From Geothrix sp. 21YS21S-4 (GTDB taxonomy: Bacteria; Acidobacteriota; Holophagae; Holophagales; Holophagaceae): a stretch of DNA of 64,000 nucleotides. Positions 1-64,000 of this stretch are shown here, piece by piece. Each line of letters starts with the position of its first letter. Within the stretch, counting starts at the first letter, position 1. Where the stretch lies: positions 2,294,001 to 2,358,000 of the forward strand of contig NZ_CP132719.1 in the NCBI RefSeq assembly GCF_030845995.1. Direction: 5' to 3'. The notes beneath the pieces are model-generated. The model saw only the letters and a program-made list of their open reading frames with translations. It searched no databases and was not told the DNA's origin. A program made the position numbers and the translations under genes.

Positions 1-2
1 GC

Positions 3-134
3 CGTGCCGCCCTGGGCTGGCGCCTCCTTCCGCTCATCGTGCTGTGCGCCGCCACTTACGGCCTGGCCGCCGCGGGGCTCGGCCATCCCGAAGCGCGGGA
101 ACTGGCGGCCAAGCTCCGACGCAAGCTGGGCTGA
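3..134 (+). CDS. C-terminal end of a membrane protein (partial)
   Basis: Only the last 43 residues lie in the window; the gene begins upstream. The visible part is one hydrophobic helix (LLPLIVLCAATYGLAAAGL) followed by a short basic, probably cytoplasmic tail ending KLRRKLG. This is how multi-pass flippases such as MurJ often end, but the fragment is too short to name. The reading frame is the only one of the three that encodes a sensible membrane segment before the TGA. The following gene lies on the other strand, so this gene ends its transcription unit. Confidence 0.45.
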   Translation, partial: RAALGWRLLPLIVLCAATYGLAAAGLGHPEARELAAKLRRKLG

Positions 135-230
135 TACCCACGAGCGACCAAGAATCGAATTTCCTCGGCCATCAAGCTTCGGCGAAGCCGCAGACCCCGG
201 TCTCTAGAACGCCAAGAGAAGCCATCTCCA

Positions 231-314
231 AAGCGGAGGAGCGCGGAAAAGCCGAGAAAAGCGGAGGAAATTTTTCTCCGCGCTTCTCCGTCCCTCAGTT
301 TTCCTCAGCTTTTA
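231..314. repeat. Intergenic inverted repeat, GCGGAGGAA-unit family
   Basis: The left arm is made of short purine-rich units (GCGGAGGAG, GCGGAAAAG, GCCGAGAAAA, GCGGAGGAA). The right arm is the approximate complement (CTCCGCGCTTCTCCG, then TCCTCAGCTTTT). The central core is GCGGAG...CTCCGC around an AAATTTTT loop. The T-rich right side would allow transcript termination. The architecture matches the other convergent-spacer repeats in this window, but the unit sequence differs. Confidence 0.55.
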
Positions 315-356
315 TTCCTTGGCGGCGCGGACCTCGAACGCTCCGTGCCAACCGAA

Positions 357-452
357 GCATTTACAGGACGCAAAGAGAGCCAAGAACCGCCTCAATAGTG
401 GCTTTTCTTGGTGCCTTCGCGCCTTGGTGGTGATCCTTGTCTTTTGAATGCC
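357..452 (-). repeat. Dispersed CCAAGGC-type inverted-repeat element (copy 1)
   Basis: Read on the minus strand it begins GCATTCAAAAGACAAGGATC, continues CACCACCAAGGCGCGAAGG, and ends with a degenerate complementary arm. The left end is shared almost exactly with copies at 16489, 55738 and, on the minus strand, 59629. It sits between two converging genes. Confidence 0.7.
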
Positions 453-466
453 AACCGGACTGAGCT

Positions 467-2197
467 TCAGCCCTGGGCGGCGGAGGGCGCACGGAGTTCC
501 CGGCGCAGGGCCTTGCCCACGGCGTTCTTGGGGATCTCGGCGAGGAAATCGAAGCTGGTCGGCACCTTGTAGCCCGCGAGGAGCCGCCGGCAGTGGGCGC
601 GGATCTCGTCCACCGTGAGTTCCTTCCGCAGCACGACGAAGGCGCGCACGGCCTCGCCCGTGCCCTCGTCGGGAACGCCCACCACGGCCACGTCGGCGAC
701 GTCCGGATGCAGGGCGATGCAGGCCTCCACCTCATTGGGGAACACGTTGAACCCGCTGACGATGATCATGTCCTTCTTGCGGTCGGTGACCTCCAGGTAG
801 CCGTCGGCGTCCAGGCGGCCGACGTCCCCTGTGTGGAGCCAACCGTCCCGCAGCGTCTGGGCGCTCTCGCCGGGCTGGTTCCAGTAGCCGCGCATGACCT
901 GCGGCCCGCGCACCACGATCTCGCCGTGCTCGCCAGGTCCCACCGCGCGGCCCTCGTCGTCCACGATGCGGACGTCGGTCCCCGGCAGCGGCAGGCCGAC
1001 GCCGCCCACCTGCGCCATGGTGCGCCGCAGGCGCCCGCCCTCGCGTACGGCGGCGTTGTAGGTCACCAGCGGACTGGCCTCGCTGAGGCCGAAGCCCTCG
1101 ATCACCAGGCAACCCGTGAACGTCTCCCAGCGCTCCAGCACCGCCGGATGGGTCTGCATCCCGCCGGCGAAGGCGCCGAGCATCTTCCGGGTCATCTCGG
1201 GGCGGAACCAGGGCTCGTCGGGCAGGGCCTTCAGCAGGGTGTTCACCGCCGTCATCCAGGTGATCTCGTGCTTCCGGAACGCCGGGCGCAGGTTCTGCAG
1301 CGGCCGCGGATTGGGCACCAGGATGCTGTGGCTGCCGCTGTGGAACCCGAACAGAAGGTTGATGGTGAAGGCGATCACGTGGTACATGGGCAGCACCGTG
1401 AGCACCGTCTCCTCGCCGTGGGTGAGGTAGATCCGCGTGATCTCCGCGATCTGCTCCAGGTTCGCCAGGAGGTTGCCGTGGGTCAGCATGGCGCCCTTGC
1501 TCGTGCCCGTGGTGCCGCCCGTGTACTGGAGGAGCGCGAGGCTGTCCCGCGTGGGCGCGGGGGGCTGCCGGTGGAAGAGGTGCTCCTTGGCGACGTAGAG
1601 AGCGCCCTGGTGCAAGGCCGTCGAAAGTCGCGTGAACGGCATCCCCAGCCGCGGGATCTGGCCCGAGAGCTTGAGCTTCGCCCGGATGAGGGCGCGGGAA
1701 AGCAGCGGAAAGAAGTCCGCGATGCCCGTCACCACGACGGTCTTCACCTGCGTCCGCGGGACCACGGAGGCCACCTTGTCGCCGAAGTGATCCAGGACCA
1801 CCAGCACTTCCGCGCCGCTGTCCGCCAGTTGGAGTTCCAGCTCCCGCGGCGTGTAGAGGGGGTTGGTGTTGACGACGACGCAGCCGGCCTTCAGCGCGCC
1901 GAAGGCGCAGACGGGATAGGCCAGCGCGTTGGGCAGCAGGATCGCCACGCGCGCGCCCGCCTCCAGCCGGAGGCCGTCCCGCAGATAGGCGGCGAAGGCG
2001 TCGGACAGCCGGTCCACCTCCTTGAACGTGAGGGAGGCCTCCATGCCGTTGGGCAGGACGAGGGTCTCCGCCTTGCGGTCCCCGTAGCGCTCCGCCGCGC
2101 CGCGCACGAGCTGCCCCAGGTTGTCGAAGGGAAACGGCTGCGCCTCGCGGCCCACGCCCGCGGGATAGTTCGACCACCACGCCTGTCCTGTCGTCAC
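467..2197 (-). CDS. Long-chain-fatty-acid--CoA ligase (AMP-forming)
   Basis: This 576-residue protein is an ANL-superfamily adenylate-forming enzyme. It should activate a fatty acid with ATP to an acyl-adenylate and transfer it to CoA. Visible motifs include the P-loop-like YTGGTTGTSKGAMLTHGN near residue 225, the hinge region GWLHTGDVGRLDADGYLEV, DRKKDMII, and the C-terminal catalytic lysine motif PKNAVGKALRREL. The length is normal for FadD-type ligases. The start is a GTG (2197) preceded by an AAAGGCGG stretch. It stands alone, with a repeat-filled convergent spacer downstream and the divergent dtd gene upstream. Exact chain-length preference cannot be read from sequence. Confidence 0.88.
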   Translation of the reverse strand: MTTGQAWWSNYPAGVGREAQPFPFDNLGQLVRGAAERYGDRKAETLVLPNGMEASLTFKEVDRLSDAFAAYLRDGLRLEAGARVAILLPNALAYPVCAFGALKAGCVVVNTNPLYTPRELELQLADSGAEVLVVLDHFGDKVASVVPRTQVKTVVVTGIADFFPLLSRALIRAKLKLSGQIPRLGMPFTRLSTALHQGALYVAKEHLFHRQPPAPTRDSLALLQYTGGTTGTSKGAMLTHGNLLANLEQIAEITRIYLTHGEETVLTVLPMYHVIAFTINLLFGFHSGSHSILVPNPRPLQNLRPAFRKHEITWMTAVNTLLKALPDEPWFRPEMTRKMLGAFAGGMQTHPAVLERWETFTGCLVIEGFGLSEASPLVTYNAAVREGGRLRRTMAQVGGVGLPLPGTDVRIVDDEGRAVGPGEHGEIVVRGPQVMRGYWNQPGESAQTLRDGWLHTGDVGRLDADGYLEVTDRKKDMIIVSGFNVFPNEVEACIALHPDVADVAVVGVPDEGTGEAVRAFVVLRKELTVDEIRAHCRRLLAGYKVPTSFDFLAEIPKNAVGKALRRELRAPSAAQG

Positions 2198-2346
2198 CGA
2201 TCCGCCTTTCCGCCCGCGGACCGCCGATCGGCCCGGTCTTTTGTTAACTTTGGAACCTTCATCATTTTAGCCCTTTCCATCCCCTGAGTGGAACGCCGGC
2301 GTTTTCCCGGCCCCCGACCGTGGCACAGTCGAAAGGGAGGGCATCC

Positions 2347-2781
2347 ATGAGAGCCGTCATCCAGCGCGTGAAGCGGGCCGCCGTGCGTTCCGGCGACCGG
2401 GAGGCCGCGATCGGGCCGGGCCTGCTGGTGCTGGCGGGACTGGAAACCGGCGACACGGCGGAGGCCTGCGCCTGGGCCGCCGCCAAGATCGCGGGCCTGC
2501 GGATCTTCGACGACGCCGAAGGCAAGATGAACCTGGGCCTCGCGGACGTGGACGGCGAGATCCTCGCCATCAGCCAGTTCACCCTCGCCGGCAGCGTCGC
2601 CAAGGGCCGCCGTCCCTCCTTCGACCGCGCCATGGCTCCGGGCGAAGCCCGCGTCCTCTTCCGCACGTTCCTGGATCAGCTGAAGGCCCAGCATCCCCGC
2701 CTCAAAGCGGGCTTCTTCCAGGAGCACATGGAAGTGGAACTGGTGAACGACGGGCCGGTGACGTTCGTGCTGGAGCGGTAG
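2347..2781 (+). CDS. dtd: D-aminoacyl-tRNA deacylase
   Basis: This 144-residue enzyme removes D-amino acids (and glycine from tRNA-Ala) mischarged onto tRNA, in the cytoplasm. The two family signatures are present: ISQFTLAG (SQFTL motif, about residue 78) and the C-terminal NDGPVTFVLE (GP motif) that forms the cross-subunit active site. The start is the ATG at 2347 with GGGAGG at 2334-2340, not the in-frame ATG 27 nt upstream; the product then begins MRAVIQRV like the family. It converges on htpX with only 8 bp between stops. Confidence 0.93.
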   Translation: MRAVIQRVKRAAVRSGDREAAIGPGLLVLAGLETGDTAEACAWAAAKIAGLRIFDDAEGKMNLGLADVDGEILAISQFTLAGSVAKGRRPSFDRAMAPGEARVLFRTFLDQLKAQHPRLKAGFFQEHMEVELVNDGPVTFVLER

Positions 2782-2789
2782 ACCGGAAA

Positions 2790-3629
2790 CTACCGCGCTT
2801 CGATCGGCATCCGCCGGAGGCGCTCCACGCGGGCTTCCATGGGCGGGTGCGTGGAGAAGAGGCTCATCAGGCCGCCGCCGCGGAAGGGGTTGACGATCAG
2901 CATGTGCGCGGTGGCGGGCTCGGCGGTGTGCATGGGGAGCTGGTGGTTGTAGGCGTGCAGCCGCTCCAGGGCGGAGGCCAGCATGTCGGGACGGCCCGTG
3001 AGGCGGGCGCTGTAGTCGTCCGCCAGGTACTCCCGCGAGCGGCTCAGCGCCATCTGCAGCATGAAGGCGGCGAGGGGGCCGAGGATCATGATCGCGATGC
3101 CCGCCAGGGGATTGGAGCGGCCCTCCTCGTCCCGCGCGCCGAAGAAGCCCACCAGCCGCGACAGGAACATGATGGCCTGCGCCAGGACGGCGGCCAGGCT
3201 CCCGATCAGGATGTCGCGGTTCTTGACGTGCCCCAGCTCGTGGGCGAGGACGGCCTCCAGCTCGGGGCGGCTGAGGATCCGCATGATGCCCTCGGTGACG
3301 GCCACCACGGCGTGGTCGGGGTTCCGGCCCGTGGCGAAGGCGTTGGGCGTGTCGTCGGGGATCATGGCGACGCGGGGCATGGGCAGGCCCGCGCGCTGCG
3401 CGAGGTTGGCGACGATGGCGTAGAGTTCCGGCGCCTCGGCCTGGGTGACGATCTGCGCGCGGTAGCTGGCCAGCACGATCTTGTCGGAGAAGAAGTAGCT
3501 CACGCCGTTCAGCACGAGCCCCAGCGCCAAGGCCATCACCATCCCGGACTCGCCGCCGAAATAGCTGCCGATCCACACCAGCACCCCGGTCAGGGCCGCG
3601 ATGAGGAGAAGGGTCTTGGTCTGGTTCAT
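2790..3629 (-). CDS. htpX: Zinc metalloprotease HtpX (M48)
   Basis: This 279-residue inner-membrane protease takes part in quality control of membrane proteins. It has two N-terminal hydrophobic helices (about residues 8-50), the zinc motif AHELGHVKNRD, two further helices, and the third zinc-ligand region SREYLADDYSARL. Size and order match HtpX. The start ATG has a GGAGG just upstream, and a TATCCT hexamer lies 20 nt upstream of the ATG (3649-3654 on this strand). It lies 34 bp downstream of the phosphatase gene on the same strand and may be co-transcribed with the stress operon, but it could have its own promoter. Confidence 0.93.
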   Translation of the reverse strand: MNQTKTLLLIAALTGVLVWIGSYFGGESGMVMALALGLVLNGVSYFFSDKIVLASYRAQIVTQAEAPELYAIVANLAQRAGLPMPRVAMIPDDTPNAFATGRNPDHAVVAVTEGIMRILSRPELEAVLAHELGHVKNRDILIGSLAAVLAQAIMFLSRLVGFFGARDEEGRSNPLAGIAIMILGPLAAFMLQMALSRSREYLADDYSARLTGRPDMLASALERLHAYNHQLPMHTAEPATAHMLIVNPFRGGGLMSLFSTHPPMEARVERLRRMPIEAR

Positions 3630-3663
3630 GAAGGGTCCTCCACGTACCAGGATACAAATCCGA

Positions 3664-5238
3664 TCAAGCGCCCATCCGCTTCACCACCACCAGCGTGACG
3701 TCGTCGCGGAAGCGGCCCTCCTCCAGGTGCTGGAACGCCGCTACAAGCAGGGCTTCGAACAGATCGTCGGCTCCGGCGGAGGCGAGCCGGCGCACCACGT
3801 CGCCCAGGGGGCCATCGCTCAGTTCCTCGCCCGCGGCGTTCTCCGCCTCCACCAGCCCGTCGGTGAAGATCACGAGCGTATCCCCCAGCCCCATGGAGGC
3901 CCGGCCCTCGGCGAACTTCACGCCCGGCAGCAGGCCCACCATCGGGCCCGTCGGCGCGAGCCGCACGACCTCGCCCCCGGCGCGGACCAGCAGCGGCGGA
4001 TTGTGGCCGCCGTTCACATAGCGGAGGTCGCCGTTCTCGGGATTGAGGCTGGCGGCGAACAGGGTGGTGTAGCGGTTCCCGTCCCGCACGCTGTTCATGC
4101 GGCGGTTCAGCCGTTCCGCCAGCCGGCCCCAGTCGTCCACCCGCCGGTCGCCCATGGCGCGGAGGAAGGCGGAAAGCTGGGTCATCATCATCGACGCGGG
4201 CAGGCCCTTGCCCGAGATGTCGCCCACGGCCATGTGCAGCCGGTCGCCCTGCTGGTCGTCGCGCGCCATCCACAGGTCGTACAGGTCGCCGCCCACGGCC
4301 TGGTAGGGCAGGTTCGCCGCGGCGCACTGCCAGCCCGCGGGCTCGGGCAGGGTCTGGGGCAGCAGGCTGCGCTGGATGTTGCGGGCCAGGTCCAAATCCT
4401 TCTCCATCCGGTCGGCCTGGAGCCGGGCTTCGCGCAGCTCCAGGCTGGAGAGCTGCGAGGACGTGAGGTTCAGGAGGGTGTGGAGGAAGACCTCGTCATC
4501 CTCGGAGAGGCTTCCCACCACGGGGTCGGCCACGTAGGCGAAGCCGTGGCTGTGGTTCTGGTCCTGGAGCTCGATGGCGTGGACCAACCCCTTCGTCTCC
4601 ACCAGTTCGTGGAGCGCGTCGCCCTCCAGCGCCTCCGGGACGCGGCCCAGCCCCTTGGCGTGGAGGATGCCCCCCTGGGGATCCACCACCAGCAGCCGCA
4701 TGATCCGGAACTCGCCCATCAGGGTGTTGGCCATCAGGCGGACGAGATCCTGCCGGGTCTCCACCTGGCCCAGGTTGCGGGTGAGTTCAAACACGGTGTT
4801 CAGGCGGGAGAGCTGCAGGGCCAGGGCCTGGTTCTGGGAGCTGCGGACGGCCTCGGCCCGCCGCCAGGCCAGAAGGGGCGCGGAGATGGACAGCAGCAGG
4901 GGAACCGCCGCCGGCAGATCCGTCGCTTTCAGTACCAGGTGCCCGTAGGTCTCATCCCCGTAGCGCCACGGCAGCACCTGCCAGCCTTCGCCGGGGTGGG
5001 TGGGAAAGGGCGGCGCCGAACCACGGAGGAAGAGCCACCGCCCGCCGTCCCACAGCCCGCCCTGGCGGGCCTTGGCGATCCCCATGGCGGTGACGCCCAC
5101 GAGGTGGACCAGATCCTCTTCCGTGCCCTGCTCCGGGAAGGTCTCCAGGAAGTCGATGAGCGGGAGCAGCTCCTGCGCCCCTTCGGGGGTCTTCAGCGCC
5201 AGCTGGCGGAGGCGGTCGAAGGGAGTCGTGGTCGGCAT
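3664..5238 (-). CDS. RsbU-like PP2C serine phosphatase with GAF-like sensor
   Basis: This 524-residue protein has an N-terminal sensory half, probably GAF-like (residues about 150-270). A coiled linker follows, starting DLARNIQRSLLPQTLPEP, then a SpoIIE/PP2C phosphatase domain. Metal-binding aspartates are visible in AVGGDLYDLW, AVGDISGKGLPASM and FTDGLVEAEN. By family knowledge it would dephosphorylate the STAS antagonist encoded two genes upstream and so release the partner kinase. It is the last gene of a three-gene partner-switching operon running leftward from 6057. Confidence 0.88.
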   Translation of the reverse strand: MPTTTPFDRLRQLALKTPEGAQELLPLIDFLETFPEQGTEEDLVHLVGVTAMGIAKARQGGLWDGGRWLFLRGSAPPFPTHPGEGWQVLPWRYGDETYGHLVLKATDLPAAVPLLLSISAPLLAWRRAEAVRSSQNQALALQLSRLNTVFELTRNLGQVETRQDLVRLMANTLMGEFRIMRLLVVDPQGGILHAKGLGRVPEALEGDALHELVETKGLVHAIELQDQNHSHGFAYVADPVVGSLSEDDEVFLHTLLNLTSSQLSSLELREARLQADRMEKDLDLARNIQRSLLPQTLPEPAGWQCAAANLPYQAVGGDLYDLWMARDDQQGDRLHMAVGDISGKGLPASMMMTQLSAFLRAMGDRRVDDWGRLAERLNRRMNSVRDGNRYTTLFAASLNPENGDLRYVNGGHNPPLLVRAGGEVVRLAPTGPMVGLLPGVKFAEGRASMGLGDTLVIFTDGLVEAENAAGEELSDGPLGDVVRRLASAGADDLFEALLVAAFQHLEEGRFRDDVTLVVVKRMGA

Positions 5239-5257
5239 GGCGCGCGGAATCCGCCGT

Positions 5258-5701
5258 TCAGCCGATCTTCTTGATCAGGCAGCACTCGTTCCGGCCCGAG
5301 GCCTCGTCGGCCTCGAAGCGCACCTCGTCCATGAAGCGGCTCATGAGCAGCAGCCCCAGGCCTCCCTTGCGGGGATGCTTGATGTATTCCTTGGGATCCG
5401 GCAGCACCATCTGATCGGCGCGGATCCCCTGGCCCGAATGCAGGATGTGGATCTCCAGGGCGCTCTCGGTGAAGCGGAGGTCCAGCTCCACGGTGTGCTC
5501 GCCCTCGCCGCGGTAGGCGTGGAGGATCACGTTCGTCACCGCCTCGTCCACGGCGATGCTCACCTTCGCCGCGGCGGCGTCGTCGAGCCCGGCCACGAGG
5601 GAGGCGCGCTTGGCGAGTCCCGTCACGAGGTTGAGGTAGCGGGTCTGGCTCGGGATGACGAGCCGGAACTGCGCGGGATTCACGGGAACCAACGCGCTCA
5701 C
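5258..5701 (-). CDS. RsbW-like anti-sigma/serine kinase
   Basis: This 147-residue HATPase_c-type protein has the N-box VDEAVTNVILHAY (about residues 50-62) and the G-box region KGGLGLLLMSRFMDEV. Members bind and inhibit a target, often a sigma factor, and phosphorylate a STAS antagonist. Its GTG start overlaps the TGA of the antagonist gene (GTGA, 5698-5701), so the two are translationally coupled, as expected for proteins that bind one another. The regulated sigma factor or other target is not in the window. Confidence 0.87.
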   Translation of the reverse strand: MSALVPVNPAQFRLVIPSQTRYLNLVTGLAKRASLVAGLDDAAAAKVSIAVDEAVTNVILHAYRGEGEHTVELDLRFTESALEIHILHSGQGIRADQMVLPDPKEYIKHPRKGGLGLLLMSRFMDEVRFEADEASGRNECCLIKKIG

Positions 5702-6057
5702 GCTTTTCGGTCCGGAGCGACCGCCGCCAGGGCCTGGTCCTCGTCGCCGAATACGCGATAGAGCTGGGTGAAGCCCAGGGTGTCGAAGATGGCGAACACG
5801 TTCTCCTGCAGGTTCGACAGGAGGATGTCCCCTTCGTGTTCCCGCACGGTCTCGATCAGGCCCATGATGGCGCCCAGCCCCGCGGAACTGATGTAGTGGA
5901 GATCCTTGCAGTTCAGCAGGATGGTGTAGCGCCCCTCCTGGACGAGACCTTCCAGGGCATCCTCGAATTCCCGCACGGTATGGGCGTTGATGAATCCGGT
6001 GGGAAGAAGCACGGATACGTCCCGGGTCTGCCGCACCACTATGGAAAGATCCGCCAT
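5698..6057 (-). CDS. STAS-domain anti-sigma factor antagonist (RsbV-like)
   Basis: This 119-residue single STAS domain is the switch protein of the operon. The phosphorylatable serine lies in HYISSAGLGAIMG (about residues 54-66), with the NVFAIFDTLGF segment following as in SpoIIAA/RsbV. The ATG at 6057 gives a family-sized product beginning MADLSIVV; the open frame continues upstream but codes nothing similar. It is first in the operon, followed by the kinase and the phosphatase. Confidence 0.88.
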   Translation of the reverse strand: MADLSIVVRQTRDVSVLLPTGFINAHTVREFEDALEGLVQEGRYTILLNCKDLHYISSAGLGAIMGLIETVREHEGDILLSNLQENVFAIFDTLGFTQLYRVFGDEDQALAAVAPDRKA

Positions 6058-6169
6058 CCGCCGTCTCCGAGGAACCTGGGCCATCCTATCGGTTCCCCCG
6101 GCCGATTGCCAGCGGACGGCGTTCCGCGGGAAGTGGGCTACCCTGGTTGGGAACCTTCCCGAGCTTCCG

Positions 6170-7183
6170 ATGAGCGACCTCCGCCCCGTGGATCCGCCTG
6201 CCAGCGACCCCCTCCACCGGGAAGTGGAAGCGTGGCTGCGCCAGCGGCGCGAGGCCCTGGCCGACGAGTTCCAGGCCGCCTGCGCCCGCCTGGTTCCCGA
6301 CGCCGACCTGGCGGAGCGCCTGCGCCGGGCCGTCCCTTCCCCGCCTCCTTCCGCCGGCTCCGCCTTCGCCGATGCCCTGGATCTGGTGGAGGGGGCCGCC
6401 ACCCAGAGCGACCTCCTCAAGCGCCTTCTGGACGCCCTGGCGCCCCTGGCCGGACGCAGCGCCCTGTTCATCCTGCGGCAGGGACTGGCCTCCCTCTACG
6501 CCCACCGGGGGTTCGATCCCGGAGCGCCCCCCCCGACCGGAGCCGTGGTGCCGCCGCCGGAGCTGGAGGCGGTCATCCAGGGTTCCGCCCGCGCGATCCG
6601 GTCGAAGGGCCCCGCCTACGCCGCGCTCCTCGCCGCGCTCAGCGCTCCGGAGGCCGCGGACCTCGCCATCCTCCCCCTGCGCCACAAGCGCAAGACGGTG
6701 GCGCTCCTGCTGATGGACAGCGGCGCTCAGCCGGCGCTGGACCATCCCGAATTCCTGCGGGCCCTGGTCCTGGCCGCCTCCGCCACCCTCGCCAGCCTGG
6801 CCGCGGCGGCGAAGGAGGAGACGTCGCCCCACCTCCGCCCCGGCGGCTTCCCGACCCCCAGCGCCCCCACCCAGGCCCTTCCCGAGTCCCTGGACGGCCT
6901 CGCCGAGCCGGAACTGGACGGCCGCACCCGGGCCTCCGCCGAGCGCCTGGCGCGGGTCCTGGTGAGCGACGTGGAACTGTACTTTCCCGCCAAGGTGGCC
7001 CAGGGCCGGACCCACGGCGACCTCTACCGTTTGCTGCGGGACGAACTGGAGCGGAGCCGGGCGACCTTCGTGGATCGGTTCGGGGAACCCCTTGAGGCGC
7101 GCCACCGGATTTTCACCACCACTGTCATTCAGCACCTGTGCGAAGGCGACGCTTCCAAATTGGGCACCCCTTCCTGGGCCTGA
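6170..7183 (+). CDS. GAF-like domain protein of unknown function
   Basis: This is a 337-residue soluble protein. The middle (about residues 65-215) resembles a GAF fold: a helix, then SALFILRQGLASLYAHRGF, and a hydrophobic strand LAILPLRHKRKTVALLLM. The last 75 residues hold a helical module (RLARVLVSDVELYFPAKVA, then DLYRLLRDELERSRATFVDR). This module recurs at the C-terminus of GAF proteins in deltaproteobacteria and acidobacteria. The start ATG gives MSDLRPVD; no strong ribosome site precedes it. It is transcribed divergently from the partner-switch operon, so a regulatory link is possible but unproven. Confidence 0.6.
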   Translation: MSDLRPVDPPASDPLHREVEAWLRQRREALADEFQAACARLVPDADLAERLRRAVPSPPPSAGSAFADALDLVEGAATQSDLLKRLLDALAPLAGRSALFILRQGLASLYAHRGFDPGAPPPTGAVVPPPELEAVIQGSARAIRSKGPAYAALLAALSAPEAADLAILPLRHKRKTVALLLMDSGAQPALDHPEFLRALVLAASATLASLAAAAKEETSPHLRPGGFPTPSAPTQALPESLDGLAEPELDGRTRASAERLARVLVSDVELYFPAKVAQGRTHGDLYRLLRDELERSRATFVDRFGEPLEARHRIFTTTVIQHLCEGDASKLGTPSWA

Positions 7184-7201
7184 GCACCCCTCCGGGGGGA
7201 G

Positions 7202-7230
7202 GTGACAACGGCGGCGGACTCTGGTAGAAC
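7202..7230 (+). promoter_or_regulatory. Putative sigma-70 promoter of the FYDLN gene
   Basis: GTGACA (7202-7207) and TAGAAC (7225-7230) are separated by exactly 17 bp. The ATG lies 34 nt further on, preceded by CGAGGAA. This is one of the few places where both hexamers can be seen. Confidence 0.5.
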
Positions 7231-7264
7231 CTTGTTCCTTTGGGTCTAGGCGAGGAATAGGTCA

Positions 7265-7558
7265 ATGGCGGATCTCGGCAAGAAATTCACATGTTTCCAG
7301 TGTGCGGCGAAGTTCTACGACTTCGGAAAGCCGGAGGCGATCTGTCCGAAGTGCGGCGCCAACCAGAAGGCTGCGCCCGCCAAGCCCAAGGCCGTGAAGA
7401 AGGAAAAGAGCGTCCACGTCATCGAGGACGACTTCGCCGGCGAGCCGGAAGCGGAGAACCTGGAGGAGACCTTCAGCGAGAGCGGCGTGCCCATCGAGCG
7501 CGGCCGCGGCGAGGGCTTCGATCCCGGCGACCTGCGGATGGACGACTACGACGAGTAG
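7265..7558 (+). CDS. FYDLN-type acidic zinc-ribbon protein
   Basis: This 97-residue protein has a zinc ribbon at its N-terminus: FTCFQCAAKFYDFGKPEAIC followed by PKCG, giving two CxxC knuckles and the KFYDF signature of the FYDLN_acid family. A lysine-rich linker (residues about 38-57) leads to a very acidic C-terminus ending MDDYDE. The family has no established function. The ribbon and acidic tail suggest a nucleic-acid- or protein-binding accessory role, which is inference. RBS CGAGGAA precedes the ATG. Confidence 0.75.
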   Translation: MADLGKKFTCFQCAAKFYDFGKPEAICPKCGANQKAAPAKPKAVKKEKSVHVIEDDFAGEPEAENLEETFSESGVPIERGRGEGFDPGDLRMDDYDE

Positions 7559-7592
7559 GGCGAAGCGGACGAACGCGGAACAGCCGGGCATC

Positions 7593-8543
7593 ATGTCGGC
7601 CATGAGCCTTCCCGCCCCTTCCCCGCCGCTGGTCGACCGCCACACGCACCTCGAAGGGGCGCTGGATCCGGCCTGGGTCCGCCGCGAAGCCGCCGCCCGC
7701 GGGCTGGAGATCCCGGCCAGCCTCGAGACCCTCTGGGCCGGCGTGCCGGCACCGTTCGAGGGCTTCATCGAGGCTTTCCTGTTCGGCGCGGCCCTCCTGG
7801 ACCGGCGCGAGGCCGTTCGCGAGGCCGTCCTCGGCGTGGCGCGGCGCACGCGGGACGCCGGCGGCGCCGGCTTCGACCTGTGGGTTTCCCCCCACTTCCT
7901 GGTGATCCACCAGGGCCAGATCCGGCTGGGCGACCTGTGGCGCGGGCTGGAGGAAGGCTTTGCCGCCGCGGCGGCCCTGGGCGTCCGCGGGTGCGCAGTG
8001 GTGGACGCCGTCAACCACCTCGGCGCGGAGCACGGCCACGCTGTCCTGGACTTGGTCCTGCCGGAATGCCCTCCCTTCGTCCAGGGCTTCTCCACCGGCG
8101 GACTGGAGCGCCGTCCCTTCCGGGAGTGGGCCCCCGTCTTCGACCGCGCCAGGACCGCCGGCCTGCGCCTTGCCGCCCATGCCGGAGAGAACGGCCGCGG
8201 CTCCAACGTCCGCGAAGCCGTGCTGGAAGCGGGGGTGGAGCGCATCGTCCACGGCCTCCGGGCGGATGACGCCACCTTCGAGCTGCTGGCGGAGCGCGGG
8301 ATTCCCGTGGACGTCTGCCCCAGCTCGAACCGGGCCCTGGCCGCCGACGTCGCGCCCCATCCCCTCCCCCGGATGCTGAAGGCCGGCGTCCGCTGCGCCC
8401 TCGGCACCGACGATCCCGGCGTCATCCCCTGCGATCTGACGACCGAAACCGCCGCCGCCCGGGTCATGGGCTTGGACGAAGGCGGCCTGGCCCTCCTCCG
8501 CCGCCACGGCGCCGAGGACGCCTGGTGCCTGGCGGAAACCTGA
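7593..8543 (+). CDS. Adenosine deaminase family protein
   Basis: This 316-residue protein belongs to the metal-dependent amidohydrolases that deaminate adenosine or adenine. Key motifs are DRHTHLEGAL (zinc histidines), AAHAGENG (catalytic Glu), RIVHGLRAD (zinc His), DVCPSSN and LGTDDPGVI (catalytic Asp pair). It is slightly shorter than typical adenosine deaminase (330-340). Substrate (adenosine, adenine or a modified nucleoside) cannot be fixed from motifs alone. Two ATGs nine bases apart could start it; neither has a strong ribosome site. It follows the FYDLN gene by 34 bp. Confidence 0.8.
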   Translation: MSAMSLPAPSPPLVDRHTHLEGALDPAWVRREAAARGLEIPASLETLWAGVPAPFEGFIEAFLFGAALLDRREAVREAVLGVARRTRDAGGAGFDLWVSPHFLVIHQGQIRLGDLWRGLEEGFAAAAALGVRGCAVVDAVNHLGAEHGHAVLDLVLPECPPFVQGFSTGGLERRPFREWAPVFDRARTAGLRLAAHAGENGRGSNVREAVLEAGVERIVHGLRADDATFELLAERGIPVDVCPSSNRALAADVAPHPLPRMLKAGVRCALGTDDPGVIPCDLTTETAAARVMGLDEGGLALLRRHGAEDAWCLAET

Positions 8544-8674
8544 AAGCTGGGGAGACGGCCCCGTGAGGAGCTTCCGGGCGGAGCCGATAGAGCCCTTCGG
8601 CCTCCGGCGCCCTATCCCGCCAACCCGGGGGTCGAAGCGAACGGAGCTTCCAGGTAGACTAGGGGATTCGGTGC

Positions 8675-8751
8675 GCGCCCATAGCTCAGCTGGATAGAGC
8701 ATCAGGCTTCGAACCTGAGGGTCGGGCGTTCGAGTCGCTCTGGGCGCACCA
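8675..8751 (+). tRNA. tRNA-Arg (anticodon TCG)
   Basis: A 77-nt cloverleaf can be folded by eye. The acceptor is GCGCCCA/TGGGCGC with encoded ACCA, the anticodon stem TCAGG/CCTGA carries loop CTTCGAA (anticodon TCG at 8709-8711), and the T arm is GGGCG-TTCGAGT-CGCTC. It reads CGA and other CGN arginine codons. A GGTAGACT promoter-like sequence lies about 20 nt upstream. Confidence 0.95.
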
Positions 8752-8775
8752 CCGGCATTGACAACTCGGCTTGCT

Positions 8776-8860
8776 GCGAGCGTGGCGGAACTGGTAGACG
8801 CACTGGATTTAGGTTCCAGCGGTTCACACCGTGTCGGTTCGAGTCCGACCGTTCGCACCA
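8776..8860 (+). tRNA. tRNA-Leu (anticodon TAG)
   Basis: This is an 85-nt class II tRNA with acceptor GCGAGCG/CGTTCGC and encoded ACCA. The anticodon stem CTGGA/TCCAG holds loop TTTAGGT (anticodon TAG at 8810-8812), followed by a long variable arm and the T arm TCGGTTCGAGTCCGA. It lies 24 bp after tRNA-Arg and is probably co-transcribed with it. Confidence 0.95.
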
Positions 8861-8879
8861 TTCCGCAGGATTGCGGAAT
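8860..8879 (+). terminator. Hairpin directly after the tRNA pair
   Basis: ATTCCGCA (8860-8867), loop GGAT, TGCGGAAT (8872-8879) form a perfect 8-bp stem starting at the tRNA CCA end. No T-run follows, so it may be a processing or weak termination signal rather than a full intrinsic terminator. Confidence 0.45.
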
Positions 8880-9061
8880 GGGACGGAATGGACGCGCCAG
8901 CGTCCATTGCCGCCCGCAGGGCGAGGGCACAGGACGTGCCCGAGTCACGACGGAAGCCGCCACACCCTGCCCCGGAATGATCCCGTCACCCATCCCGAGG
9001 CCAGCCGCCATCACCCGAAGTCCTGCCCGTTCCCACGCACGTCCTGCACCACGGAGCCTTC

Positions 9062-10666
9062 ATGTCCGCCACCCTCCACCACCAGTCCCCCACCCGCAAG
9101 GCCGTCGAGGTGACGGTGCCCGCCGCCGAAGTGAGCGCCGCCTTCAACGAGGTGGTGGCGAAGATCGCGCCGAAGGTCCGAATCCCCGGGTTCCGTCCCG
9201 GCAAGGCCCCCCGGCCCGTCCTGATGCAGCGCTACGCCCGCGAGATCCAGTCCGACGTGGCCCAGCAGCTGGTGGAGAAGCACTTCTGGAAGGCCGCCCA
9301 GGAAGCGGGCGCCCTGCCCATCTCCCATCCCTCCCTGGAGAAGCTGGAGCTCACGGAAGGCGCCGACGCCATGTTCCGCGCCCAGTTCGACGTGGCGCCG
9401 GAGATCGGGCTGCCCGACTACAAGTCCATGGCCCTGACCAAGAAGAAGCGCGCCGTCGACGACGCCACCATCGAGGAGCACGTGGAGAGCCTGCGGCAGC
9501 GGGCCACCAAGTTCCTGCCCGTGGACGACGGCACCGCGGCCGACGGCCTGATCGTCACCTGCGACATCCGCGTGAAGCCCCAGGGCCTCAAGGCCCAGAC
9601 CTACCGCGACCAGACCCTGGAGCTCGACGCCAAGCGCCCCTTCGATGCGCAGGTGGTGGGCATGAAGGCCGACGAGAAGAAGGCCTTCACCCTCGACCAC
9701 CCCGCGGACGACGCCAACACCGTCCTCGCCGGCAAGAGCCTCGCGTACGAAGTGACGGTCAAGGACATCCGCCGCAAGGAAGTGCCCGTCCTGAACGACG
9801 ACTTCGCCAAGGACATGGGCGCCTTCGAGAACCTCGAGGCCCTGCGGGCGGCGGTGCGCAAGGATCTGGAAGAGGCCTCCGAGCGCGATGCCGTGGCCCG
9901 CCTCCACGCCACCATGCTCGACACCCTGCTGGACGCCGCCCCCTTCGAGGTGCCCCGCACCATGGTGGGCCTCCAGCTCGACGACTACTGCCAGGAGTTC
10001 GCGCAGCAGGTGAGCCGCCAGGGCATGGATCCCAAGCGCGTCAACTGGCAGGCCTACCGCCAGCACCGCCTGAACGACGCCGAGCGCGCCGTCCGCAGCG
10101 GCTACCTCCTGCAGGCCATCGGCAACGCCGAGAACATCGAAGTGCCCGAGGAGGACATCGACGCCGAGATCCGCACCTTCATGGCGGAGAACCAGGTGCA
10201 GCAGCCCTTCGAGGCCTTCAAGGCCGAGCTGGAGCGCCGCGGGAACGCCACCGAGATCAAGGGCCGGCTGCGCACGGACCGCATCTTCGACCACCTGCTC
10301 ACCACCGCCCAGGTCTCGGAGGAGCTGCTGGACAAGGCCGCCTTCGAGGCGCTGGTCGAGCTGGAGCGCCGCCGCGAGGCCGGGCTGCCCATGAACCGCT
10401 TCGACGCGGGCGGCCTGGAGGGCGGCGAGCTGGAGGATCAGGAGGGCGGCGAACCCGCTGCCGTGGCCCCCGCCGGTCACGTCCACGGCCCCGACTGTGA
10501 CCACGATCACGACCACGAGCCCGCCGCGAAGAAGCCCGCCAAGAAGGCCGAAGCCGCCGAGGGCGAGGCGGAGTCCAAGCCGAAAAAGGCCGCCAAGGCG
10601 AAGGCCGAAAAGGACGAGCCCGCCGAGGAGAAGCCCAAGGCAAAGAAGCCCGCCGCCAAGAAGTAG
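9062..10666 (+). CDS. tig: Trigger factor with His-rich and Lys/Ala-rich C-terminal extension
   Basis: This 534-residue ribosome-associated chaperone and peptidyl-prolyl isomerase acts on nascent chains. The N-terminal ribosome-binding domain contains the signature [15 protein letters not shown] (about residues 40-54). An FKBP-like domain follows (about 165-245), then the helical chaperone domain. E. coli trigger factor is about 430 residues. The extra length is a C-terminal tail with an [14 protein letters not shown] segment (about 473-486) and roughly 45 residues rich in Lys, Ala and Glu. The gene heads a tig-clpP-hisC-recQ run, a conserved start for clp loci. The spacer to clpP carries a hairpin. 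Confidence 0.93.
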
Positions 10667-10687
10667 CGGTCTGCTTCCCTTTCCCGC

Positions 10688-10711
10688 AGAAGGCGCCGCA
10701 AGGCGCCTTCT
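10688..10711 (+). terminator. Terminator or attenuator hairpin between tig and clpP
   Basis: GAAGGCGCC and GGCGCCTTC pair perfectly around a GCAA tetraloop, extended by one A-T pair, and are followed by TTGCTCT. This is a compact intrinsic-terminator shape with a short, interrupted T-tract. A TATCCT hexamer (10717-10722) just after it could restart transcription for clpP. Confidence 0.6.
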
Positions 10712-10743
10712 TGCTCTATCCTGAGGAACCAGCCGGAGGGCCC

Positions 10744-11340
10744 ATGCCCAGCAGCTACTATCCCCCCATCGTGATCGAGCAGACGCCCCGCGGCGAGCGC
10801 AGCTACGACATCTACTCGCGCCTGCTCAAGGACAACATCATCTTTCTGGGCACCGCCGTGGACGACAACGTGGCGAACGCCATCGTCGCGCAGATGCTGT
10901 TCCTCGAGAGCGAGGACCCGGACAAAGACATCCAGATCTACATCAACAGCCCCGGCGGCAGCGTCACCGCGGGCCTCGCCATCTACGACACCATGCAGTT
11001 CGTGAAAAACGACATCGTGACCTACTGCATCGGCCAGTGCGCCTCCATGGGCGCGCACCTGCTCGCCGCGGGCACCAAGGGCAAGCGCTTCGCCCTGCCC
11101 AACGCGCGCATCATGATCCACCAGCCCTCCGGCGGCGCCCAGGGCCAGGCCACCGACATCGAGATCACCTTCAAGGAGATCCAGCGCCTGAAGGAGAACC
11201 TGGCCGCCACGTTCGCCAAGCACACCGGCCAGCCCCTGAAGAAGGTCATGAAGGACATGGACCGGGACTACTTCATGAGCGCCGAAGAGGCCATGGAGTA
11301 CGGCATCGTCGACAAGGTCCTGTCCGAGCGGCCTGCGTAA
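10744..11340 (+). CDS. clpP: ATP-dependent Clp protease proteolytic subunit ClpP
   Basis: This 198-residue serine peptidase forms the barrel used by ClpX/ClpA unfoldases. The catalytic serine lies in [11 protein letters not shown] (near residue 100), the histidine in [11 protein letters not shown], and the strand motif [18 protein letters not shown] is typical. The residue two before the catalytic serine is Cys rather than the usual Ala. The start ATG at 10744 has GGAGGG 3 nt before it; the in-frame ATG 33 nt earlier would lie within the hairpin region. The TAA shares its last A with the hisC start. Confidence 0.95.
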
Positions 11341-12467
11341 TGAGCGCGAGCCTCTCGACCCTTCCGGCCTTCGACCACCTGTCCCGGATTCCGCTGTACG
11401 TGCCGGGCAAGCCCATCCAGGAAGTCCAGCGCGAGCTGGGGCTCACCACCGTCGTCAAACTCGCCTCCAACGAGAACCCCTGGGGGCCGACGGAAGCCGT
11501 CAAGGCCCGCGTGGCCTCCGTCATCGCCGGGTCCGAGTTCGAGGGGCTGGGGCTCTACCCCGTGAGCGACGGCTACTACCTGCGGAAGCGCGTCGCCGAG
11601 CGGAAGGGCGTCGCCCTCGATCGCGTCGTCCTCGGCAACGGCAGCAGCGAGATCCTGGAGATGGTGGCCAAGGCCGCCTTCCTGGACGGCGGCAGCGCCG
11701 TCGTGCCCAAGCACAGCTTCGCCATCTACGGAATCGCGACCCAGACCGCCGGCGGGCGCGTCATCGAGTCCCGGGCCTCGGCCACGGAACTCGACGCGGA
11801 CGACATCCTGAACGCCGTCGCGGAGGACACGCGGCTCGTCTACCTCGGCCATCCCAACAACCCCACCGGCGTCCGCCTGGAGCGCGCCGCCCTGGAGCGC
11901 CTGGTGCGCGGGCTGCGCGAGGACATCGTCCTGGTGGTGGACCAGGCCTACGCCGAGTACGAGGATCCCGCCGAGTACCCCGACGCCGCCGCCTACCTGG
12001 ACGAGCGGCCGAACCTGCTCGTCCTCCACACCTTCTCCAAGATCCACGCCCTGGCGGCCCTCCGCATCGGCTACGGCCTCGGCTCGAAGGAGCTGATGGG
12101 GCTGCTGGAGCGGGTCCGCAGTCCCTTCAACACCAACCACCTGGCCCAGGCCGCGGCGGAGGTCGCCGTCCAGGACCTGGCGTTCGAGGCCTTCTCGCGG
12201 ACCAGGAACGCCGAAGCCCGCGCCGCCTTCGTCGCGGAGGCCGCCAGCCACCGCTGCCGCCTGTCGGGCACCAGCGGCAACTTCATCCTGCTGGAAAGCG
12301 CCCTGCCCGCCGCCGATCTGTTCAAGGATCTGCTCCAGCGCGGCGTGATCGTCCGTCCCATGCAGGGCTACGGCCTGCCCAACCACATCCGCGTCTCCTT
12401 CGGCAAGCCCGAGGAGATGGCCGCCTTCTGGAAGGCCGCGGGACCGCTGCTCGACGGCGGCTGCTGA
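11340..12467 (+). CDS. hisC: Histidinol-phosphate aminotransferase
   Basis: This 375-residue PLP enzyme of fold type I transfers an amino group between glutamate and imidazole-acetol phosphate in histidine synthesis. Motifs include LASNENPWGP near the N-terminus, GNGSSEILEMV, YLGHPNNPTG, DQAYAEY and the PLP-lysine region HTFSKIHALAALRIGYG. The start ATG overlaps the clpP stop by one base, so translation is probably coupled. It is separated from any other his gene in the window. Related enzymes can act on phenylalanine or other substrates, so HisC is the best but not certain assignment. Confidence 0.82.
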   Translation: MSASLSTLPAFDHLSRIPLYVPGKPIQEVQRELGLTTVVKLASNENPWGPTEAVKARVASVIAGSEFEGLGLYPVSDGYYLRKRVAERKGVALDRVVLGNGSSEILEMVAKAAFLDGGSAVVPKHSFAIYGIATQTAGGRVIESRASATELDADDILNAVAEDTRLVYLGHPNNPTGVRLERAALERLVRGLREDIVLVVDQAYAEYEDPAEYPDAAAYLDERPNLLVLHTFSKIHALAALRIGYGLGSKELMGLLERVRSPFNTNHLAQAAAEVAVQDLAFEAFSRTRNAEARAAFVAEAASHRCRLSGTSGNFILLESALPAADLFKDLLQRGVIVRPMQGYGLPNHIRVSFGKPEEMAAFWKAAGPLLDGGC

Positions 12468-14156
12468 TTGGCGCCGGTCGGCGATGAGATCGGCCTCCTG
12501 CGCGGCCTGCTGGACCGCGGGGAGCGGTCCGCCTGCCGGGAGGGACTGACGGCCCTGCGGACCCGCTACCGGCAGGACCCGGGAGCGTTCACCCCCGACA
12601 CCATCACGGCGCTGAAGGCGGTGGCCGCCGCGCTGGAGGCCGCTCCCGACCTGGAGGCGGCCCTCAAGGCCACCTTCGGGTACGACACGTTCCGACCGGG
12701 CCAGCGGGCCATCATCGAAGCCGTGCTGGCGGGCCGCGACGTCGTCGGAATCATGCCCACGGGCGCCGGAAAGTCCCTCACCTACCAGCTTCCGGCCCGC
12801 CTCCTCGGCGGCGTCACGCTGGTGGTGTCGCCCCTCATCGCCCTCATGAAGGACCAGGTGGATGCCCTCACCGAGGCCGGACTGCGGGCGACCTTCCTCA
12901 ATTCCAGCCTGGATGCGGAAGCCCGCCGCGACCGCATCCGCGCCCTCAAGAACGGCGAGCTGGAGCTGGTCTACGCCGCGCCCGAGGGCCTGGAACTCTA
13001 CCTCGCGGACCTGCTGCGCGAAGTGGACCTCCGCCTGATCGCGGTGGACGAAGCCCACTGCATCAGCCACTGGGGCCACGATTTCCGCCCCGCCTACCGC
13101 ACCCTGGCGGGCCTGAAGCGGCGCTTTCCGTCGGTGCCCGTCCTGGCCCTGACGGCGACGGCGACACCTGAAGTCCGCCGCGACATCGCCGCCCAGCTGG
13201 AGATGCGCGGGCCTTTGGAAGTACAGGGCTCCTTCTTCCGGCCCAACCTGCGGATCAGCGCCTACCGCAAGGGCGCGGAAGGCCAGCCGCCGGTGCGGGA
13301 GGCCATGCTGCGCCTCCTGCTGGCCCGGCGGGGGGAGAGCGGCATCATCTACTGCCTGTCGCGGAAGGCCGTCGAAGCCACCGCGGCCTTCCTCACCGGC
13401 GAAGGGCTGCGGGCCGCGGCCTACCACGCGGGAATGGATCCCGCCGCCCGGGCCGCCGCCCAGGACGCCTTCCAGAAGGACGACGTGGACGTCATCGTGG
13501 CCACCGTGGCGTTCGGGATGGGCATCGACAAGAGCAACATCCGCTTCGTCATCCACCGCGACATGCCCAAGAGCGTCGAGGGCTGGTACCAGGAGATCGG
13601 CCGCGCGGGCCGCGACGGCGCGGACGCGGACTGCGTGATGTTCTACGGCTGGGGCGACGTCCTCAGCTACGACCGCTTCACGGACGGCCTGGAGGACAGC
13701 CTGGCCCAGGGGCAGCAGCGGCAGACCCGCGACCTCTTCCGCCTGGCCGAATCGACGCGCTGCCGCCACCAGGCGCTCCTGGCCCACTTCGGGGAGCGGA
13801 TGGACCCCTGCGGCGCCTCCTGCGACGTGTGCTCCGGCGTCGATCCGCTCGAAGCCGCGCCCAAGCCCGGCAAGGCCAAGCGGGGCTCGCCGCGGGGCAC
13901 CCGCCCGGCGCTGACGGAGGGCCCGGTGGAGGGCGAAGAGGCGCTCTACCGCCACCTGAAGGCCCTGCGGAAGGGCCTCGCCGACGAGAAGGGCGTCCCC
14001 GCCTACGTGATCTTCAGCGACGCCACCCTCCAGCAGATGGCCCGGTTCCGCCCCGCCACGGAAGCGGAATTCTTAGCCTTGAGCGGCGTCGGACCGAAGA
14101 AGCTGCAGCAGTACGGCGAAGCGTTCCTCGACAGGCTGCGGACCTGGGAGCCTTGA
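12468..14156 (+). CDS. recQ: RecQ-family ATP-dependent DNA helicase, apparently without the winged-helix domain
   Basis: This 562-residue superfamily 2 helicase begins with a TTG immediately after the hisC stop. About 65 extra residues precede the helicase core. Visible are [13 protein letters not shown], Walker [13 protein letters not shown] (about residue 95), Walker [17 protein letters not shown] (about 192), [10 protein letters not shown] and the motif VI region [10 protein letters not shown]. The RecQ zinc cluster follows (CRHQ...CGASCDVC, about 430-456). After a short basic linker comes an HRDC domain (about 475-560). The winged-helix (RQC) domain normally between zinc cluster and HRDC is not seen. 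Confidence 0.87.
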
Positions 14157-14175
14157 GCTCCCGGGATCTCTGTCA

Positions 14176-14197
14176 CAACTTGGAATGTCGCAAGTTG
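14176..14197. promoter_or_regulatory. Inverted repeat upstream of the NapC-like cytochrome gene
   Basis: CAACTTG (14176-14182) and CAAGTTG (14191-14197) are perfect complements 8 bp apart, in an AT-richer patch about 130 bp before the cytochrome start. This is a plausible dimeric operator; the regulator is unknown. Confidence 0.35.
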
Positions 14198-14327
14198 ATA
14201 ACAATCGAGATAGGTCACTACGCACGGGATCGCGGGCTTGTCGCCGTCCCCGCGGGATTCTAGGGTTAGAGAGAGACATTTCATACGCGCATGTCGTTTG
14301 TTTTCCCCCATACGCGGAGGTAGCGCA

Positions 14328-15779
14328 GTGAGCATCATCGAACGCACCAGAGATCTGGTCAGGCTGGCCTTCCAGCTGGGCAACAACTGGCTGACCCTGG
14401 CCGGCGCCGCCATCACCACGAGTTCGGCGGTCGTCCTCATCTGGTTCTGGTTCATGGAACTCACGAGCCCCCGGCCCATCTCGCCCTACGCCGGGATCCT
14501 CCTGTTCCTGATCCTCCCCGGCATCTTCCTCGCGGGCCTGGCCCTGATCCCCCTCGGCATCTGGCGCCTGCGCCGCCAGCGCAAGCTGGCCGGCGAAGCC
14601 CCCCAGCCCCTCCAGAAGGTGGATTTCAAGCAGCCCGGCGTGCGCCGCCTGCTCACCGCCGTGGCCGTCCTCACCTTCGCCAACGTGGCGATCATGGGCA
14701 CCGCCGGGCTGAAGGGCGTGGAGTACATGGACTCCAACCGCTTCTGCGGCCTCACCTGCCACACGGTGATGAGCCCCGAGTACACCGCCTTCCTGGATTC
14801 CCCCCACTCCCGCGTGGGCTGCGCCCAGTGCCACATCGGCCACGGCGCGCCTGCCCTGGTCCGCGCCAAGCTGTCCGGCACCCGCCAGCTGTTCGCGGTG
14901 GCCTTCGGCACCTACTCCCGGCCCATTCCCAGCCCCGTCGAGCACCTCCGCCCCGCCCGCGAGACCTGCGAGCAGTGCCACTGGCCCCAGAAGTTCACCG
15001 ACGACAAGCTGATCATCCGCACCAAGTACTCCGAGGACGAGGCCAACACGCCGGCCACCAGCATCCTGCTGCTGAAGATCGGCGGGCACACCGCCAACGG
15101 GACCACGGGCATCCACGGGCGCCACCTCGACGCCATGGAGCGCATCAGCTACGTCTCCACCGACGCCCGCCGCCAGGAGATCCCCAAGGTCACCTACCGC
15201 GACGACAACGGCCAGATGGTCGATTACGTCACCGACGAGTTCAAGCAGTTGCCCCCGGAAAAGCTGGCCAAGGCCACCACCCGGAAGATGGACTGCATCG
15301 ACTGCCACAACCGCCCCACCCACGCCTTCGAGCTGCCGGACCGCGCCATGGACAAAGCGCTCGCCAACCAGCGCATCAGCGCCGAGCTGCCCTACATCAA
15401 GAAGAAGGGCGTGGAGCTGCTGAAGGCCGACTACGCCAGCCGCGACGAGGCCGGCTCGAAGATCGTCCTGGGCATCAACGAGTTCTACCGCACCACCTAC
15501 CCCGAAGTGTTCAAGCACAAGCGCGCCCAGGTGGACGCCGCCGCCGAAGGCGTCAAGGCCATCTACCTGCGGAACGTCTTCCCCGAGATGAAGCTGATGT
15601 GGGGCACCCACCCCAACAACATCGGGCACGAGGAATCCGTGGGCTGCTTCCGCTGCCACGACGGCAGCCACACCGCCGCAGACGGCCGCGTGATCAAGGG
15701 CGACTGCGACACCTGCCACACGATCCTCGCGCAGGACGAGAAGGACCCGAAGATCCTCAAGGACTTCGGAATGAAGTAA
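14328..15779 (+). CDS. NapC/NirT-family multihaem c-type cytochrome (ImcH-like inner-membrane quinol oxidoreductase)
   Basis: This 483-residue protein has three N-terminal hydrophobic helices (about residues 21-43, 53-80, 107-127), then a periplasmic part with six haem sites. The first is CGLTCH (140-145), a CX3CH spacing. The others are CXXCH: CAQCH, CEQCH, CIDCH, CFRCH and CDTCH. NapC/NirT proteins take electrons from the quinol pool and pass them to periplasmic carriers. Three helices ahead of a NapC-like domain resembles ImcH of Geobacter, used for respiration of high-potential metals or electrodes; that match is from memory. GTG start at 14328 with GCGGAGG 7 nt upstream. Confidence 0.82.
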   Translation: MSIIERTRDLVRLAFQLGNNWLTLAGAAITTSSAVVLIWFWFMELTSPRPISPYAGILLFLILPGIFLAGLALIPLGIWRLRRQRKLAGEAPQPLQKVDFKQPGVRRLLTAVAVLTFANVAIMGTAGLKGVEYMDSNRFCGLTCHTVMSPEYTAFLDSPHSRVGCAQCHIGHGAPALVRAKLSGTRQLFAVAFGTYSRPIPSPVEHLRPARETCEQCHWPQKFTDDKLIIRTKYSEDEANTPATSILLLKIGGHTANGTTGIHGRHLDAMERISYVSTDARRQEIPKVTYRDDNGQMVDYVTDEFKQLPPEKLAKATTRKMDCIDCHNRPTHAFELPDRAMDKALANQRISAELPYIKKKGVELLKADYASRDEAGSKIVLGINEFYRTTYPEVFKHKRAQVDAAAEGVKAIYLRNVFPEMKLMWGTHPNNIGHEESVGCFRCHDGSHTAADGRVIKGDCDTCHTILAQDEKDPKILKDFGMK

Positions 15780-15813
15780 TGACGGGCGCGGAGCGGTCCC
15801 CCAAAATGAAGGG

Positions 15814-16479
15814 ATGACCGTTTCCGAGCTTCCGCTGATCGCCATTGACGGCCCGTCGGGCGTGGGGAAATCCACCACTGCCCGGCGGGTCGCCTCGCGT
15901 CTGGGCTGGCAGTACCTGGATACCGGCGCCATGTACCGCGCCGTCGCGCTGGCCGTGCATCGCGCCGGCCTGGAACTGGGGGACCGCCCCGCGCTGGAGC
16001 GCCTCCTGGCGGGCCTGGCGCTCGCGCAGGAGGGCACCCATATCTTCCTGGGCGGAGAGGACGTGAGCGAGGCCATCCGCAGCCTTGAGGTCACGCGCCG
16101 CGTCACCCCCGTGAGCGCCGACGCCCGGGTGCGCGAAGTCCTGGTCGAGCAGCAGCGCCACGTGGGCGCCACCGGACGGTGGGTGGTGGACGGCCGCGAC
16201 ATCGGCACCGTGGTTTTCCCCGGCGCCTGCTGCAAGGTGTTCCTCACCGCCAGCCCCGAGGCCCGCGCCCGGCGCCGTTTCCTGGAACTCCAGGCCAAGG
16301 GCGCCGTCGTGGCCTTCGAAGAGGTACTCGAAGACCTCCGTCGCCGCGACGAAGCCGACACCACCCGCGCCGTCGCCCCCCTCCGCAAAGCCGATGGCGC
16401 CGTCGAACTGGACTCCAGCGACCTCACCCTCGACGAAGTGGTGGATCGCATCGTGGGAGCGCATCTGGCGCACGCCTGA
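15814..16479 (+). CDS. cmk: Cytidylate kinase
   Basis: This 221-residue nucleoside monophosphate kinase phosphorylates CMP/dCMP with ATP. The P-loop is IAIDGPSGVGKSTTARRVA near the N-terminus; LDTGAMYRAVAL (CMP site), DGRDIGTVVFPGA and the lid RRRDEADTTRAVAPL are diagnostic of Cmk. It lies 34 bp downstream of the cytochrome gene but has no functional link to it. The gene ends at a repeat-bearing convergent spacer. Confidence 0.93.
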   Translation: MTVSELPLIAIDGPSGVGKSTTARRVASRLGWQYLDTGAMYRAVALAVHRAGLELGDRPALERLLAGLALAQEGTHIFLGGEDVSEAIRSLEVTRRVTPVSADARVREVLVEQQRHVGATGRWVVDGRDIGTVVFPGACCKVFLTASPEARARRRFLELQAKGAVVAFEEVLEDLRRRDEADTTRAVAPLRKADGAVELDSSDLTLDEVVDRIVGAHLAHA

Positions 16480-16488
16480 TACCGCTTT

Positions 16489-16620
16489 GCATTCAAAAGC
16501 TAAGGATCACCGCCAAGGCGCCAAGGACACCAAGAAGCGCACCCTCACGGGGTAGAGCCTTTCTTGGCGCCTTGGTGTCTTGGTGGTGAAAAAGATCTTG
16601 AGGCTTGGGTCCTGATCACC
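16489..16620 (+). repeat. Dispersed CCAAGGC-type inverted-repeat element (copy 2, most complete)
   Basis: The left end is GCATTCAAAAGCTAAGGATC, and the left arm is CACCGCCAAGGCGCCAAGG followed by ACACCAAG. A loop of about 24 nt follows. The right arm is CTTGGCGCCTTGGTGTCTTG then GTGGTG, with tail AAAAAGATCTTG. The arms are nearly perfect complements over about 27 nt. It begins 10 bp after the cmk stop and fills the convergent spacer. Confidence 0.8.
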
Positions 16621-16657
16621 CCTCGGGATGACGCTGCGATCGCCGGCGGTTCCTCGA

Positions 16658-17287
16658 TCAGAGGTGGATGCCGAGGGCGCACTCGAAGGTGGTGGTGGAT
16701 TTCTCCCCGGTGGTCCACTGGGTGTCCACGAACTGGAGTCCGCCGGTCTTCAGGCGATACGCGCTGACCTCCACGCTGATCTTGTCATTGAAGCGGAAGC
16801 CCACGCCCAGCACCGGCGTCAGCGTCGTGACCTGGTCGCCCCTGAACGTGGTGCGCGCCGGCGAGGCGTCCGTCGGAAAGGCCTTGTCGTACTGATCGAG
16901 GGTGCTCCGCAGCCGGAAATAGCGCAGCCCACCCTGGACGTAGGCGCCTTCGAACGCGCCCTTGAAGTCGGTGTAGCGGTAGAGGACGCCGCCGTAGAAC
17001 CCCTGGGTGCCGAAGGACAGGGACTGCACGTCCGAGACCGTCGCGTCGGCCGAATTCTGCGTGGTGTAGCCGCCTTCGACCACCACCTGAGCCTTCCGCG
17101 CCATCCAGTAGCTCCCCTCCACGCCGATGCCCCAGCGCCCGCGGCCGCCGAGGTGGTCCGACACCTTGTCGCTGGCGGGGCTGAGGGTCAGCTTGAGGAC
17201 GGGATCCCAGGCGTCCTGCGCCCGGAGCCCCGCGCCCGCCGCCAGCAGGAGCGCCGCCATCCCCAGATGTCGCGTCATCGATCCCAT
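16658..17287 (-). CDS. Predicted outer-membrane beta-barrel protein
   Basis: This 209-residue protein has an N-terminal signal peptide (basic MTRH, hydrophobic MAALLLAAGAGL, cleavage near RAQDA). Alternating hydrophobic strands typical of small OMPs follow, ending in LGIHL. Segments such as WGIGVEGSYWMARKAQVVVE and VLGVGFRFNDKISVEVSAY look like barrel strands. The ATG at 17287 has GGAGGAGAC just upstream. Function is not recognisable; it might be a structural OmpW/OmpA-barrel-like protein. It lies downstream of cydAB on the same strand but behind a strong terminator. Confidence 0.65.
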   Translation of the reverse strand: MGSMTRHLGMAALLLAAGAGLRAQDAWDPVLKLTLSPASDKVSDHLGGRGRWGIGVEGSYWMARKAQVVVEGGYTTQNSADATVSDVQSLSFGTQGFYGGVLYRYTDFKGAFEGAYVQGGLRYFRLRSTLDQYDKAFPTDASPARTTFRGDQVTTLTPVLGVGFRFNDKISVEVSAYRLKTGGLQFVDTQWTTGEKSTTTFECALGIHL

Positions 17288-17372
17288 CGTCTCCTCCTCA
17301 CCGCGCCGCCCTGAACCACCGCCAAACGCGCGGCAGCACGGCTCCACGACGATTCTAGATGGGCCGCGGAAA

Positions 17373-17413
17373 AGCGGAAGGCCCGCGGGGACCTTCCCGG
17401 CGGGCCTTCCGCT
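17373..17413 (-). terminator. Rho-independent terminator after cydB
   Basis: AGCGGAAGGCCCGC (17373-17386) pairs perfectly with GCGGGCCTTCCGCT (17400-17413). On the minus-strand transcript the stem is followed by TTTCC. It starts 14 bp after the cydB stop. Confidence 0.8.
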
Positions 17414-17426
17414 GGTCTTTGCTTTC

Positions 17427-18473
17427 CTAGTACCCCTCGCCCTCCGCTGCGGCCTTCACCTTGCCCCGGTGGAAGCGGAACAGGAAGGTGAGGTAGCCGA
17501 TGGCCAGGGGGAAGCCCAGAATCCACCAGACCAGGCCCGCGCGAAGGCCGTGGACGCCCACGCTGGCGTTGTGGGCGGTGAGGTCGAACTGGGGGCCGAG
17601 GGTGGACTTCAGCATCACCGGATAGACGCAGGCGGCGCTGGCGGCGAGGAGGCCCAGGATGAAGGCGCCCGATCCGAGGAAGGCCAGGAGATGGCGCTTC
17701 TGCCAGATCCCGACGCCCACCACGACCAGCCCGGCCAGGAAGATGGCGGTCGCCAGCCACGCCAGAGGCGCGCTGCCGAGGCGGCTGAAGACGGCGGGAT
17801 TCACGATCCACGTGGCGTAGCTGGCGAGGACCCACAGCACCAGGACGGCCGCCCACAGCTTGGCGGCGAGGCCGGCGGAGCGCGCGTGGACGGGGCCCTC
17901 CGTCTTCCAGGCCAGGAACAGCGACCCGTGGGCCGCCACCGCTACCAGCGCGAAGACGCCGATCAGGACGGTGTACCAGTCGAGGATCCCGGGCTGGGAG
18001 CCCAGCCGGAAGTTGGTCCACAGCGGCATTTCGAAGTATCCGCTCCCGTCCAGGGGCACGCCCCGCAGGACATTGCCCAGGGCCGCGCCCAAGAGCACCG
18101 GCAGCAGGATGCTGACGAAACTGAAGGCGAAGTCCCAGAACCGGCGCCACAGGCCGTCCTGGACGTGGGAGCGGAACTCGATGGAGATCCCGCGCCCCAT
18201 CAGGCACCACACCACCAGCCACATGGCCAGGTAGAAGCCGGAGAAGCCCGCGGCCAGCACCTTGGGGAAGGCCAGGAACAGGGACCCGCCGCCGGCCAGC
18301 AGCCAGACCTCGTTCCCGTCCCACAGGGGCCCGATGGCGGCGAGCACCTCGCGGCGCTCCTCGTTCGTCCGGGCGACGGCGTGATGCAGGATCCCGGCGC
18401 CGAAGTCGAAGCCGTCCATCACGACGTAGATGGCGACCATCACGGAGACGAGCCAAAACCATAGTTCATGCAT
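17427..18473 (-). CDS. cydB: Cytochrome bd quinol oxidase subunit II
   Basis: This 348-residue, eight- or nine-helix membrane protein pairs with CydA to reduce oxygen to water at the inner membrane without proton pumping. The N-terminus LWFWLVSVMVAIYVVMDGFD and GPLWDGNEVWLLAGGGSLF are classical CydB motifs. It starts 9 bp after the cydA stop (ATG with GGAGT upstream) and ends before a strong terminator. No small cydX-like reading frame fits between the cydB stop and the terminator. Confidence 0.95.
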   Translation of the reverse strand: MHELWFWLVSVMVAIYVVMDGFDFGAGILHHAVARTNEERREVLAAIGPLWDGNEVWLLAGGGSLFLAFPKVLAAGFSGFYLAMWLVVWCLMGRGISIEFRSHVQDGLWRRFWDFAFSFVSILLPVLLGAALGNVLRGVPLDGSGYFEMPLWTNFRLGSQPGILDWYTVLIGVFALVAVAAHGSLFLAWKTEGPVHARSAGLAAKLWAAVLVLWVLASYATWIVNPAVFSRLGSAPLAWLATAIFLAGLVVVGVGIWQKRHLLAFLGSGAFILGLLAASAACVYPVMLKSTLGPQFDLTAHNASVGVHGLRAGLVWWILGFPLAIGYLTFLFRFHRGKVKAAAEGEGY

Positions 18474-18482
18474 GGCGGACTC

Positions 18483-19844
18483 CTAGACGTTCGACGGGTT
18501 CGGGTGGGTCGGCGCGTTGAGGGCGTGGGGCGCCGGCCCGTGGGCGATCTCGCGGCCGATCAGGAACAGCCACAGGACGCTCAGGATGGTGAAGATGCCG
18601 GCGAAACCCAGGGTGGTGAAGGCCGTGTGGCCCGCGTTCACCGTGGGCGACGCGCCGTGCACGGTGCGCAGGACGCCGTAGATCAGCCAGGGCTGGCGGC
18701 CCAGCTCGGCCACCGCCCAGCCCGCCGTGGTGGCGATGTAGGGGAAGGGGAAGGCCAGCATCAGGATCCAGAGCATGGGCCTCGCGGTGTCCAGCTTCTT
18801 CCGCCACAGCAGGAGCCCGGCCAGGCCCATGATCGCGATCATGATCGTCCCCAGGCCCGCCATGATGTGGAAGGCGTAGTAGAGCAGCTCGATGTTCTGC
18901 GGCCACTGGTCCTCGGGGAACTCCAGCAGGCCCTTCACGTTGCTGGAGAAGCTGCCGTAGGCGATGAAGCTGAGGACCGCCGGAAGCTGGATGGGATTCT
19001 CGATCCGGCGCTTGGCCACGTCCGGCTGGCCCACCAGGGTGAGGCTCGCCCGGGGTCCGCTCTCGAAGCGCCCTTCCATCGCCGCGAGGCTGATGGGCTG
19101 GTGCTTCGCCACGAGCTTGCCCTGGAGGTCCCCGGTGGGGAACGCCACCAGCACGCTGAACACGAGGCCCATGATGGTGCCGGTCCGGAGGTTCAGCTTC
19201 GCCTGCTCGGGATAGAGGCCCTTGAGCGTCCAGTAGGCGCCCACGGCGGCCACCACGAAGGAGCCGGTCACCACCGCCGCGATCATGTTGTGGGCGTACT
19301 GCCCCAGCGCCCAGGGGTTCAGCAGGAAGGCCCAGAAGCTGGCGAGCTGGAGCGTCCCGTCCGCCGCCACGGTGTAGCCGACGGGATGCTGCATGAAGGC
19401 ATTGGTGGCGATGATGAAGTAGCCCGACAGCCAGCTTCCGATCCACAGCGCCAGCGCCGCGCCGAAGTGGCCCTTGGGCGACAGGCGCTTCTCGCCCCAG
19501 ATCAGGAGGCCCAGGAAGCTGCTCTCCAGGAAGAAGGCGAACATGCCCTCCATTCCCAGCGTCTGGCCGATGATCCCGCCGGAAAGGTGGGAGAACTTCG
19601 CCCAGTTCGTGCCGAACTGGAATTCGAGGGGAATGCCCGTCACCACGCCCACCGCGAAGTTGATCCCGAAGATGCGGATCCAGAACCGCGCGGCGTCGTT
19701 GTAGCGGGCCTCGCCCGTCCGCAGCCCCAGCGCCTTCAGGACGACGATGACCAGGGCCAGGCCCATCGTCAGCTGGGGGAAGAGGTAGTGATAGGTCGCC
19801 GTGAACCCGAACTGAAGCCTGTGCCAGAAAAGCGGATCGCCCAT
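18483..19844 (-). CDS. cydA: Cytochrome bd quinol oxidase subunit I
   Basis: This 453-residue subunit carries haems b558, b595 and d. Visible landmarks are HRLQFGFTATYHYLFPQLT near the N-terminus, FSHLSGGIIGQTLGMEGMFA, NAFMQHPVGYTV, the short periplasmic Q-loop region (about residues 245-300) and GRQPWLIYGVLRT near the C-terminus. Its length indicates the short Q-loop type. It is first in the cydAB operon, with a candidate promoter at 19894-19922. High oxygen affinity is the family's usual role, suiting microaerobic or protective respiration in an otherwise anaerobic lifestyle. Confidence 0.95.
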   Translation of the reverse strand: MGDPLFWHRLQFGFTATYHYLFPQLTMGLALVIVVLKALGLRTGEARYNDAARFWIRIFGINFAVGVVTGIPLEFQFGTNWAKFSHLSGGIIGQTLGMEGMFAFFLESSFLGLLIWGEKRLSPKGHFGAALALWIGSWLSGYFIIATNAFMQHPVGYTVAADGTLQLASFWAFLLNPWALGQYAHNMIAAVVTGSFVVAAVGAYWTLKGLYPEQAKLNLRTGTIMGLVFSVLVAFPTGDLQGKLVAKHQPISLAAMEGRFESGPRASLTLVGQPDVAKRRIENPIQLPAVLSFIAYGSFSSNVKGLLEFPEDQWPQNIELLYYAFHIMAGLGTIMIAIMGLAGLLLWRKKLDTARPMLWILMLAFPFPYIATTAGWAVAELGRQPWLIYGVLRTVHGASPTVNAGHTAFTTLGFAGIFTILSVLWLFLIGREIAHGPAPHALNAPTHPNPSNV

Positions 19845-19893
19845 GGTCCCTCCGTCCCACCTGCGTGCGGTGCGTCAGTGCTGAATCGCGCCC

Positions 19894-19922
19894 AGTATCC
19901 CACGGCCGAAGGGGACCTTGAA
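19894..19922 (-). promoter_or_regulatory. Putative cydA promoter
   Basis: On the minus strand TTCAAG and GATACT are 17 bp apart, ending 50 nt before the cydA ATG. The -35 overlaps TTGAACGTCACAA (plus strand 19918-19930), an imperfect TTG-N7-CAA dyad loosely like a CRP/FNR-family half-site pair. The match is weak. Confidence 0.35.
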
Positions 19923-19956
19923 CGTCACAATCGCCCCTGAATTTTCCGCCGCGCGG

Positions 19957-21228
19957 TCAGACCGGGCCGTCGTCACACTCCGCGCTCGGTGCGGCCTGCT
20001 TCCGGCGGTGCCGGAGCCCGACGCCCGCCGCGGCGAAACCGGCGGCGGCCCCCACGCCCAGCGCCCAGCGCGGACCAAAGGCATCGGCGACGCGGCCCAC
20101 CAGCGGCGCGCCGAGGGGCGTGCCGCCCACGATCAGCGCCAGGAGGATGGCCACCACCCGGCCCCGCATGGCGGGCTCCGTGGAGAGCTGCACCAGGCTG
20201 TTGGTGGAAGTGGTGAGGATCTGGGCGGAAGCCCCGACCAGGACCAGCGCCGCGCCGAAGAATCCGTAGCTGGGCATCACCGCGGCGAGGCCGCAGCCCA
20301 GCCCGAACACCGCCGCGGCGCCCGCCAGCAGCCCGATCCGCGGCTCCGGCCGCGACGCGGCGAACAGCGCGCCCGCCACGGAGCCGATGGCCATGATCGA
20401 GGTGAGGAGCCCGAACTGGGCGGCGCCCGCATGGAACACCGTGGCCGACATGGTGGAGATGAAGATGGGGAAATTGAGCCCGAAGGTCCCGATCAGGAAG
20501 AGCATCAGGAGAAGGGCCTTGAGATCGGATCGCCCCCACACGTAGCGGAACCCTTCGGCCAGGCTTCCCGCCGCGCGCGGCAGCTTCGGCTTGCGGTGGA
20601 GATGCGCCACCCGAAGCAGGCTCAGCGAGCCCAGGACCGCGGCGAAGGACGCGGCGTTGATCAGGAAGACCCAGCCCGTGCCCACCTTGGCGATCAGGAC
20701 ACCGGCAACGGCCGGGCCGATCATCCGGGCGGCGTTGAAGGAGGTGGAATTCAGGGCGACGGCGTTGGACAGATCCGCCTCCCCCGCCAGCTCCGACACG
20801 AAGGTCTGGCGGGCGGGCGCATCGAAGGCGGCCACGCAGCCGAGCAGGAGCGCGAACCCGTAGACGTGCCACAGCCGCACGCGGCCCGTGACCGTCAGCA
20901 GGCCCAGCCCCAGGGCCAGTAGCCCGAGCGTCGCCTGGGTGGCGAACAGCAGCTTGCGCCGGTCGAAGTGATCGGCGGCGAACCCGGTGAGGGGCAGCAG
21001 CAGGATCTGCGGACCGAACTGGAGCCCCATCACGGCGCCGACGGCCGTGGCGTTGTGCGAGGTGAGCTGGGTCAGGACGAGCCAGTCCTGGGCGATGCGC
21101 TGCATCCACGTGCCCACGTTGGAGACGATCGCCCCGGCCGCCCACACGCGGTAGTTGAAGCTCCGCAGCGCCCGGAAGGTGCCGCGCCAGGAGGCGCTCC
21201 CGGGCCCGGCCGGGCCGTCTTCAGCCAC
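19957..21228 (-). CDS. MFS exporter (EntS/MFS_3-like)
   Basis: This 423-residue transporter has about twelve hydrophobic helices and the family's N-terminal pattern ALRSFNYRVWAAGAIVSNVG followed by TWMQRIAQDWLVLTQ. That pattern is common in MFS_3 efflux proteins such as enterobactin exporter EntS. The loop ADHFDRRKLL is the MFS motif A equivalent. The start is taken as GTG at 21228, overlapping the end of the upstream hydrolase gene by 8 bp. It is last in the marR-hydrolase-MFS operon, so it probably exports the compound that the MarR protein senses. Confidence 0.82.
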   Translation of the reverse strand: MAEDGPAGPGSASWRGTFRALRSFNYRVWAAGAIVSNVGTWMQRIAQDWLVLTQLTSHNATAVGAVMGLQFGPQILLLPLTGFAADHFDRRKLLFATQATLGLLALGLGLLTVTGRVRLWHVYGFALLLGCVAAFDAPARQTFVSELAGEADLSNAVALNSTSFNAARMIGPAVAGVLIAKVGTGWVFLINAASFAAVLGSLSLLRVAHLHRKPKLPRAAGSLAEGFRYVWGRSDLKALLLMLFLIGTFGLNFPIFISTMSATVFHAGAAQFGLLTSIMAIGSVAGALFAASRPEPRIGLLAGAAAVFGLGCGLAAVMPSYGFFGAALVLVGASAQILTTSTNSLVQLSTEPAMRGRVVAILLALIVGGTPLGAPLVGRVADAFGPRWALGVGAAAGFAAAGVGLRHRRKQAAPSAECDDGPV

Positions 21229-21784
21229 GGGCGCCGTCCAGGAGGGCCAGGATCTCGGCGGTGGTGCCGGTCTCTCCCAGCCGCGGGAAGACCCGCGCCA
21301 CGCTGTTGGCGTGGGCGTCGGCATCCGTGTCCGTCATGGCGTCGATCGCCAGGGTGACGTTGAATCCCAGCTCGTGGGCGTGCCGCGCCGTGGATTCGAC
21401 CCCGCTGCAGGTCGCGATCCCCGCGATCACCACCTGGGTGACGCCCAGCGCCGCCAAATGCTCGCGGAGCCCGGTGTTTGTGAACGCGCCCCAGGTCCGC
21501 TTCGCCACGACGTGATCCTCCGGCTGCCGATCGAGTTCCGGCGCCAGCTCGAACCACTCGGGAGAGGTGGGTCCTCCGCTGCGCGTCCGCTCCACGCGGC
21601 CCGGCGCGCCGCCGACCACGGTGACCAGGACCACCGGCAAGCTGCGCCGCCGGAAGGCGGCGGCCAGGGCGGCGGCGCGCGCCACCACCTCGTCCGCGGG
21701 ATGCACCGTGGGATAGGCCCGGATGCCCTGCTGCAGGTCGATGACGATGAGGGCCGTCCTGGGATCGAGCGTGGTGAGGGCCAT
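21221..21784 (-). CDS. Isochorismatase-family cysteine hydrolase
   Basis: This 187-residue protein has the cysteine-hydrolase triad: Asp in ALIVIDLQQGI, Lys in VVAKRTWGAF, and Cys in GIATCSGVESTARHA. The fold is used by isochorismatases, nicotinamidases and related amidases; the substrate is not evident. It lacks the aryl-carrier domain of siderophore isochorismatases. The ATG lies 20 bp after the marR stop, and its 3' end overlaps the exporter start. A detoxification role, hydrolysing a compound that the exporter also removes, is inferred from context. Confidence 0.82.
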   Translation of the reverse strand: MALTTLDPRTALIVIDLQQGIRAYPTVHPADEVVARAAALAAAFRRRSLPVVLVTVVGGAPGRVERTRSGGPTSPEWFELAPELDRQPEDHVVAKRTWGAFTNTGLREHLAALGVTQVVIAGIATCSGVESTARHAHELGFNVTLAIDAMTDTDADAHANSVARVFPRLGETGTTAEILALLDGARG

Positions 21785-21804
21785 GGCGTCTCCTTGGGAA
21801 AAGT

Positions 21805-22251
21805 TCAGGGCTCGGCGAGGCGCGCGAGCAGTTCCACCGCGGCCGCGAGCTTCTTCTGCTCCGGCGGCGTGAGGTGGCGGCGGAGGGCGCGGAACAGCCA
21901 GTCCTCCCGCGCGGCGCGGGCCGCCTGCACCTTCTTCACGCAGGCGTCCGTCAGCGACAGGAGGGTCCGCCGCCCATCGGCGGGATCCGGCGCGCCGCTC
22001 ACGAGGCCCGCCGCCTTGAGCGCCGCCACCGTTTCGCCCATGGACTGGGGACGCATCCCCTCCGCCGCCGCCAGGGCCGACACCGTGGCGGGCCCGTCCT
22101 GCTCCAGGCGGACCAGGACCCGCACCTGGGTCCAGCTGAGGTCGCCCAACTGCGCTTCCCCGCGCATCCGGCGCTTCAGCTTGCCCAGGACGATCCTCAG
22201 CTCCGCCGCCAGGGCCGCCGTGCGCGCGAGTTCGGGATCCCGTTCATCCAT
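21805..22251 (-). CDS. MarR-family transcriptional regulator
   Basis: This 148-residue winged-helix regulator contains LSWTQVRVLVRLEQDGPATV, the recognition helix region MRPQSMGETVAALKAAGLVS and the wing DPADGRRTLLSLTD. Such proteins repress small-molecule-inducible efflux or detoxification operons and often their own gene. I choose the ATG at 22251; an in-frame TTG at 22266 would place the start inside the 38-bp palindrome. It is the first gene of the operon with the hydrolase and the MFS exporter. Confidence 0.88.
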   Translation of the reverse strand: MDERDPELARTAALAAELRIVLGKLKRRMRGEAQLGDLSWTQVRVLVRLEQDGPATVSALAAAEGMRPQSMGETVAALKAAGLVSGAPDPADGRRTLLSLTDACVKKVQAARAAREDWLFRALRRHLTPPEQKKLAAAVELLARLAEP

Positions 22252-22264
22252 GGGCGAGGCGTCC

Positions 22265-22302
22265 AATCATGAAGGCAACCTTCACAGGTTGCCTTCATGA
22301 TT
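22265..22302. promoter_or_regulatory. Perfect 16-bp-arm palindrome upstream of marR (operator candidate)
   Basis: AATCATGAAGGCAACC (22265-22280) and GGTTGCCTTCATGATT (22287-22302) are exact complements around TTCACA. It ends 13 bp before the marR ATG. It lacks a T-run on either strand, which favours an autoregulatory binding site over a terminator of the preceding arsR gene. Confidence 0.75.
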
Positions 22303-22375
22303 CAGTCCCGTCAAGCCGGCCGCCGTCCCTGCCGGAAGACGGCGGGAAATCTCCCGGCTCGGCCGTTCCAGTCCC

Positions 22376-22705
22376 CTACTTGAGGGCCTTGTAGCTGACG
22401 CGGGCGCGGGCGGTGACGTGGCCGCAGACCAGGTCGCACAGCTCGCCCACGAGGGGCATCGCGGGCGTGAAGTAGACGGCGTTGCCCTCGGGCTCGCGGC
22501 TGACCAGCCCCACCCGGACCAGGCAGGCCAGGTGCTTGGAGGCATTGGCCTGGGACAGCCCCGCGGCTTCGGCCACGGTCCCCTGGCTGAGGGCCCCGTC
22601 CGCCTCGAGCAGGGCGCGGAGGATCTTCAGCCGCGACACGTCGCCCATGGCGCTGAACAGGCCGCTCACTTCCTCGATCATGGGATTGCTCAGCTGATGG
22701 GGCAC
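22376..22705 (-). CDS. ArsR-family transcriptional regulator
   Basis: This 109-residue winged-helix repressor contains LFSAMGDVSRLKILRALLEA, the recognition helix LSQANASKHLACLVRVGLV and the wing REPEGNAVYFT. Cysteines occur in HLACL and in the C-terminal helix ELCDLVC, so metal, thiol or redox sensing is possible. The GTG at 22705 is preceded by AGGAG 8 nt upstream, better than upstream in-frame starts. No obvious target gene sits beside it except divergent kdsC, and it may act elsewhere or on itself. Confidence 0.82.
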   Translation of the reverse strand: MPHQLSNPMIEEVSGLFSAMGDVSRLKILRALLEADGALSQGTVAEAAGLSQANASKHLACLVRVGLVSREPEGNAVYFTPAMPLVGELCDLVCGHVTARARVSYKALK

Positions 22706-22738
22706 GACTTCAACTCCTGAAGCATATAGCCATCTAAC

Positions 22739-22752
22739 GGACGATTTCGTCC
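22739..22752. promoter_or_regulatory. Short palindrome upstream of arsR
   Basis: GGACGA-TT-TCGTCC is a perfect inverted repeat in the arsR/kdsC divergent spacer, 34 bp upstream of the arsR GTG. It could be an ArsR operator; short palindromes in GC-rich DNA also arise by chance. Confidence 0.3.
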
Positions 22753-22875
22753 AGCCGAAATCCGTCACCACACCAGAACTGTAGCTTCATCGAAGCACCC
22801 GGCGGACAAATATCCACCTCCATGTCGTTTTTGTCGGAGCGCCGGTGGCTTGGTAGGCTGATCCAGGAGATTCCC

Positions 22876-23400
22876 GTGGACGACCTGGACCTGCGCGCCG
22901 CCAAGATCCGCCTCCTCTGCACCGACGTGGACGGCGTGCTGACCGTCGGAACCCTGCACTACGGGGCGAGACCGGGGCACACCAAGGCGTTCAACGTCCG
23001 CGACGGCGCGGGGATCAAGTGGCTCCAGCGGGCGGGGATTCCCGTCGCCTTCATCTCGGGCCTGCACGCGGAAGCCACCATCCATCGGGCCCAGGATCTC
23101 GCGGTGGAGGACTGCTTCGCCGGGCACCTGGACAAGCGGCCCATCCTCGACCGGCTGTGCGAGAAGTACGGCCTGGAGTACGACCAGGTGGCCCACCTCG
23201 GAGACGACCTCGCGGACCTGCCCCTCCTGCGCCGGGTGGGATTCGCCTGCTGCCCTTCCGACGCCGCGTCCGAAGTGAAGGCCGTCTGCCACTGGGTGCC
23301 CGACGTGCCCGGCGGCTACGGCCTTCTCCGCGCCGTGGCGGAGCGCATCCTGAAAGCCCAGGGACACTGGGACGCCCTTCTCCGCAGCTACGAGGCCTGA
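22876..23400 (+). CDS. kdsC: KDO-8-phosphate phosphatase (KdsC-type HAD hydrolase)
   Basis: This 174-residue HAD phosphatase of the C0 (capless) group removes phosphate from 3-deoxy-D-manno-octulosonate 8-phosphate in lipopolysaccharide core synthesis. It shows the nucleophile motif LLCTDVDGVLTVG, the family-specific FNVRDGAGIKWLQRAGI, and the acidic motif AHLGDDLADLPLL. The GTG at 22876 with AGGAG 6 nt before it gives a KdsC-sized product; an ATG 54 nt upstream is also in frame. No other KDO genes are nearby. Related HAD enzymes act on other sugar phosphates. Confidence 0.82.
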   Translation: MDDLDLRAAKIRLLCTDVDGVLTVGTLHYGARPGHTKAFNVRDGAGIKWLQRAGIPVAFISGLHAEATIHRAQDLAVEDCFAGHLDKRPILDRLCEKYGLEYDQVAHLGDDLADLPLLRRVGFACCPSDAASEVKAVCHWVPDVPGGYGLLRAVAERILKAQGHWDALLRSYEA

Positions 23401-23401
23401 C

Positions 23402-23944
23402 ATGACGCTTCCCTTCCCCCTGCGCGCCCTCCTCCTCGCCGCCGCCGCGACGGCGCTTCCGGCGCAGGAAGCCACCTTCGGCCTCCGCGGCCACCTCCTG
23501 CTGCCCGTGGGCGACCTTCCGGACCTCGCCAGCGGCCAGCTGGGCCTGGGGCTCGCCGGATTCGTGGACATTCCCGTGGGCCGCGGCTTCTCGCTCCGCC
23601 CCGTGGTGGGCGGACAGTTCATCCCCAAGGGCGACTCCACCAAGCTGCCGGGGACGAAGACCCGGATCACCTCCGTGGATTTCATGGTGGACGCCGTGTG
23701 GTTCCCGTCGGAGAACCCGGAGCGCGGCCCCTACCTCGTGGGCTCCGCGGGCGCCCAGCAGTGGCAGATCAGTTCCGCGGGCACCACCACCTCCACCGTG
23801 ACCCACACCCGCATGGGCCTGGGCGCGGGGCTGGGCTACCAGGCCTCGCCCCGCCTCGGCTTCGAGATCAAGGGCGTGTGGAGCCCCATCACCCCCGACA
23901 TCACCGCCACCGGCCTGACCTTCGGCGCGACGATGCGGTTCTGA
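23402..23944 (+). CDS. Predicted outer-membrane beta-barrel protein
   Basis: This 180-residue protein has a signal peptide (LRALLLAAAATALPAQ). About eight amphipathic strands follow, ending FGATMRF with the terminal Phe typical of Bam-inserted barrels. Strands such as LGLGLAGFVDIPVGRGFSL and MGLGAGLGYQASPRLGFEIK are visible. The ATG lies one base after the kdsC stop, implying coupling, though a functional link beyond the outer membrane is not evident. Function unknown. Confidence 0.65.
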   Translation: MTLPFPLRALLLAAAATALPAQEATFGLRGHLLLPVGDLPDLASGQLGLGLAGFVDIPVGRGFSLRPVVGGQFIPKGDSTKLPGTKTRITSVDFMVDAVWFPSENPERGPYLVGSAGAQQWQISSAGTTTSTVTHTRMGLGAGLGYQASPRLGFEIKGVWSPITPDITATGLTFGATMRF

Positions 23945-23950
23945 AAGAGA

Positions 23951-24060
23951 AAGAAAGGAACCGCGAATGAACGCGAAAAAAGAAAGGTAGTGCTCTCATC
24001 TTTTCTTTTTCTTTTTCGCGCGCCCGTAGGGCGATTTCGCGCCTTTCGCGGTTTCTCTTC
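23951..24060. repeat. Intergenic inverted repeat, CGCGAATGAA-unit family
   Basis: The left arm is AACCGCGAATGAACGCGAAA followed by A-rich sequence. The right arm is CTTTTTCGCG, an interruption GCGCCCGTAGGGCGAT, then TTCGCGCCTTTCGCGGTTTC. It fills the convergent spacer between the barrel gene and the M3 peptidase gene. The T-rich tract in the middle could terminate both transcripts. Confidence 0.65.
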
Positions 24061-24067
24061 CGGTTCG

Positions 24068-26155
24068 CTACTTCAGGCCGCGCTTCTCCAGCAGCGGCTC
24101 CACCTTCGGATCACGGCCGCGGAAGCGGCGGTAGAGGAGGGCCGGATCCTCGGTGCCGCCCTTGGACAGCACTTCGTTCCGGAAGGCCGCGGCGGTGGCG
24201 GGGTCGAACAAGTCGCCCTTCTCCTTGAAGGCCTGGAAGGCGTCGCTGTCGAGGACGGCGCTCCAGATGTAGCTGTAGTACCCCGCCGCGTAGCCGCCCA
24301 TGATGTGGTTGAAGTAGGGGCTGCGGTAGCGGGGCGGGATCTCCGGAATGAGCCCCCACTTGGCCAGGGACGCCTTCTCGAAGGCCGCCGTGTCGCGCAC
24401 CTTCGCGTCCGTCAGGGTGTGCCAGTCCAGGTCCAGGAGGGCCGCCGCCATGTATTCCACCGTGGCGAAGCCCTGGCCGAAGCGGGAAGCCCGCCGCACC
24501 TTCGCGGCAAGCGCTTCGGGGATGGGCTCGCCCGTCTGGTAGTGGCGGGCGTAGAGCTTGAGCATGGCGGGCTCCATGGCCCAGTTCTCCATGACCTGGC
24601 TGGGCAGTTCCACGAAGTCGCGCGGCGTGCCCGCCGTCCCCCGGTAGCGGCCCGCGTAGAACAGGCCGTGAAGGGCGTGGCCGAACTCGTGGAAGAGGGT
24701 CCGCACCTCGTCCGAGGTCAGGAGCGCCGGTCGGCCGCCCGCGGGAGGGGTGAAGTTGCACACGTTCACCACCACCGGATCGACCTGCTTCCCGTCGCGG
24801 ATCCAGGCCTGGCGGTAGTTGCTCATCCACGCCCCGCCCCGCTTCCCGGGCCGCGGATGGTAGTCGAGGTACAGGATGCCGAGGTGGCGGCCGTCCTTCT
24901 CCTTCACCTCGAAGCCCCGGACGTCCTTCTGGTAGACGGGCAGCCCCTTCACCTCCGTGAATGTGAGGCCGTACAGCTTCCCGGCCAGGGTGAAGGCACC
25001 CTGACGAACGGCGTCCAGGGCGAAGTAGGGCTTGGCCTCCTCTTCCTGGAAGTCGTACTTCGCGTGCTTCACCTTCTCCGCGTAGTAGCGCCAGTCCCAG
25101 GGCTCCAGCTTCTGGCCGGGCAGGTCCTTCGCCATCATGGCCTGGAGCTCGGCGCGCTCCCGCTTGGCGGCTTCGAGGGCCGGCTTCCAGATCTGATCCA
25201 GCAGGCCGTAGACGCCCTTGGGGTCCTTGGCCATGTTCTCTTCGAGGACGTAGTCGGCCCAGGTCGCGTAGCCCAGCAGCCGGGCCTTCTCGGCGCGGAG
25301 GGCGGCCACCTTCGCCACGATGGCGTTGGTGTCCGTCTCGCCGCCCTGGTTGCACCGCTCCAGGTAGCCCGTGAGCAGGCGCCGGCGCAGGTCGCGGTTC
25401 TGGGCGGATTCGAGGAAGGGCCAGATGCTGGGGCCGTCCAGGGTGAACAGCCACTTGCCCGGATGGCCGGCCTTTGCAGCCGCCGCCGCGAGCCGGGCGC
25501 CCTCGGGGAGGCCCGCCAGGTCCGCCGGAACGTCCACGATCAGTTGGAAGTCCTTGGTCGCTTTCAGCAGCCGCTCGCCGAAAGTCACGCCGAGGGTGGA
25601 CAGCTCGGCGTTGAGCGCCCGCATCCGCGTCTGCTGGGCCGCGTCCAGGGCGGCCCCCGCGCGGACGAAGCTCTTGTAGGTGCGCTCCAGCAGCCGGGCC
25701 TGCTCGGGATCCAGTTTCAGCCCGGCCCGGGCGTCCCACACCGCTTTGACCCGGCGGTAGAGCGCGCCGTCCAGCTGGAGGTCGTCGCGGTGGGCCGCCA
25801 GCAGGGGCGTGGCCTCGCGGTTCACGGCCTGGAGGGCCGGCGTGGTCTCGGCGCCCAGCAGGTTCGAGAACACCGCATTCACCCGGTCCAGGAACTGGCC
25901 CGAGCGGTCCAGGGCCGCGATGGTGTTGTCGAAGGTCGGCGGTTCGGCCAGGCCCGCGATGGCCGCCACTTCGGCCTTCTGGCGCGCCATCCCCTCCTTC
26001 AGCGCCGGGAGGAAGTGGGCGTCGCGGATCTCCCCGAAGGGGGGCACGCCGAAGGGCGTCTGCCACTCCCCGAAGAAGGGATTGGGGACGGCAACGGGAT
26101 CGGCGGCGAGGGCGGGAAGGGTCATGAGGGCAGCCAGGGCGGAAGCGGGGCGCAT
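24068..26155 (-). CDS. M3-family metallopeptidase (peptidyl-dipeptidase Dcp/oligopeptidase A type)
   Basis: This 695-residue zinc peptidase has an N-terminal signal peptide (LAALMTLPALAAD), so it acts in the periplasm. The active-site motif LFHEFGHALHGLFY (HEXXH) lies near residue 485, followed by the family block FVELPSQVMENWAME; GGYAAGYYSYIWS near the C-terminus is the M3 substrate-binding region. Length fits Dcp/OpdA. It would trim dipeptides or degrade short peptides. It stands alone, with a divergent patatin gene upstream. Confidence 0.92.
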   Translation of the reverse strand: MRPASALAALMTLPALAADPVAVPNPFFGEWQTPFGVPPFGEIRDAHFLPALKEGMARQKAEVAAIAGLAEPPTFDNTIAALDRSGQFLDRVNAVFSNLLGAETTPALQAVNREATPLLAAHRDDLQLDGALYRRVKAVWDARAGLKLDPEQARLLERTYKSFVRAGAALDAAQQTRMRALNAELSTLGVTFGERLLKATKDFQLIVDVPADLAGLPEGARLAAAAAKAGHPGKWLFTLDGPSIWPFLESAQNRDLRRRLLTGYLERCNQGGETDTNAIVAKVAALRAEKARLLGYATWADYVLEENMAKDPKGVYGLLDQIWKPALEAAKRERAELQAMMAKDLPGQKLEPWDWRYYAEKVKHAKYDFQEEEAKPYFALDAVRQGAFTLAGKLYGLTFTEVKGLPVYQKDVRGFEVKEKDGRHLGILYLDYHPRPGKRGGAWMSNYRQAWIRDGKQVDPVVVNVCNFTPPAGGRPALLTSDEVRTLFHEFGHALHGLFYAGRYRGTAGTPRDFVELPSQVMENWAMEPAMLKLYARHYQTGEPIPEALAAKVRRASRFGQGFATVEYMAAALLDLDWHTLTDAKVRDTAAFEKASLAKWGLIPEIPPRYRSPYFNHIMGGYAAGYYSYIWSAVLDSDAFQAFKEKGDLFDPATAAAFRNEVLSKGGTEDPALLYRRFRGRDPKVEPLLEKRGLK

Positions 26156-26245
26156 GGGGAACTCCGGGAGCGTGGGCTTACCTTAGCATCACCATACGAG
26201 GGTGATCCGCCCCGGGGCCCCCAGAGGCTCGGGTATCCTGAGTCC

Positions 26246-27190
26246 ATGGTCAAGATCACCCGCAACTGGATCATTCGCGCGGGGGGCGCCCTGGGCCTCT
26301 GCCTCCTCCTGGCCTGCCAGCCTCCGGCCCCGGTTCCAGTTCCGGCGGTCGCGCCGCCCCCGCCCACTCCCGTGGTCCCGCAGGGGCCGCCGCCGAAACC
26401 GAAGATCGCGCTGGTCCTGGGCGGGGGCGCCGCCCGCGGGTTCGCGCACATCGGCGTGATCCGCACCCTGGAGCAGGAGAAGATTCCGGTCGACCTCGTG
26501 GTGGGCACCAGCGTGGGCAGCCTGATCGGCGCCATCTACGCCGCCGACCGGAACAGCTTCGAGCTGGAGTGGACGGCCTTCCAGCTCCAGAAGGAGGATC
26601 TGTTCGACTTCGGCGTGCTGTCCACCGTCGTGGGCATGGGCTTCGCCAAGGGCGACAAGCTGGAGGCCTGGGTCAAAGGCCACATCAAGCCCACGGACAT
26701 CGAGCAGCTCAAGATCCCCTTCGCGGCGGTGGCCACCGACCTCAACTGGGGCCAGAAGGTGGTCCTGGACCGGGGCTCCGTGGCCCGCGCCGTCCGCGCC
26801 AGCTCCGCCATCCCCGGCGTGTTCCAGCCGGTCCAGCACCAGGGGAAGATCCTGGTGGACGGCGGCGTGGTGGACAACATCCCCATCTCCGTCGCCCGGG
26901 CCAAGGGCGCGGACATCGTCATCGCCGTGGACATCAGCGCCAACGTGGGCAACCCCAACATCACCAACCTGGTGGGCGTCAGCCTCCAGGCGGCCAACAT
27001 CATGTTCGCCCTCAACGTGGACCACGCCCGGCGCGAGGCGGACGTGCTCATCTCCCCCGCCATCGGCGACGTGGGCACCCTGGACTTCACCCAGAAGAAG
27101 CGCTGCATGGAAGCGGGAATCCTCGCCGCCCAGCAGTCCGCCCCCGCCATCCACCGCGCCATCGAGAAGTGGGTGGCCGCGCGGCGGTGA
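26246..27190 (+). CDS. Patatin-like phospholipase lipoprotein (RssA/NTE group)
   Basis: This 314-residue protein starts with a lipoprotein signal (GLCLLLACQP, lipobox LLAC) and a proline-rich spacer. The patatin domain shows the oxyanion loop LVLGGGAARGFAHIGVI, the nucleophile elbow VVGTSVGSLIG and the catalytic Asp in LVDGGVVDNIPIS. It should be a membrane-anchored lipid acyl hydrolase. The ATG is preceded by TATCCTGAGTCC with no ribosome site; the TATCCT ends 6 nt before it, suggesting a leaderless message. It ends at a repeat-bearing convergent spacer. Confidence 0.88.
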   Translation: MVKITRNWIIRAGGALGLCLLLACQPPAPVPVPAVAPPPPTPVVPQGPPPKPKIALVLGGGAARGFAHIGVIRTLEQEKIPVDLVVGTSVGSLIGAIYAADRNSFELEWTAFQLQKEDLFDFGVLSTVVGMGFAKGDKLEAWVKGHIKPTDIEQLKIPFAAVATDLNWGQKVVLDRGSVARAVRASSAIPGVFQPVQHQGKILVDGGVVDNIPISVARAKGADIVIAVDISANVGNPNITNLVGVSLQAANIMFALNVDHARREADVLISPAIGDVGTLDFTQKKRCMEAGILAAQQSAPAIHRAIEKWVAARR

Positions 27191-27238
27191 GCGTCCGTCA
27201 AGCACGCCAAAAAGAACTTTCTCCACCGAGGCTCAAAA

Positions 27239-27400
27239 CAAAGGCAAAAGGGCCTTTGCTTTGATCGGTGTTCATCAGCTTTGATCAGTGTTCATCGGTG
27301 TTCCCTCTTTTCCCGATGGGCCCGGCGACCCGCTGAAGAAAAAATGAAAGTGGCCACCGATGAACACAGATGAACACTGATCAAGATCTTGTCTTTCCTG
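27239..27400. repeat. Intergenic inverted repeat, GATGAACAC-unit family
   Basis: A small hairpin CAAAGGC/GCCTTTG (27239-27258) begins the region. Then GATCGGTGTTCATCAGC and GATCAGTGTTCATCGGTGTT (right-arm type) face CACCGATGAACACAGATGAA followed by CACTGATCAAGATC around 27354-27387. The units are about 9-10 nt. It lies in the convergent spacer between the patatin and S9 peptidase genes. A scrap resembling the CCAAGGC family (CCTTGGTGATC) follows at about 27403. Confidence 0.7.
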
Positions 27401-27425
27401 CTGCCTTGGTGATCTCTAGGACGTT

Positions 27426-29501
27426 CTACTTCGCCTTGTCGAAGGCGGTGTTCCGCACCATGTCCTCGGTCTTCCAGGGGGCGGCGCTGCCGCCCAGGTA
27501 CTTCTGGAACCACTCGAGGTGGGCGTTGTAGTAGACGGGCATGGACTTCAGGTTGTCGGGCCAGTGGCCGTCGTTCTTGAAGACGAGGAGCCGGCTGGGG
27601 ACGCCCATCTCCTGGAGGCCCGTGAAGAACTGGAGGCTCTGGGTGTAGGGCACGCGGTAGTCCCGCTCGCCGGTGATCACCAGGCAGGGCGTCTTGAACT
27701 GCTTCACGTGGGTGCTGGGGTTCATCCGGTCGTAGGCCGCGGCCTTCTCCCAGGGCGCGCCGGTGAGGTCGTGCTCGGGGAACCACAGCTCCTCGGTGGC
27801 GCCGTGCATGGAGCGCAGGTCGTAGACGCCCATCATGGCGGCCAGGGCCTTGAAGCGCGTGGTGTGGCCCTCCAGCCACATCATCGCGTAGCCGCCCCAG
27901 CTCCAGCCCATGGCGCCCATGCGGTCCTTGTCCACGTAGGGCAGCGCGGCGAGGTGGTCCGCCACCTTGTCGATGTCGGTCTGCACCTTGCCGTCCCAGT
28001 CGCCGCTGATGGCGTCCGTGAACGCCTGGCCGTAACCCGTGGACCCGTGGGGATTGGGGAAGGCCACGATGTAGCCCGCGCCCGGGTAGACCTGCCAGTC
28101 GCCGCGCAGGGTGTCCGACCACATCATCTGCGGCCCGCCGTGGACGTTGAGGATCAGCGGGTACTTCTTCGCGGGATCGAAGCCGTGGGGCTTCACCAGG
28201 AACACGTGGACGTCCTTGCCGTCGGCGCCCTTCACCCACTGTTCCTCGGCGGGGCGGAAGTCCACCTCGTCGGCCACAGCCTGGTTGAGGGACGTGAGCC
28301 GCTTCAGCTCCTTCGACTCCACGCCGTAGCGCCAGATCTCGGTGGGTTCGTTCACGCGCGTCTTGCTGAGGTAGACGGCCTTCTGGTCCGGGCTCACCAC
28401 GAATTCGCGGATGCTCTGGCCTTCGAGGACGCGGGTGATCTTGCCGGACGCCACGTCCACGCGGTGCAGCGGCCAGCGGCCCTTCTCCTGGACCGTGAAC
28501 CAGATCGCCTTGCCGTCCGCGGACCACTGGAAGCCGTCCACCCAGTTGTCGATGGCCTCCGTCAGGACCTTGCGGGTCTTCGCCTGCCGGTCGTAGGCGG
28601 CCAGGCGGAACCGGTCGGACTCGTGGCCGGGCTTGGTCTGGAACTTGTAGGCGATCCAGCGGCCATCGGGCGAGTACTTGGGATCCTGGTCCGCGGCCGG
28701 ATTGTCGCCGGTGATCCGCTTCGGCGCACGGTCGCCCTCCAGGGAAATGAGGAAGAGGTCCTGGTTGGTGCTGCGGGCGGGCACGGCGTCCGTGTTGGTG
28801 GTGACGCAGATCTCCTTGCCGTCGGGGCTGAGGTCCCAGGCCTGCCAGAAGGACGGGTAGTCCTGCTTTCCGGCGGTGAGAGCCTCCGCCTTGCCGTCGA
28901 AGGCCGCGGTGAAGAGGTGGGTGTACTGGAAGTCCCGCCACTCGGTCCAGTGGCGGTAGAGCAGCGTGTCGGCGAGGTGGGCCTGGACCGGTCCGCTCTC
29001 CAGCTTGTCGCTCAATTCCTTGTGCTTGGCGCCGTCCGCCATGGCCTCGGGGAACACACCCGCCTCGAAGGCCACGCCCTTGCCGTTGGGCAGCAGCTTG
29101 GGCGCGCCCACGCCGGGCTCGAAGGCGGTCACCTTGCGCGCCTCGCCGCCGGCGGCGTCCAACGCCCAGAGCTGGCTTCCGCCCGCGCGGGTGGACAGGA
29201 AGTAGAGGGTCTTGCCGTCCTTCGACCACTGGGGCGCCGTGTCCGACTTGCCGGAGAACGTGAGCTGCTTCGCCGCGCCCGTGGCCGTTTCTAGCATCCA
29301 GATCTGGGTGTTCCGCGTGGCGGCCTTCAGGTCCTGGCTCGACACCTCGAAGGCCAGCTTGGACCCGTCCGGGCTGAGGGCGAGGTGCTGCACCCCCTTG
29401 AGGCGGTAGAGATCCTCGATGTGGAAGGGCCGCTTGTCCGCCGCCGCGGCGGGCAGGGCGAGGATGAGGGCCGGAATCAGGGCGGAGCGGAACGAACGCA
29501 C
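27426..29501 (-). CDS. S9-family serine peptidase (prolyl oligopeptidase/acylaminoacyl-peptidase type)
   Basis: This 691-residue secreted peptidase has a signal peptide (ALIPALILALPAAAAD), then a beta-propeller of WD40-like repeats (for example HLALSPDGSKLAFEVSSQD), and a C-terminal alpha/beta-hydrolase domain. The catalytic serine is in GAMGWSWGGYAMMW; the late Asp and His regions (LVITGERDYRVPY, FKNDGHWPDN) are present. The GTG at 29501 is preceded by GGAGG. It would cleave short peptides, possibly in the periplasm. It follows the chemoreceptor gene by 46 bp on the same strand. Confidence 0.88.
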   Translation of the reverse strand: MRSFRSALIPALILALPAAAADKRPFHIEDLYRLKGVQHLALSPDGSKLAFEVSSQDLKAATRNTQIWMLETATGAAKQLTFSGKSDTAPQWSKDGKTLYFLSTRAGGSQLWALDAAGGEARKVTAFEPGVGAPKLLPNGKGVAFEAGVFPEAMADGAKHKELSDKLESGPVQAHLADTLLYRHWTEWRDFQYTHLFTAAFDGKAEALTAGKQDYPSFWQAWDLSPDGKEICVTTNTDAVPARSTNQDLFLISLEGDRAPKRITGDNPAADQDPKYSPDGRWIAYKFQTKPGHESDRFRLAAYDRQAKTRKVLTEAIDNWVDGFQWSADGKAIWFTVQEKGRWPLHRVDVASGKITRVLEGQSIREFVVSPDQKAVYLSKTRVNEPTEIWRYGVESKELKRLTSLNQAVADEVDFRPAEEQWVKGADGKDVHVFLVKPHGFDPAKKYPLILNVHGGPQMMWSDTLRGDWQVYPGAGYIVAFPNPHGSTGYGQAFTDAISGDWDGKVQTDIDKVADHLAALPYVDKDRMGAMGWSWGGYAMMWLEGHTTRFKALAAMMGVYDLRSMHGATEELWFPEHDLTGAPWEKAAAYDRMNPSTHVKQFKTPCLVITGERDYRVPYTQSLQFFTGLQEMGVPSRLLVFKNDGHWPDNLKSMPVYYNAHLEWFQKYLGGSAAPWKTEDMVRNTAFDKAK

Positions 29502-29547
29502 GGAACCTCCAGAGGAGGCCCCCAGGATGGCACGCCCCCCCTGTGAC

Positions 29548-31161
29548 TCAGGCCACCTGGAACTGGCGCATGGAGGCGGCCAGGCCTTCGGACGCGCGGG
29601 CCAGATCCTCGCTGGTGCGCTGGATCTCGTGGACGGTCTGGGAGAGTTCCATGGTCGCCGCGGCGCTGCGCTCCATGCCGTGCGCGGCGTCCTCCACCTG
29701 CCGGGCCACGGCGTCCGAGGTGCGGGTCTGCTCTTCGGTGGCCACGCCGATCTCGTGGATGGCCCGCGCCACGGCCAGGGTGCTCTCCTTGAGCCCCACA
29801 AGCGTCTCCACCGTGGAGGCCACCGTGCTGCCGCCCTGGGCCATGGCCTCCTCGGTGCGGGAGATGAGGGCCCCGATCTCCCGGGCCGCCACCGCGCTGC
29901 GCTCGGCCAGTTTCCGCACCTCCTCGGCCACCACGGCAAACCCCTTGCCGTGGGCGCCGGCCTTGGCGGCCTCGATGGCCGCGTTGAGGGAGAGCAGGTT
30001 CGTCTGCCGGGCGATCTCCTGGATCACCCGGACCGCGCGCACCATCTGCTGGTTGGCCTCCCGGATGGCGGACATGGCGCCCGCGGAAGCCTCGCCTTCG
30101 GACGCGCCCTGGTCGGCGGCCCGGCGCATGCCCTCCGTGTGCTCGCGGCTGGAGCGGACGTTGGCCGCCACTTGGAGGATCGAGGCCGCGAACTGGGTCA
30201 TGGCCGACGCCGTCTGCTCCGATTCCCGGCGCTGCGCCTCGGAGAACTCCGCGATCTCGGCGGTGGCGCGGTTCATCTCCACAGAGGTGGCGCTCAGCTC
30301 CGTGGACTGGGCCGCCACCTCGGCCGAAGTCGCCTGAAGCGCCCGGAAGACGTCCGCGAACTTGCCCATGGACTGGTTGAAGCTGACGCCCATCCGCCCG
30401 AATTCGTCCTTCCGCGCAGCGTCCAGGCGATCCCTCAGGTCGCCGTGACCCATCCGATCCAAGGCCCGCTGGAGGGCGCCCAGGGGATCGAGCACGCCGC
30501 GCAGGGCGATCCGCACCAGCCCCAGGGCCAGCATGAGTCCCGCCGCCAGCAGCGCGGCCTGAACGATCGCCGCCCGCTTCCGGAGGGCGGCCAGGGATTC
30601 CAGTTGCCAGTCCCGCTCCGCCAGGTTCCGGTCGATCACCCGCTTCGCCAGATCCCCCAGGGCGGCGGCCATGGGCCGATCCATGCCCCGCACCTGCTGG
30701 TCCACGAGCCGCGGACTGAACGGATCCGAGGCCTTGAACCGCTCCAGGGCGGCCCGGTACCGCTCGCCCATGGTCCGGTGCTCGACCAGCGCCTTCTCCG
30801 CCAGCCCCGGCTCGCCGCCCGTCTGGGCCAGCAGCGCCTTCAGGCCGTCGAGGTCGGCGCGGACCTGGCCTTCCGCCTTCTCGAAGCCGGCGCGGTACTT
30901 CGCGAAGGCCTCGGGATCGTGGCCGCGGAGGAGCAGATCCTTCCACTCCTGGACCTGGGTCTTGAAATCGGCCTGGGCCTGGCGCGCCAGATCCGCCGTC
31001 CGCATGACCCGATCCGCCGTGTCCAGGTTGGTCCTCACGGAATCCGCCATGGTGCGCATGTCGAGGAAGTCCACCCCCGCCAGCAGGAGCGTGAGACCCA
31101 GCAGGCCCGCGGCCAGTCCCCACAGCTTCCCTTTCACGCTCAGCTCGTCGAACCAGCGCAT
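29548..31161 (-). CDS. Methyl-accepting chemotaxis protein
   Basis: This 537-residue transmembrane chemoreceptor has TM1 (about residues 12-34), a helical periplasmic ligand-binding domain of the four-helix-bundle sort (about 35-190) and TM2 (about 195-217). A HAMP domain and the long signalling hairpin follow, with tip [20 protein letters not shown] and [19 protein letters not shown]. It should signal to CheA/CheW at a receptor array. The ATG has GGGGAGG 5 nt upstream. No che genes are near. Ligand unknown. Confidence 0.9.
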
Positions 31162-31281
31162 GGCGGCCTCCCCGGGGATCTGTTTCCGTCCCGCCCGATC
31201 GGAAGAAGGCCCCGTCGACTTGAACCGGCGCCGGCTCTCAACCCCCTGCGAGGGGGCCGGAGGGCCTTGGTATCCTGCCCC

Positions 31282-32724
31282 ATGCCCGACGCGACCTCCC
31301 TCCCGAACCTCGCCGGCCGCGGGATCTTCTGCAACCGGACCCTGAACCTGCGCTCCGTGCGGGCCATCGGCTACGACATGGACTACACGCTGGTGGACTA
31401 CCGCGTGGCGGCGTTCGAGGAGATGGTCTACGCCCAGGCCCGGGAACGGCTGGGCTCCGAGGGCTGGCCCGTGGAGACCCTGGAATTCGACCCGCGGATG
31501 GTGACCCGCGGGCTGGTCGTGGACACGGAGCTGGGGAACCTGGTGAAGGCCAACCGCTTCGGGTTCGTGAAGCGGGCCATGCACGGCACGCGGATGCTGG
31601 AGTTCTCCGAGCAGCGCGACGCCTACGCCCAGACGCTGGTGGACCTGTCCGATCCCCGCTGGGTCTTCCTCAACACGCTGTTCTCCCTGTCGGAGGGCTG
31701 CCTCTACGCCCAGGCGGTGGACCTGCTGGACGGCGGCATCCTTCCCCGCCCCTTCGAATACGCGAGCCTCTACCGCCACGTCCGCGCGCGGGTGGACGCC
31801 CAACACCTGGAAGGGCATCTCAAAGCCGAGATCGCCGCGGCCCCGGAGCGCTACGTGGTGCAGGATCCCGAAGCGGCCCTGGCCCTCCTGGATCAGAAGG
31901 CCTCCGGCAAGAAGCTGCTGCTCATCACCAATTCGGAGTGGAGCTTCACGTCGAAGATGATGACCCACGCCTACGACCGCCACCTGCCCGAGGGCATGAC
32001 CTGGCGGAGCCTGTTCGACGCGGTGATCGTGGCCGCCCGCAAGCCCGCCTTCTTCACGGAGCGCGGTCCCTTCTTCGAAGTGGTGGACGAGGCCGGCCTG
32101 CTGCGCCCGCTGGCGGGGCCTCTCCGCGTGGGCGGGCTCTACCTCGGCGGCTCCGCCGCCCAGGTGGAGCGCGACCTGGGGATCTCCGGCGACGAGATCC
32201 TGTATGTGGGCGACCACATGTTCGGCGACGTCCACGTGAGCAAGCGCACCTTGAGCTGGCGCACCGCCCTGGTCCTGCGGGAGCTGGAAGGGGAGGTCGC
32301 CGCCCTGGAGGCCTACCGCAGCACCGAACTGCGGATCATGGCCATGATGCGCGACAAGGAGGCGGCGGAGGCCAAGCTGTCCCAGGCCCGCCTGGCCCTC
32401 CAGCGCCTCCGCGCGGGCTACGGCCCCGAGCCCGAGGCGGACGCCGCGGCGCTGGAAGCCAAGGCCCACAGCCTCCGCGCCCACCTGGTGGCCCTCGACG
32501 CCGAGATCGCGCCGCTGGCGAAAGCCGGAACGGAACTGGTGAACGCGCGGTGGGGCCTGCTCACCCGCGCCGGGAACGACAAGAGCCACCTCACCCGCCA
32601 GATCGAGCGCTACGCCGACATCTACACCAGCCGGGTCTCCAACTTCCTGCACGCCACGCCCTTCGCCTACTTCCGCTCCCCCCGCGGCAGCCTGCCCCAC
32701 GATCCCGGAGGTACCGGTGCCTGA
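31282..32724 (+). CDS. HAD-superfamily 5'-nucleotidase, cytosolic purine (cN-II) type
   Basis: This 480-residue cytoplasmic protein resembles eukaryotic cytosolic IMP/GMP-specific 5'-nucleotidases. The nucleophile motif is [13 protein letters not shown] near residue 35; motif II is [16 protein letters not shown]; the acidic motif is [20 protein letters not shown]-terminal helical region (about 340-440), probably coiled coil, follows. The ATG comes 5 nt after TATCCT with no ribosome site, suggesting a leaderless start. Its last 8 bp overlap the thioesterase gene. It would hydrolyse purine mononucleotides, though bacterial members are poorly characterised. Confidence 0.82.
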
Positions 32725-33196
32725 GCGCCTTCCCGGCCTCTTCCTCCGCACCTTCGCGGTGCCGGAAGCGGCCATCGACGTGAACGGCCACGCCAACAAC
32801 CTGGAATACCTCCGGTGGATGCAGGAGGCGGCCACGGCCCATTCGGACGCCGGAGGCTGGACCCTGGCGCGGTACCAGGCGACGGCCACCACGTGGATGA
32901 TCAAGTCCCACGCGATCGAGTACCTCCGTCCCGCCTACGCCGGCGAGGAGCTGACCCTCGGCACCTGGATCGGCGGATTCGACGAGCGCACCTCGCCCCG
33001 CCACTACCTCTTCTGGCGCGGCCGGGACAGGAAGGTCCTCGCCCGCGCCCAGACCCTGTGGGTGTTCGTGGACACGGCCACCGGCCGCGCCGCCCGCATT
33101 CCCGAGGCCTTCCGCTCCGCGTTCCCCGTGATTCCCGATGAGAAGGAGGTCCTCCAGTCTCTGAAGGAGGGCGCCGGCGCTCACTTCCCAGCGTAG
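32717..33196 (+). CDS. Acyl-CoA/acyl-ACP thioesterase (4HBT hotdog fold)
   Basis: This 159-residue single hotdog-fold protein has the YbgC/FatA-like pattern [20 protein letters not shown]; the Asn/His-containing start helix carries the active site. [17 protein letters not shown] is a typical central strand. It should hydrolyse an acyl thioester. GTG start at 32717 overlaps the 5'-nucleotidase gene by 8 bp, so the two are co-translated. Its 3' end overlaps the convergent downstream gene by 16 bp. Confidence 0.78.
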
Positions 33197-34572
33197 ACCG
33201 TTACGCCGTAGTGCTCCGCGTCCCAGGGGGCGTCGCTGTTCCAGTGGCCGTAGGCGTGGCTGCCGTCCGTGCGGAAGCGCAGGACGTACTCGCCTTTCGG
33301 GAGCTGGATCACCTCGTCCACCTGCCGGTTCTTGAAGGCGCCGCCCGCGTGGTGCGTGCGGCTGCGCTCCATGATCCACACCCGCTTCCCGGCCGCGTCC
33401 TCGATCCAGGCTTCGTCGGCCATGGCATCCCCATCCCCCTCCCCGAGGGCGTAGACGCGCACGGAGCGGCTCGCCGGGAGGCGGAAGGCGAGGCGCCGGT
33501 CCTCTCCGTCGCCCACGCGCACCAGTTCCGCCAGGGGCGTCCAGCTCAGGGGTTGCGTGAAGGAAACCGCCGGGAGATCGGCCTCCGCCTGGACGGACAG
33601 GGTGAGGCCGTACATCCCGGGATCGCAGGGCGGGGCCGCGTTCCAGTCGGCGGGGGAGTGGGAATCGTCGGTGGCGAAGGCAGCCTCGTAGTCGCCCGCG
33701 GGCAGCAGCACCGTCTCCACCTGGCGGCGGTTCTTGGAGGCACCACCGGCGTACTGGCTCCTGTCCATGGTCATCTCCCACACGCGGGTCCGCGCGCGGG
33801 CGTCGATGATCCATCCGTAGTCGTGCATCCGCCGCCCGCTTCCCTCGCCCTCGGCGTAGACGTGCAGGGTGGTGGGCCGGCTGAGGTGGAAGGGCTGGGT
33901 CCAATGGCCGGAATCCGCGCGGGCGGGCAGCGACACGACCACGTTCTTCCAGCGGAGCGGCGCGTCGAAGCGCGGCACCTCGGCGGGATCGCCCGACGGC
34001 AGGTAGACCTCCATCCCGTAGTTCCCCACCTGCTCCCGCCAGTGGCGGAGCAGGCTGTCGTCGTCCAGCCCGAACATGCTCAGCGCCCGGCGCCGGTCCT
34101 CGTGCAGACGGAGGTCGCGGCGGTCGATGTTCCGGCTCCACTGGGCGAACAGCAGGCCCTGGCCGAACCCGTGGTTGGCAAAGTAGGCCTCGTAGCTCCC
34201 CTTGGGCAGGTCCAGGTACTGGTCGGCGACGCGGTACTCCCAGTTGCGGCTGGTGTTGGCGCCGTCCATCTGCCACACCACCTCCCGGGTGGCCGCGTTC
34301 AGGATCCAGCCGTAGGCGAACAGGGGCTCCCCGCTCGGCCGGTGGGTGATCCGCCGCACGCCGCCGCCCTTGGCGTAGACGTGGACCTTCGCGTCCCGCG
34401 GCAGGGTGAAGCCCTGGCCCCGCACCTCCACCGCCTCGAAGCCCTTGAGGGAAACGAGGACCGGTTCCGCGCTCCGGAGCAGCGGCGCGAACACCGTGAG
34501 GATGATCGAAGCCGCCACCACCTGGATCACCCGCCCCAGGGCGGCCGCTTCGGACATCAGGAAAGCGAACAT
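33181..34572 (-). CDS. Unrecognised protein with three copies of a ~100-residue beta-rich domain
   Basis: This 463-residue protein has one N-terminal hydrophobic helix (about residues 15-33) that could anchor or export it. The rest comprises three homologous modules at about 55-190, 225-328 and 362-463. Each starts with a VYA-x-GEG-type strand (VHVYAKGGG, LHVYAEGEG, VRVYALGEG). It continues with YGWI or EAWI plus DA, VWxM and, in modules 2 and 3, AGGAxKNR. It closes with LPKGSYEAYF-like and WN...P...YGxTV strands. Module 1 carries an insertion of about 45 residues. I do not recognise the family; a secreted carbohydrate- or protein-binding role is only a guess. ATG with AGGAG upstream. Confidence 0.65.
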   Translation of the reverse strand: MFAFLMSEAAALGRVIQVVAASIILTVFAPLLRSAEPVLVSLKGFEAVEVRGQGFTLPRDAKVHVYAKGGGVRRITHRPSGEPLFAYGWILNAATREVVWQMDGANTSRNWEYRVADQYLDLPKGSYEAYFANHGFGQGLLFAQWSRNIDRRDLRLHEDRRRALSMFGLDDDSLLRHWREQVGNYGMEVYLPSGDPAEVPRFDAPLRWKNVVVSLPARADSGHWTQPFHLSRPTTLHVYAEGEGSGRRMHDYGWIIDARARTRVWEMTMDRSQYAGGASKNRRQVETVLLPAGDYEAAFATDDSHSPADWNAAPPCDPGMYGLTLSVQAEADLPAVSFTQPLSWTPLAELVRVGDGEDRRLAFRLPASRSVRVYALGEGDGDAMADEAWIEDAAGKRVWIMERSRTHHAGGAFKNRQVDEVIQLPKGEYVLRFRTDGSHAYGHWNSDAPWDAEHYGVTVYAGK

Positions 34573-34678
34573 CGGAGGCTCCTGCGCGACTTCTCCAAGG
34601 TAGAGCACGTCCTTTCGCCCGGGCCGCCGGATCGGCGAACGGCGGGCAGGCACCGGCCACCGGCCGGCGCGACCCGGT

Positions 34679-35551
34679 CTATCCGCGAAGGCGCTTCATG
34701 TCCGCGATGGGCGGAAGGCCGAACAGCCGGGCGTATTCCCGGCTGAACTGGGAGGGGCTCTCATAGCCCACGCGAAAGGCGGCGGTCGCGGCGTCCACGA
34801 CCTCCGTGCTGAGCAGCCGCCGGGCCTCCTGGAGGCGGAGTTCCTTCTGGTAGCGGAGCGGGCTCATGGTGGTCGCCTGCTTGAAGTGATGAAAGAAGGC
34901 CGAGGGGCTCATGTTCGCGCTCCGCGCCAGCTCCTCCATCCGCAGCGGGCGGTCGAAGTGGCTGCGGATGTGCTCGATCAGCTTCGCGATCCGCCGCACG
35001 TGGCTTCCCGCCACGCCCAGTTGGCGGACCGCAGCCCCCTGGGGCGAATGGAGCAGCCGGTAGGTGATCTCCTGGATCACCAGCGGCGCGAGCACGATCC
35101 GGTCCGCCTCCTGCACCAGGCACCGCAATAGGCGGAGGAGCGCATCCCCCACCTCGGCGTCGCACCGCGCGGGCACCAGGTGTTCCCCCGCCGGCGGACG
35201 CGCCGGAAGGGACTCCCACTGCTGAAGGAGCCGGTAGACCACGTCCGGATCCAGGTCCAGGACCAGGCACAGGAAGGGCCGCCGGGACGACGCCCGCACC
35301 ACCTGTCCGGTCACGGGCACGTCCACGGGAACCACCAGGGATTCCCCGGCGCGGAAGCGGAAGGACGTCCCTCCCACCGTCGCCACTTTCTCCCCCTGCG
35401 CCACGAAACAGAACGACGGCGTGTAGACCGTAGGAACGGGCAAGGTCGGGCCGTCGCTGCGGATCACCTGCAGGCCTGGAATGGCGGTAGGGCGGGTGCC
35501 TGCTTCCGGAGCCGCAGCCGCGGCGAGCTTCACCAGTTCTTCGGAGACCAT
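34679..35551 (-). CDS. AraC-family transcriptional regulator
   Basis: This 290-residue regulator has an N-terminal cupin-like effector domain of the AraC_N type (VYTPSFCFVAQGEKVATVGG, about residues 45-64). The C-terminal half has two helix-turn-helix motifs (PLRMEELARSANMSPSAFFH and VVDAATAAFRVGYESPSQFS). The ATG at 35551 has GAGGG upstream. It is divergent from the SDR gene, an arrangement in which AraC_N regulators usually control the neighbouring oxidoreductase; control here is inferred. Confidence 0.88.
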   Translation of the reverse strand: MVSEELVKLAAAAAPEAGTRPTAIPGLQVIRSDGPTLPVPTVYTPSFCFVAQGEKVATVGGTSFRFRAGESLVVPVDVPVTGQVVRASSRRPFLCLVLDLDPDVVYRLLQQWESLPARPPAGEHLVPARCDAEVGDALLRLLRCLVQEADRIVLAPLVIQEITYRLLHSPQGAAVRQLGVAGSHVRRIAKLIEHIRSHFDRPLRMEELARSANMSPSAFFHHFKQATTMSPLRYQKELRLQEARRLLSTEVVDAATAAFRVGYESPSQFSREYARLFGLPPIADMKRLRG

Positions 35552-35718
35552 GAATCCCTCGCCGCCTTTTCCAGGAGAGAGCATAAGGCCAGCGCCTCTT
35601 TCCTCGGATTCCTTTTTATTGGAGGATCGGGCAATAGATCGAGCGGATCCGTCTACCCTCCTCCCCTCCCAGGCGCCTAGCCTGGACGGACGGTCTCAAC
35701 CGTTCCGAGGAGCCATCC

Positions 35719-36474
35719 ATGAGCCAGCGCGTGGCCTTGATCACCGGAGGAAGTCGCGGACTGGGGCGGAACGCCGCCCTCCACCTCGCCCAGGCGGGGT
35801 TCGACGTCCTCTTCACCTACCACAGCCGGGCCGACGAAGCCCAGACCGTCGCGGACGAGATCCGCCGCCTGGGCCGCCGCGCCGAAGCCTTCCAGTTGGA
35901 TGTGGGCCAGTCCGGCACCTTCGCCGCCTTCGCCGACCGCGTGAAGGCGGTTCTGAATGCGTGGGGCGCCGAGCGCTTCCATACCCTCGTCAACAACGCC
36001 GGGATCGGCATCCACGCGGCCTTCCAGGACACCACGGAGGAGCAGTTCGACCGCCTCGTGGCCATCCACCTGAAGGGTCCCTACTTCCTCACCCAGCGCC
36101 TGCTGCCCCTGCTCGCGGACGGGGGCCGGATCGTCAACCTCTCCTCCGGCCTGGCCCGCTTCTCCCTTCCCGGCTACTCCGCCTACGCCACCATGAAGGG
36201 CGGCGTCGAAGTGCTCACCCGCTACCTCGCCAAGGAGCTGGGCCCCCGCCGGATCGCCGTGAACACCCTCGCCCCCGGCGCCATCGAGACCGACTTCGGC
36301 GGCGGTACCGTCCGCGACAACCCCGCCGTCAACCAGTTCATCGCCAGCCAGACCGCCCTCGGCCGCGTCGGCCTTCCCGACGACGTGGGCGGCGCCCTCA
36401 CCGCCCTGCTGTCCGAGCCCGCAGGCTGGATTACGGGACAGCGAATCGAGGTGTCGGGAGGGATGTTCCTGTAG
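35719..36474 (+). CDS. Short-chain dehydrogenase/reductase
   Basis: This 251-residue classical SDR uses NAD(P)H. It has the TGGSRGLGRNAAL Rossmann motif, NNAG (VNNAGIGI), the catalytic Ser-Tyr-Lys set (NLSSG, YSAYATMKGG) and a family-typical end TGQRIEVSGGMFL. Substrate unknown; FabG-like or xenobiotic carbonyl reduction are both possible. The ATG has GAGGAG 8 nt upstream. It is divergent from the AraC regulator, its likely controller, and converges on mfd with 7 bp between stops. Confidence 0.88.
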   Translation: MSQRVALITGGSRGLGRNAALHLAQAGFDVLFTYHSRADEAQTVADEIRRLGRRAEAFQLDVGQSGTFAAFADRVKAVLNAWGAERFHTLVNNAGIGIHAAFQDTTEEQFDRLVAIHLKGPYFLTQRLLPLLADGGRIVNLSSGLARFSLPGYSAYATMKGGVEVLTRYLAKELGPRRIAVNTLAPGAIETDFGGGTVRDNPAVNQFIASQTALGRVGLPDDVGGALTALLSEPAGWITGQRIEVSGGMFL

Positions 36475-36481
36475 CGGAACT

Positions 36482-39400
36482 TCAGGCCTGAAGGGCGACC
36501 CACGCCTCCAGCACCCGCTGGGCCTGAAGGATGGGGCCTTCGGGGCCGGTGAGGAGGGGGATGCGGACGGCGCCGTCGGGGCCGAGGCTGGCGCCCTTCT
36601 GCTGGCTGACCCAGGCCATGAGCTTGGCGGGATCCAGGGGGGTCTGGGGGCTGAGGCGCAGGCGGAGCTGGCCCTTGTCGGCGGCCACTTCGGAGACGGC
36701 GAGGGCCTGGGCGCGCAGCTTCACCTTGAGCAGTTCGAAGAACCGCTGGGTGCCCTCGTCGTCCTCGGGCACGCGGCCGAAGCGGTCCTCCAGATCCATC
36801 CGGTAGAGCTGCAGGTCCCGCTCTTCGCGGAGGCGCGAGATGCGCTTGTAGGCCACCAGGCGCTCACTGGCCTGGTCGATCCACCGGCGGCTGAGCTGAG
36901 CGCCGGGGGCCAGGCCGTCCAGCTTCACGTCGAAGGTGCCGCTGGGCTGGCCCTGGAGTTCCTGGAGGGTCTCCTCCAGCAGCTTCACGTACAGCTCGAA
37001 TCCGATGTCGTGGATGTGGCCGGACTGCTCGCCGCCCAGCAGGTTGCCGGCGCCGCGCAGTTCGAGATCCATGGCCGCCACGCGGAAGCCCGAGCCCAGT
37101 TCGGAGAAGTCCTCGAGGGCCTGGAGGCGCCGCCGGGCGTCCTCGCTGATCTCGTGCTTGGGCGGGATCATCAGGTAGGCGTAGGCGGGCACGTCGCTGC
37201 GGCCCACGCGGCCCCGCAGCTGGTAGAGCTGGCTCAGCCCGAAGGCGTCCGCGCGGTGGACGATGAGCGTGTTGGCATTGGGCACGTCCAGGCCGTTCTC
37301 GACGATGGTGGTCGCCACCAGGACGTCCACGCGGCCCTCCATGAAGGCGAGCATCACCTGCTCCAGCCCGTCGTCGGTCAGCTGCCCGTGGCCCACGGCC
37401 ACGCGGGCGTCGGGCACCAGCTCGCGGACGCGCTCGGCGATGGAGACGATGGATTCCACGCGGTTATGCACGAGGTAGACCTGGCCGCCGCGGCGCAGCT
37501 CGAACTGGATGGCCGTCTGCACCAGCTCGTCGCTCCAGGGCGCGACCACCGTCTCGATGGCGAGACGGTCCTTGGGCGGCGTCTCGATGAGGCTGATCTC
37601 GCGCAGGCCCGTGAGGCTCATGTGCAGCGTGCGCGGAATCGGCGTGGCGGAAAGCGCGAGCTGGTCCACATTGAGGCGCAGTTTCTTCAGCTTTTCCTTG
37701 TGCCCCACGCCGAAGCGCTGCTCCTCGTCCACCACCACCAGACCCAGATCCGCGAACTTCACGCGGGCGCCCAGGAGCTGGTGGGTGCCGACCACGATCT
37801 CCACCTTGCCGTCGGCCACCTCCTGGAGGACGAGCTTCTGATCGGCGGGATCCACGAAGCGGTTCAGCATCTCGATGCGGATGGGAAAGCCCGCGAAGCG
37901 CTCCTTGAAGGTGCGGAAGTGCTGGAAGCACAGCACGGTCGTCGGACACAGGACGGCCACCTGGCGGCCTTCGAGCGCGACTTTGGCCGCGGCGCGCATG
38001 GCCACTTCGGTCTTGCCGAAGCCCACGTCGCCCACCAAGAGGCGGTCCATGGGGCGCGGGGATTCGAGATCCGCCTTCACCGCCTCGATGGCTTCCACCT
38101 GATCCGGCGTAGCAGTGAAGGGGAAGCTGGCGTCGAAGGCGGCCATGTCGGGGCCATCCGGCGGATAGGCGTGGCCCTTCTCCAGCTTGCGCTGCGCGTA
38201 GAGCTTCAGCAGCTCGTCGGCCATGTCGCGGATGGCCTTCTTCGCCTTGCGCTTGACCTTGGCCCAGCTCGCGCCGCCCAGCTTGTCCAGGGGCGGGAGG
38301 TGCCCCTCAGCGCCGGTGTAGCGCTGGACGAGGTCCGCGCGCTCCAGGCTGACGTTGAGCTGGCCGCCGTCGGCGTAGCGGAGCTGCAGGACCTCCTGGT
38401 CCTCGCCACCCACGGTGAGGGTGGTAAAGCCCACGAATTCACCGATCCCGTGGTCCATGTGGACCACGCGATCGCCCGGCTTGAGGTCGCGCAGGTCCGA
38501 CAGGAAGGCCGCGCTGCGGGATTTCTTAGGCGCCGCCTGGACAGCCTTCCGCCCGAAGATCTCGCGCTCGGTGAACACCACCAGGCCCGGTTCCTTCAGA
38601 TGGACGCCGGCGCTGAGGCTCAGCAGGATCGCCCGGCAACCGGTTTCGGTGCCGTAGGCGTGGGGCAGGTCGTAGTCGCGCAGGAACTCCGCGAAGCGGT
38701 CCCGCATCCCCGGCGTGGAGCCCGCCAGGAACACGCGGTGGCCCGTGAGCGCCAGCTCCTGGGCGTGCGCGGCCAGCTCCGGCAGCCGCCCCTGGAACTC
38801 GCGCACGGGCTGGGCCGCCAGCGGCACGGTGGCCTCGCTCTGCCACTCCGTGAGGTGCAAGGTGGGCCGGCTGGGATCGGAGGGCAGGAAGCGGTCCTCG
38901 AAGTCGGAACAGATCACCCCGCCCCGGCGGAGCACCGCCAGCCCTTCCTCGATACGGGCGCGCTCCGCTTCGCGCAGGGCGTCCTCCCACGGCCCGTCCA
39001 GCCGCACGCGGAGGCAGGGCGGCACCCAATGGGTGAGCTGGCCCTTGGGCTGGGCGAGGAGGGGATGGAACAACTCCTCGCCCGGGAAGTGGCCGTGGGT
39101 GGCCAATCGCGCGCGGCGGAACGCCAGGTCGTCGCCCGGCTCGGGCGTGCGGTCCGCGCGGGACGCCACCGCCGCCAGGAGAGCGGGGCCGTCCCCGCGG
39201 TCGCCCTCGAAGCGGGGATAGAGGGTGAGGGATTCCAGGGCCTCGCCGGTGCGCCGCTGGGTGTCGGGGTCGAAGGGGCTGAGGCGCTCCAGTTCGTCGC
39301 CGAAGGTCTCCAGGCGCAGGGGCTGCTCCAGGTGGTCGGGCCAAAGGTCCACCACCATCCCGCGGGAACTGAATTCGCCCGGGGCCGAAGCCATGTCCAC

Positions 39401-39892
39401 CCGGCGGTAGCCGAGGGCGATGAGGGTCTCCAGGAGGAGTTCGCGGGGCACTTCGGCGCCCTGGCGCAGGTCGAGCTTCTGCTTCTGGAACCAGGTGGGG
39501 TGGGGCAGTTTCTCGCAGGCGGCCAGCGGTCCCGTCACCAGGACCCGCACCCGCCGCTCCAACAGGCCCACCAGCGTGGCGAGGCGGTCCCGGAGCACCA
39601 TCCCCGGCGGGCTGCTCTCGCCCCCGGCGTAGGGCGCGAACCCGGGGAAGTGCGCCACGCCCGCGTCCGGCAGCAGCGCCTGGAGATCCTGGGCCAGGGT
39701 CCGGGCCTCGGCTTCGCTGGGGGCGTCCACCCACAGGGACTGGATCCGCCCTTCCCGGGAGATCCACCGGGCCAGCACCAGGGCCAGGGCCGGCGGGGAA
39801 GTCCAGCGCAGCCGGGCGCCGGGGGCGAGCCCTTCGGGGGATCCTTCCGCCAGCCGCAGCAGGTCTCTCAAGTCGGGGGAAAGCGCGTCCAT
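36482..39892 (-). CDS. mfd: Transcription-repair coupling factor Mfd
   Basis: This 1136-residue DNA translocase removes stalled RNA polymerase and recruits UvrA. In order come the UvrB-homology region (about 1-370), the RNA-polymerase-interaction domain (VVHMDHGIGEFVGFTTLTVG, about 470-540), and the translocase motor with Walker A LLVGDVGFGKTEVAMRA and DEEQRFGVGHKEKLKK. The C-terminal TRCF domain ends the protein. The ATG at 39892 with GGAAGG gives MDALSPDL; an in-frame ATG 21 nt earlier is less well placed. Length is standard. Confidence 0.95.
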   Translation of the reverse strand: MDALSPDLRDLLRLAEGSPEGLAPGARLRWTSPPALALVLARWISREGRIQSLWVDAPSEAEARTLAQDLQALLPDAGVAHFPGFAPYAGGESSPPGMVLRDRLATLVGLLERRVRVLVTGPLAACEKLPHPTWFQKQKLDLRQGAEVPRELLLETLIALGYRRVDMASAPGEFSSRGMVVDLWPDHLEQPLRLETFGDELERLSPFDPDTQRRTGEALESLTLYPRFEGDRGDGPALLAAVASRADRTPEPGDDLAFRRARLATHGHFPGEELFHPLLAQPKGQLTHWVPPCLRVRLDGPWEDALREAERARIEEGLAVLRRGGVICSDFEDRFLPSDPSRPTLHLTEWQSEATVPLAAQPVREFQGRLPELAAHAQELALTGHRVFLAGSTPGMRDRFAEFLRDYDLPHAYGTETGCRAILLSLSAGVHLKEPGLVVFTEREIFGRKAVQAAPKKSRSAAFLSDLRDLKPGDRVVHMDHGIGEFVGFTTLTVGGEDQEVLQLRYADGGQLNVSLERADLVQRYTGAEGHLPPLDKLGGASWAKVKRKAKKAIRDMADELLKLYAQRKLEKGHAYPPDGPDMAAFDASFPFTATPDQVEAIEAVKADLESPRPMDRLLVGDVGFGKTEVAMRAAAKVALEGRQVAVLCPTTVLCFQHFRTFKERFAGFPIRIEMLNRFVDPADQKLVLQEVADGKVEIVVGTHQLLGARVKFADLGLVVVDEEQRFGVGHKEKLKKLRLNVDQLALSATPIPRTLHMSLTGLREISLIETPPKDRLAIETVVAPWSDELVQTAIQFELRRGGQVYLVHNRVESIVSIAERVRELVPDARVAVGHGQLTDDGLEQVMLAFMEGRVDVLVATTIVENGLDVPNANTLIVHRADAFGLSQLYQLRGRVGRSDVPAYAYLMIPPKHEISEDARRRLQALEDFSELGSGFRVAAMDLELRGAGNLLGGEQSGHIHDIGFELYVKLLEETLQELQGQPSGTFDVKLDGLAPGAQLSRRWIDQASERLVAYKRISRLREERDLQLYRMDLEDRFGRVPEDDEGTQRFFELLKVKLRAQALAVSEVAADKGQLRLRLSPQTPLDPAKLMAWVSQQKGASLGPDGAVRIPLLTGPEGPILQAQRVLEAWVALQA

Positions 39893-39941
39893 GGACCTTC
39901 CAGAGTGCCGCAATCCCGGGGAAGGGAGGCCGCCAAAAACG

Positions 39942-39979
39942 CGAGGAAGCGCGAAACCGGGGGGTCTCGCGCTTCCTCG
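39942..39979. terminator. Perfect 13-bp-arm hairpin between the RND operon and mfd
   Basis: CGAGGAAGCGCGA (39942-39954) and TCGCGCTTCCTCG (39967-39979) are exact complements around a 12-nt loop. It lies downstream of the RND gene (stop at 40035) and upstream of mfd. Its CGAGGAAGCGCG composition resembles the CGCGAA repeat family. A CCACCAAGG fragment at about 40002-40010 resembles the CCAAGGC family. It could terminate the efflux transcript. Confidence 0.55.
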
Positions 39980-40034
39980 GGCTTGTAAAGATTAAGAATC
40001 GCCACCAAGGTACGTTGGCGGTGGGAAGGCGTTT

Positions 40035-43000
40035 TCAGGCGTCCGGCGCTTCCGCCAGCGGAGGCGCGGCGGCGGGTTCGGGCACGGACATCCCGAGGCG
40101 GCGGCGGATCCAGGCCCAACCGCGGGCCAGGCTCATCTCCTCGATGATCTCGAAGAAGACCGGGACCACGATCAGGGTGAGCAGGGTGGAGGTGATCAGG
40201 CCGCCCACCACCGCCCGGGCCATGGGGGCCCGCATTTCCGCGCCGGCACCCAGGGCGAGGAACAGGGGCAGCATGCCGCCGACCATGGCGAAACTGGTCA
40301 TCAGGATGGGCCGCAGTCTCACGGTGCCCGCCCGGATGATCGCCTGGCGGCGCGGAATGCCCTCCTCGCGCTCCAGATGGAGGGCGTGGTCCACCAGCAG
40401 GATGGCGTTCTTGGTCACGAGGCCCATCAGCAGGATCATCCCGATGCTCGTCATCATGGACATGGAGTCGCCGGTGACGAGCAGCATGAGGACCATGCCC
40501 ACCATGGACAGCGGGAGGCTGGCCATGATGGCGATGGGCAGCTTGAAGCTCTCGAACTGGCTGGCCAGCACGAAGTAGATGAAGAACACCGCCAGCAGCA
40601 GGGCGGAGCCCATGTAGCCCGCGGTCTCCTTGTTGTCCCGGGTCTGGCCCAGGAATTCCACGCGCACGCCTTCGGGGAGCTTCCCGCTGGCCTTCAGCTC
40701 CTCCACCTTCTTGGCGGCGCCGGCGCTGACTTCGCCCAGAGTGGAACCGTCGAAGTTGGCGTCCACTTCCACTTCTTCCATCAGGTCGTGGCGCTGGAGC
40801 TTGGCGGGGGCGATGCCCTCCTCGAAGCGCGCCACCTGGTTGAGGCGGACCAGCGGGTGCTTCCCGCCGCCGATGTCCTTGGTGCTCTGGACGGTCATGT
40901 TCGCGAGCTGGGCGGTGAAGCGGCGCTGGCGGTCCTCCAGCCGCACGCGGACGTCGCGCTGCTCGCCCTTCTCGTCCTCGAACTTGGCCACCTTCTCGCC
41001 GTCCACCAGGGGCCGGACGAGCTGGGCCACCAGGCCGGGGCTCACGCCCAGGTCCGACGCCGCCTTGCGGTCGATGACGAGCCGCAGCTCGGGCTTGCCG
41101 CTGTCCAGGCTGGTGGTGACGTCCACCGCGCCGGGAACGCTGCGCAGGGCTTCCTTCACCAGGGGCGCGGCCTGGATGACGGCGTCCCGCTCCGGGGCCT
41201 GGACGGCCACCATGATGGGGAAGGAGGTGCCCCAGTCGTTGGCGGTGCCGATGGAGGCGTCCACGCCGGGGACCGACCGGAAGTTCTCGCGGATCTGCCG
41301 CCGGATGACCACCTGGTTGGGACGGCGCCCTTCCTTGAGCTTGATGTAGATGCCGCCGGAATCCACCGTTCCGTTCAGGCCGGTGCCGATGGTGGTGTAG
41401 GCGAAGTCCACGCCGGGCACGGCGAGGATCGCTTTCTCCAGAGCGACGGCCTTCTCGCGGGTGGCCGCGACACTGGAGCCGGGCTCCGCCTTGAAGGTGG
41501 CCTGGAGGTCGCCGCGGTCGTAGTCGGGCATGAAGTTGTTCCCCAGCAGCCCGGACAGCGCCATGGCCAGGATGAAGCTCGCCCCGCCCAGGAACATCAC
41601 GGTCTTGCGGTGCTCCATGGCCCACTCGATGGCCCGCTTGTAGAGCGCTTCCCAGCGGTCCAGCATCCGGCCGAAGGCCTCGACGCTGCGCATGATCGGG
41701 TTGCGGCCCTGGTAGTGGACGTGGCCGTCGGTGCTCTTCTCGTGCTCCGGATCGGGCCACACGGCGCTGAGCATCGGATCTAGCGTGAAGCTGACGAACA
41801 GCGACACGGCCACGGCGAAGGCCACCACGATCCCGAAGGGGAAGAAGAACTTGCCCACGATCCCGCCCATGAACGCCACGGGGACGAACACGGCGAGGAT
41901 GGACAGGGTGGTGGCGATGACCGCGGGGCCGATTTCCGCGGTGCCTTCGCGGGCGGCGGTGACGTGGTCCTTGCCCATTTCCGCGTGCCGCGTGATGTTT
42001 TCGCGGACCACGATGGCGTCGTCGATCAGGATGCCGATGGCGAGGCTGAGCCCCATCAGTGTCATGGTGTTCAGGGTGAAATCCAGGACCCGCATCACGA
42101 TGAAGGTGGAGATCACCGACACCGGCAGGGTGAGGCTCGTGATCAGCGTGGAGCGCCAGCTCTTCAGGAAGAAGAACACGATGATCACCGTGAGCAGGCC
42201 GCCCACGTAGATCGACACGTTCACGTCGTCCACGTTGTCGATGATGAACCGCGCGTTGTCCTTGGCGGTGACCACCTCCACGCCCTGCTTCTTCAGCTCG
42301 GGCTTCAGCTCCTCCAGCGCCGCTTCCACGGCCTTCACCATGGCGACGGTGTTGCCGCCGGTCTGCCGCTGGATCTCCAGGGCCACCACGTCCTGGCCGC
42401 CGAGGCGGGCCAGGCTGCGGCGCTCCTTGATCCCGTCCACCACCGTGGCCACTTCCTGCAGCTCGATGGGACGGCCTTCCTTGTTGCCCACGACGACGTG
42501 GTTGAAGTCGCTCACGGCTCGGGCCTTGGCGTCCACCTTGACGGAGACCTCGCGGTCGCCCTGGAGGAGGTTGCCGCTGGGCACGGCCATGGTGTCGCTG
42601 CCCAGGGCGCTGTTCACCGCCTGGAGCGACAGCCCCTGCGATTCCAGCTTCTGGGGATCGATCTGGATCAGGATCTCGCGGGTGCTGACGCCCACGGGAT
42701 CCACCTTGCCCACGCCGGGGATGTTCTCGATGCGCCGCTTCAGGAAGTCCTCGGCGATGCGCGTCAGTTCCCGGTCGTCCAGCGAGGCATGCTGGGCGTC
42801 GGGCTTCAGGACGAGGGACAGCACCGGCAGCTGGGCGGGGTCGAACTTCGAGATGACCGGCTCCTCGATGTTGCTGGGGAGGTCGCGGCGGATCTGGCCG
42901 ATCTTCGTGCGGACGTCATTGAGGGCGTTGTCCACGTTGCGGCCCAGGTGGAACTGGATCACGAGCGTGCCCAGGCCCTCCTGGCTGGTGGAGCTGATCT

Positions 43001-43235
43001 CCTTGATCTTCTCGATGGGGTTGACGGCCTCCTCGATCTTCCGCACCACGTCCTGCTTGACGGACTCGGGGCTGGCGCCGGGGTAGACGACGGAGACGGT
43101 GACGGTGGGGATGTCCGTGTTGGGGTACTGGTCGATGCCCAGGGTCTTCACGGAGAAGAGCCCGAGGACCACCAGCGCCAACATGATGCAGACCGTGAAG
43201 ACCGGCCTGCGGATGGAGAGGTCGGAGAGGAACAT
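40035..43235 (-). CDS. RND multidrug efflux transporter, AcrB/HAE1 type
   Basis: This 1066-residue inner-membrane pump has the HAE1 start IRRPVFTVCIMLALVVLGLF, two periplasmic loops after TM1 and TM7, and twelve membrane helices. The TM4 proton-relay aspartates are visible in LSLAIGILIDDAIVVREN, and ITRHAEMGKDHVTAA follows as in the family. It should export hydrophobic compounds with the adaptor and TolC encoded just upstream. It begins 3 bp after the adaptor stop and is last in the tetR-tolC-adaptor-RND operon. Confidence 0.95.
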   Translation of the reverse strand: MFLSDLSIRRPVFTVCIMLALVVLGLFSVKTLGIDQYPNTDIPTVTVSVVYPGASPESVKQDVVRKIEEAVNPIEKIKEISSTSQEGLGTLVIQFHLGRNVDNALNDVRTKIGQIRRDLPSNIEEPVISKFDPAQLPVLSLVLKPDAQHASLDDRELTRIAEDFLKRRIENIPGVGKVDPVGVSTREILIQIDPQKLESQGLSLQAVNSALGSDTMAVPSGNLLQGDREVSVKVDAKARAVSDFNHVVVGNKEGRPIELQEVATVVDGIKERRSLARLGGQDVVALEIQRQTGGNTVAMVKAVEAALEELKPELKKQGVEVVTAKDNARFIIDNVDDVNVSIYVGGLLTVIIVFFFLKSWRSTLITSLTLPVSVISTFIVMRVLDFTLNTMTLMGLSLAIGILIDDAIVVRENITRHAEMGKDHVTAAREGTAEIGPAVIATTLSILAVFVPVAFMGGIVGKFFFPFGIVVAFAVAVSLFVSFTLDPMLSAVWPDPEHEKSTDGHVHYQGRNPIMRSVEAFGRMLDRWEALYKRAIEWAMEHRKTVMFLGGASFILAMALSGLLGNNFMPDYDRGDLQATFKAEPGSSVAATREKAVALEKAILAVPGVDFAYTTIGTGLNGTVDSGGIYIKLKEGRRPNQVVIRRQIRENFRSVPGVDASIGTANDWGTSFPIMVAVQAPERDAVIQAAPLVKEALRSVPGAVDVTTSLDSGKPELRLVIDRKAASDLGVSPGLVAQLVRPLVDGEKVAKFEDEKGEQRDVRVRLEDRQRRFTAQLANMTVQSTKDIGGGKHPLVRLNQVARFEEGIAPAKLQRHDLMEEVEVDANFDGSTLGEVSAGAAKKVEELKASGKLPEGVRVEFLGQTRDNKETAGYMGSALLLAVFFIYFVLASQFESFKLPIAIMASLPLSMVGMVLMLLVTGDSMSMMTSIGMILLMGLVTKNAILLVDHALHLEREEGIPRRQAIIRAGTVRLRPILMTSFAMVGGMLPLFLALGAGAEMRAPMARAVVGGLITSTLLTLIVVPVFFEIIEEMSLARGWAWIRRRLGMSVPEPAAAPPLAEAPDA

Positions 43236-43238
43236 GGG

Positions 43239-44366
43239 TTACTTCCCTCCCGCGGCGGGGGCATTTGCCGCGTTGCCGATCACGCGCAGGCGGGTGCCTT
43301 CGCCCACCAGGTCCTTGCCGCCGTCGATGACCTGCGCCCCGGCGGGAAGGCCGGTGACGGGGCGATAGCCGTCCTGCTCGACGCCCAGCGTCACCTTGGC
43401 GCGGCGGGCCGTGCCCTGGTCCGCGACGAAGAGTTCCGCGTCTCGGTCCTGGGCCTTCAGCAGCGTGGCCGGCAGCGCGGGACGCTTGGTCTCGCCTTCG
43501 CCGAGGATCACGCCTTCCACGAACAGCCCGCCCTTCAGCGCGCCGTCGGGGTTGGCCACTTCCAGGCGGACGCGCAGGGTGCGGCCGTCCTGGGCCAGGC
43601 TGGGACTCACCTGGGCCACGCGGCCCTCCACGGGCCGGTCCAGGCCCATGGCGCGGAAGGTGGCCTTCTGGCCGACCTTCACCTGGGCCATGGCTTCCGC
43701 CGGCAGATCCGCGCGGATCTCCAGCTTGCGGTTGTCCACGACTTCGAAGGCCGTCTGGCCGGGGCTCAGCATCTCGCCGGGCTGCACGGCGCGGCGGGCG
43801 ACCTGCCCCGCGAAGGGCGCGACCAGGCGGGCCTTCTTGAGGCGGAGGCGGGCCAGGCCGAGGTTGCTCTGGGCGGCCGCGGCGGCGGCGCGGGAGGCGT
43901 TGTAGCCCGTCTCCGCCTGCTGGGCGGACTGGCGGGTGATGCTCCGCTTCTCCAGCAGGGCCACGGAGCGGTCATTGTCGCGCTGGGCCTGGAGGGCCTG
44001 CGCCTGGGCCTGGGCGAGCTGGGCCTCGGCAGCCTGGACACCCAGGGTGTAGTCGTCCTCGTCCTGGGCGCCGAGGAGGGCCCCGGCGGCGACGGAATCG
44101 CCCTCCTGGACGGCCACGCGGGTCACGCGCCCGGCCACTTCGGCCTTCAGCTCCGCGCGGTTCACCGCCAGCAGCGTGCCCGTGAAGGCGACGGCGGGGC
44201 GGAAGCTGCGCTCCTGAAGGGCAACGAGGGTGACGGGCACCGTGCCCTCCGCTTTCACGGAGGACTGGTGATCCAGCTCCGTGTTCCGCTTGCCGCGGTG
44301 GAAGGTGGCCGCCCCGGCGATCACGAGCGCGGGGACGGCGACGAAGAGGATGGTCTTTCGGTTCAT
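43239..44366 (-). CDS. RND efflux periplasmic adaptor subunit
   Basis: This 375-residue membrane-fusion protein has an N-terminal anchor or signal (ILFVAVPALVIAGAA). A lipoyl-half motif follows (VTRVAVQEGDSVAAGALLGA), then an alpha hairpin (about residues 100-165) and the second lipoyl half (ARLVAPFAGQVARRAVQPGE). Beta-barrel and proximal domains complete it. It bridges the AcrB-like pump to the outer-membrane channel. Its ATG lies 23 bp after the tolC stop. Confidence 0.92.
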   Translation of the reverse strand: MNRKTILFVAVPALVIAGAATFHRGKRNTELDHQSSVKAEGTVPVTLVALQERSFRPAVAFTGTLLAVNRAELKAEVAGRVTRVAVQEGDSVAAGALLGAQDEDDYTLGVQAAEAQLAQAQAQALQAQRDNDRSVALLEKRSITRQSAQQAETGYNASRAAAAAAQSNLGLARLRLKKARLVAPFAGQVARRAVQPGEMLSPGQTAFEVVDNRKLEIRADLPAEAMAQVKVGQKATFRAMGLDRPVEGRVAQVSPSLAQDGRTLRVRLEVANPDGALKGGLFVEGVILGEGETKRPALPATLLKAQDRDAELFVADQGTARRAKVTLGVEQDGYRPVTGLPAGAQVIDGGKDLVGEGTRLRVIGNAANAPAAGGK

Positions 44367-44389
44367 GGTCGGCTCCGGAATCGTCGAAA

Positions 44390-45721
44390 TCAGAGAGGGG
44401 GCAGGCCGAGGGAGCGGCGCTGGTCGAAGCGGGCGGACCAGAGGCCCAGCTCCGCCCGGCGGCGCTGGCTCTCCGCCTGGCGCTCGGCGCGCTCGGCCTG
44501 AAGGAGGTCGAGGGAGGTGATCAGCCCCTGGTCGAAGGACTCGCGGCTCATCCGCAGCGCTTCGGCGGCGGCGTCATGGGCCCGGCGCGCCGCTTCGTCC
44601 AGGGCGACGGCCTTGTCCAGCTCGCGGTCGGCGGTGCTCTGCTCGATGGCGATGGAGCGCTCCTTGTCGATGCGCGTCTGCTTCACCTGCTCCAGCTGCG
44701 CCGTGTTCTGCGCGCGCTTGCCGGAGCTGCGGAGTCCGTCGAAGACCGGGAAGCGCATGGTGACGCTCACCTTCCAGGTGTCGTAGGGCTCCTTGAACAG
44801 GTTGTCCGACTTCTCGGCCTGGTAGCCGTAGCTGGCGGTCAGGTCGAACTTGGGCCGCAGGTCCGAGGTGATGATCTTCTCGTTGGCCCGGTACATGGCC
44901 TCCTGCTGCCGCATCTGGGCCAGTTCGCTCCGCTCCGCGCCCGCGGGCTTGGCGAGCAGTTCCGCCCGTCCGAGGTCGGCCAGCCGCAGGGGAGCCTTGG
45001 GATCCAATCCCAGTTGTCCGTTCAGAACCTCCAGGGTCCGCTTCACGTCGGCCTCGGCCTGGAGGGCATCGGGAATCACGGCAAACAGCTCGCTCTCGGC
45101 CCGCAGCCGATCCAGCTCCGTGGCGGTCTGCGATTCCAGCCGCGCCTTGACGTCGGAGACGAACTGCTCCGCGGTCTTCCGCTGGACCTGCACCACTTCC
45201 AGCTGCGCCTGGGCGGAGAGCACCGCCAGGTAGGCCTTCGCCACGCCGTGGAGGGTGTCCAGTTCGGCGGTGGTGAACCCGTAGACCGCCTCGCGCTCGC
45301 CCATCTTGGCGATGTCGATGGCGGTGCCCAGCTTGCCCCAGTAGAAGAGCGGCTGCGCCAGGTTGGCCTGGCCCGTGTAGATGTTGCGGGCGCCCACCAG
45401 CGATTCGGGCGTGAACCCGAACTGGGCGGCGCTGTCGCCGAACCCGCTGTTGAGGATGGACACGTCCCGCGCCCGGGTGAAGTCGCCCACCAGGGTGAGC
45501 TGCGGCAGCGCGTCGGCGCGGGTGGCGGTGATCAGCCCGCGGCGCTCGTCCACCCGGGCCTTGGCGGCGCGGAGCAGGGGGTTCTCCTGCCGGGCGCGGG
45601 CCAGCGCCCCCGGCAGATCCAGGGACGGGGCGGCTGAGGCCGCCGGAGCGGGGACTTCCGGAGAAGTCGGCGGGGGAAGCGGCGCCTGCGCCAGAAGGGC
45701 GGGCGGGGCGAACAGCAGCAT
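44390..45721 (-). CDS. TolC-family outer-membrane efflux channel
   Basis: This 443-residue TolC-family protein has a short signal sequence (LLFAPPALLAQ). The usual two-fold repeated helical and strand pattern follows (ALARARQENPLLRAAKARVD, then KAYLAVLSAQAQLEVVQVQR, repeated later as ELDKAVALDEAARRAHDAAA). It forms the exit duct for the RND pump. The ATG starts one base after the tetR stop, so the operon is tightly coupled. Confidence 0.92.
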   Translation of the reverse strand: MLLFAPPALLAQAPLPPPTSPEVPAPAASAAPSLDLPGALARARQENPLLRAAKARVDERRGLITATRADALPQLTLVGDFTRARDVSILNSGFGDSAAQFGFTPESLVGARNIYTGQANLAQPLFYWGKLGTAIDIAKMGEREAVYGFTTAELDTLHGVAKAYLAVLSAQAQLEVVQVQRKTAEQFVSDVKARLESQTATELDRLRAESELFAVIPDALQAEADVKRTLEVLNGQLGLDPKAPLRLADLGRAELLAKPAGAERSELAQMRQQEAMYRANEKIITSDLRPKFDLTASYGYQAEKSDNLFKEPYDTWKVSVTMRFPVFDGLRSSGKRAQNTAQLEQVKQTRIDKERSIAIEQSTADRELDKAVALDEAARRAHDAAAEALRMSRESFDQGLITSLDLLQAERAERQAESQRRRAELGLWSARFDQRRSLGLPPL

Positions 45722-45722
45722 G

Positions 45723-46394
45723 TCAGCTCCTCGGCTGGGGGAACGCCTCGGGAATGCCGAGTCCCCGCAGGCTGAATTCGGTGAGATGGCGGACGAGTTC
45801 CGACAAGTCCTCGGGATAGTCGGGGTTTCCGCGGATGAGGCGGATGATCCCCAGCGAATTCCGGAAGTGGATGAGGGGCCCCTGGATGCTCAACCCCATG
45901 TTCAGCAGGTCGTCCGCGGACAGGTCGGGGCGCAGCACCCGCAGGCAGGCCACCAGGTGATCGATGTAGGGCTGGATCTGCTCCAGGAGGAGCGGCGCCG
46001 CCGCGGGGCGCGGGGCCTGCATCTCGCGGGCCATCAGGACCATGGCGGCCTCTTCCACCGGATCGCTCCGGTCGGTGGAGATCAGGTCCTCCATGAAGGC
46101 GCGGATGTGGTCCTTCAGCCCCTGGATGGCCGCTTCCCGGGCCCCGGGAGTTCCCGGCGCCGGAACCGCCGCGAGGGCCGCCACGTGGCAAGCCTTGCGG
46201 GTGAAGATGTGCTTCAGGGCCTCCAGGTAGAGGCCTTCCTTCCCGCAGAAGTGATACGCCACCAGGGCGGAGTTCGCGTGGGCCCCCTTGGCGATCTCGC
46301 GGATTCCCGCCCCGTCGAATCCCTTCGCGGCGAAATGGAGGATGGCGGACTCGATGAGCCGCGTCCGCGTGTCCTGGGAGAAAGCGGGCGTCAT
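45723..46394 (-). CDS. TetR-family repressor of the efflux operon
   Basis: This 223-residue regulator has an N-terminal helix-turn-helix (RLIESAILHFAAKGFDGAGI then REIAKGAHANSALVAYHF) followed by a CerR/TetR_C-like ligand domain. It is first in the tetR-tolC-adaptor-RND operon and probably represses it. The ATG at 46394 has GAGG 6 nt upstream. Repeat-rich AT sequence just upstream (46411-46460) is the likely operator. It is divergent from a small membrane-protein gene. Confidence 0.9.
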   Translation of the reverse strand: MTPAFSQDTRTRLIESAILHFAAKGFDGAGIREIAKGAHANSALVAYHFCGKEGLYLEALKHIFTRKACHVAALAAVPAPGTPGAREAAIQGLKDHIRAFMEDLISTDRSDPVEEAAMVLMAREMQAPRPAAAPLLLEQIQPYIDHLVACLRVLRPDLSADDLLNMGLSIQGPLIHFRNSLGIIRLIRGNPDYPEDLSELVRHLTEFSLRGLGIPEAFPQPRS

Positions 46395-46410
46395 AGGGGA
46401 CCTCGAAAAG

Positions 46411-46460
46411 ATCAATCGAGTGATTAACTCGGTTTTTCCAGGTTAATCAATCGGTTAATC
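46411..46460. promoter_or_regulatory. Clustered inverted/direct repeats upstream of tetR (operator candidate)
   Basis: CGAGT-GATTA-ACTCG (46417-46431) is a perfect dyad. GATTAAC (46422-46428) is inverted as GTTAATC at 46442-46448, and GGTTAATC occurs again at 46453-46460, 12 bp after the first copy (46441-46448). The patch is clearly AT-richer than its surroundings and lies 17-66 bp upstream of the tetR ATG. Confidence 0.55.
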
Positions 46461-46540
46461 CTGTCAACCCCCCATTCCGCCTTTGGCGCCTCCCTCTCCC
46501 CCGCCGCTTGTGCGATCCTGGGAGCTTGCGGAGTTTCCCC

Positions 46541-46885
46541 ATGCCGTTCCTGATCTTCTATTTCATCCTGTTCGCTGTGCTCCTCTTCCAGGGCACGCAC
46601 CTGGCCGGCGAGGTCAAGACGCCCCTCGGCACCCTGCCCGAGGAAGTGGGCCAGAATCCCGCGACCGCGGCCCGTTGGGGCGCGATCCTGATCGCCTCCG
46701 GCCTCCTCGGCGGATTGGCGGGCCTCCTCGGCTTCCGCTGGGCCGCGTTCGCCACGGCTCGCCCTGCCCTGTTCATCCTGGGCGTGGCGATCCTGGCCGC
46801 CTACGGGTTCTGGGTGATCGCGCTGGGTCGCCGGCCGGAGTTCATCGGCAAGCCCACCGTCGCCGACGATCACGGCCACCACTAG
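46541..46885 (+). CDS. Small hydrophobic membrane protein of unknown function
   Basis: This 114-residue protein has about three hydrophobic helices: FLIFYFILFAVLLFQGTHLA, AILIASGLLGGLAGLLGFR and ALFILGVAILAAYGFWVIAL. It ends in a histidine-rich tail DDHGHH. No family is recognised. The ATG at 46541 has GCGGAG about 10 nt upstream; an in-frame ATG 33 nt earlier is possible. It is divergent from tetR and ends at a perfect terminator. Confidence 0.55.
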   Translation: MPFLIFYFILFAVLLFQGTHLAGEVKTPLGTLPEEVGQNPATAARWGAILIASGLLGGLAGLLGFRWAAFATARPALFILGVAILAAYGFWVIALGRRPEFIGKPTVADDHGHH

Positions 46886-46904
46886 GCCCGCCGGGAAAAG
46901 GAAC

Positions 46905-46940
46905 GATAAAAAAGGCGGCCCGAAGGCCGCCTTTTTTATC
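46905..46940. terminator. Perfect bidirectional Rho-independent terminator
   Basis: GATAAAAAAGGCGGCC (46905-46920) and GGCCGCCTTTTTTATC (46925-46940) are exact complements around CGAA. An A-run on one side and a T-run on the other serve both converging genes (the small membrane protein and the cold-shock gene). Confidence 0.93.
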
Positions 46941-46962
46941 TTGAACGGTAGGAGTTGGAGCG

Positions 46963-47166
46963 TTAGATCTTGACGACGTTGGTCGCCTGGGGGCCCTTCT
47001 GGCCCTGAGCGACTTCGAAGCTGACGCGCTGGTTCTCGTCCAGGGTGCGGAAGCCGCCGCCCTGAATCGCGGTGTGGTGGACGAAGAGATCAGCGGTGCC
47101 TTCGTCGGGGGTGATGAACCCGAAACCCTTCTCGGCGTTGAACCACTTGACGGTGCCTTGAGCCAT
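46963..47166 (-). CDS. Cold-shock domain protein (CspA family)
   Basis: This 67-residue single cold-shock domain binds single-stranded RNA/DNA. RNP1 is KGFGFITPD and RNP2 is DLFVHHTAI; the start is [17 protein letters not shown], as in the family. The ATG has CAGGAAAC upstream. The 162-bp gap to the next gene upstream leaves room for the long leader usual in csp genes, but I cannot identify a cold box. Ends at the bidirectional terminator. Confidence 0.95.
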
Positions 47167-47328
47167 GACTGTTTCCTGCAGAGTGTCTGGTGATGTTGAT
47201 TGCGATGACATGGCCCCCAGACCAGGCTGTCATTGCTTTGGTGTGAGGTCCGCCCCTGGCGGGTCACGGCATCCAGCATGACAGGATTGCGGAAGTCCAC
47301 CGCTTTTTTCTGCGTCGAGTTCCGATTT

Positions 47329-48123
47329 TCAGAATCGGAGGACGGCTCCGAACCCGACCCCCTTCCGGTCCAGCTTCACTTCCAGATCGTCCTGGATGGA
47401 GCCTTCGGGCACGTCGAAGTGGCCCGCCTCGTAGAAGGCCCGCAGCCCGAACCACCGGACGGGGAAAATCCGCACGTCCGCCCCGTAGAGGTTGTACTTG
47501 GCACTCTTGTAGGCCAGGTAGTGGACGTAGGCCTTGGCTTCCACGGCGCCGTTGAAGCCCCGCGCGCCACCCGACAGTCCGATCTGGGGAATGGGCGCGG
47601 TGATCCGGGTGCTGGATTCCTGGGACGGTCCGAGGAGCGGCGCGCTCCGGGCGTCCAGGTCCAAGGTCCAAGCCTGCACACCCAAGTCCACGCCCAGCCA
47701 AGAGTCGTCCCCCCGCAGGAACTTGATGGTCCACACGCCGTCCACCGTGGCAAGTTTGACGTGGGACTGGACCCGCGTGCCGGCGATATAGGGGACGCCA
47801 TCCAGAGTCACCATGCGGTTCACAATCCGGTCACCACGGTACTCCGCCGAGCCATTGGAGATCTGGAATGCGAAGCGGGGACCCTGGTACTCGACGAAGA
47901 ACCCCGGGGTGGTCTTGTCCTTCCCCAGACCCAGGTCCGAATCCAAGTCGACATCAATAGGCTGGCCGTCCTCCACCCCGCGGAAGTGGCCCTTCAGGGT
48001 CGGGCCGTAGCTCTGGAGCCCGAGGCTCCAGGTGGGCTGAAAGCCGGCTCCGGAACTGGGAGCGCCCAACTGGGCGAACGCGGCGGTGGCGGTGAGGGAA
48101 AGGACGAGCGGCAAGGTACGCAT
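47329..48123 (-). CDS. Predicted outer-membrane beta-barrel protein
   Basis: This 264-residue protein has a signal peptide (LPLVLSLTATAAFAQ) and a barrel-like pattern of alternating strands ending VGFGAVLRF. Aromatic-rich strands such as FGLRAFYEAGHFDVP and VEAKAYVHYLAYKSAKYNLY are visible. No enzymatic motif is seen; function unknown. It stands alone between csp and the E1 dehydrogenase gene on the same strand. Confidence 0.65.
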   Translation of the reverse strand: MRTLPLVLSLTATAAFAQLGAPSSGAGFQPTWSLGLQSYGPTLKGHFRGVEDGQPIDVDLDSDLGLGKDKTTPGFFVEYQGPRFAFQISNGSAEYRGDRIVNRMVTLDGVPYIAGTRVQSHVKLATVDGVWTIKFLRGDDSWLGVDLGVQAWTLDLDARSAPLLGPSQESSTRITAPIPQIGLSGGARGFNGAVEAKAYVHYLAYKSAKYNLYGADVRIFPVRWFGLRAFYEAGHFDVPEGSIQDDLEVKLDRKGVGFGAVLRF

Positions 48124-48200
48124 GACGCCTCCGGAAGGATGCCCATGCTACCGCCGAAAACCCGCCGGATCTGCAATTCCAAAATCGAGATCAGGAAAAA

Positions 48201-50327
48201 TCAGATGGCGGCGAGCTTCCGATAGGCCTCCAGGAAGTCCTGGGGCTGGGGCAGGATCTCGTCCTCCAGGGCCGGGTAGTAGGCCACCCAGGTGTCCTTG
48301 GCGCCGACGCGGCGGACCGGGGCGTCCAGATGGAAGAACAACTCGTCGGCGATCCGGGCCGCGATCTCGGCGCCGTAGCCCCAGCTCACGGTGTCCTCGT
48401 GGGCCACGATCACGCGGTGGGTCTTCTTCACCGTGCGCTCGATGGCGGGCCAATCGTAGGGATTGAGGCTGCGCAGGTCGAGGATCTCGACGGAGAGCCC
48501 CTCCTTCTCCGCCGCCCGCGCCGCCTGGACCGCGCGGTGGACCGTGTTCCCGAAGGTGATGACGGACAGGTCCGCGCCCTCCCGCACGGTCCGGGCCTTC
48601 CCGAACGGGATCATGAAGTCGGGTCCCGGATCGTTGCCCTTGTTGTGGGTCTGGCGGTAGAGGTGCTTAGGCTCCAGGAAGAGGACGGGATCGTCGCAGC
48701 GGATGGCCGTCCGCAGGAGGCCGGCGGCATCCAGGGCCGTGCTGGGGCAGATCACCCGCAACCCCGGAATGTGGGTGAACGTGCTCTCGCCGCACTGGCT
48801 GTGGTACGTGGCGCCGCCCATCAGGTAGCCGGCGATGGGGACGCGCACCACCATCGGCGCCTTGAAGGCCCCGTTGGAGCGCCACCGGATGTTGGCCAGC
48901 TCGTCGCGGAGCTGCTGCATGGCGGGCCAGATGTAGTCGAAGAACTGGATCTCCACCACGGGCTTGAAGCCCCGCGCCGCCAGGCCGATGGCGCGCCCGA
49001 TGATGGTGGCCTCCGCCAGGGGCGAGTTGAACACCCGGTGGCCGCCGAACTGCTTCTGCAGGCCATGCGTGGCCTTGAACACGCCGCCCTTCCCCTTCAC
49101 CTCGGCCAGGATCTCCTCGCGGCTGGCGTCGGCGACATCCTCCCCGAACACCAGGATCCGCGGATCGCGGGCCATCTCGTGCTTCAGGGTGGCGTTCAGG
49201 AGGTCGATCATCGTCTTCGCGCCGGTGGCCTGGTCGCCGGCGGCGGCTTCGGTGTCGAAGTCCGGGGACGCGGGGTCGGCGTCGGGGCTGTAGAGGTGCT
49301 CGTAGAAGCTGCCGGATTCGGGCCGGGGAGCCGCGTCCGCCTCCTCCCAGGCCCGGTCGACCTCCGCCTGGACGTCGGCCTTCAGGGCCTGCAGTTCCTC
49401 CAGGGACAGGTCGCCCCAGGCCACCAGCTGGTCCGCGTAGGTGGCCACGGGATCCCGCTGGGCCTCGGCCTCGCGCTGGGCCTTGGACTTGTAGAGCTGC
49501 TCGTCGTCGGAGAGGGAATGGCTGTAGGGCCGGATCACCCGGGCGCGCACGAGCGCCGGACCCTTGCGGGCGCGGGCGTGGTCCGCGGCGGCCTTCAGGG
49601 CCTGGAAGCTGGCGATGGGATCGCACCCGTCCACGTCGTCGATCACCAGCAGACCGTGGGCCTCGTAGCCCTTCAGCAGCGCGGCGACATTGCCGCCGGG
49701 ATACTGGACTTCGCTGGGAACGCTGATGGCGTAGCCGTTGTCCTCCACGAGGAACACCACGGGGACCTTGAGGGTCGCCGCGTTGCTGACCGCCTCCCAG
49801 AACTCGCCCTGGCTGCAGGTGCCTTCGCCGGTGGTGACCAGCACCACCTCGTCGGAACGGATGCCCAGCTGATCCTGCAGACCGCCCTGCTCCGCCCGGA
49901 GCGCGGCCTCGGCGGCGCCCACGGCCTGGAGGAACTGGCTGCCCGTGGGGCTGGAGGTGGTGAAGATGTTCAGATCCCGGTGGCCCCAGTGGCTGGGCAT
50001 CTGGCGGCCGCCGCTGGCGGGATCGCTGGCCGCGCCCACGGAGCCCAGGAACATCTCCTTCGCGGTGTAGCCCAGGCCGTAGGCCAGGGCGCGGTCCCGG
50101 TAGTAGAAGAAGAACCAGTCGTGGCCGGGCCGGAACGCCATGGCGGCGGCGGCCTGGACGGCCTCGTGCCCCACGCCGTTGATCTGGAAGAAGACCTTGT
50201 TCTGGCGCTTGCCGGTGATCTCCTTGTCGTCGATCCGGCGGGCGGCGTAGATGGTGCGGTACAGTCCCACCCGCTGGTCGCGGGTCAGGGTCGCGGCGGG
50301 CGCGGACAGGTCGGAACGGGCGGCCAA
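48201..50327 (-). CDS. Fused alpha/beta E1 of branched-chain 2-oxoacid dehydrogenase
   Basis: This 708-residue thiamine-diphosphate enzyme oxidatively decarboxylates 2-oxo acids, most likely branched-chain ones. The alpha part (about residues 1-345) has the ThDP motif [20 protein letters not shown] followed by VEDNGYAIS, and the [10 protein letters not shown] loop. The beta part (about 385-708) begins [20 protein letters not shown] and includes FGEDVA and [13 protein letters not shown]. Two genes elsewhere in most bacteria are one here. A TTG start with AAGGAG 6 nt upstream is preferred, since upstream in-frame codons lack a ribosome site. E2 and E3 are not nearby. Confidence 0.85.
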
Positions 50328-50498
50328 AGGCACTCCTTGGGACTCCTGCCGAGGTCGGCGTGCGGAAGGGTCCCAATCTAGCACGGCGGGGCCGGAGTTC
50401 CCTGAAAACCCCGGCCCTTTTACAGACCAATCCGGAAGAGATCCCTCTTTCTCCGGGAGGGACCGCAGACCGGCGCAGATCAATTGCGACAGAAAGGT

Positions 50499-51674
50499 CT
50501 AGAAACTCGCGCCCAACCCGATGGTGGCCGAGAAGCCCTCGCGGAAGGTCTTGCCCTGGGCATCCGCGAGGTCCCGGTTGAGCCGGTCCTGCCGCAGCTC
50601 CAGGCGCGCGAAGGCGGGGCCGTGCTTCTTTTCGGCGCCCACGCTCCAGGACCAGGCGACCAGATCCACGCCCGAGCGGCCGGCGTAGGTCCCGCCGGGG
50701 CCATCCAGCTCCAGGCTCGCGCGGATGGTGGGATCGCAGGAGAGGCGCACGCCGGAATCATCGGACAGGTGCTCACCCCGGACGAAGAGGGCGATGCCCC
50801 GGCCGATGTCCAGCTTGTAGATGGCGCCGACCCCGCGCCAGAAGGCATCCACGGGCATCACGGCCCCGAGGATGTCGGCCGCGGCGAAGCGCTCCCGCCC
50901 CAGGGACACTTCGCCCTGGAGGGTGGAGGGCCCCCACACCCACTGCCCCATCAGGCACACCCGCTCGCGCTGGCGACCTTCGGCGCCGCTGTTGGCCGCC
51001 GCGCCCAGGCCGTTCTGCTCGGGGCCGCGGTAGGCGTGCAGGGAGAGGTAGCGGTCCTGCGCGCCGCGATGGTTGTAGGTGAGCCCCAGGCCCATGGACT
51101 TCCCGTGGTTGTTGTCCTTGAGGCGGTCCTCGCCGTTGAACACCCACAGGTCGGCGCTCCACACCGGGCTGAAGGCGTGGTGCCAGTTCACGCCCACCTG
51201 GCCGAAGGGATCCGAGTACGAGAACAGAAGGCCCCGGCTGGCGGTGATGTTCTGGCTGCCGTCCAGGAACTCCATTCCGATGAACGTCATCATCCGCCCG
51301 ACGCGCAGGGTGTCCCGCTCGCCGGTCCAGGCCACCAGGGCCTCCACCGGCGCGATGGTCCCGGTGTCGCCGGTGCTGGCCTGGATGGTCTTTCCGGTCT
51401 GGCCCGCCAGGAGGGTCGCCTTGGCGGACCAGCCCCGCGCGAAGCTCGCATCCACGCCGAGCATCAGGCCGTCGAGGCTGAACTGGCTCTGGCCCGATTC
51501 CATGGGGCGGAAGGCCAGCGAGCCGTCGGAGGTCTCGCGGTCCTGGGTGACCGCGGAGGCCCACAGGGAGCCCCGCCACTTGAGCGTGGGCGCGGCCGCT
51601 TCGGAAGGGGCCTGCTGGGCCACGAGGACGGCACAGAAGCCGAGCAGGGAAATCGTCACGCGATGCGCGCGCAT
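50499..51674 (-). CDS. Putative beta-barrel porin (OmpL/BBP2-like)
   Basis: This 391-residue protein has a signal peptide (VTISLLGFCAVLVAQQ) and a long barrel ending TIGLGASF. The pattern of ALVAWTGERDTLRVGRMMTF, GVNWHHAFSPVWSADLWVFN and similar strands resembles the putative beta-barrel porin-2 family. GGAG precedes the ATG by 6 nt. It follows the ammonium channel gene by 66 bp on the same strand, so it may supply an outer-membrane route for the same nutrient; that is inference. Confidence 0.7.
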   Translation of the reverse strand: MRAHRVTISLLGFCAVLVAQQAPSEAAAPTLKWRGSLWASAVTQDRETSDGSLAFRPMESGQSQFSLDGLMLGVDASFARGWSAKATLLAGQTGKTIQASTGDTGTIAPVEALVAWTGERDTLRVGRMMTFIGMEFLDGSQNITASRGLLFSYSDPFGQVGVNWHHAFSPVWSADLWVFNGEDRLKDNNHGKSMGLGLTYNHRGAQDRYLSLHAYRGPEQNGLGAAANSGAEGRQRERVCLMGQWVWGPSTLQGEVSLGRERFAAADILGAVMPVDAFWRGVGAIYKLDIGRGIALFVRGEHLSDDSGVRLSCDPTIRASLELDGPGGTYAGRSGVDLVAWSWSVGAEKKHGPAFARLELRQDRLNRDLADAQGKTFREGFSATIGLGASF

Positions 51675-51740
51675 GGTCATCTCCAAAGAACGGGGACGGG
51701 ACGGCCCCGCGGCCGCCCCGTCAGAACGATTGCCGGCGGA

Positions 51741-52979
51741 TCAGAGCCCCTGGGGATAGGCCTCTTCGCCGTGCAGTTCGGTGTCCAGCCCCCGCTCCTC
51801 GGCGGTGGGCGCCACGCGGACCGGGGTGATGCGGTCGATGATCCACAGCATTCCGTAGGTGAACCCGAAGGCCCACACGGAGGAGACGGCCACCGCGGCG
51901 CACTGCTTCCCGAAGAAGCCGATGTTGCCGAGCAGGAGGCCGTCGGACCCGGCGGGGTTCCAGGCCTTGGAGGCGAACACGCCCAGGAAGATCACGCCGA
52001 TGAAGCCGCCCACGCCGTGCACGCCCCAGACGTCCAGCGCGTCGTCCCAGCCCAGCTTGTTCTTGAGGGCGACGGCGTAGTAGCAGATCACGCCCGCCAG
52101 GATCCCGATGAGGGCCGCGGTGCTGAGGGAGACGTAGCCCGCCGCCGGGGTGATGGTGGCGAGGCCGGCGACGGCGCCCGTGAGCAGGCCCACGAACTTG
52201 GGCTGCTTGGCGTTCATCCATTCCACGAACAGCCACGCGGCGGCGGCGAAGCTGGCGGCCACGTCGGTGTTGAGGAACGCGCTGGCGGTGATGCTGTCCA
52301 CCTTCAGCTCGGACCCGGCGTTGAACCCGTACCAGCCGAACCACAGCAGGCCCGTGCCCAGGGCGATGAGGGGGATGTTGTGGGGGACGTTCTCCACCAC
52401 CTTGCGGCGGCCCACGTACAGGATGGACGCCAGGGCGGCGAGCCCGGCCGTGTTGTGGACGACGATCCCGCCCGCGAAGTCCAGGACGCCCCACTTGGCG
52501 AGGATGCCCTCGGGGCTCCACACCATGTGGACGAAGGGGAAGTAGACGAAGATCAGCCAGCCGGTCAGGAACAGGAAGTAGGCCTTGAAGGTCACCCGGT
52601 TGGCGAAGGCGCCCGTGATCAGGGCCGGCGTGATGATGGCGAACATCATCTGGTAGGCCACGTGGACGATCAGGGGGATGCCCGCGTCATTGCCTGTGTA
52701 CATGCTCTGGAGGGTGATCCCCTTCAGGAAGGCGTAGTGGGTGGGATCGCCCACGATCCCGTGCCAGGTGGGGCCGAAGCACATGGAGTAGCCGAAGGCG
52801 AACCACAGCACCGTGGTCCAGCCGAGGCTGACGAAGCTCTGGGTCATGATCGTCAGCACGTTCTTCCGGCCCACGAGCCCGCCGTAGAAGAAGGCGAGGC
52901 CGGGGGTCATCAGCATCACGAGGCTGGCGCAGAGCAGCATGAACGCGGTATTGCCGACGTTGAGCGGCATGGGGGACAT
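51741..52979 (-). CDS. amt: Ammonium transporter (Amt/MEP family)
   Basis: This 412-residue, eleven-helix inner-membrane channel has the twin pore histidines in DFAGGIVVHNTAG and VWGVHGVGGFIGV. The start VGNTAFMLLCASLVMLMTPG followed by LAFFYGGLVGRKN is characteristic. The ATG has GAGGAGG 8 nt upstream. No glnK partner is adjacent. The gene is divergent from a KdpD-like kinase and is followed by a porin gene. Confidence 0.94.
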   Translation of the reverse strand: MSPMPLNVGNTAFMLLCASLVMLMTPGLAFFYGGLVGRKNVLTIMTQSFVSLGWTTVLWFAFGYSMCFGPTWHGIVGDPTHYAFLKGITLQSMYTGNDAGIPLIVHVAYQMMFAIITPALITGAFANRVTFKAYFLFLTGWLIFVYFPFVHMVWSPEGILAKWGVLDFAGGIVVHNTAGLAALASILYVGRRKVVENVPHNIPLIALGTGLLWFGWYGFNAGSELKVDSITASAFLNTDVAASFAAAAWLFVEWMNAKQPKFVGLLTGAVAGLATITPAAGYVSLSTAALIGILAGVICYYAVALKNKLGWDDALDVWGVHGVGGFIGVIFLGVFASKAWNPAGSDGLLLGNIGFFGKQCAAVAVSSVWAFGFTYGMLWIIDRITPVRVAPTAEERGLDTELHGEEAYPQGL

Positions 52980-53113
52980 AAAAGTTACCTCCTCATCACG
53001 AATGAATCCGACGGCCGAGTATGCAGAGGAAGGCCTGTGACCAGGGTCCGCGGGCCGGAGTTTTTACGCGCTTTTTATGCGGCCCCCGTGGTCGGCTTAC
53101 CCTGGTTCCATCC

Positions 53114-55042
53114 ATGGACGCGCATCCCCGGCCCATCCTCGTGGCCCTCGGTTCCGAGGCCCGCTCGCTCCGCCTGATCCAGGCGGGGTTCCGCCTGGCG
53201 CGGGAGCGCGGCGCGCCCTGGATCGCGGTCCACGTGGACACGGGCCCCGGCGTCGCCGAGGACGCCGAGCAGGTCCAGGTCTGGATGCAGGAGGCCCAGC
53301 GCCTGGGGGCGGAGGTCCAGTGGGCGCAGGCGCCCACCCTGGCCCGGGGCCTGACGGACCTGGTGAGGAGCAGCCACGCCCAGGCGCTGGTCCTGGGCCG
53401 TTCCCGGGACCGCTGGCCCTGGGCGCGGCTGGGGCACTCCACCGCGGACGAGCTCCAGCGCCGGGGGCTCGACGCGCAGATCGTCGTGATGGACGACCGC
53501 GCGGAGGGCGCGGGTCCCGGCGCCGGAGGGATCCGGTTCGGGGCCGTGGTCGGCACGTTCGTGGTGCTGGCCGCCTGCACGGGACTGGCGTGGCTGGTGC
53601 CGCCCGAGGGCAACCTCTCCCTGGTGCTTCCCATCTACCTGGTGGGCGCCACCTTCATCGCCCGCCGCTGGGGGCCCGCGCTGGGGATCCTCGCCTCCGT
53701 CGTGGGCACGCTTCTCTACGACTTTCTGCTGGAAACGCCGCGGTTCAACGTGGCGGGCGGGCACTGGCCGAACCTGCTCTTCTTCCTGCTGATGCTGGTG
53801 GCGGCCCAAGTGGTCATCGGGCTGCTGGGCCGGATGCGGCGGCAGGCGCGGGAGGTCCAGCGCCGCGAGGTCCACACCGCCTCCCTCTACCTCCTGGGCC
53901 GCGCCCTGGCGCGCAGCCGGACACCCCGGGAAGTGGCGGAGACCGCCGCCGAGCACATCCGCCGCGTCTTCCGCGCCCAGGCGTGGCTGCTGTTCCCCGA
54001 CCACGACCGCTGGGCGGTCCAGCCTTTCCCCTTCTCCCCGCCCTTCCTGGCCGCGGACCTGCCCGCCCCCGCGGAACTCCTGCCCCGGCTGGCGGTGGGG
54101 GAGCGGCTGGGCGATCCCCTGGAGCCCCTGGCCGTGGGCGAGGCCACCTGCCTGTCCCTCACCGGCACCGACCGCAGCGAAGGCGTCCTGCGGATCCTCC
54201 CGGACGAGCCGGAGGGGCTGCCGCCCTCCACCTGGGAACTCCTCAAGGCCTTCGCCGTCCAGATCGCCCTGGCGCTGGAGCGGCTGCGCTGGCTGGAGGA
54301 GGCCCGCCGGGCCCACGTCGAGAACGAGACCGAGCGCCTCCGGAGCACCCTGCTGGGCGCCATCGGCCACGACCTGCGGACGCCGCTGGCGGCCATCCAC
54401 GGCGCCGCCAGCAGCCTGCTCCTGCCGGGCGAGATTCCCGAATCCACCCGCCGGGACCTGCTGGCCATGATCCAGGACGAAAGCGAGCGCCTGGCCCAGC
54501 TCCTGGGGAACCTCCTGGACCTGACCCGCCTCGAAAGCGGCGCCCTCCAGGCCCAGAAGGACTGGCAGCCCCTGGAGGAGGTGGTGGGATCGGCCCTGGG
54601 CCGCCTGGAGCGCCGCTCCGGCCCCCTGCCGGTGAGGGTGGATCTGCCGGAGGATCTCCCGCTGGTCCCCCTCGACGCGGCCCTCATCGAGCAGGTCCTC
54701 ATCAACCTGTTCACCAACGCTCAGGTCCACGCGCCGGGGCGGAACGTGGACCTGCGGGCCTGGGGCGCGCCCGGATGGGTCCACCTGGAAGTGGCGGACC
54801 GCGGGCCGGGCCTCCCCGAGGGCTTCGAGGAGCGGGTCTTCGACAAGTTCTTCCGGCTGCCGGGCGCGGGCGAAGGGGGCGTGGGGCTGGGCCTCGCCAT
54901 CTGCCGGGCCGTGCTCCAGGCCCATGGCGGCTGGATCCGCGCCGAGGGCCAGCCCGGCGGGGGCACCGTGTTCCACCTGGCGCTTCCCCTGGACGGCACG
55001 CCGCCCGCCGCCCCCGAACCCGCCACCGGGAGCGCCCCGTGA
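53114..55042 (+). CDS. KdpD-like sensor histidine kinase lacking the KdpD N-terminal domain
   Basis: This 642-residue kinase starts directly with a universal-stress-like domain (about residues 1-135). Four closely spaced membrane helices of the DUF4118 type follow (about 143-240), then a GAF domain (about 270-400). HisKA has its phospho-His in GAIGHDLRTPLAA (about 419), and a HATPase domain ends the protein (NLFTNAQVHAPG; GVGLGLAICRAVLQAHGG). Typical KdpD (about 890 residues) has an extra N-terminal Walker-containing domain, absent here. No kdpFABC is in the window. TACCCT ends 10 nt before the ATG and no ribosome site is seen. Confidence 0.85.
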   Translation: MDAHPRPILVALGSEARSLRLIQAGFRLARERGAPWIAVHVDTGPGVAEDAEQVQVWMQEAQRLGAEVQWAQAPTLARGLTDLVRSSHAQALVLGRSRDRWPWARLGHSTADELQRRGLDAQIVVMDDRAEGAGPGAGGIRFGAVVGTFVVLAACTGLAWLVPPEGNLSLVLPIYLVGATFIARRWGPALGILASVVGTLLYDFLLETPRFNVAGGHWPNLLFFLLMLVAAQVVIGLLGRMRRQAREVQRREVHTASLYLLGRALARSRTPREVAETAAEHIRRVFRAQAWLLFPDHDRWAVQPFPFSPPFLAADLPAPAELLPRLAVGERLGDPLEPLAVGEATCLSLTGTDRSEGVLRILPDEPEGLPPSTWELLKAFAVQIALALERLRWLEEARRAHVENETERLRSTLLGAIGHDLRTPLAAIHGAASSLLLPGEIPESTRRDLLAMIQDESERLAQLLGNLLDLTRLESGALQAQKDWQPLEEVVGSALGRLERRSGPLPVRVDLPEDLPLVPLDAALIEQVLINLFTNAQVHAPGRNVDLRAWGAPGWVHLEVADRGPGLPEGFEERVFDKFFRLPGAGEGGVGLGLAICRAVLQAHGGWIRAEGQPGGGTVFHLALPLDGTPPAAPEPATGSAP

Positions 55043-55728
55043 ACCAGCCGCTGATCCTGATCGTCGAGGACGAGGAATCCCTCCGCCGCTTCCTGGTGCC
55101 CACCCTCGCCGGCCAGTCCTACCAGGTGCTGTGGGCCGCCACCGCCTCCGAAGGCCTGGCCATGGCGCGGAGCCACAACCCCGACCTGGTGCTGCTGGAC
55201 CTGGGGCTGCCGGACCTGGACGGCATGGCGGTCCTGCGGGAACTGCGGAGCTGGAGCCGCAAGCCGGTGATCGTCCTGAGCGCCCGGACCCAGGAGAAGG
55301 ACAAGGTGCGGGCCCTGGACCAGGGCGCCGACGACTACCTGGCCAAGCCCTTCGGGGCCGCCGAGCTCCTGGCCCGGATCCGGGTGGCCCTCCGCCACGC
55401 GCTTCCCTCCGAAGCCCCCGAACCCGCCGTCCGCAGCGGGAGCCTCCGGATCGACCTGGGGCGTCGGGAAGTGAGCCAGGACGGCCTTCCCGTCAAGCTG
55501 ACGGTCCTGGAGTACCGCCTGCTGGAGGCCCTGGCGAAGCGCAACGGGAAGGTCGCCACCCACGCCCAGCTCCTGGGCGAGGTGTGGGGCCCCGGAGGCG
55601 AAGGCCACACCCACTACCTCCGGATCTACATGGCCATGCTCCGCCGCAAGCTGGAGGCCGACCCGACGAGACCCCGGCACCTGATCACCGAGCCCAGCGT
55701 CGGCTACCGCCTGCACGTGGACGGCTGA
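55039..55728 (+). CDS. KdpE-like OmpR-family response regulator
   Basis: This 229-residue protein has a receiver domain with phospho-acceptor Asp54 (LVLLDLGLPDLDG) and the conserved Lys (YLAKPFGAAELLARI). An OmpR/PhoB winged helix follows (LTVLEYRLLEALAKRNGKV; HYLRIYMAMLRRKLE), ending GYRLHVDG. KdpE-type C-termini have this HYLRIY segment. GTG start overlaps the kinase stop (GTGA), so it is the cognate partner. It is the last gene before a repeat element. Confidence 0.9.
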   Translation: MNQPLILIVEDEESLRRFLVPTLAGQSYQVLWAATASEGLAMARSHNPDLVLLDLGLPDLDGMAVLRELRSWSRKPVIVLSARTQEKDKVRALDQGADDYLAKPFGAAELLARIRVALRHALPSEAPEPAVRSGSLRIDLGRREVSQDGLPVKLTVLEYRLLEALAKRNGKVATHAQLLGEVWGPGGEGHTHYLRIYMAMLRRKLEADPTRPRHLITEPSVGYRLHVDG

Positions 55729-55737
55729 TGCCATTTT

Positions 55738-55799
55738 GCATTCCAAAGACAAGGCTCACCACCAATTGGTGGTGAAAAGAGAATCTTGGTTCTTGATCG
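55738..55799 (+). repeat. Dispersed CCAAGGC-type element, collapsed copy (copy 3)
   Basis: It has the shared left end GCATTCCAAAGACAAGGCTC and the shared right tail GGTGAAAAGAGAATCTTGGT. The interior is reduced to the perfect 20-bp palindrome TCACCACCAATTGGTGGTGA (55756-55775). It looks like an element whose inner tandem units were deleted symmetrically. Confidence 0.7.
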
Positions 55800-55861
55800 C
55801 CGATGGGTATGAACCTCCGTCAGGGAGAGCCCGGGGTAGAATGGCGCCTTTGCGAGCGCCC

Positions 55862-56821
55862 ATGCCCCGTTCCGCCGACGAGATCCGCGCCCTCCACGAC
55901 CTCCCGGTCCCCGAGCTGCTCTACCGCGCCGCCACGGCCCACCGGGCGCACTGGAACGCCGAGGAGATCCAGTTCTGCACCCTGGATTCCATCAAGACCG
56001 GCGCCTGTCCCGAGGACTGCGCCTACTGCCCCCAGAGCGCCCGCTACAACACCGCCCTGAAGGGGGAGCCCCTCAAGGACGTGGAGAAGGTGCTGGCGGG
56101 GGCCGCCGAGGCCAAGGCGAACGGCAGCACCCGCTACTGCATGGGCGCCGCCTGGCGCGAGGTGAAGGACGACGCCAACTTCGACGCCGTCCTGGACATG
56201 GTGCGGGGCGTCTCCGGAATGGGGATGGAGGTCTGCGTCACCCTCGGGATGCTGGACGAATCCCAGGCCCAGCGCCTGAAGGCCGCCGGCTGCCAGGTCT
56301 ACAACCACAACATCGACTCCAGCCGCGACTTCTACGAGACCATCATCCACACCCGGACCTTCGACGAGCGCCTGACCACCATCGCGGCGGTCCGCGCCGC
56401 GGGGCTGGAGGTGTGCTCCGGCGGGATCGTGGGCATGGGCGAGACCATCGACCAGCGCATCCACTTCCTGCAGGAACTGACGGAGCTGGAGCCCGCCCCC
56501 GAGAGCATCCCCATCAACCAGTTCGTGGCCGTGGACGGCACGCCCCTGGCCGGCGTCCCGCCCCTGCCGCCCCTGGAGCTGGTCCGCATGATCGCAGCGG
56601 CCCGGATCCTGTTTCCCAAGAGCCGCATCCGCCTCAGCGCCGGACGCACCCAGATGAGCGACGAGCTTCAGGCCCTGTGCTTCTTCGCGGGCGCCAACTC
56701 CATCTTCACGGGCGACAAGCTGCTCACCACCCCCAACCCCGGCGGGAACCACGACCACTGGCTGCTGGGCGCCCTGGGGATGCGGGTGGAAGGCGCGCCG
56801 AAGGCCCAGCCGTGCAACTGA
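55862..56821 (+). CDS. bioB: Biotin synthase
   Basis: This 319-residue radical-SAM enzyme inserts sulfur into dethiobiotin. The 4Fe-4S motif is GACPEDCAYCPQSARY; other BioB motifs are YCMGAAWRE, YNHNIDSSRDFYETI and LSAGRTQMSDELQALCFFAG, followed by GANSIFTGDKLLTT. The ATG at 55862 gives a family-like N-terminus; an upstream in-frame ATG at 55841 overlaps a TAGAAT (-10-like) sequence at 55837-55842. Its 3' end overlaps the hemerythrin gene by 10 bp. Other bio genes are not in the window. Confidence 0.95.
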   Translation: MPRSADEIRALHDLPVPELLYRAATAHRAHWNAEEIQFCTLDSIKTGACPEDCAYCPQSARYNTALKGEPLKDVEKVLAGAAEAKANGSTRYCMGAAWREVKDDANFDAVLDMVRGVSGMGMEVCVTLGMLDESQAQRLKAAGCQVYNHNIDSSRDFYETIIHTRTFDERLTTIAAVRAAGLEVCSGGIVGMGETIDQRIHFLQELTELEPAPESIPINQFVAVDGTPLAGVPPLPPLELVRMIAAARILFPKSRIRLSAGRTQMSDELQALCFFAGANSIFTGDKLLTTPNPGGNHDHWLLGALGMRVEGAPKAQPCN

Positions 56822-57474
56822 TCGAGGATCTCCGCGCCGAACACCAGCTCATCGAGCGCGTGGCGGGCGCCTTCCGGACGTTCGTGGAGACGCGCCTCGC
56901 CGGGCAGGGCGCTCCGTCGGACGGCCCCCGCTTCATGGCCTTCTTCCGCCGCTACGCCGGGGACTTCCACCACGACAAGGAGGAGCAGGTCCTGTTCCGC
57001 GCCCTGGCCGAGCGGGCCGAAGTGCCCGCCCACCGCGGGCCCCTGGCCGCCCTGACCGCCGAACATGCCCGGATGGCGGGCCTGCTGGATGGGCTGGAAG
57101 GCCTCGTCGGCACAGCCTTGATCGAGCAAGCCGACCGGGAGCGTCTGCGGGCGCTCGCCGTGGACTACAGCCGCTCCCTGTGGCGCCACATCGACGCCGA
57201 GAATTCGGTCCTCTTTCCCGAAGGGGAGGAGCGCCTCCGTCGCGTCCACGTCCGCGAGCTGCCGTCCCGGCCCATGACCGAAGCGGAGGCTGACGCGCGG
57301 GCGACGGGCCTCGCACTAACCGAAACCTACCCGCCCCTGCACGATGCGGAGGTCCTCCGCGGGGACGGCTGCATGCTGTGCCCGTCCTTCGGGACCGCCT
57401 GCGAAGGGCTGGAGCGCGAGTGGTGGACGGATCTGGACTGGGAGGACATGCAGGCGCGGATGACGGGGGAATGA
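56812..57474 (+). CDS. Hemerythrin-like di-iron protein coupled to bioB
   Basis: This 220-residue protein has a four-helix hemerythrin domain (about residues 1-150) with candidate iron ligands in LRAEHQLIE, FHHDKEEQVLF, AEHARM and RHIDAENSVLFPEGEE. A distinctive C-terminal segment GCMLCPSFGTACEG (about 188-201) contains three cysteines, unlike plain hemerythrins. GTG start at 56812 lies within the end of bioB (10-bp overlap), so it is co-expressed with biotin synthase. Hemerythrin-domain proteins bind oxygen or nitric oxide or repair iron-sulfur clusters (YtfE/RIC); which applies here is open. Confidence 0.75.
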   Translation: MQLIEDLRAEHQLIERVAGAFRTFVETRLAGQGAPSDGPRFMAFFRRYAGDFHHDKEEQVLFRALAERAEVPAHRGPLAALTAEHARMAGLLDGLEGLVGTALIEQADRERLRALAVDYSRSLWRHIDAENSVLFPEGEERLRRVHVRELPSRPMTEAEADARATGLALTETYPPLHDAEVLRGDGCMLCPSFGTACEGLEREWWTDLDWEDMQARMTGE

Positions 57475-57639
57475 CGCCCCTGTGACGCGCCTCACAAAGG
57501 GGCCTTTTCCGCCCTCCGGGGGCTGATTTCCGGATTCATTCCCATCTGTCCCCGGCCGATCAGGGGGTTTGGGCCTCCTGAGGAGCGCCCGCGGCCTGCC
57601 CGCAGGGGCTCACGGTCGACGCCACAGACCGGAGCCCCC

Positions 57640-59409
57640 ATGAAGCTGATCAAGGCCCTCTATTACCTTGCCGAGAAGGCCTTCTTCCATTCCATCCCCC
57701 GCAAGATCCTGGGCTGCATCCTGCCCCTGTTCGTCCTGCTGGTGGTGCTGAGCGCCCACACCCTGCACCTGGTGAAACAACTGAAGGTGAGCCTGGGCGG
57801 CCAGGGCTCCGCGGAGGTTCTGGCCCTCATCTCCCAGGCGGAGCTCGCCGCCATCGTCATCCCCATCGCGGCGGCGATCCTCGGCCTGGGCGCGTTCCTG
57901 GCCTTCCACTTCTCGGTCTCCGGCCCCATCCGCCAGATCTCCGCCACCATCCGCAGCGGCGACTTCTCCAAGGATGTGGAGGTGGACACCCACGACGAGA
58001 TCCGCGGGCTGGCCGACAGCTTCAACCGGTTCGCCGGGGACATCCGCAACATCCTGGACGCGTCCAAGCGGCTGGGGCTCGCCATCGCCGTGGACGCCAC
58101 CCGCACGTCCAAGCTGGCGTCGGATTCCGCCGTCGACGCCCAGCGGCAGGGGGACCTCTCCGCCCACATCTCCCGCACCAGCCAGGAAGTGGCCCAGACC
58201 GTGGACGGCATCGCCCGCGTGACCGAAGGGATCGCCGGAACCACCGTGGAGAACCTGGAATCCGCCCGCCTGACCCACGGCGAACTGGCGGACGCCAACG
58301 CTGGAATGGAGCGGACCACCCGCCGCCTGACGGACTTCGCGCAGCTCGTGGCGGGCCTCAGCGAGAAGTCTGCCCGCATCAGCGACGTGGTCCAGCTCAT
58401 CGAGGGCGTGTCGGGCCAGACCAAGCTCCTGGCCCTCAACGCCACCATCGAGGCCGCCCACGCAGGCCAGGCGGGCCGCGGGTTCGCCGTGGTGGCCGAG
58501 GAGGTCCGCAAGCTGTCGGACCGGGTGGGCGAAGCCACCGAGGAGATCTCCCGCAACATCGGCGACATGCTCCAGGACGTGGAACGGACCGCCTCCGAGA
58601 TCCGCGAGATCGACCACGGCTTCCGGGACACGTCCACCATCCTGGACCGCGCCTCCGGCCACTTCGAGAAGCTGATGGGCGACTTCGAGAACAACACCTC
58701 CCAGTTGTCGGAAACCACCTCCGCGGTGGGCGGGATCTCCACCGTCAGCACGGAGATCTACCACCAGGTCCAGGACATCCACGCCCTCAGCGTGGACGCC
58801 GGCCGGCGCCTGGAGGAATCCACCCGCTGCTCCCGCGACATGAACCTCGCCACCGAAAAGCTGCTGGAGCTGGTGTCGCGCTTCAAGACGGGCAAGGGCG
58901 AGCTGGAGGGCGTCATCCACCGCGCCGCCCACTGGCGCGAGGTGATGGAGACCCGCATCGCCGGCCTGGCCCAGCGCGGCCTCGACGTGTTCGACCGGGA
59001 CTACCGCCCGGTGCCCAACACCCATCCCGAGAAGTTCCTCACGTCCTACGCCGTGGCCTTCGCGAAGGAGCTCCAGCCGGTGTTCGACGAGGCCCAACGG
59101 GACCTGGGCGCCATCTACGCCGTCGCGCTGGACGTCAACGGCTACCTGGCCATCCACCATTCGGCCACCTCCCATGCCCTCACGGGCGATCCCAAGGTGG
59201 ACGTGGCGAACAGCCGCCACCAGCGGATCTACTTCAACGTCGAGACGGAAAAGCGCCGCTCCCGGAACACGGAGACCTTCCTGTTCCAGACCTACATGCG
59301 CGACACCGGCGAGATCCTGAACGACCTCTCCATGCCCATCCACGTGGACGGCCGCCACTGGGGCGCCATGGTCACCGGCTTCCGGCCCGAGCGGTTCCTG
59401 GAGGCCTGA
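57640..59409 (+). CDS. Methyl-accepting chemotaxis protein with C-terminal sensor domain
   Basis: In this 589-residue protein two membrane helices (about residues 22-45 and 68-93) flank only about 22 periplasmic residues. HAMP follows (about 95-145), then the signalling domain with tip [20 protein letters not shown] and [17 protein letters not shown]. After it, about 150 residues (440-589) form a separate domain containing [33 protein letters not shown] and [20 protein letters not shown]. This looks like a cytoplasmic Cache/PAS-like sensor, so ligand sensing is probably inside the cell. Confidence 0.85.
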
Positions 59410-59446
59410 TCCCCAGAGGCGATCACTGCCAAGGGGTTTCTTTTCA

Positions 59447-59629
59447 CCGCCAAGACGCCAAGGGCGCCAAGAAAAGCAGGGGCTCAGGCTGCTTTTCTTG
59501 GTGTCTTCGTGTCTTGGTGGTGTTTCTTTTCCAGGCCATGAAGACTTTCACCACCAAGGCACCAAGTAAGGACAGAAGCTTCCTGCTTTAACTTGGCGTC
59601 TTGGCGGTGATCCCTATCTTTTAAATGCT
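59447..59629. repeat. Two adjacent CCAAGGC-type inverted-repeat elements (copies 4a, 4b)
   Basis: Copy 4a (about 59447-59524): CACCGCCAAGACGCCAAGGG then CGCCAAGAAAAGC faces GCTTTTCTTGGTGTCTTCG then TGTCTTGGTGGTG. Copy 4b (about 59545-59629): read on the minus strand it begins GCATTTAAAAGATAGGGATC, then CACCGCCAAGACGCCAAG, and ends CTTGGTGCCTTGGTGGTGAA. Together they fill the 250-bp convergent spacer between the chemoreceptor and adaptor genes. Confidence 0.75.
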
Positions 59630-59659
59630 TTGAATCCCGTCTTTCCGGACGACCGGCGT

Positions 59660-60376
59660 TCAGGGCAGCAGGATCTGCGCCGGCAGGCCCGTCCGAATCC
59701 GGCCGCCGGGATTGGGGACCACGACTTTGACGCGCACCTTCCCGCGGGCGTCGGCGCAGGGATCCACGAGCGTCACCTCGCCGTCCGCCTCCGCCTGCTC
59801 GCCCAGCTGCGGCAGGCGCACCCGAACCTTGGCGCCGACGGCCAGGGGGGCCACCGCCGCGGGATCGGCCGCGCACTGGACCACCACCCGGCTGAGGTCC
59901 ACCAGCCGGAACAGGGGCTGGCCACTGGAGACGGCCTCGCCGACTTCCCGGTACCGCTGCACCACCACGCCGTCCATGGGCGCCAGGACGGTGCGCAGCC
60001 GGACCTGCTCCGCCGCGGCCTCGTACTGCAGGCGCGCCAGTTCCAGATCCAGCCGGCACTCCACGGCTTTGGACTCGGGGATCACCTTACTGTCGTAGAG
60101 GCGCTTGGCGCCCTTGGCCTCGAATTCCCGGCGCTCCAGCAATGCCTTGGTGCGCTCGGCCTCTAGTTCCTCCAACTTCGCGTAGAGCAGCGCCAGGGGC
60201 TGGCCCGCCTTCACGGCCTCCCCTTCCTGGACCTTCGCCTGCTCCACCCGGCTGGAGACGGGGGCGCTGACCTCCACCTGGCGGAAGGGCTGGATCACGC
60301 CCTCCAGGGGCGCCGCGGAGAGGGCCGCGCCCAGAAGAAGGGTGCAGGGAAGGAGAAGGGCGCGGGACGGGGACAT
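59660..60376 (-). CDS. HlyD/RND-type periplasmic adaptor-like protein without a transporter
   Basis: This 238-residue protein has a signal peptide (ALLLPCTLLLGAALSAAP). A lipoyl half follows (VEQAKVQEGEAVKAGQPLAL), then a short helical hairpin (about residues 70-120), the second half (VLAPMDGVVVQRYREVGEAV) and a barrel domain ending GLPAQILLP. It is shorter than pump adaptors (about 350-400), and no transporter or TolC gene is adjacent. The ATG at 60376 lies 5 bp after the tetrahaem cytochrome stop. The pairing with a cytochrome is unusual; its partner is unknown. Confidence 0.75.
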   Translation of the reverse strand: MSPSRALLLPCTLLLGAALSAAPLEGVIQPFRQVEVSAPVSSRVEQAKVQEGEAVKAGQPLALLYAKLEELEAERTKALLERREFEAKGAKRLYDSKVIPESKAVECRLDLELARLQYEAAAEQVRLRTVLAPMDGVVVQRYREVGEAVSSGQPLFRLVDLSRVVVQCAADPAAVAPLAVGAKVRVRLPQLGEQAEADGEVTLVDPCADARGKVRVKVVVPNPGGRIRTGLPAQILLP

Positions 60377-60381
60377 GGGCC

Positions 60382-60729
60382 TCACTTGATGTGGAAAGTG
60401 TATTTCCCCTCGTGGCACTCCAGGCACTTCACCGCCGGCGGGCGGTGCTGACGGTGGCATTCGGTGCAGGGGATCGGGCCCTTGTGGGAGTCGTGGGGGT
60501 TGGGCTTCACGTGCTTCGTGAGGGCTTTCATCGCCGGATAGTCGCCGTGGCACACCATGCAGGCCTCGTCCGCCACTGCCGCCGAAGTCGGCTTCTCCTT
60601 GTGGTGGCAGTCGTGGCAGATCACGTTGGCCTTGGCGTGGGGCGCGGGGAGGGGCCGCTCCTCCGCGAAGGCGATCCCTCCGGCCAGCAGGCCGGCCACC
60701 GCTAGGATCCCGAATCCACGTGGACGCAT
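60382..60729 (-). CDS. Small periplasmic tetrahaem cytochrome c
   Basis: This 115-residue protein has a signal peptide (ILAVAGLLAGGIAFAEE). Four CXXCH haem sites follow: CHDCH (38-42), CMVCH (57-61), CTECH (88-92) and CLECH (102-106), plus additional histidines to serve as distal ligands. Size and haem count resemble the small tetrahaem cytochromes (STC/CctA, cytochrome c3 family) that shuttle electrons across the periplasm. The ATG has GGGAGGG 3 nt upstream. It is first in a two-gene operon with the adaptor-like protein and could accept electrons from the NapC-like protein encoded at 14328. Confidence 0.85.
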   Translation of the reverse strand: MRPRGFGILAVAGLLAGGIAFAEERPLPAPHAKANVICHDCHHKEKPTSAAVADEACMVCHGDYPAMKALTKHVKPNPHDSHKGPIPCTECHRQHRPPAVKCLECHEGKYTFHIK

Positions 60730-60888
60730 GTGCCCTCCCGCCCCGTCCTGGCCGGCGACGGTTCCTTTATCCCACGCGGCCTCCGGCGCCCGCCGTGATC
60801 CGCGTCAATGCTGGAAGCGGCCCGGGGCCACCGGTAGACTGATCCATTCGGCGCCGGGAACCCGCAGTCCTCGGCCCAGGGGACTTCC

Positions 60889-63498
<2,610 letters not shown>

Positions 63499-63527
63499 AT
63501 CCTTCCCCGCAATGCTAATCTGATGTC

Positions 63528-63950
63528 ATGACGAAGACTTACTACGCCGGCCAGGACGTCGATGCACCCTGCGGCCGCTGCGGCGGGGAGACCCGCCACC
63601 AGATCCTGACCGTCACGAACGGCGTTCCGGAACAGCTCATCTGCGGCAATTGCCGCTCCGTCCACAAGTTCCGCGCGGCGCGGCCCGAGCCCCTGCCCCG
63701 CTCGCCCCGGATCCCCGCGGCGGCCAAGGCCGGTGGTCCCCGCCCGGGTTCGCTGTTCTCCCAGTTCCAGGAGGTCATGGCCCGCGAGCAGGGCGGCGCG
63801 CTGGCCCGCCCTTATTCCGTGGCGACCCGCTGGGAAGAGGGCGCGTGGATGGACCATCCCAGCTTCGGCCTAGGCCGGGTCCAGCGGCGCGTGGGACGGA
63901 AAGTGGACGTGCTGTTCAGGGATGGGCTGAAGACCCTGATCAGCGCATGA
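63528..63950 (+). CDS. Small zinc-ribbon protein of unknown function
   Basis: This 140-residue protein has an N-terminal zinc ribbon (CGRCGG, then ICGNC, about residues 15-42). A proline/arginine-rich linker (about 50-75) leads to a C-terminal module containing DHPSFGLGRVQRRVGRKVDV then LFRDGLKTLIS. That module resembles the 'HP-x-FG-x-G-x-V' strand-turn motif of small beta domains seen in nucleic-acid-associated proteins; no function is established. TAATCT ends 6 nt before the ATG and there is no ribosome site, suggesting a leaderless message. It overlaps the next gene by 4 bp. Confidence 0.55.
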   Translation: MTKTYYAGQDVDAPCGRCGGETRHQILTVTNGVPEQLICGNCRSVHKFRAARPEPLPRSPRIPAAAKAGGPRPGSLFSQFQEVMAREQGGALARPYSVATRWEEGAWMDHPSFGLGRVQRRVGRKVDVLFRDGLKTLISA

Positions 63951-64000
63951 TCCAGGAACCGCTCCTCGAAACCGGATCTCCCGCCCTGCGGGAACTGCGG
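63947..64000 (+). CDS. Start of an unidentified gene (cut by window end)
   Basis: ATG at 63947 overlaps the previous stop as ATGA, and the frame stays open to the window edge, encoding MIQEPLLETGSPALRELR. Eighteen residues are too few to identify the product. The overlap implies co-translation with the zinc-ribbon protein. Confidence 0.45.
   Translation, partial: MIQEPLLETGSPALRELR

Follow-up and report, generated by a model that had tools for sequence, protein, structure and literature searches.

A 13-bp-stepped palindromic element upstream of a marR-hydrolase-exporter operon in Geothrix, a candidate operator for two MarR dimers

MarR operators with more than one dimer and the palindrome in Geothrix

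Several described systems, as set out in the available parts of the papers cited here, share features with the locus reported below. In Streptomyces avermitilis, three 13-bp palindromes lie in the promoter of the MarR protein SAV4189, two of them over the -35/-10 region, and SAV4189 represses its own gene together with a cotranscribed efflux gene (PMC6036246). Two MarR dimers of Rv2887 in Mycobacterium tuberculosis share about 30 bp of DNA, 15 bp each, and occupy different faces of the helix (PMC5526998). MepR of Staphylococcus aureus is a MarR repressor of an efflux gene and may bind as two dimers over -35/-10 (PMC3617543). QacR likewise binds as two dimers to a single long palindrome, through which an MFS exporter is controlled. 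However, QacR belongs to the unrelated TetR family, and its 28-bp site is located downstream of the promoter (PMC3617543, PMC6018408). Mutations in Rv0880 are linked to low-level resistance to indole propionic acid, according to the available part of the report (PMC6437058), which has no direct bearing on the MarR protein described here.

In the 64-kb stretch of DNA analysed here (the window), a perfect 38-bp palindrome is located next to a marR gene. The features concerned are as follows.

22265-22302, no strand assigned: perfect 38-bp palindrome, candidate two-unit MarR operator (from the sequence, orthologue comparison and a Markov control)
22286-22294, minus strand: operator unit 1 (upstream), AGGCAACCT, centre 22290, with 5 of the 6 fixed bases of AGNTNANCT
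22273-22281, minus strand: operator unit 2 (last, gene-proximal), AGGTTGCCT, centre 22277, with 5 of the 6 fixed bases
22257-22286, minus strand: stretch corresponding to the relatives' -35-like box (22286-22281, TGTGAA) and extended -10 (about 22265-22257), both poor matches here
21805-22251, minus strand: marR, a 148-aa MarR-family regulator (Pfam MarR, E 5.8e-10)
21221-21784, minus strand: isochorismatase-fold hydrolase, 187 aa (Pfam Isochorismatase, E 3.7e-40; best PDB matches 3txy and 1j2r YecD)
19957-21228, minus strand: MFS_3 exporter with a GTG start (Pfam MFS_3, E 3.2e-47)
22376-22708, minus strand: arsR-type regulator, the upstream neighbour outside the module (Pfam, genus comparison)

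The palindrome reads AATCATGAAGGCAACCT-TCAC-AGGTTGCCTTCATGATT, with perfect 17-bp arms and a TCAC loop. A sequence-only reading of the same DNA had described it as 16-bp arms around TTCACA; the palindrome itself stands, but the innermost T-A pair had been left out of the arms. With the loop limited to 10, no perfect inverted repeat in the window is longer, and among 20 first-order Markov sequences of equal length the longest arms reached 9-13 bp. The next-longest perfect repeats, at 46905-46940 (16-bp arms) and 59467-59501 (13-bp arms), have A/T-rich ends and resemble ordinary terminators. On the minus strand the order is arsR (last base 22376), palindrome and marR (ATG at 22251). The palindrome ends 14 bp from this ATG, in agreement with its earlier placement just upstream of marR. 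Read as units, it is the two-unit form AGGCAACCT-gtga-AGGTTGCCT, in which the two centres are 13 bp apart and unit 2 starts 30 bp ahead of the ATG.

The genes that the earlier reading had placed in one operon, marR, an isochorismatase-type hydrolase and an exporter, were identified as such by Pfam and are tightly packed on one strand. The likely GTG start of the exporter (21228, picked by eye) overlaps the hydrolase stop. The exporter assignment holds as MFS_3, but the label "EntS-like" is loose, as the EntS enterobactin exporter model, whose cut-off is 324 bits, gives this protein 103.6. The MarR domain scores above the Pfam gathering threshold in two models (PF01047, 39.4 bits versus 24.6; PF12802, 39.2 versus 27). 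Its nearest named NCBIfam relative by score is Rv0880 (NF052438), at 84.8 bits, far below the family cut-off of 220, and the Rv0880 structure (PDB 4yif) is a close sequence match to the window MarR (E 1.3e-17). The recognition region, predicted by analogy, contains an [R/K]PQSM motif; P68, Q69, S70 and M71 are invariant in 17 aligned subfamily members, and R67 is present in 16 of them. The hydrolase passes the Pfam isochorismatase model (138.3 bits versus 27) and, at 139.5 bits, stays below the cut-off of 195 for the PRK11440 equivalog. D16, K95 and C126 occupy the positions expected for the catalytic triad of this fold.

A 13-bp-stepped unit and its promoter setting in related loci

Of 192 confirmed marR relatives, the best 80 were compared. 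Most of these loci are from Proteobacteria, two are from Acidobacteriota (Edaphobacter and Granulicella), and one is from a bin named Mycobacteriaceae. Upstream of marR, a palindromic 9-bp unit, AGNTNANCT, is arranged head to tail at exactly 13 bp. The unit was derived by eye from the same, mutually related loci in which it was then counted. In 77 of the 80 loci, a pair matching 10 or more of the 12 fixed bases was found no more than 150 bp upstream of marR, whereas the remaining 610,471 bp contain 4 pairs of this quality. Across these loci and the window, 110 unit pairs occur at 13 bp and 38 at 26 bp, each versus 0.2 in letter shuffles. Of the 77 loci, 31 have two units, 45 have three and 1 has four in one count, and with a different anchor the numbers are 29, 46 and 2. 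The three loci without a qualifying array are L014, whose stretch includes no DNA upstream of marR, L015 (best pair 7 of 12) and L082 (best pair 9 of 12).

Using tblastn, the hydrolase was detected in 62 of the same 80 loci, the exporter in 73 and both in 56; L015 is the one locus that has neither within the stretch compared. No locus of the 80 gave a tblastn match to the window's arsR. The stepped element supports the earlier claim of a marR operator, most of the 77 loci having the hydrolase, the exporter or both behind marR. In many relatives a small membrane protein (about 110 aa) is encoded between hydrolase and exporter (for example L009:4974-5306 and L010:5062-5394). It is also found behind the paralogous MarRs L151 and L152, and the two examples scanned gave no Pfam match.

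Two features are conserved among the best 80 of the 192 relatives, the unit in its 13-bp steps and how far it stands from the start codon. Perfect symmetry, which the sequence-only reading had stressed, is not a conserved feature, and most relatives are imperfect. Units and flanks are each close to palindromic, which makes a two-unit array almost symmetrical as a whole, and this genome happens to have a completely symmetrical one.

More independent tests of AGNTNANCT are provided by a whole-genome pattern with a reversed control and by paralogues. The exact pair pattern was run on 32 whole genomes, a set that does not include the genome of L029, and gave 23 forward matches in 16 genomes versus 5 for the reversed control. 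Twenty of the 23 are at orthologous marR and two are, by coordinates, just upstream of a paralogous MarR. The remaining match, G093:C34:196193-196214, is at no orthologous or paralogous MarR found. A profile search of 16 of those genomes (E <= 1e-14) returned 23 MarRs, consisting of 16 orthologues, four closer paralogues (182-187 bits) and three distant MarRs (64-81 bits). The pairs upstream of the closer paralogues have 9, 12, 10 and 12 of 12 bases, at least 10 in three of the four, and their neighbours, judged by eye, differ, being MFS or DHA2-like exporters or a small membrane protein. The pairs upstream of the distant MarRs have 9, 7 and 7 of 12. A score of 9 can arise by chance, because the distant MarR with this score shows no array by eye. 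The subfamily is defined here by at least two AGNTNANCT units at 13 bp upstream of the MarR's own gene, and the window MarR has such a pair.

A search for the half-site elsewhere in the genome, as proposed earlier, showed no excess: the 13-mer ATGAAGGCAACCT with at most one mismatch has three sites beyond both arms, versus three for the reversed control. A wider regulon in this genome was rejected, as the ATGAAGGCAACCT sites are no commoner than in this control. The exact extra site is located inside a long open frame that resembles a sensor kinase (function judged by eye). The family pattern with at most two mismatches was uninformative in this genome (22 sites versus 22 in the reversed control). 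Within the window, a 12-base half-site with at most two mismatches has 8 matches, including both arms; the shuffle mean is 3.2, and 3 of 100 shuffles reach at least 8.

The array is also fixed relative to the gene. In 62 of the 77 loci (from the best 80 of 192), an in-frame ATG follows the start of the last unit at a distance of 30-33 bp (30 bp in 6, 31 in 30, 32 in 25 and 33 in 1). The 15 exceptions are ten Janthinobacterium loci, the pair L007 and L011, and the trio L040, L045 and L046. In the Janthinobacterium loci (L043, L048, L053, L056, L059, L063, L067, L068, L071 and L079) the ATG is at 53-54, and a short leader may be present. In L007 and L011 the ATG is at 24 bp, and in the trio the anchor seems to be one unit too far upstream. 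When the relatives are aligned on the last unit, a TTT[A/G]CA hexamer (-35-like, TTTACA) ends on the first base of the unit, and TGnTA (extended -10) is found at positions 16-20 from it. No ribosome-site signal was found between TGnTA and the ATG in the aligned loci of this set. A leaderless transcript seems likely, because with +1 at the ATG the boxes fall at the -35 and extended -10 places. The arrangement suggests that the relatives' array lies over a leaderless promoter covered by two to three MarR dimers, which with this +1 would have their centres at about -27, -40 and -53. In the window the ATG distance is retained, at 30 bp. Its own -10 and -35 are poor, and a scan for sigma-70 promoters found none here. 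The weak boxes are a real gap in the promoter case for this genome.

The described systems differ from this design in several respects. The SAV4189 consensus is TTGCCYKHRSCAA, to which the best match in the window array has three mismatches. SAV4189 protects two separate blocks 17 nt apart, in contrast to the uniform 13-bp ladder here, and its transcript starts 22 nt ahead of the start codon (PMC6036246, in the part available). The Rv2887 dimers lie on nearly opposite faces, one half of their site lacks palindromic symmetry, and the target genes are others (PMC5526998, likewise in part). For MepR, the available part of the source describes no 13-bp-stepped array, and the site at its own gene is believed to take a single dimer (PMC3617543). 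No description of a uniform 13-bp operator ladder was found in the literature searched, which consisted of open-licence papers. MarR proteins and multi-dimer operators are known, whereas a uniform 13-bp ladder fixed to a leaderless-looking promoter in many orders was not found described there.

Origin of the operon

Within the order to which the window belongs, this marR was found at E <= 1e-20 in 1 of 77 genomes, only its own. The window's exporter shares 80% identity over 374 columns with the Cupriavidus basilensis protein. A tree of 67 exporter rows, built from best-hit rows only, places it in a set of 28 rows (100/100), a placement that holds at the level of the whole set; the other members are proteobacterial except for one bin named Mycobacteriaceae. 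Edaphobacter is among the other 39 rows. Of 47 genomes of the genus, 45 carry the neighbouring arsR. In 18 of 19 relatives (L114-L132, by reading frames) arsR is followed by an outer-membrane efflux gene, identified by PF02321 in one scanned relative; the 19th, L124, is a short contig end. A search of the window's genome with the arsR-linked efflux protein, run without a positive control, gave no match. Given the single genome in the order, the exporter tree and the arsR neighbourhood in relatives, the operon was most likely acquired together with its putative operator and now stands at the place of the arsR-linked efflux gene. It seems that the marR operon took the place of an efflux operon linked to arsR, and that operator and operon travel together.

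Dimer number, rival readings and meaning

We consider it highly probable that the palindrome is the operator of the adjacent MarR, bound by one dimer per unit, with two dimers side by side over the core promoter. As an operator for its own MarR-hydrolase-exporter genes the candidate is well supported, and its two-dimer reading is fairly supported. The possibility of two-dimer control raised by the sequence-only reading gained ground, as the 13-bp-stepped units in 77 of the best 80 of 192 loci make more than one dimer likely. The array, its conservation and spacing, the fixed start-codon distance and the operon linkage are observed directly. Beyond these we infer that the window MarR binds the site with one dimer per unit and represses, that the transcript is leaderless and that the inducer is a small molecule.

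One MarR dimer would bind at each 9-bp unit AGNTNANCT, which extends to about 15 bp when its flanks are included, as in TGAAGGCAACCTTCA. With the two units spaced at 13 bp, neighbouring dimers would be turned by about a quarter of a helix from each other (taking 10.5 bp per turn) and would cover the core promoter of the operon. Without ligand, the dimers would block RNA polymerase. A ligand would release them, and the hydrolase and exporter would be made. MarR-family dimers bind palindromic operators and are released by ligand or oxidation; of this, the window and its relatives show the palindrome and its conservation. The suggestions of an aromatic inducer and a detoxification role for the module are guesses. 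One dimer per unit is plausible given the Rv2887 and SAV4189 arrangements, as far as the available parts of these papers describe them (PMC5526998, PMC6036246).

Alternatively, a single MarR dimer may be centred on the TCAC spacer of the whole palindrome, with each 9-bp unit as one half-site, which we regard as rather unlikely. The whole 38-bp element is perfectly symmetrical in the window, and almost all of the best 80 of 192 loci have two or more units. In addition, the two-unit loci show some covariation about the centre of the whole palindrome (columns 22-39, p 0.004; columns 18-43, p 0.007), figures inflated by the relatedness of the loci. However, most relatives in the same set have three units, so that the spacer is not the overall centre. 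Half-sites 13 bp apart would also be wide for a MarR dimer covering about 15 bp, as given for Rv2887 in the part of the paper available (PMC5526998). The strongest covariation, similarly inflated, is at +-5 of the unit 1 centre (28 of 30 versus 19.5 expected in the two-unit set, 29 of 46 versus 22.1 in the three-unit set) and is weaker about the other units. In the two- and three-unit classes alike, the distance between the conserved flanks and the outermost unit does not change. One dimer per unit is favoured because of this +-5 covariation and the position of the flanks.

The operator may instead have arrived with the operon and now be idle or only partly used, the promoter having decayed and the operon being read from the arsR promoter. 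Such a state would fit the -10 and -35 boxes, which are poor in the window and good in many proteobacterial relatives, as well as the apparent horizontal acquisition and the position of arsR on the same strand, 74 bp upstream of the palindrome. Yet the palindrome is more symmetrical than those of the relatives and has kept its 30-bp ATG distance, which suggests continued selection, and the promoter scan does not cover non-sigma-70 promoter types. We consider an idle or only partly used operator improbable.

That the inverted repeat is merely an RNA hairpin ending arsR transcription, the alternative named by the sequence-only reading, is very hard to sustain and was rejected: the palindrome does lie downstream of arsR, and its perfect 17-bp stem is stable as RNA (-43.3 kcal/mol for 91 nt, z -5.2), as expected of any perfect inverted repeat, but the terminator scan of 21700-22900 found no site, the T-run of an intrinsic terminator is missing on both strands beside the palindrome, none of 19 arsR relatives has this palindrome behind arsR in the stretch read, and the array precedes marR in 77 of the best 80 of 192 loci, none with a match to the window arsR.

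With one dimer per unit as the preferred reading, the sequence comparison indicates that 22265-22302 is very probably a real operator and one member of a subfamily-wide design. More tentatively, and with some doubt on our part, a MarR subfamily extending from Proteobacteria to Acidobacteriota may use a 13-bp ladder of two to four dimers over a leaderless promoter, in which the number of steps would set the strength of hold and ladder, regulator and module would form one mobile cassette passed between phyla. A single odd palindrome thereby becomes a rule, the PQSM motif with a 13-bp-stepped operator, that is testable in dozens of genomes. The natural two- and three-unit versions offer a direct test of dimer number against repression. 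Together, the motif and the stepped operator flag a widespread hydrolase-exporter operon.
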